From a virus, in the IMG/VR virus record IMGVR_UViG_3300042866_002225, positions 1 to 20,762 of that record: a DNA stretch of 20,762 bases. One strand, given 5' to 3'. Both the position numbers and the translations under genes were made by a program. Under the pieces are notes generated by a model. It was given only the letters and a program-made list of their open reading frames with translations, was not told the origin of the DNA and made no database searches. This document shows, in pieces, positions 1-20,762 of this stretch (the first letter of the stretch is position 1; every line of letters begins with the position of its first letter).

Positions 1-631
1 CAATAAACCGCTTCTGATGATTTAACAAATCCATCAGTTGCTGCTTCAAGCCCTTGGGCGCCTGATGCGTACGTCCGCTGTTTTTACGTTTGCCGCGAAT
101 TTCCTGAAGTTCAAGCGACAGGTTTCGGGCCGTCAGCGCCTCTTCAGCGCACTTTTCTTCGAGAACCGTTCGTTGCTCCTCGTCTGGGATTTGAGACAGC
201 AACTGAACGTGAGACACTGTCATGCGCCACCGCGGGCGATCCGGGCAGCGGAGCGAAAGCAGCCGGGTAATTTCTTGTTCGGCCGGATACCGCTCATAAA
301 AACCTACAGCGCCCCGTAACTGGTCTGCCGTGTAGACGGGCGCAAAGATAGAAATAATCAAAGACGCGCCATCAATGTGCGCGGCGCGTTGTTCGTCTGT
401 CAAATATGTGTCCGGGTCTTCTTTGACGTCTGTGATCAACTTGCCTACGCGCCAAAACGCAGTCAGGCTCGCGACCTGTACGTCACCGAAGATTTGATCA
501 ATTTCCGACACTACGTCTCGCAGAGCGGGGGTAAGCGTATGCTCATTCAGCCGCGGGGCTGTTTCGGCTTCGCCGTTACCTCCTACAAAGTTTGCCTGCA
601 TGATCGACATAGCGCCTGATTTGCGACCCAT
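1..631 (-). CDS. Unknown protein, 3' end cut by window edge; possible helix-turn-helix segment
   Basis: An open frame reads from ATG at 631 to the left edge without a stop, giving 210 residues with the C-terminus missing. The start is well supported: AGGAG lies 6 nt upstream, and the preceding gene stops 13 nt away at 645. The protein begins MGRKSGAMSIMQANF. Residues about 60-125 are helical and contain FWRVGKLITD. Residues about 134-180 (from TVSHVQLLSQIPDEEQR to EALTARNLSLELQEIRGK) resemble the helix-turn-helix pattern of ParB-like and DUF1016-like proteins, in which a W/V-S-H-Y/V-x-x-L motif is followed by a P-E/D-E-E-R turn. A Lys/Arg-rich stretch follows (GKRKNSGRTHQAPKGLKQQ). A DNA-binding role is only inferred. 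It is the last gene of the minus-strand run in view. I am confident that it is a gene but not of its function. Confidence 0.8.
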   Translation of the reverse strand, partial: MGRKSGAMSIMQANFVGGNGEAETAPRLNEHTLTPALRDVVSEIDQIFGDVQVASLTAFWRVGKLITDVKEDPDTYLTDEQRAAHIDGASLIISIFAPVYTADQLRGAVGFYERYPAEQEITRLLSLRCPDRPRWRMTVSHVQLLSQIPDEEQRTVLEEKCAEEALTARNLSLELQEIRGKRKNSGRTHQAPKGLKQQLMDLLNHQKRFI

Positions 632-635
632 AAAA

Positions 636-641
636 CGCTCC
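636..641 (-). promoter_or_regulatory. Ribosome binding site for the gene starting at 631
   Basis: The minus strand reads AAGGAGCGTTTT before the ATG at 629-631. This is a strong Shine-Dalgarno match with a 6-nt spacer. It fixes the start of the gene that runs off the left edge. Confidence 0.75.
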
Positions 642-644
642 TTG

Positions 645-1784
645 TTAACTGTGTGGAACTAATAACTGCATCGCGGCAGTCTGCAACAAGTCCCGCGTTG
701 TGTGGTACTGGTTGCGAGAATACCGCAAAATTGAACAAAACAAATCGTAAACTGATCTAGTTGTCATCACTTCTTTTGTGTACACCTCTATTGGATTTCG
801 CGGGTCGATGTCTGACCCGAGCATAGCGGCGTTTTTGCATATCTGTCTGGCGTCTTCGCGCGAGATTTTGAACTGCAACAGATAGTTGATCCAGTTCTCC
901 ATTGCGGCGTCGAGACCGTGTTTCGAGTCAGAAAAATTTAAAGACGTCGCCAGCAGTCGTTTGACGTTTTTTGCCACAACGTCCGTGTCTATTTCCCGCT
1001 CAACGATTTTGGTAATCATTGACGCGGCACGCCCGACAAGGTCGGCGCCGGTGTGCCGCACTCTTGTGCCTCGCCGGCTGTTTTCGATCGCCGGGCCAAA
1101 CTTTGTCATAACGCACATGGATGCTCGCATCGCGAAGCCGCTGTCTTCTCTGTTAGAGAAGTACCAGCCGCCCGCAAAAATGTGCCTAGGGTCTATGTGA
1201 ATGTCTGTGCGCTTCGTTTTAGCGTCAATGTAGTAGATGCGAATTTCCCGCCCAATGATTTCAGCGCGGTAAAACTCGGCCTGCGGTTGTTTTACTTGTA
1301 TCTCTTCGGCCACCATATTGAAAAAAACCGAGTTGTCCAGCAGCCGGTGATCTAAGCCAAGAAATCCGTCAATTGTTTTTTCGCGGTGATTGATTAGCAG
1401 CGTGCGCTCACGAAGCACTTCAAAACGCGACCGCAACACGGCGTTGTACACGCCCACGGCGGTAGCCACGTCACCGTTGCCAATACTGAGGTCGTAGCGC
1501 CCCCGGGTTTCGCCAGTCAACTCGTTGAAAACGCTATTGAGGCCCTGCACAAGCGAATTAGAAACGGCTGCGAAACCAATCGCGTTGAATCGGTAACCGC
1601 TTTCAGCGACACGGCCGTCAGCAGAAAGAATCAATTGCCCTTCGTCGACAATCGGTACCGATTCGGTGTCGGCGCTTCGTTGCGTAAGAAACGCGCTACA
1701 GTCGTCACGCTGCCGCGCGTTAAACGACAAAGCCGTGACCGGCGCGAATACGCTACGCAATCGTTGCGTTGACGGCGTGACCAC
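645..1784 (-). CDS. Phage protein of unknown function, DUF932-like
   Basis: 379 residues. It starts with GTG at 1784, 8 nt after the stop of the upstream gene; GTAGG lies about 7 nt upstream. No signal peptide or membrane segment is visible. The central part has the flavour of DUF932 (phage/plasmid TIGR03299-type) proteins: YRFNAIGFAAVSNSL at about 64-78, INHREKTIDGFLGLDHRLLDN at about 131-151, then GGWYFSNREDSGFAMRAS followed by RRGTRVRHTG at about 240-248. That layout recalls the F-x-N-S-E-x-G and C-x-N-G parts of that family, although the usual cysteine is not clearly present. DUF932 proteins are common in phages and plasmids and their biochemistry is not established. I am sure of the gene. 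The family is a tentative call from memory of the motif layout. Confidence 0.8.
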   Translation of the reverse strand: MVTPSTQRLRSVFAPVTALSFNARQRDDCSAFLTQRSADTESVPIVDEGQLILSADGRVAESGYRFNAIGFAAVSNSLVQGLNSVFNELTGETRGRYDLSIGNGDVATAVGVYNAVLRSRFEVLRERTLLINHREKTIDGFLGLDHRLLDNSVFFNMVAEEIQVKQPQAEFYRAEIIGREIRIYYIDAKTKRTDIHIDPRHIFAGGWYFSNREDSGFAMRASMCVMTKFGPAIENSRRGTRVRHTGADLVGRAASMITKIVEREIDTDVVAKNVKRLLATSLNFSDSKHGLDAAMENWINYLLQFKISREDARQICKNAAMLGSDIDPRNPIEVYTKEVMTTRSVYDLFCSILRYSRNQYHTTRDLLQTAAMQLLVPHS

Positions 1785-1792
1785 AGCAAAAC

Positions 1793-2386
1793 CTACTCTT
1801 CAAACCAGTCGTGACCGAGCAAGTTGAAAAATGAAGCGGAGTGTTCTACGTGTAAAACAGACTCGCCAGTGTCGAATGTCCACATAACCCGCGGCGCATC
1901 GTTCACCGGCTTGCCGGACAGGGCCATATTATGCGCGACAAAGAACTTTCTGACAACCGGAAAAACGAAGATAAATGGGTGCTCTGGGTCGACTGCGCAA
2001 ATGTGCAACGCTTTCGAGATGGCCCGCACCAATGCGTTACTTTTAGCCGCCATCAGGTCCGCAATCGTCAACTGGTACAACGACAGACTGCTCTTTCCGC
2101 CATTATCGTCTCGGCGGTATCCGCAGTACCCAATACGCTTACCGGCTAACGTGGCTGGAAAACGTGGGAACTGAGAATTAAACCACGCACAACTCATTTC
2201 GTGCGTGCCGGTTTCAGCCTTGCAGATGTTTACAAGCCGACCCCAACTTTTTGGCGTGGCGCCGCATTCAGTAAACACACGGCGAACAATGCGGCTCTCG
2301 TAGGACAACTGCCGCTGAAAACCATCTGTCTGCGCTTTTGCGGCTTCGTCAAACAGTTTGTTGAAGAACTGATCTCTGTCGGTCAC
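1793..2386 (-). CDS. Unknown phage protein, 197 residues
   Basis: The start is GTG at 2386, chosen because GAGG sits 7 nt upstream (GAGGCAAGAAA-GTG). It lies inside the end of the preceding nuclease-like gene, a 38-nt overlap that suggests translational coupling. I do not recognise the family. The N-terminal 50 residues are charged and helical (MTDRDQFFNKLFDEAAKAQ). The middle contains a G/N/R-rich turn region with KRIGYCGYRRDDNGGKSS. A hydrophobic segment at about 148-160 (PFIFVFPVVRKFF) looks like a buried strand rather than a membrane helix. There are five scattered cysteines (at about 41, 54, 66, 88 and 129) with no CxxC pair. It lies in a run of small accessory genes downstream of recA, so a role in DNA metabolism or host takeover is possible but not shown. 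Confidence 0.8.
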   Translation of the reverse strand: MTDRDQFFNKLFDEAAKAQTDGFQRQLSYESRIVRRVFTECGATPKSWGRLVNICKAETGTHEMSCAWFNSQFPRFPATLAGKRIGYCGYRRDDNGGKSSLSLYQLTIADLMAAKSNALVRAISKALHICAVDPEHPFIFVFPVVRKFFVAHNMALSGKPVNDAPRVMWTFDTGESVLHVEHSASFFNLLGHDWFEE

Positions 2387-3020
2387 TTTCTTGCCTCATA
2401 ACTTTGTTGGCAGAGGAGATAAAATTTTCTTCGACAGCCGTAACGTATACAACTGAAAACTCTGTGAGTGGTGCCACCGTTTCGCAGTGCTCGCAACGAA
2501 GGTGCGCGTTGTACAACTCATGTTGAGACGCGATATACGTCGGCCCGTGCCCTAAGTCGCCGATACGTCCGGGCTGCATCAAATCTTTTTTTGTGAAAAA
2601 CCCGCGAAACGTAAACGTCGGGTATTGCCCAGTCATTAACGCAAACAAGTCTGTAGTGCTGCGCGCGGCGTGAGACGCGTAATTGCCATCCATAGGTCGC
2701 GCCAATAGCCTGCCGGTTGGGTATTTCGTGCCTTTGACATCAACGCGCCAGATAAACAACTTGCTATCTTTTTCGACATCGGTGCCGTCGGCCGCAGACC
2801 GCGGCTCAATAGAGAAGTCAGGAAACAAGTTGAAGAGTTTGCAAAAAGCAAACTCAGCGGCGACGCCGTATAAGTCGGTTTCTGTAACCGATTGCTCGCC
2901 CATCTTTTTATCGGCGACGCCCGTTTTTCTGTTATTTGTATATCGACCTTCGGCAACGGCTTCGCAAATGATTTGTTCAAAATCTTGCAGCGTTACCGTG
3001 TCGCCGATTTTGACGCCCAC
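2349..3020 (-). CDS. Candidate PD-(D/E)XK-fold nuclease
   Basis: 223 residues from the GTG at 3020, which has a strong GGAGGG site 5 nt upstream; an in-frame TTG at 3038 lacks one. The middle matches the restriction-endonuclease-like core: a helix with Glu56 (LYGVAAEFAFCKLF), Asp81 in ADGTDV, and Asp94-x-Lys96 in WRVDVKGTKY. After the core come PTGRLLARP (101-109) and DLGHGPTY (155-162), which I recall from a conserved family of phage proteins with a VDVKTT-type active site. A CEHC motif at 176-179 could bind metal. Such nucleases in phage replication blocks may cut branched DNA or process ends, and that is the inference here. The next gene starts within its last 38 nt. The fold call is reasonable; the substrate is unknown. 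Confidence 0.75.
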   Translation of the reverse strand: MGVKIGDTVTLQDFEQIICEAVAEGRYTNNRKTGVADKKMGEQSVTETDLYGVAAEFAFCKLFNLFPDFSIEPRSAADGTDVEKDSKLFIWRVDVKGTKYPTGRLLARPMDGNYASHAARSTTDLFALMTGQYPTFTFRGFFTKKDLMQPGRIGDLGHGPTYIASQHELYNAHLRCEHCETVAPLTEFSVVYVTAVEENFISSANKVMRQESDRQRSVLQQTV

Positions 3021-3025
3021 AATTG

Positions 3026-3031
3026 CCCTCC
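3026..3031 (-). promoter_or_regulatory. Ribosome binding site deciding a GTG start
   Basis: The minus strand reads TGGAGGGCAATT immediately before GTG at 3018-3020. This near-perfect Shine-Dalgarno site favours the GTG over the in-frame TTG at 3038, which overlaps the site's own surroundings and lacks one. Confidence 0.7.
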
Positions 3032-3046
3032 ATAACAAAAGTGAAT

Positions 3047-3370
3047 TTAAGATTGCGCCTGTATGTGCTCGTCAATAGCGCGTACGGCTTCCGTTAAATA
3101 ATGCTGCCGCTCGTCATCGTCAAAGCAACCGTCGCCCTTGGGTTCGGCGGCATATACGGTCTGACCGCCGCAGTCGGGAACATCGGCGCGAAATCCGCCA
3201 TGGCGTAGCCGAAGGTAACCAACCTGCTTTTTTGTCCGGTCGTCAAACACGTCATATTGCTCGGGGCAGGCTGGGCACGTGCAAATCAGCCGATAGTAAC
3301 CGATGATTGTATCGCCGGGGCCTGTTTCGTAGCCGTTGTACGGCTCATTCTTGTCTTCGACGGGGAACAT
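3047..3370 (-). CDS. Small cysteine-containing protein of unknown function
   Basis: 107 residues from ATG at 3370. An in-frame TTG at 3412 would add 14 residues but lies deeper inside the upstream gene. AGGA lies about 12 nt before the ATG. The sequence contains a cysteine cluster (C30, C32 and C35 in CTCPACPEQYDVFD), then KKQVGYLRLRHGGFRADVPDC and GDGCFDDDERQHYLTEAVRAI. The CPEQYDV...GYLRLRHG arrangement is one I recall from small uncharacterised proteins of phages and environmental genomes. The clustered cysteines with C67 and C82 could bind zinc, but no named finger is recognisable. It overlaps the 66-residue gene upstream by 26 nt and is followed by the candidate nuclease after 26 nt. Confidence 0.7.
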   Translation of the reverse strand: MFPVEDKNEPYNGYETGPGDTIIGYYRLICTCPACPEQYDVFDDRTKKQVGYLRLRHGGFRADVPDCGGQTVYAAEPKGDGCFDDDERQHYLTEAVRAIDEHIQAQS

Positions 3371-3545
3371 TTTTTGAGTGTTTCCTGTGCAATTCTTTTT
3401 CCAGTTTTTCAATCCAGTCGGCCGCTTCGTTTAGTAGCGGTGCACGATCAACGGCCCTGCAAGCCTTTGCAGACTCTCGTAACCGCTGCGGAAGGTTACT
3501 TTGAAACGACGGCTGCGCGTATACCTTGGGTATATTTTTAGCCAT
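3345..3545 (-). CDS. Small basic protein of unknown function, 66 residues
   Basis: It begins with ATG at 3545, 10 nt after the recA stop, and overlaps the next gene by 26 nt. No good Shine-Dalgarno site precedes it, so it may depend on ribosomes finishing recA. The composition is basic, with a helical core (APLLNEAADWIEKLEKELHRKH, residues about 35-56) and a basic tail ending PRRRQE. The N-terminus MAKNIPKVYAQ is unremarkable. A small DNA-binding or adapter role would fit the charge, but nothing specific supports it. It is kept as a gene because it fills the space between recA and the next gene in the same direction and with the same tight spacing. Confidence 0.6.
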   Translation of the reverse strand: MAKNIPKVYAQPSFQSNLPQRLRESAKACRAVDRAPLLNEAADWIEKLEKELHRKHSKNVPRRRQE

Positions 3546-3555
3546 CGTTTTAAAG

Positions 3556-4932
3556 TCAGTCGACTTGTCCCAGCGGGTCGAAATCGGCGGGGATGACGCT
3601 TTCGCCTGACATGCTCGCGGCTGCCATAAGTTCAGGCACGTCAGTCATCTGCTGGTTTTTCAACTCAGCCATAACCTGTGCCCGATACTTCTTAGCAGGG
3701 TCGCAAACGGTGTACTCGTTGACGCCGAGCAAGCCGTGGAGGACACCAAGCACTTTCTTATTTTCTTCGAGCGCCATTGAGGCTTCCACTTCGGAGATCG
3801 CACCCTGTTTCGTGATGCCGAGAGCCGAAGAGAAGACGAGCGGCGTGTCCGCGTTTTTAGTGCCGTGTTTATACTCCAAGTCACAAACCTGTCGTACAAG
3901 CGCTGGCAATTTCGGATCAATGCCCGGCTGCGGCTTTTTGTCGGACGCTTGCAAGTCCATGAGCAAGCGAATAGAGGCCGTGTGCCAGTCCCAGTAATGA
4001 TACTGCTGGTTTCGATAGTTTTCATTTCCGTCAGCGTCCTTTGCTGAAACGATGTCGTTGTACCACATGAGGTTAACGACTAATTTGCGACCCGGAGCGC
4101 CAAGATTGTTCTTGGTCGCCATAAGTCGCACGGCTTGACCCTCGGCTCTGCCAGCCACGATGTTGTTTCGCGCTGCTTTCTGCATGTCGATAATCAACGT
4201 CGGGTAGTAGTCGAGGCTGGCGCCGCCCGGGGCGTATTTCTTGGGCGGGCCGAAGCCCATGGAGTTAATCTCTTCCTTGAGATGGTTTGTTGCGATAAGT
4301 GCAATCGGATAGTGACGCAGCGTGGGCACAAGAGCCGTCCGCATAAAGTCCGACAAATTGCGCGCCAGATACGGATGACCTGCCGCGGCATGTCCTTCGT
4401 CGGCTACCTTTTCAACGCGCCTATCAACCTCGACAGCCGATATTGAATCGACGCCGATACAAATAGGAATAACGCGATCGGGCGCATTAGCGGCGTCAAT
4501 CTGCGTGTGGATGGCTTTGCAAAAACCCATGTACTTCATCTGCCACTCTTCCACGCTGGCGGCAGTCGTGACTTTAGTGCGGGCAATATGCTGTGGATTA
4601 TGCCCCAGCATGCCAGCCAGCATCGTCGGACTGCCCTTGTTCTCGGTGTCGATCAGAATCGCCCCACCGCCGTAAACGTGAAACCACCGCATAATCTCCA
4701 GCAACAACGCCGACTTGCCGGCGCTGAACTCTCCGCGGAGTTGTGTGAACCGAGACAGCGGGAAAATGTTGGCCTGCAACAAATAACGCGCCGCCAAGGT
4801 CGGCAGAGGAATGCCGATCAGCGGATCATTATCTTCCGCCGTGGCTTTAAGCACTTCAGTGATTACTGGGTGCTCACCGTTTACGTCAAATACGCTGACG
4901 TCCGAATCTGCATCTTTCTTCTTGCGGCCCAT
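3556..4932 (-). CDS. recA: RecA/UvsX-like strand-exchange recombinase
   Basis: 458 residues from ATG at 4932 (MGRKKKDADSD). AGGA lies about 10 nt upstream. A longer in-frame version from 5019 would have to be translated through a terminator hairpin and is rejected. The protein would form ATP-dependent filaments on single-stranded DNA and drive pairing and strand exchange. Visible motifs are the Walker A GEFSAGKSA (67-75), the catalytic-glutamate region ILIDTEN (Glu97), the Walker B ICIGVDSISAV (Asp162), and IATNHL at 213-218 followed by a Gly-rich loop PPKKYAPGGASLDYYPTL (about 229-246), where RecA has its DNA-binding loop L2. A region of about 130 residues beyond the core is divergent. The length exceeds E. 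coli RecA (353) and T4 UvsX (391). The gene is separated from its upstream neighbour by a likely terminator, so it may depend on read-through or on a promoter I cannot identify. Confidence 0.9.
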   Translation of the reverse strand: MGRKKKDADSDVSVFDVNGEHPVITEVLKATAEDNDPLIGIPLPTLAARYLLQANIFPLSRFTQLRGEFSAGKSALLLEIMRWFHVYGGGAILIDTENKGSPTMLAGMLGHNPQHIARTKVTTAASVEEWQMKYMGFCKAIHTQIDAANAPDRVIPICIGVDSISAVEVDRRVEKVADEGHAAAGHPYLARNLSDFMRTALVPTLRHYPIALIATNHLKEEINSMGFGPPKKYAPGGASLDYYPTLIIDMQKAARNNIVAGRAEGQAVRLMATKNNLGAPGRKLVVNLMWYNDIVSAKDADGNENYRNQQYHYWDWHTASIRLLMDLQASDKKPQPGIDPKLPALVRQVCDLEYKHGTKNADTPLVFSSALGITKQGAISEVEASMALEENKKVLGVLHGLLGVNEYTVCDPAKKYRAQVMAELKNQQMTDVPELMAAASMSGESVIPADFDPLGQVD

Positions 4933-4956
4933 GAATAATGTGTCCTGTGTACGAGT

Positions 4957-5014
4957 AAAATAAATAACCGTCTCGGGGCCGGAGCAAAATGCGCGCAACC
5001 CGCGGCCCCGAGAC
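4957..5014 (-). terminator. Strong intrinsic-terminator-like hairpin between the 454-residue gene and recA
   Basis: A perfect 12-bp GC-rich inverted repeat: GTCTCGGGGCCG at 4970-4981 and CGGCCCCGAGAC at 5003-5014, with a 21-nt loop. Transcribed from the minus strand, the stem is followed by GGTTATTTATTTTACTC, a T-rich though interrupted tract (4957-4967). It begins 9 nt after the stop of the upstream gene. It could be a terminator, a partial terminator (attenuator) limiting recA, or a 3' mRNA-stabilising stem. Confidence 0.75.
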
Positions 5015-5023
5015 AGCAAAAGA

Positions 5024-6388
5024 CTACTTCTTCAACTTGGCCGCTTTAGCGCGAGCGCGAGCAAGAATGTCAGCCGGCTTCAACTTGTCACCGGCAGGCT
5101 CCGGCGCAGAAACCGGGGCCGCAGGTGCAGAAAACAACTCGCCAACGCCTGCGGCTTCTTCGGCACTAATCTCGCCGCTGGGTGCCGCGTCTTCCCACGG
5201 AGCAGGAGCCGGCGCCGCAGGCTTTGAAACAACCGGCTTGGGAGCCGGAGCGCGCTGCTGGAACGCCTGCACTGCTTCGTCGTTCTCGTCGTCGATAAAA
5301 TCAGACGTCGGCGGGGCCGATGTGGTCGTGTTGCGCCCAAGCGCCCGCAAATACTGCGGATACTCGCGCCACGCGAACTCAAGGGCTTCCCGCGGAAACG
5401 CGCCGGCTAACTTCTCAGCCTGCTCTTCGTACGACAGCACGTTGAGCATCTGATCCCACGACTGCGCTTCTTCCGTAATACGCTCAGCGTGCTCCTCAAG
5501 AGAAATCTGCTGACCGTTATACGTATCGTGCACAATCGCAAAGTGGGTAAACGCGCTACGACGATCCGGCGGCGGATAACCCACGATGTACTGCGAATCC
5601 TTCGGTCCGCGAGCATACTTCGGGCAGAAGAACGTTTCGGGGCCGTCAGCACCGATGCCCATAACCTTCTGTTCCTTGCTCTGGAACGCTTCGGGCAGAA
5701 TGGTAAGCAACTTCGCTGGACCGAACGACAACATATCGCCAGTCGAGTACTCGTTGGTGTCTGGATCGCGTACCTTGAGAATGGAGAACAGCGACTGAAG
5801 CGCGCTAAACTTCAAACCAATTACACGAGCGTTTTTCTTGGGATCGTCAAGAAACTGACTTAACGCGATCTGCCCACGATCGTCGCCGACGATGCTGGCC
5901 GACAAAAACAGAATCTTTTCAGGCTTGGTCAGCGAGCCGATGTGCGACTTCATGACCTTTGGCTTCTGAAGCAGTTCGCTAAACAGCCTGCCGATGCCCG
6001 GTGTTTCCTTGTTCTTCCACGCGACGTTGTACAACAAGTTGTACGGGTTCTCGCGCAGGTCCATTTCCGGCGAACCATCCGTAAGGATAATGCACACGCC
6101 GGGATTACCCACCCAATGCGCTACAGTCCGTAAACGGCACCAGTCGCCGATGGCTACGTCGTCGGCGCCCTCTCGGAAGTTGACGAACTGGCGCTGACCA
6201 GTGCCCTCTTCGTACATGGGCATAAGCCGCAGGCAGAGGCCGTTGGCCATGAGTTCGTTACCCGCAGCAATCAGAACATTTTTGCCGTACGTATACGGGC
6301 TGTTCTTGCGGGAACCATTATCGAGATTGTGCTGCCGACGGAACTCGGGGTCGATGGCAGCAAGATTTTCAGAATCATACCGTGGCAT
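5024..6388 (-). CDS. Unknown 454-residue protein with Pro/Ala-rich linker; candidate ssDNA-binding or replication accessory protein
   Basis: It starts with ATG at 6388, with AGAGG 6 nt upstream. Residues 1-350 look globular, with no recognisable catalytic motif and little Cys. Residues about 352-435 are a low-complexity acidic Pro/Ala linker (DDENDEAVQAF, KPAAPAPAPWED, EISAEEAAGVGELFSAPAAP). The last 20 residues are a basic helix (KLKPADILARARAKAAKLKK). A globular core plus a flexible linker and terminal interaction peptide is the plan of many ssDNA-binding proteins and clamp-type accessories, although their tips are normally acidic, not basic. Position between polymerase and recA, and flanking terminator-like hairpins, suggest a separately controlled, possibly abundant protein. 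Lys is mostly AAG in the tail, unlike the AAA-rich small genes. No domain is recognised, so the function is inferred from context only. Confidence 0.85.
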   Translation of the reverse strand: MPRYDSENLAAIDPEFRRQHNLDNGSRKNSPYTYGKNVLIAAGNELMANGLCLRLMPMYEEGTGQRQFVNFREGADDVAIGDWCRLRTVAHWVGNPGVCIILTDGSPEMDLRENPYNLLYNVAWKNKETPGIGRLFSELLQKPKVMKSHIGSLTKPEKILFLSASIVGDDRGQIALSQFLDDPKKNARVIGLKFSALQSLFSILKVRDPDTNEYSTGDMLSFGPAKLLTILPEAFQSKEQKVMGIGADGPETFFCPKYARGPKDSQYIVGYPPPDRRSAFTHFAIVHDTYNGQQISLEEHAERITEEAQSWDQMLNVLSYEEQAEKLAGAFPREALEFAWREYPQYLRALGRNTTTSAPPTSDFIDDENDEAVQAFQQRAPAPKPVVSKPAAPAPAPWEDAAPSGEISAEEAAGVGELFSAPAAPVSAPEPAGDKLKPADILARARAKAAKLKK

Positions 6389-6410
6389 TTGTAGCCTCTT
6401 TCTTTGTTGT

Positions 6411-6429
6411 GCAAGGTATCGTACCTCGC
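6411..6429 (-). promoter_or_regulatory. Leader stem-loop upstream of the 454-residue gene; operator candidate
   Basis: The minus strand carries GCGAGGTA-CGA-TACCTTGC. This is an 8-bp stem (one G-U pair in RNA) with a 3-nt loop, ending 22 nt before the ATG at 6388 and about 11 nt before its Shine-Dalgarno site. It could be an mRNA leader structure for autogenous control, a 5' stabilising hairpin, or a palindromic protein-binding site in DNA. TACGAT within it is a weak -10-like match, but no -35 element at proper spacing is seen. Confidence 0.5.
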
Positions 6430-6435
6430 GTTGTT

Positions 6436-6466
6436 AAAAAGTACGGGATGCTGTTGAGGCTCCCGC
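6436..6466 (-). terminator. Terminator-like stem-loop downstream of the polymerase gene
   Basis: The minus strand reads GCGGGA-GC (6459-6466), loop CTCAACA, GC-A-TCCCGT (6443-6451), then ACTTTTTAAC, giving five T residues at 6436-6440. The stem is about 8 bp with one bulged A and one G-U pair. It is modest in strength, but position and T run fit an intrinsic terminator ending the long upstream transcript. Confidence 0.5.
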
Positions 6467-6471
6467 GTTGT

Positions 6472-6487
6472 TGCTAGCAGTCTAGCA
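6472..6487 (-). repeat. Small perfect inverted repeat after the polymerase stop
   Basis: TGCTAG-CAGT-CTAGCA: a perfect 6-bp stem with a 4-nt loop, 15 nt downstream of the polymerase stop. It has no following T run of its own. It may act with the adjacent terminator-like stem as a 3' end structure, or be a binding site. Its small size makes chance occurrence possible. Confidence 0.4.
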
Positions 6488-6502
6488 CACTACGCAGAAG
6501 AA

Positions 6503-9500
6503 TCAAGCCCCCGATTTCTCGGCCAACCAGTGCAATCCAAGAGCCTTTGCGTCTTCTGCGGTCAAGGTCTCGCCCCAGTGGACGAACACTTCACGAGAAG
6601 ACCCAAACCGATACGGACCGGCGTCGATCTTTGAACCATCCAAACGGCGCGGATAAAACGGCACGTCTTCAATCATGCACTTCGGAACTACTTCTTTGTA
6701 CACCTGTTCAGCGTGCTCTATCGGCACAATCAACACAATGGCGTCGTGAATCTGCAACCCAATGCGGTAGTCGATTTCGGGGTGCTCGTCGCGATACCGT
6801 TGAAAGTTTGATAATGCGATAGACACGGCGTCAGCCACTCCACCTTGAATCGGGAAGTTCTGCGCCTGTCGTTCTTGCTCGCCACGAATGGCTTTGTCTT
6901 TAGACGGCACAAAACGACGAAAACGGCCGTACGGCCCCATCAACCATCCCGGGTTTTGAGACCGCGCACGGCACTCAGCCAAGAATGTCCGCGTGCGAGG
7001 ATACGAAGCAAAATACGCCTCAATCATCGCTTGACACTCTTCAGCCGAAACAGATACGCCTTCTTCCTTGCACTGCCGCGCTAGCGCCTCAGCGCCGCGG
7101 CCGTATGGAATACCGAAGTTCACGTTTTTGGCTGCCACTCGCAAACCGTGCTTGCCGGCTTTCTTCAAACCATTCTTAGTTGGCTCGACATCTGTGATGT
7201 TAAAAGTTTTGATAGCCTGCTGACTGTGGATGTCGTAGTGATCCGGGTGATCCTCTGGCAGAAGATTACGCCGAACGTGTTCAATCATGTCGGCGTCTTG
7301 GGATAACCACGCGAGGACCGCCAGTTCCGCACCAGTGAGGTCCGTTTCGATACCAACGCAGCCCTCGGGTACACGGAGGATCGACCGGACGGGATGCTGG
7401 TATTGGTCTCCGAGAATACGTTCGTAGTCGTTCTCGCGGCGGGAACTGAGGTTTTGCAGCGGCGGGCGGGAAGAAGAAGCGCGGCCCGTTTCCTTAGTTT
7501 GAAAGAAGTGCGTGCGAACTTTACCGTCAGCGTGTACGCAGCCAACAAGACCTTTTTCGTACGAGTAGTTGCCGTTTTCATCAAGTTCGTAATCTCCGTC
7601 ATCCGTGCGCGAGGGTTTACGCAATACAGACTGCAACACTTGGCTGACAAACTTGTAGTCGCGTATCTTTGCCGCCGTATCGTTCACGTGACCAAGAATG
7701 CCAAGGCTTTCTTTGTCGGTGCTGGGCGTGGCCGTGTCTGGATTAACGCCGCGCCAACCCATTTCGTTCCACAGTACCGGCCGTTTGCCAGTTGTTTTAA
7801 CCGGGCGCAAATTCAAAAGTTGAGCGCCTTCTGGGATATTGGGCGGGTTTGTGTAACGGTTAGAAAAATCCGCACCAAACAGCGCCACAGACAATTGTGG
7901 TTGACTTTTGGGATTGAATTCTGGCCAGTTAAGTTCTCGCCTGATCTCGTCCAACAACCGTTCTTGCGTGTTCATAAACAACGTTGTCAATTCGTCTGCG
8001 CGGCTGCGGTCAACAACGAGACCGGTCATTTCCATTTCCAAAAACGACAACGACGCTTGGTGCGCTGTCCAGTATGGCAACCAGCAATCGTGCCCTTGCG
8101 GATCACAGGCAATAGCGCCGTCTTTTCCGTTAGTACCGTAAAAGTACATCATGATGCGGCGAGTGACGTCGGCGTCGTATGCGCCGTAAGGATGAAGGAC
8201 GTGCGCCGGACAATCGCCGTAACCTTCCATGTCGCCGGCCTTCAGTTTGCGTTCCGCGCGGTAACGCTTTCGCCAGTCATTGAGTTCATCCCAATACGTC
8301 GGCGCCGTTGTGAACCGCATAGAGCAAACGTCGAGACCGTACTTCGCGCATTCGTTTATGGCGTGGTACATGAGACTGGTATCCCAGCCTCCGTGTGTGC
8401 GATCGTCAGGGTCATCAGCCGGGGCATACTCCGGACGTAAATCCACCCCAAAAGCAAAAAGCCATGGCAAGTCAGCACGGAAAAAGTGACCGCCCACACG
8501 TACATGTCGGTTGGGCGTATTTTTAAGTAAACGCAGCAATTGATCGCGAGCCGCCGACAGGTTTGGCTTAAACGCCTCGGCGCCTCCTTGATGCCGTAAA
8601 ACAATTGTTCTAGCCCACCTGTCTTTGTTAGATATTTGAATCGTACGTAAATAAGCGCCGTCTTCTGTCGGATAGTCTCCGTGCCACTCGCAGTCAACGG
8701 CGATGATGTTTGCGTTGAGATCGGTGTCAGCCAGCATGGCGTCTACCGTTTCACGCAGCGCCTCTTCAGTGTAGATATCGGCGTGGTCGACTTCTTCAGC
8801 AGTTGTTTCACGATTTTCAATCAAGTCGCGAAAGCGGGACATCTGCCCGCAAAAGTCTTCGTACATTTCCGGTTTGCGCAACACGTAACCCGGATGCATA
8901 ACCGACATGACTTTTATTTCGCGCTCATTTCCGTCAGCGTCATACGTTTTGAGCGTAGTTGCTCGACCGGCCAAATCAGACACGCTAGCGTTTGTGCTTA
9001 ATACGGCTTTGGTTGCCTCGTTGCCTAAACACAAAATGTAATCAGGCTGCACGAGCCGTATTTCTTGTGCAAGTAACACCGCGCAGTTTTTCAACCAAGC
9101 GGCAGGAACGGCTGGCGTATCCGGCGTCGGCGATCCAAATTTGCAAGCGTAAGTGATGTACCACTCTCGATAATCGCGCGGGTCGAATTCGCAATTTTTT
9201 AGCGCCTTGAAAAACGGCTCCATTACCGGACCAGTAACAGCGCTGCGATCATTCAACTCGGTAACGCCCGGGATTTTACCTACCACCATAACCTTTGCCG
9301 GTTTTGGGCCGTAGATTGGATCGTCACCCGTGCCGTACTTCAACAAATGCCCCGGAAGAAATTGCACAATCTCCGTGCCGCTCTTCAATGTAATCGGCAT
9401 GGAGAAACTTGGGTCGTAAAGTGCCGCACGATACAAATGCGCCAGTTTTTCGCCGACCGGCAATTTCTTCTTGTTTTTGATATTTACAACTGTCGGATCA

Positions 9501-9661
9501 TCGCCAAGCGCAACAGCGTGAGCGATAAAGTCGGCGCCCGCTGGGGGCATACCGACGGAGTCAAGCGCAACCATTGGGAACAGGTCCGCAGTGAGTTCTG
9601 CGCCTGTATCGTCGTAAAGTGCGCTAGCGTGTCGGTGATTCAAAGACACAGCGGAAGCCAT
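6503..9661 (-). CDS. polA: DNA polymerase: UDG-like domain, 3'-5' exonuclease and PolA polymerase fused
   Basis: 1052 residues, starting at ATG 9661 (AGAG upstream), 3 nt after the primase stop. Residues about 120-280 resemble family-4 uracil-DNA glycosylase: VMVVGKIPGVTE (124-135), ITYACKFGSPTPDTP (169-183), DYILCLGNEATKAVL (207-221) and MHPGYVLRKP (255-264). The exonuclease follows: Asp323-x-Glu325 in AVDCEWHGD, Asp397 in GHFFRADLPWL, and Tyr492-x3-Asp496 in YGAYDADVT. The polymerase has the RPPLQN segment (732-737), motif A DLTGAEL (Asp774, Glu779), motif B RVAAKNVNFGIPYG with Arg841, Lys845, Phe849 and Tyr853 in the Klenow 754/758/762/766 pattern, QNFPIQGG (934-941), and motif C QIHDAIV (His972, Asp973). 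There is no 5' nuclease domain. This is the replicative polymerase. The UDG-like part lacks some catalytic and Fe-S residues, so it may be inactive. Confidence 0.95.
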   Translation of the reverse strand: MASAVSLNHRHASALYDDTGAELTADLFPMVALDSVGMPPAGADFIAHAVALGDDPTVVNIKNKKKLPVGEKLAHLYRAALYDPSFSMPITLKSGTEIVQFLPGHLLKYGTGDDPIYGPKPAKVMVVGKIPGVTELNDRSAVTGPVMEPFFKALKNCEFDPRDYREWYITYACKFGSPTPDTPAVPAAWLKNCAVLLAQEIRLVQPDYILCLGNEATKAVLSTNASVSDLAGRATTLKTYDADGNEREIKVMSVMHPGYVLRKPEMYEDFCGQMSRFRDLIENRETTAEEVDHADIYTEEALRETVDAMLADTDLNANIIAVDCEWHGDYPTEDGAYLRTIQISNKDRWARTIVLRHQGGAEAFKPNLSAARDQLLRLLKNTPNRHVRVGGHFFRADLPWLFAFGVDLRPEYAPADDPDDRTHGGWDTSLMYHAINECAKYGLDVCSMRFTTAPTYWDELNDWRKRYRAERKLKAGDMEGYGDCPAHVLHPYGAYDADVTRRIMMYFYGTNGKDGAIACDPQGHDCWLPYWTAHQASLSFLEMEMTGLVVDRSRADELTTLFMNTQERLLDEIRRELNWPEFNPKSQPQLSVALFGADFSNRYTNPPNIPEGAQLLNLRPVKTTGKRPVLWNEMGWRGVNPDTATPSTDKESLGILGHVNDTAAKIRDYKFVSQVLQSVLRKPSRTDDGDYELDENGNYSYEKGLVGCVHADGKVRTHFFQTKETGRASSSRPPLQNLSSRRENDYERILGDQYQHPVRSILRVPEGCVGIETDLTGAELAVLAWLSQDADMIEHVRRNLLPEDHPDHYDIHSQQAIKTFNITDVEPTKNGLKKAGKHGLRVAAKNVNFGIPYGRGAEALARQCKEEGVSVSAEECQAMIEAYFASYPRTRTFLAECRARSQNPGWLMGPYGRFRRFVPSKDKAIRGEQERQAQNFPIQGGVADAVSIALSNFQRYRDEHPEIDYRIGLQIHDAIVLIVPIEHAEQVYKEVVPKCMIEDVPFYPRRLDGSKIDAGPYRFGSSREVFVHWGETLTAEDAKALGLHWLAEKSGA

Positions 9662-9664
9662 TGT

Positions 9665-10744
9665 TCACTCTAGAAATGAGATATCAGCCGAGACGTCTAC
9701 CGACGCGGCTGCGGAAGAAAGAATGTCACGCAGTTCCTCCCGCGAATAATCCGCGGGGTCGCGTGCGTCCGGCAAAACAACCGGAACTACATGCACGTTG
9801 TGCTGGCACAGTTGCGTGACCACCTGCTCCAACTCCTTTTGGGCGTCGCAATCTAGCATGACGAAAACAGGTTTTCCAGCCCACGTCGTCGCAACCGTGT
9901 TTTCCTGCCAGTAAGACAGCGTCTTACCGAACAGGGACACCCCGGAGCGCCCCAGCCGCCAAACACTGGGGGCGCCTTCGACAAGAACGACCGCCGGTTG
10001 CCGGCAAGCATTGTCGTAGTTGTACAACGCCCTGCTTTTACGGCCCTGCGTATAGTATTTGATTTCTTGTTTGTTCGACGTATTACGCGTTAGCCGACCT
10101 TGCCACGCAACAAGTTGCCCGTTGAATAACGACGGAATGTATATCCGGCCGTTCATGATTCGGTAGCGGCTACTCGCGTCGGTGCACAAACCGACGTGGA
10201 ATGTCTCGGCCAACTCGTTGATATCAAATTGCCGCGACGTTAGGTATTGAATAGCCGGATGTGTCGGCGGTAAGTCTCGCAGATCAATGATGTCGCCGGG
10301 GGCTTCTATTGTCTCAGACGACGAGGCTACATCGCCACTACGGATTGGCATTCTCTTCGCACCCCATTTGCCGGGGCCGAAGATCATGTCCTCCAATTGC
10401 CCTGCACGACCATCTTGGGCTACGCAGTCGTTTTTGTAGCAATGCGCCAGAAAAGTATCTGTGCGTCGGCCTGTGCGCTGGTCATAATCAGCGCCGTATA
10501 GATGATTGATCCAGAGTTTATGCCCGACATCGTTACAGAACGGACAGCAAACGCAGTAGTATTCGCCCCACCAGTGCGCTTGGGTAATTATTCGTCCGGG
10601 ATGTAGCGGGTCTGGAAAACGCTGGATGTTGGCTGCGGAGCCGGCATTTGCAAACTTGACTTCGCCAAACTTGTGTTCCAGCAAAGCGTACAAGTTCGGA
10701 TTTAATGGGTTGACTTTAGGCGCTGACGACTTGGTCATTGCCAT
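9665..10744 (-). CDS. Zinc-finger/TOPRIM DNA primase
   Basis: 359 residues from ATG at 10744, with a perfect AGGAG 5 nt upstream that includes the last bases of the helicase stop codon. The N-terminal zinc-binding region has C64, C66, C67 and C70 (YYCVCCPFCND), then H101/C102 and C107 (AHCYKNDC), an atypical CHC2-like arrangement. The TOPRIM part shows VVLVEGAPSVWRLG with Glu256, and VFVMLDCDAQ with Asp298 and Asp300, the usual acidic metal-binding set. PAIQYLTSRQFD (163-174) and VAWQGRLT (212-219) match the segment that links zinc finger and TOPRIM in phage primases. It would make RNA primers for the lagging strand together with the DnaB-like helicase encoded just upstream; here the two are separate polypeptides, as in T4 gp61/gp41, not fused as in T7 gp4. 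Confidence 0.85.
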   Translation of the reverse strand: MAMTKSSAPKVNPLNPNLYALLEHKFGEVKFANAGSAANIQRFPDPLHPGRIITQAHWWGEYYCVCCPFCNDVGHKLWINHLYGADYDQRTGRRTDTFLAHCYKNDCVAQDGRAGQLEDMIFGPGKWGAKRMPIRSGDVASSSETIEAPGDIIDLRDLPPTHPAIQYLTSRQFDINELAETFHVGLCTDASSRYRIMNGRIYIPSLFNGQLVAWQGRLTRNTSNKQEIKYYTQGRKSRALYNYDNACRQPAVVLVEGAPSVWRLGRSGVSLFGKTLSYWQENTVATTWAGKPVFVMLDCDAQKELEQVVTQLCQHNVHVVPVVLPDARDPADYSREELRDILSSAAASVDVSADISFLE

Positions 10745-10752
10745 AAAAACTC

Positions 10753-12450
10753 CTAAAACATGTTCTCACTTCCGAACGTGTCAATGTTTGGCATTACGCG
10801 CCGGCGGGTTGAGTCAGGGGCTACTACTACGTTGTTGTGCGCCGTAGGTGCCGCGTCATCGCGCCGCATGATTTTCTTTGCAAGGTCGTTGACGTAATAT
10901 TCGTCATCGACCGCCCGAACGTCGACCACGTCCTCATCAATTTTGACAAGACCAAATGGCGTAGCGGGACGACCGAAACGAATCTTAGACCAGTTGATTG
11001 TCGATACGTGCGTTTCAGGGTCGGGGCGGTTAAGGCACAAGCAAGCGTGCAAATTCTCAGCAAAAGCCTTTGAACCCTGCGCGTCGCCGTGCGTGACGTG
11101 CCGGTAAGGTGGGATGTTCTTCACATCACCTTGCGCCAACTGATGCGCCAACAAGATTGTGCAACCAAATGGTATCGAGATTTTCGTTTTAAGTTCATCA
11201 GGCAACATTTGCAACGGACGCCAGATTTGCTCCTGATATTTCGTGCTGGCATTCTGCGACATTTCGCGATTGATCAGCGGACCGGCGTAGTCAATGCATA
11301 CGACGCCGATCTCCATGCCGGTTTGCTCTGTTAGATTTTCCAGCGTCGCGGCAATCTCATGCACGCCGCCGTTACCCCTCCCGCCGGTTTCTGGATTTGA
11401 AGAAAAGTCGAGAAACGCGAAGTTCACGTTATACCATTGTTGCGCTGCGGCCCATCGGTCGCGTTCGCACAGAAGGATTTCTGAATTTGCGTTAACAGGG
11501 ATGTTGCGCTCGTACGGTTTGAGCGTGTCCCGCGTCGAAAGACCGGCCCACACTTCTTCCGGCGTTTTGTTGATAAACGCGTTACGTTCAATGTGCGCCG
11601 CAGCCGAGTACAGAGAAAAGTTGATCTTCTGCGCGCCGTCTTCGTAACCGATGTACACAGCAAGTTTGTTCTGACCATTGGCGGCGTACTGCTGCGCGAG
11701 GCGCACAGCCACGGTGCTAAGCATCGTCGTCTTACCGCCGGAGTACGGACCTAGCAGGCCAATAATATCGCCGGCGCGAAATCCGCCGATATAGTTATCA
11801 ATCCACGCAATCGTTGTCGGCACAGCCTGCGGCGGCAGAATGATGTTCTCGCCGACATTCGGCATGATGGCGGCGTTAACCGCCTCGTTGCCGACAAATT
11901 TGATTGCCTGCGCCTTTTTGTTGAACTGATCAAGCAGCCGCTGAAATTCAAGCGGCGACGTATTGTCGTTGCTGTGACTGATAATTTGCTTGAGTTGCTG
12001 CTTGAGCAACCGCGCATTTAAAAAGCGCCGCAAGATGTTTTCTACGTACGCGCGCTCCGCTCTGATTTCGTTTGCCTCTAACTCTCTGGCCAGCGGCGCA
12101 AAAGCAAAATCAATAAAACCTTCAGACTCATCATCCGCGCCGAACAAAAAGTCAGCCTCGTTCGGCCCCATCGCGATCAGGTTGCTCTGACTAACGGCTT
12201 CGATCTCCGAAAGAAACATGTCTTTCGTAACTGCTTCATGGCGTTGAAGCAGACTAATGTAGAGCAGCATAAACAATTGCAAGCCGTACTCGTTTGGGCC
12301 ATTGAATTGCTCCGGAGCAAACTCAACGCGCAGGGCTGACTTCAAAGCCGTGGGAAAGCGCACTAGCCCGCGAATGAGCGTTTTTAATTCCGCAAAAGTC
12401 AGCGGAACATCGTCAACGCCGACGTTATTTAATCGTCCTTGACTAAGCAT
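10753..12450 (-). CDS. dnaB: DnaB-family replicative DNA helicase
   Basis: 565 residues from ATG at 12450; GGAG lies 5 nt upstream and the start overlaps the preceding stop by 8 nt. An in-frame TTG at 12483 is less likely. The first 200 residues are helical, as in the DnaB N-terminal domain and linker. The RecA-type motor follows: Walker A GPYSGGKTT (234-242), YIGYEDGAQ (266-274) as the H1a-type glutamate segment, Walker B IGVVCIDYAGPL (Asp387), LLAHQLAQGD (433-442), and HGDAQGSKAFAENLHACLCL (454-473), like the DnaB GS-x-IEQDAD segment. It would be a hexamer that unwinds the fork. The next gene downstream encodes its primase partner. The motif set is clear, although the sequence is far from E. 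coli DnaB; a gp41-like phage helicase is the closest description. Confidence 0.88.
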   Translation of the reverse strand: MLSQGRLNNVGVDDVPLTFAELKTLIRGLVRFPTALKSALRVEFAPEQFNGPNEYGLQLFMLLYISLLQRHEAVTKDMFLSEIEAVSQSNLIAMGPNEADFLFGADDESEGFIDFAFAPLARELEANEIRAERAYVENILRRFLNARLLKQQLKQIISHSNDNTSPLEFQRLLDQFNKKAQAIKFVGNEAVNAAIMPNVGENIILPPQAVPTTIAWIDNYIGGFRAGDIIGLLGPYSGGKTTMLSTVAVRLAQQYAANGQNKLAVYIGYEDGAQKINFSLYSAAAHIERNAFINKTPEEVWAGLSTRDTLKPYERNIPVNANSEILLCERDRWAAAQQWYNVNFAFLDFSSNPETGGRGNGGVHEIAATLENLTEQTGMEIGVVCIDYAGPLINREMSQNASTKYQEQIWRPLQMLPDELKTKISIPFGCTILLAHQLAQGDVKNIPPYRHVTHGDAQGSKAFAENLHACLCLNRPDPETHVSTINWSKIRFGRPATPFGLVKIDEDVVDVRAVDDEYYVNDLAKKIMRRDDAAPTAHNNVVVAPDSTRRRVMPNIDTFGSENMF

Positions 12451-13195
12451 ACCTTCTCCAATGCTTCCTAATATCCGCGACAAACTTTTTTAGATTGGAA
12501 GAGACAAACCAGTCGAAATCCGAATTGGTTTCGATAAATTTGTCGTACAGGGGTTGCCGCGTTTCGTATTCAATTGCGGCTGGCCAAATGAATTTTTTCA
12601 CTGCGCGCTGACAATCTAGTTCTGCGGCAAAAGCGTGCCTGAAAAACGGCGTAGCATTTACGTGCGACGTATCACACATCACAAGCAATATGTGATCGTC
12701 TTCCGGCAAATTAAACGCTTCGGTGATTGTGTAACGCGTTGAAATTGACGCTTCAGCCAGAGTGTATTGAAGACTGGCGTGCGCGTCAAAGTTCGCCATG
12801 AATTCTTGATACACATTTAACGACACAGGGCTGCACATTAATTCTGGCTTGCCCTGCACCAGCGTTTTGCCGCTAGCGGCGCGGACCGCATATACAGCGT
12901 CGGAGAAGTGCGACGCGACCCAGACGCCGGGAATTGCGTCCGCAGCGCGAATCAGTTCGACCGTCTTGCGCCAGATAGATTTGTACTTAGAACCGTACAC
13001 ATCTTTGCCGCCGTCCCAGTGCGGCCGTCGCACGGTGTGCGCTGGCGCGTCCCAATCAATAGCGCCTTCCCGGAAATAAATGAACAGGTAGCGTATGTAC
13101 GCCATCAACTGTTCATCAGTTAAATCCCGATACCAATCATGATCCAGATAAGTTTGTTCATTGCTCTTTGGTTCGCCAACTCCTTGCAGCGTCAT
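12443..13195 (-). CDS. Unknown protein between two helicase genes
   Basis: 250 residues from ATG at 13195 (MTLQGVGEPKSNEQ), with GGGAG about 10 nt upstream. An in-frame TTG at 13270 would raise the overlap with the helicase gene from 38 to 113 nt. I do not recognise the family. The N-terminal part is rich in aromatic residues and Asp (LDHDWYRDLTDEQLMAYIRYLFIYFREG), followed by HTVRRPHWDGGKDVYGSKYKSIW and AIPGVWVASHFSDAVYAVRAA. The C-terminus is helical and basic (LKKFVADIRKHWRRY). No Walker or nuclease motif is visible. It lies between the SF2 helicase and DnaB and overlaps both, so an accessory role in replication, such as helicase loading (compare T4 gp59 by position and job, not by sequence), is a hypothesis. 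Confidence 0.8.
   Translation of the reverse strand: MTLQGVGEPKSNEQTYLDHDWYRDLTDEQLMAYIRYLFIYFREGAIDWDAPAHTVRRPHWDGGKDVYGSKYKSIWRKTVELIRAADAIPGVWVASHFSDAVYAVRAASGKTLVQGKPELMCSPVSLNVYQEFMANFDAHASLQYTLAEASISTRYTITEAFNLPEDDHILLVMCDTSHVNATPFFRHAFAAELDCQRAVKKFIWPAAIEYETRQPLYDKFIETNSDFDWFVSSNLKKFVADIRKHWRRYA
12456..12459 (-). promoter_or_regulatory. Ribosome binding site deciding the DnaB-like start
   Basis: The minus strand reads TGGAGAAGGT before ATG at 12448-12450. The GGAG core with a 5-nt spacer favours this ATG over the upstream in-frame TTG at 12483. The site lies within the 3' end of the preceding gene, so translation is probably coupled. Confidence 0.65.
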
Positions 13196-14690
13196 TCCAA
13201 TCTTGCTCCCAGCCCAACAATTTGTAACTATCGCGGCGTCCAGTGCTTTTGCGATAGAACGTTGGGTCAAATGTGTCCATACAATCGAGAACTTCGCCGA
13301 ATTCTTTCACTACACCGTCTGGCGACGTGTATGTACGACTTACGCGGCCGGGACCTTGTACGTCGACGATGTCGCTGTCGCGGTCATCTGCGCGAACCAA
13401 TACGTTTAATTGCTCAAAGTCCACGCCGGTCGCCCATACGTCGGTAGCAATGACTTTTCGTAATGTTCCGTTTTCAAATGCCGACCTCATGTCGTGCTTT
13501 TGCACATCTGTTAACGGCCGATAGTCTTGCGGCAGTAACTTTAGTTTCTTGTAGGCCGTGCAATCGTAGGGCGCCATTTGCGAATACATCAGCGTAAACT
13601 CTGGTAAAAGCGACCCGAGATGCACCGCGTGTTCAATGGTTTCTACAAGTATCAAAATCTGACTATCGGCGGGGTAGCCTCGCACGGCTTCCGCGATGAT
13701 GTTGTTGCGGGCGTAATTCGTCCAAATGCCGTGCCGCTTTCGTGCGACGCGGTGCTTGTACCTCTCGGCGGGGTTGTGTGTCAAGCGGATTGGCAGCCAC
13801 CGCACGCGGACCGGCACAACAAGGCCCAATTCGACCGCTTGCTGGTAAGGCAGGTCAAAGATCATGGGGCCGAAGAGCGGCTCCAGAATGGCGTGTGCGT
13901 TGTCCATACGCGCATACGGCGTTGCCGACAAGCCGAAATTTTTAGAGTTGCGGTATCGCGCCGCCAGTGCTGTAGAAAAGTTGATGGTGGCAAGTTGGTG
14001 AACTTCGTCTGCAAACATGAAGTCGGCTTCGCCGTCAGCGTGCTGAAGGCTGCCCGCCGTGATCACCGTAACTCTTTCACGTTGTTTCCACCCGTCGCCA
14101 ATCATGCCTACCTTGGGCACAAACCTCCGAAGGCTACGAACAATACGCTCGGCTACGTCGACGCTTTTAGTGACTACGTCAATACGCGCTTCTGGGAAGA
14201 GTTGCGACGCTGCGCCAATCAGCGTTGTCTTGCCGAAACCCGTGACAGCCTTAATTACGCCGCACGGAACGCGAGAGATAAGTTGCAAGCACTCTTCCTG
14301 CCGAGGCCGGAATTCAATCTTGCCGGCCAAATTCTCCCAATGCGGCACGTAACAGTTTGGGCGCTTACGGGTCGGCGACGCGTCTACCAGCGTTAAGTTG
14401 CAGCCTAATTTCTTAAGCCGCCTGAGCATGCGCGCCAGATAACCGCTTAGCACGACAACGTGACCGTTTTCAATGCGGTAGAGTTTGTATTCGCGCGTTT
14501 GGAAGAATATCCGTTGGCCGGTTATAGGATTCTTACGAGACTGTCCGTGAAGTTGCTCAACGTGATCGTATCGTAAATCTTTTGTCAGGCGGATTGCCAG
14601 TTCGGGATTTAACGCAGAGCCGCCTTCACCAGTAATTTTGAGTACGTTGTTGATCTTGTTGATCACAACTGGATAGCCGGCAAAATTCAT
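13158..14690 (-). CDS. Superfamily 2 DNA helicase, UvsW-like
   Basis: 510 residues from ATG at 14690 (MNFAGYPVVINK), 1 nt after the upstream stop. A longer frame from 14888 is rejected because its extra 66 residues merely read the upstream gene in another frame. Motifs: Q/R region FRPRQEECLQ (127-136), Walker A AVTGFGKTTL (148-157), DEVH box ADEVHQ (227-232), motif III GLSATP (253-258), ATDVWATGVDF (415-425) and motif VI VQGPGRVSR (444-452). The N-terminal YLARMLRRLKKLGCNL (84-99) recalls the small N-terminal domain of T4 UvsW. UvsW-type helicases unwind branched DNA and R-loops and promote branch migration, which fits with the recombinase and SbcCD-like genes in this cluster. T4 UvsW has 587 residues. 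The SF2 call is secure; the UvsW role is inferred. Confidence 0.9.
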   Translation of the reverse strand: MNFAGYPVVINKINNVLKITGEGGSALNPELAIRLTKDLRYDHVEQLHGQSRKNPITGQRIFFQTREYKLYRIENGHVVVLSGYLARMLRRLKKLGCNLTLVDASPTRKRPNCYVPHWENLAGKIEFRPRQEECLQLISRVPCGVIKAVTGFGKTTLIGAASQLFPEARIDVVTKSVDVAERIVRSLRRFVPKVGMIGDGWKQRERVTVITAGSLQHADGEADFMFADEVHQLATINFSTALAARYRNSKNFGLSATPYARMDNAHAILEPLFGPMIFDLPYQQAVELGLVVPVRVRWLPIRLTHNPAERYKHRVARKRHGIWTNYARNNIIAEAVRGYPADSQILILVETIEHAVHLGSLLPEFTLMYSQMAPYDCTAYKKLKLLPQDYRPLTDVQKHDMRSAFENGTLRKVIATDVWATGVDFEQLNVLVRADDRDSDIVDVQGPGRVSRTYTSPDGVVKEFGEVLDCMDTFDPTFYRKSTGRRDSYKLLGWEQDWNDAARSWRTKEQ

Positions 14691-14691
14691 G

Positions 14692-15189
14692 TTAGTCGCT
14701 TCCCGGTCCGGCGACTGGTTCGATAGATATGACTTCAAATGTCCCATATTTTTCTTGTACGTTGTTAAATGGCGAGAACCCCTTGTACTTGCCGACCAAC
14801 GTGAGCAAGTGGTTGAAGTCCGCCAATGATATCTCATCGGGCAGCACGGCGGAAATGACCACCGAATCTCCCGGGCGAAAAGCCTCATGCAGCGCGTAAT
14901 GACTGCGCATTCCCTCTCCGCCTTGATTTGGCGTCAGGATCGTACGCCGCCAATCGTTACGCGGCTGACCTACAACGACAGGGCACCAATCTATTTTTTT
15001 GACAGCAGAATGATGCCGATTAGCAATCTTGGCTGCGTAACGCATGCTACTCAGCCAAGCCGACGACATAAACATTACACGATCACTGGGGTCACGTTCG
15101 AAACAGAAAAGAACTTGACCGTGTCGTCGCTTTTTGGCGGCGCCAAGACACACGCGGTTAAATCGAATTGTGACCGTAACCTCTTGCAT
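14692..15189 (-). CDS. Unknown protein, 165 residues
   Basis: It begins with ATG at 15189, 1 nt after the upstream stop (TAA-T-ATG), and ends 1 nt before the helicase start. The two single-nt junctions suggest that the three genes are translated together. I do not recognise a family. The sequence is compact and basic in the first half (FNRVCLGAAKKRRHGQ, AAKIANRHHSAVKKIDW), with a beta-rich second half (GDSVVISAVLPDEISL). It ends with GKYKGFSPFNNVQEKYGTFEVISIEP (about 133-158). A G-x-G-x-SP...YG-x-FEV pattern like this occurs, as I recall, at the C-terminus of uncharacterised phage proteins. It could be an RNA- or DNA-binding protein, but this is not shown. Confidence 0.8.
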   Translation of the reverse strand: MQEVTVTIRFNRVCLGAAKKRRHGQVLFCFERDPSDRVMFMSSAWLSSMRYAAKIANRHHSAVKKIDWCPVVVGQPRNDWRRTILTPNQGGEGMRSHYALHEAFRPGDSVVISAVLPDEISLADFNHLLTLVGKYKGFSPFNNVQEKYGTFEVISIEPVAGPGSD

Positions 15190-15190
15190 A

Positions 15191-16129
15191 TTACGTCTTC
15201 ACGTGCATGTGTTGCGTGTACGTCTTTATCTCAGCAGGCGATTTGAAAAACAGGTTTGGAGCAAATAACCCGTCTTTTGTGCCTTTACGATTTTCGAGCG
15301 CGGACAACCAGTTATCGTTGACGTAGCGCAAAAACGCCTGAGACGCCCGCAAATCGCCGCGATTGCCTCCGCCGGCTGCTTTTCGAATGCGGTACAAAAA
15401 GTTGGCTGGATTTGTCAAATCCACGATGTCATCTGAAACTGTCTTCCAACTTGCCAACACGGACTCGCACCGAAACTCTCTAGTCTTTGTCAGCAACTTT
15501 TTGTTATTTGAAACCTTCGACTGCACTGCTGGCGTTAGCCCTAAAAACAACTCTAGTTTTTTGAGCCGGTCGGGGCGGCGGCGGTCTACGTACCAGCGCG
15601 GGTCAATGATATGAATCAGCATCTTTGTCGCGGCTTCTTGATCCAGCGTCGGAATAAACGTTAACGCTTTGTGCGCCGGATGCATTTGAAAATACTGTTG
15701 CGTCGACTCGTCGTGCGTGTAGTTCGTGCGAAGCGTTCTGGCTAACAACGCGTAAGCCGGATAATCGTTCATAGTCAACTGATGCCAGCCGCCACAAGCC
15801 GGCGAAATCGCCGCGGTGCGCATGCGCTGAAGCACTAACTCTGGACTACCAAGTTCGTACTGGTTGTCCAAAATATTAGGGCCGGCGACCTCTATGGATC
15901 GCACCTCGCCTTTGTATCTGCGCAGATACAACGCGCTGATGAGTTCGGCATTTTGCTTTACGCCTAAAATGCGAAATGTCAGGCCCATACCGGCAACAAT
16001 CGGCGACATCAGGAAACTGTCGACAATTTGTTCCGAATTTCTAGGCGCACTTATGCCGCGGGCGTACCAAACTTTACCGTCGTCCGCAGTATGAAGTTTA
16101 ATGATAGTTTCATCCTGCGGTACGTACAT
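15191..16129 (-). CDS. Unknown protein, 312 residues
   Basis: It starts with ATG at 16129 with CGGAG 7 nt upstream, and overlaps the end of the SbcC-like gene by 20 nt. I do not recognise the family. The first 130 residues look alpha/beta (MYVPQDETIIKLHTADDGKVWYARGI, YKGEVRSIEVAGPNIL). Residues about 145-175 have aromatic and His-rich stretches (TNYTHDESTQQYFQMHPAHKAL), and the C-terminal third is basic and helical (KVSNNKKLLTKTREF, RIRKAAGGGNRGDLRASQAFLRYVNDNW). No nucleotide-binding or nuclease motif is visible. It sits between the SbcC-like ATPase and the UvsW-like helicase with coupled junctions on both sides, so it is probably part of the recombination machinery or its control. Confidence 0.8.
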   Translation of the reverse strand: MYVPQDETIIKLHTADDGKVWYARGISAPRNSEQIVDSFLMSPIVAGMGLTFRILGVKQNAELISALYLRRYKGEVRSIEVAGPNILDNQYELGSPELVLQRMRTAAISPACGGWHQLTMNDYPAYALLARTLRTNYTHDESTQQYFQMHPAHKALTFIPTLDQEAATKMLIHIIDPRWYVDRRRPDRLKKLELFLGLTPAVQSKVSNNKKLLTKTREFRCESVLASWKTVSDDIVDLTNPANFLYRIRKAAGGGNRGDLRASQAFLRYVNDNWLSALENRKGTKDGLFAPNLFFKSPAEIKTYTQHMHVKT

Positions 16130-18266
16130 TGCGTAACTCCGGCGGTTCTAGTTCGATCGTAGACTCAAACAGGTGGGACAAACTAGCAGCGTGGGTAACA
16201 AGTAAACATTGTAACCCTTTTGCCGTCGACAAGTCGCGTAACTTTTCTAAGACCGGCGCCAGCGCTTGAATACGCGGCTGATCCAAAGACGCAGTCGGCT
16301 CGTCCAACGCAAGCAAACCAATCTCTTCGGCGAACATGGCGTTACAGGCGACTCGAAACGCAATAGCCAAGACGGTTTTTTGACCGATCGACAAGCGTTG
16401 CGCGACTTGCCGCCGGCCGTCGTAAAACTCCGCGATGAAATTTGGCGTGCCGTCGCCGGACACACGAATCTGAAAGTTGACACTGAAAACCTGCAATAGT
16501 TCGTTTATTGACGTTTCTAGTTTTTCCAGATTGCGCTGCGCAACAATTCGCGGCGCGTTCTTCAAGGCCTCGCGGGCCTGCGTTGCAAGGGCGGACCACT
16601 GCCTCATTTTAACAGCGTCGTTCTCTTGTTTTAAAGTTGCTGCGTGTTGTTCCTGTAATTTGCGATGATTTGCCGCTAACTCAAATTTCTGCTGCTCTAA
16701 CGTCTGTCGGTGGGCACATTGCTCGCGAAGAGATGTCAACCGCGCGTTCGCCATATGGGCGTCGGCTTGCGTGGCTGTAATCTCTTTAATGTCTTCCCCC
16801 AACTTCGCCATACGCTCGCGAACGGCCGTCAAAGCGCCGGTCAGTTTGGCGACGTGTTCCCGAGTCTTTTGCATCAACGGCGACAATTCATTTTGCGCCG
16901 CTTGAAAATCCTCAAAATCTGACACGGCTTGCTGAAGTTCTTCTTCGGTAGACTCTGGCGGCTTGACAGCAGTCAAATCGCGTTCGGAGTCATCGAGATG
17001 CTTTTCGCGAGCCTTTAACTTGTCCTCCAGCAGTTCCCACTGGCTGCGGAGTTTTTCAGCCGAAGCGGCTTTGTCCGCTTCTTCAGTCAAATCAGAAAGC
17101 AGTTGCCTCAATTTAGGAATGTGCGCCTGCTGCTCATTAACTTGCGACGCTAACTGGGCTGAGGGCGTATGACAGGTGGGGCACTCGGCTACACCTTCCT
17201 CAGTGAACATGGCAACGAACCGCTCGGCGTCTTTGATTTGACGTATGACGGAATCAGCCTGTCGGCGCAGTTGCGCCGCTTCGATCCCACTGTAAATGGG
17301 CGGTTCTGGATTCTTAACGCGTTCTGCCGCAATGGCGTCACGCTGTTCTTGAATCTTGGTTTTAACCTTTGCGATGTTCTTGTAATTTTCCCAGTGGCCT
17401 AAAGCAATCTTGGCGTCACGATGGGCATCTTCTTTGCCCTCGATAGCCGAAGAAAACGCTTCAAGGTCTTTCTTGTACTGCCGGCAAGTTTCTTCCGATT
17501 CTTCAATTTCCTTTTCGTATTCAGTTGCTTGTTGAGACAACCGTTGCAGTTCAATGCCTGCTTTTTCACGGTTTTCCCATTGCTGGATAAGTTTCTGGTC
17601 GCGTTCTTGGGCTTGCAAAAATGCATCGAGCGTAGGCAGCGCATCTATTTGCGTCTTTAACGCTGTGATTTGTTTGGCGACCTCTTCTTGTTCCAGAACT
17701 ATTTGCGAACTGGGTTTGATGATTTCGGGCACGTTGAGTTTCAGCAAGCCCTTACCAATTGCATCTTGGCATTTATCGGCTTTGGCTGTATTGAACAACC
17801 GCTGAAAGAATTTGTCCGTGTCCGTCTGATTATCGTCGATAAACGAAAATATCTCGGTCTGGGAAACGATGATGAACCTGCTGATAAACTTGGCGTCAAC
17901 ACCCAGCAGTTTTTCGATCCCAGCCGTTACCGCCTTGTCGCCGCGCGCAGATTCTTTACCGTCTACCGTTAAGATAGATTGTTCTTTTTCGGGCAAAAGG
18001 TAGCGGGTAACAACCGCGATGTGCCCGTTGTGCTCGAATTCAAGCGTTGCGTATGACGGCTCACCCTCTTTGGCGTATTGGCTGACGTTGTCTGCCTTTA
18101 CGCCGTAGTTAGGGTTTTCGCCGGTAAGGAGCCAGCGGATGGCGCCGAAAAGACTACTCTTGCCAGAACCGTTTTCACCAAGAATGGCAACAAGCCCGCG
18201 TGTGAACTCACACGTGCGCTGCCGATGGTGAACCCAGTTCCTCACTTCCAATTTCAGAAGTTGCAT
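16110..18266 (-). CDS. sbcC: SbcC/Rad50-like ATPase with zinc hook
   Basis: 718 residues from ATG at 18266; GAGGA lies about 5 nt upstream, inside the end of the SbcD-like gene (59-nt overlap). Walker A GENGSGKSS (30-38) is followed by a Q-loop (SQTE, 135-138). Long coiled coils (about 180-350 and 380-590) flank the zinc-hook CPTC (362-365), which sits near the middle as expected. The ABC signature is RLSIGQKTVLA (624-634), Walker B is LLALDEP (651-657) and the D-loop is TASLD (658-662); His692 in VTHAAS is the switch histidine. With its partner nuclease it would process double-strand ends and hairpins, feeding recombination-dependent replication, as T4 gp46/gp47 do. It is longer than T4 gp46 (560) and shorter than E. 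coli SbcC (1048), mostly through coil length. Confidence 0.93.
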   Translation of the reverse strand: MQLLKLEVRNWVHHRQRTCEFTRGLVAILGENGSGKSSLFGAIRWLLTGENPNYGVKADNVSQYAKEGEPSYATLEFEHNGHIAVVTRYLLPEKEQSILTVDGKESARGDKAVTAGIEKLLGVDAKFISRFIIVSQTEIFSFIDDNQTDTDKFFQRLFNTAKADKCQDAIGKGLLKLNVPEIIKPSSQIVLEQEEVAKQITALKTQIDALPTLDAFLQAQERDQKLIQQWENREKAGIELQRLSQQATEYEKEIEESEETCRQYKKDLEAFSSAIEGKEDAHRDAKIALGHWENYKNIAKVKTKIQEQRDAIAAERVKNPEPPIYSGIEAAQLRRQADSVIRQIKDAERFVAMFTEEGVAECPTCHTPSAQLASQVNEQQAHIPKLRQLLSDLTEEADKAASAEKLRSQWELLEDKLKAREKHLDDSERDLTAVKPPESTEEELQQAVSDFEDFQAAQNELSPLMQKTREHVAKLTGALTAVRERMAKLGEDIKEITATQADAHMANARLTSLREQCAHRQTLEQQKFELAANHRKLQEQHAATLKQENDAVKMRQWSALATQAREALKNAPRIVAQRNLEKLETSINELLQVFSVNFQIRVSGDGTPNFIAEFYDGRRQVAQRLSIGQKTVLAIAFRVACNAMFAEEIGLLALDEPTASLDQPRIQALAPVLEKLRDLSTAKGLQCLLVTHAASLSHLFESTIELEPPELRNVRTAG

Positions 18267-19389
18267 TGGGTTCCTCAGTCATGAATTTAGAGAACTGCGC
18301 TTCTAATTCTTTGCCGGGATCATCTGCCGTCAAAAGCGCAGAGGCTAGTTTGTACGCCTTGTTTTCACCGCCAATTAAATCAGACACAGCAGACAGCAAA
18401 TCGTTCTTTACCGTATCGCGAGTCGGGCCTTGTCGTTGCGAAGTCTTATCAGTCAAAGCCTCGCAAAACAAGTGCGCCAAGTCGGCGACGACCGTTGTGA
18501 CGCGAAGGAACGCGTCAGGTAGGCGCTTATCGAACTTGACGCGCACCAACGGCCTGTGAATGTCTGAATGATGCCCAGCAGCCTTTGCGTGTTCAGTAAG
18601 CGCCGTGATTTCTTTCAACAAACGGCCGGCGCAAAGTTCGTCTAGAAATTCTTGCTCTTTAACAGCGTAACTAATAACGCCGCGCGTCTTGAGTTGTTTT
18701 GGTGTAAAGACGATTTGACCGTCGTGCTCGCAAATCACAAAAAACGATTTCTGCGAGTCTTCGCCCATGTCCTGCATCGCCGTCGAGCCGGGCGAAAGCA
18801 TCTTAATAGGCTTGCCCTGCGCATTCGTGCTTTCCGCCACCTTGGTGACGTGAAAGTCGCCGGCCAATACAGTTTGAACGTGATGCACTTCTGTCAGTTC
18901 GCACTCGGTGCGGCCAATGCTGCCCATAAAGTCTTTCCAGACCTGATGAGTTACCAAGATATCAGTATCTTCCGGGACGGCCTGAAACGCGGCTTGAATT
19001 TCGCCGCGCGGTAGCCAATCTAACCCCCAAACAGATATGTCACCCAGCGGGCCGAAGGTGGCCGCGGCGTTATGCAGATGAATAGGCCACGGATGAATTG
19101 ACAACCAAGGTGCGTTACGGTCGTACTCGTGATTGCCTTGAATGTAATAAACGTTCAATTGTGCCGTTTGCATTCGGGACAAGCCGGCGCAAAGTTTTGT
19201 GATCGGGCGCGCAAGATTTTGTTTGCGCTCCAAAACGTCGCCGCCAAGGATGAGCGGCAAACGGTGTTCGATACAGTAATCAATTATCTGCGCAAAACTG
19301 TAATAGGCATCGCCGTATATGCCCGGTTTTGTCGACCAAGCGCCGTCCTCTAAATGTAGGTCAGCGCTAAACACAAAAAGCGGCTGCAC
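18208..19389 (-). CDS. sbcD: SbcD/Mre11-like metallo-phosphoesterase nuclease
   Basis: 393 residues from GTG at 19389 (AGAGG 7 nt upstream, spacer a run of seven T). The calcineurin-like motifs are in order: SADLHL (Asp10, His12), LGGDVLE (Asp51), GNHEYD (Asn86, His87), LVTHQ (His148) and AGDFH (177-180 core, His180). In the last motif the usual GHxH has Asp178 in place of the first His, a change that could affect the metal site or be a tolerated variant. After about residue 200 come LSPGSTAMQDMGE, a helical C-terminal region that would bind the SbcC-like coiled coil, and an acidic, polar tail. It overlaps the SbcC-like gene, so the two subunits are probably made in step. The neighbours support a gp47-type role in end processing. 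Confidence 0.9.
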   Translation of the reverse strand: MQPLFVFSADLHLEDGAWSTKPGIYGDAYYSFAQIIDYCIEHRLPLILGGDVLERKQNLARPITKLCAGLSRMQTAQLNVYYIQGNHEYDRNAPWLSIHPWPIHLHNAAATFGPLGDISVWGLDWLPRGEIQAAFQAVPEDTDILVTHQVWKDFMGSIGRTECELTEVHHVQTVLAGDFHVTKVAESTNAQGKPIKMLSPGSTAMQDMGEDSQKSFFVICEHDGQIVFTPKQLKTRGVISYAVKEQEFLDELCAGRLLKEITALTEHAKAAGHHSDIHRPLVRVKFDKRLPDAFLRVTTVVADLAHLFCEALTDKTSQRQGPTRDTVKNDLLSAVSDLIGGENKAYKLASALLTADDPGKELEAQFSKFMTEEPNATSEIGSEELGSPSAAHV

Positions 19390-19400
19390 AAAAAAACCTC

Positions 19401-20063
19401 TTATTCGGAATCGGGGTCGTGGTTAAAGAAATTTTCAAACGGGTTGTCGTCGTCTTCTTCGTAATCCTCGTCGTCTTCAAAATACTGCTGGTAATCTTCA
19501 ATCTCGTTTGTCTCAGGCGGCCAGAGTTTTTTAGCCGCGCCGAACGGACCTTCGTGCCATTTTTTGTAGTTGGTCTCAAACGGAAAAAACTTCATTAACG
19601 TGTTGAGAAAATTCGACAGCAGGTCGGGCAACGCGTTGATGGCGTTATTTGGCGTATTCTTGTACAGCGAAAAAGTCTTTTTCCATTCAGTGGGTTTGCC
19701 GCTGTACCAGCCGCTGTCAGTTTTACCAATCAACGCGCCAGTGTCGTTTTCTTCTGTTGTGACCAATTTTAAAAACGACAGCGAAAACAAATCGGCTAAC
19801 TCGTCAACGCTGGGGCCGTTTGATACGTTGATTTTTCGAATGTTGTCTTTTTTCTGGATGGCCTCGATTTTTTGCTCAAACTGCTGATGCATATCGTCGA
19901 GTTCGACGGCCATGTTTGCGGCAGAAGCAAAGTCTTTTACACCCAAAGTAGACGGGTGCATCAAACTCATGGTTGAGCGCAACAAATAATAGTCGCGCCG
20001 CATGGCTGCCACATAAAGCCGGATGAATTGAATTTCCACCGGCGACATGCCAGAAAATTTCAT
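19401..20063 (-). CDS. Unknown protein with strongly acidic C-terminal tail
   Basis: 220 residues from ATG at 20063, 11 nt after the upstream stop. Residues 1-100 are helical (VEIQFIRLYVAAMRRDYYLLRSTMS, ELDDMHQQFEQKIEAIQKK, which may form a short coiled coil). The C-terminal 33 residues (188-220) are very acidic, with runs of Asp and Glu plus aromatics ending NPFENFFNHDPDSE. An acidic, aromatic tip on a small protein in a replication block resembles the protein-interaction tails of ssDNA-binding proteins, but the rest does not look like an OB fold to me, so this is only a possibility. It ends 11 nt before the SbcD-like gene. Function unknown. Confidence 0.8.
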   Translation of the reverse strand: MKFSGMSPVEIQFIRLYVAAMRRDYYLLRSTMSLMHPSTLGVKDFASAANMAVELDDMHQQFEQKIEAIQKKDNIRKINVSNGPSVDELADLFSLSFLKLVTTEENDTGALIGKTDSGWYSGKPTEWKKTFSLYKNTPNNAINALPDLLSNFLNTLMKFFPFETNYKKWHEGPFGAAKKLWPPETNEIEDYQQYFEDDEDYEEDDDNPFENFFNHDPDSE

Positions 20064-20074
20064 TCCGCACCAGA

Positions 20075-20305
20075 TTAGTTGACGGGGCCGACAACAGAAC
20101 TTTCCGGAATTGCTACGGTGTTTAAGATAGCATTAAATCCGTGTTCTGCCCAGTCAAATCTGTAATGCGGGCGTCGTCTTTTGACGCATTCGATTATTCG
20201 AAACGACATCAACGGGCGACTGCCTATTTTGACAAATACGCGATCGTGCACAGCGTACTTTCCGGCAAATGGTTTTTCACAATCCTTGGCTGCGGCAAAA
20301 TCCAT
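20075..20305 (-). CDS. Small basic protein of unknown function, 76 residues
   Basis: It starts with ATG at 20303-20305, inside the last 29 nt of the preceding gene, and ends 11 nt before the next one. The composition is basic, with a strand-like beginning (GKYAVHDRVFVKIGSRPL) that could form a small beta-barrel, and RIIECVKRRRPHYRFDWAEHGF in the middle. The upstream site GAAAGA is weak. No family is recognised. It is accepted as a gene because it sits with tight spacing in the same direction as its neighbours and shows no competing frame on the minus strand. Confidence 0.65.
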   Translation of the reverse strand: MDFAAAKDCEKPFAGKYAVHDRVFVKIGSRPLMSFRIIECVKRRRPHYRFDWAEHGFNAILNTVAIPESSVVGPVN

Positions 20306-20501
20306 TTAACCGATCTTTCATTGCTTCGGCTGCCGTAATGATTTCGTTCAAAATACCGCGAACATGCGCTAACTTTTCTTGCGCTGTAAATTCGTCTTCG
20401 TACGTCATGTCATGTAGCGCGTCATCAATAAAGTCGTACACCATACGATACTCAGATTCGCCGACGACGTCCGGGTCAAGAAATATGTCACTTGCTTTCA
20501 T
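20277..20501 (-). CDS. Small acidic protein of unknown function, 74 residues
   Basis: From ATG at 20501 (MKASDIFLDPDVVGESEYRM). An in-frame TTG at 20534 would add 11 Lys/Thr-rich residues, but with no better upstream site; the ATG site is also weak (AAAGAAAAC). The protein is acidic and mostly helical, with an aromatic/acidic stretch (VYDFIDDALHDMTYEDEF) and a helix that may be a protein-binding surface (EKLAHVRGILNEIITAAEAM). It overlaps the next gene by 29 nt. Function unknown. Confidence 0.65.
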   Translation of the reverse strand: MKASDIFLDPDVVGESEYRMVYDFIDDALHDMTYEDEFTAQEKLAHVRGILNEIITAAEAMKDRLNGFCRSQGL

Positions 20502-20543
20502 TGTTTTCTTTGTCGTTAAGTTTTTTTGCAACAAAACTTGACA

Positions 20544-20762
20544 TTAGCCGCCCAGCCGCTCCAGCAGGCCGCGAAGGGTGGCGGCTACGTTGTCAGCGTG
20601 AATGGCTCGCATTTGATTGTAGGCAATCGCAACAGCATCTTTCTCCGCGTCGGTGAGCGTCAAGTTTTCCTGCGAAGAATCTGGACACGGCCCAGTCGCC
20701 CAGAGCGTTTTTCGCCACTCGGCCATCTTGCCTGCGATGTCGCTCACCTTGCACTCGTCCAA
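20544..20762 (-). CDS. Unknown small protein, 5' end at or beyond window edge
   Basis: An open frame from the right edge ends with TAA at 20544. The first codon in view is TTG at 20762, which may be the true start or an internal Leu, so the gene should be read as partial. The 72 residues include LTLTDAEKDAVAIAYNQM and the C-terminal DNVAATLRGLLERLGG. The LTDAE...AATLRGLLERL pattern is one I recall in short uncharacterised proteins from environmental phages and Planctomycetota genomes, which gives a weak hint at the host. Two cysteines (4 and 26) are not arranged as a metal site. The frame is followed by a 42-nt gap holding no clear signal. Confidence 0.6.
   Translation of the reverse strand: MDECKVSDIAGKMAEWRKTLWATGPCPDSSQENLTLTDAEKDAVAIAYNQMRAIHADNVAATLRGLLERLGG

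Follow-up and report, generated by a model that had tools for sequence, protein, structure and literature searches.

A polymerase-fused uracil-DNA glycosylase-like domain, probably devoid of uracil-excision activity, in a group of viral family-A DNA polymerases

The stretch of viral DNA analyzed here (hereinafter, the window) comprises an entire IMG/VR record of 20,762 bases and is a fragment of its virus genome. Within a run of minus-strand replication genes, the window encodes a protein in which a uracil-DNA glycosylase (UDG)-like domain, a 3'-5' exonuclease domain and a family-A DNA polymerase domain are combined in a single chain (Table 1). From its location, the 454-residue protein encoded nearby could be a single-strand-binding or replisome protein. 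An antisense open reading frame (7394-8440, plus strand, 348 aa) that overlaps the polymerase gene has no Pfam match and was not called a gene.

Table 1. Features of the window discussed in the text; the counts refer to the alignment of 43 polymerase sequences.
Feature	Position	Strand	Support or remarks
UvsX/RecA-like recombinase	3556..5019	-	phrog_97, E 6e-29
454-aa protein, between the polymerase and UvsX-like genes	5024-6388	-	no Pfam or PHROG match
UDG-like/3'-5' exonuclease/family-A DNA polymerase, 1052 aa	6503..9661	-	Pfam, PHROG, alignment
N-terminal extension, residues 1-116	9314..9661	-	no cysteines; from about residue 70 part of the UDG fold
UDG-superfamily core, residues 117-285	8807..9313	-	PF03167, profile search, fold
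3'-5' exonuclease domain, residues about 300-510	8132..8764	-	PF01612 and motifs
Family-A polymerase core, residues about 530-1010	6632..8074	-	PF00476 and motifs
K129, at the motif-1 Glu position (Tth E41)	9275..9277	-	Lys in 43/43
E135, equivalent of Tth E47	9257..9259	-	E 36, N 6, S 1 of 43
Y171, at the uracil-reading Asn position (Tth N80)	9149..9151	-	F 33, Y 4, H 3, A 2, S 1; N 0 of 43
H256, equivalent of the catalytic His (Tth H155)	8894..8896	-	H 38, N 5 of 43
DNA primase, next upstream of the polymerase in the same replication run	9665..10744	-	phrog_47, E 1.8e-33
DnaB-like replicative helicase	10753..12483	-	phrog_19, E 2.1e-19
Helicase	13158-14888	-	Pfam/PHROG
SbcC-like	16110-18266	-	Pfam/PHROG
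Metallophosphoesterase	18208-19389	-	Pfam/PHROG

Searches of IMG/VR for relatives of the polymerase yielded at first eleven loci and then 44, and the window sequence was aligned with 42 close relatives (43 sequences altogether). The contigs that carry these relatives reach 205 kb and, although none is marked complete, ten of them measure 193.8-205.2 kb, pointing to a genome size of approximately 200 kb for the group. A scan of cellular genome contigs for a host detected no relative. The gene complement of one relative of 198,312 bases includes collagen-like repeats, a sulfotransferase, glycosyltransferases, thymidine kinase, thymidylate kinase and a pyrimidine-dimer DNA glycosylase.

The reading frame of the polymerase is uninterrupted over 1052 codons, from the ATG at 9661 down to 6503, and three Pfam domains score above their cut-offs along it, namely, UDG (PF03167, residues 117-266; E 2.5e-14, 54 bits against a cut-off of 24.3), DNA_pol_A_exo1 (PF01612, residues 313-410; E 2.9e-5, 24.4 bits against 23.6) and DNA_pol_A (PF00476, residues 630-996; E 1.5e-47, 162.8 bits against 34.3). 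The first-pass annotation, which had recognized a UDG-like layout in the N-terminal third of the protein and a one-chain fusion of this domain with exonuclease and PolA domains, is borne out by these matches. The possibility that a sequencing error had joined two separate genes, which the annotation itself raised, is ruled out because a full-length frame of about 1050 residues is found in nearly all of the 43 sequences and recurs in about 40 related contigs; two partial pieces (L011 and L063) come from one contig, and each stops where the stored sequence ends. The arrangement, with three domains in one frame, is that of the SPO1-type UDG-exonuclease-polymerase fusions and is colinear with the known members (blastp alignments with LysYB1 over 118-1002 and with ctfzr933 over 117-1007). 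Moreover, the alignment with phrog_17 (DNA polymerase; E 2.5e-98) spans residues 120-1021, so that the UDG part belongs inside a known PHROG family.

By the criteria of PF00476, phrog_17 and motifs A (D774/E779), B (R841-K845-F849-Y853) and C (H972-D973-A974), the C-terminal part of the protein is a family-A DNA polymerase. Motif C (6740-6748, minus strand) reads HDA as opposed to the usual HDE of bacterial PolA; HDA or HDS is found at this position in several other phage fusions as well. The exonuclease domain contains all the metal-binding motifs (D323-x-E325, D397 and Y492-x3-D496), which, together with the PF01612 match, identify it as a predicted proofreading exonuclease.

The AlphaFold2 model of residues 1-300, built on 35 family sequences (mean pLDDT 82.7, pTM 0.82), has as its top structural match the family-4 UDG 4zbx (Z 19.1, 2.6 Å over 185 residues), with further matches to 1ui1 (Z 18.2) and UdgX (Z about 17-18), in agreement with Foldseek. 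Superposition on the UDG part of the Thermus phage phiLo polymerase (9qhs_A) gave Z 13.3 and 2.6 Å over 158 residues, and hmmsearch with a profile of the 35 family members matched 1ui0 with E 3.4e-11. The structure prediction that had been proposed as a check of the UDG-like assignment thus speaks in its favor and, combined with the PF03167 match, the modeled fold makes the domain a member of the UDG superfamily. In a full-length AlphaFold model, the UDG part was good, and the rest was too poor to place the domains (mean pLDDT 47.3).

Despite the retention of the fold, the residues that define the enzymes of family 4 are extensively replaced. In Tth UDGa, the uracil pocket consists of E41, G42, E47, F54, N80 and H155, with N80 reading N3 and O4 of uracil, whereas N89 places the water; the respective substitutions reduce k2/Km 888-fold (E41Q), 120-fold (E47A), 44-fold (N80A), 7-fold (N89A) and about 2500-fold (H155S) (PMC5387724). 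The motifs quoted for the UDG-like region in the first-pass annotation are present in the window, except that motif 1 is GKIPG, not GEAPG, and the entire group, with GKxPG, departs from the GE(A/G)PG signature of family 4. Asparagine is missing at the uracil-reading position throughout the 43 sequences, in which the F54 equivalent is lost as well and the N89 equivalent is not conserved. A single one of the four Fe-S cysteine columns is kept (C193), and residues 1-156 contain no cysteine. Of the pocket residues, only the catalytic histidine (H256) and the E47 equivalent (E135) persist in most of the sequences. Judging by sequence, therefore, the N-terminal domain lacks three defining features of family-4 UDG enzymes. 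Because the pocket residues are replaced and comparable mutations are so costly to Tth UDGa, the domain appears to be inactive as a glycosylase, with uracil excision probably lost; the notion of a polymerase carrying its own uracil-recognition module, which had been put forward for this protein, finds no support, the very residues that read and excise uracil in Tth UDGa being replaced. The KRRIH loop of UdgX, with its nucleophilic histidine, is not found between residues 174 and 190 of the window polymerase either. No separate UDG is encoded elsewhere in the genomes of the relatives, where the polymerase is the sole PF03167 match.

The UDG part has nevertheless evolved under constraint. In every comparison, dN was well below dS, with dN/dS of about 0.055-0.18 where dS could be estimated, saturation of dS being frequent. 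The mean identity to the window is 59% for the UDG part, compared to 78% for the exonuclease and 82% for the polymerase. In the 35-member alignment of the N-terminal region, K129, W167, T170, A172, C173, K174, C211, K218 and P257 are invariant, and R262 and K263 are nearly so; K129, K174, K218, R262 and K263 fall within the former DNA-binding motifs. Given this purifying selection, the domain is in use, although probably not as a glycosylase.

Taken together, these observations make it reasonably likely that the protein is a replicative family-A polymerase of uncultivated phages with genomes of about 200 kb, with a non-catalytic, UDG-derived N-terminal module that grips DNA or docks the replisome. 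Under this scenario, the domain would descend from a family-4-like uracil-DNA glycosylase, would have lost uracil excision and would have been retained as an accessory module of the replicase, most likely holding on to DNA close to the polymerase or serving to dock the replisome; the DNA-binding or docking role is proposed because the fold is retained and the lysines are invariant. Counted in its favor are the domain architecture, the fold, the loss of the pocket and the Fe-S site, the conservation across the 43 sequences, the purifying selection and the replication-gene neighborhood. The retention of the histidine and, in most members, of the E47 equivalent counts against it and might point to some base binding or weak catalysis.

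A rival interpretation, in which the domain is a purely structural, protein-docking module for the primase, helicase or single-strand-binding protein and contacts neither DNA nor bases, accommodates the faster evolution of the UDG part relative to the polymerase and the location of the gene in a run with the primase and DnaB helicase genes. We regard it as rather unlikely, however, given that five basic residues of the former DNA-binding motifs are invariant or almost so. Archaeal family-B polymerases have a uracil pocket, and, by analogy, the domain might bind uracil in the template before the polymerase reaches it and leave the base in place. The UDG fold and the retention of the histidine and E47 equivalents in most members would fit such a sensor, but the N80 position is never asparagine and both E41 and F54 are lost, so this possibility appears quite improbable.

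More speculatively, the invariant lysine could itself be chemically engaged. K129 occupies the motif-1 glutamate position of family-4 UDG and UdgX, and in UdgX, the residue at this position, E52, operates near C1' of the flipped-out nucleotide (PMC10359453). Conceivably, a Schiff base might arise between K129 and an abasic site, in which case the domain would be a replicase-borne sensor or trap for abasic sites. The invariance of K129, while the histidine and E47 equivalents vary, fits a new chemistry without amounting to proof, and we consider this scenario a long shot.

Hardly more plausible, and perhaps slightly less so, is an active uracil-DNA glycosylase that cleans the template, a role that has been suggested for the fusion protein of phage PaBG (PMC7412058). 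The fold and the catalytic histidine are kept, and other phage fusions, those of ctfzr933 and vir526, possess the complete pocket along with all four cysteines; however, in the group studied here, E41 is replaced by lysine in all sequences, N80 is lost and the histidine itself gives way to asparagine in 5 of the 43, and comparable changes cost Tth UDGa 44- to 2500-fold. The full pocket in ctfzr933 and vir526 also counts against the preferred, non-catalytic reading, in that the ancestral role of the domain may have been enzymatic.

The first-pass annotation also entertained a phage with a modified thymine, such as hydroxymethyluracil, in which the domain would tell bases apart, and proposed a search for homologs of dUMP hydroxymethylase, dUTPase or thymidylate synthase. 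As the window is a fragment, this search was carried out on 12 records from its group (ten measuring 194-205 kb), with positive controls that gave matches. No match was obtained in any of the 12 for thymidylate synthase/dUMP hydroxymethylase (PF00303), ThyX (PF02511), dUTPase (PF00692), the PurZ-type family (PF00709) or QueC (PF06508). A tblastn search of the 198 kb relative with the SPO1 dUMP hydroxymethylase, phage thymidylate synthase and QueC/D/E/FolE produced only a weak deaminase hit; a dCMP-type deaminase (PF00383) is encoded in 8 of the 12 records, and the two kinases of the 198 kb relative, for thymidine and thymidylate, are common phage nucleotide genes. Thus, nothing in the predicted gene content of the relatives speaks for DNA with hydroxymethyluracil or uracil, although genes of the MazG/dUTPase_2 families may be present and other modification routes are possible. 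In isolated or named phages with UDG-polymerase fusions, base-modification or thymidylate genes are frequent, which may be due to chance; examples are the dUMP hydroxymethylase of SPO1, the pyrimidine hydroxymethylase, thymidylate synthase and ThyX of ctfzr933, and the 7-deazaguanine genes of MaInes and BSTP5. The presence of such genes in several fusion phages speaks for the modified-thymine hypothesis, and the lack of PF00303, PF02511, PF00709 and PF06508 matches in the ten 194-205 kb relatives speaks against it; we consider it the least probable of all.

Fusions of a UDG domain to a phage polymerase are not without precedent and occur, among others, in phages of Rhizobium and Pseudomonas. 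A tblastn search with the UDG part retrieved SPO1 gp31 and its kin, LysYB1, Serbin, PMBT14, Lebethron, Brevundimonas phage MaInes and BSTP5, and a hand-written family-4-like consensus, which had no other purpose than to uncover more fusions, added phiLo, Rhizobium phage RHph_TM30, Microcystis phage Mel-JY34, Xanthomonas phage phiXF1, ctfzr933 and a Methanomicrobiales virus. The architecture was described in 2020 for PaBG gp205 and the Lupandier group (PMC7412058), and the statement in the first-pass annotation that the SPO1 polymerase has a UDG-like N-terminal region proved correct, in keeping with the old UDG-family name in PDB records, 'Phage SPO1 DNA polymerase-related protein'. The literature searched contained no publication that describes the structure of the phiLo polymerase, and the UDG domain goes unmentioned in two papers on polymerases and in a survey of jumbo phages. 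In a tree of the fusions, the group of the window forms a strongly supported clade (100/100) on a long stem (2.39 changes per column), and long branches and weak deep forks surround its placement.

The pocket varies across these proteins. Ctfzr933 and vir526 have an intact pocket and four cysteines, and that of phiLo, MaInes and RHph_TM30 is nearly intact; the pocket is altered in LysYB1, SPO1, BSTP5, Serbin and PMBT14, and in PaBG it is very degenerate. Fusions with intact and lost pockets offer a natural contrast for probing the function of the domain, which, in the group described here, has been kept under selection despite the loss of the residues for uracil excision; this argues for a role of the domain, at least in part, other than uracil repair across this widespread family (SPO1, PaBG, phiLo and others).

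The closest parallels differ from the window polymerase in several ways. The free-standing enzymes, namely, the family-4 UDGs (Tth UDGa, 1ui0, and that of S. tokodaii, 4zbx) and UdgX (6ajo), share the fold but have an intact motif 1 and N80 equivalent and, in UdgX, the KRRIH loop, all of which the window domain lacks. The polymerases of ctfzr933, vir526, Serbin, PMBT14, MaInes and RHph_TM30 are the same fusion but keep the four cysteines; the pocket is complete in the first two, whereas in Serbin and PMBT14 the E41 position is Asp and the N80 position Pro. The phiLo polymerase, the structure of which has been solved (PDB 9qhs, chain 9qhs_A; 'phiLo family-A DNA polymerase with modified template', which was released on 2026-03-25), has the same architecture but retains GEAPG, N80 and the four cysteines, unlike the window. 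PaBG gp205 and its counterparts in the Lupandier jumbo phages, with the published UDG-exonuclease-polymerase fusion (PMC7412058), have a degenerate pocket, too; in the alignment, gp205 lacks the motif-2 histidine, unlike the window, and in the comparison, which was one of the polymerases, its blastp match covers the polymerase region alone (22.6% over 323 aa). In the Herelleviridae, SPO1 gp31 and LysYB1 likewise carry the UDG-like, exonuclease and polymerase domains on one chain, and the LysYB1 polymerase is the best full-length match to the window among those compared (23.8% over 915 aa). SPO1 gp31 has lost the Fe-S cysteines, as has the window, but its motif 1, QENPF, keeps the glutamate, in contrast to GKIPG, and SPO1 encodes a dUMP hydroxymethylase, gp29, whereas none was found in the group of the window. 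The UDG-exonuclease-polymerase architecture is, accordingly, already known, and the window polymerase is a variant distinguished by the invariant lysine of motif 1 together with the lost Fe-S site.
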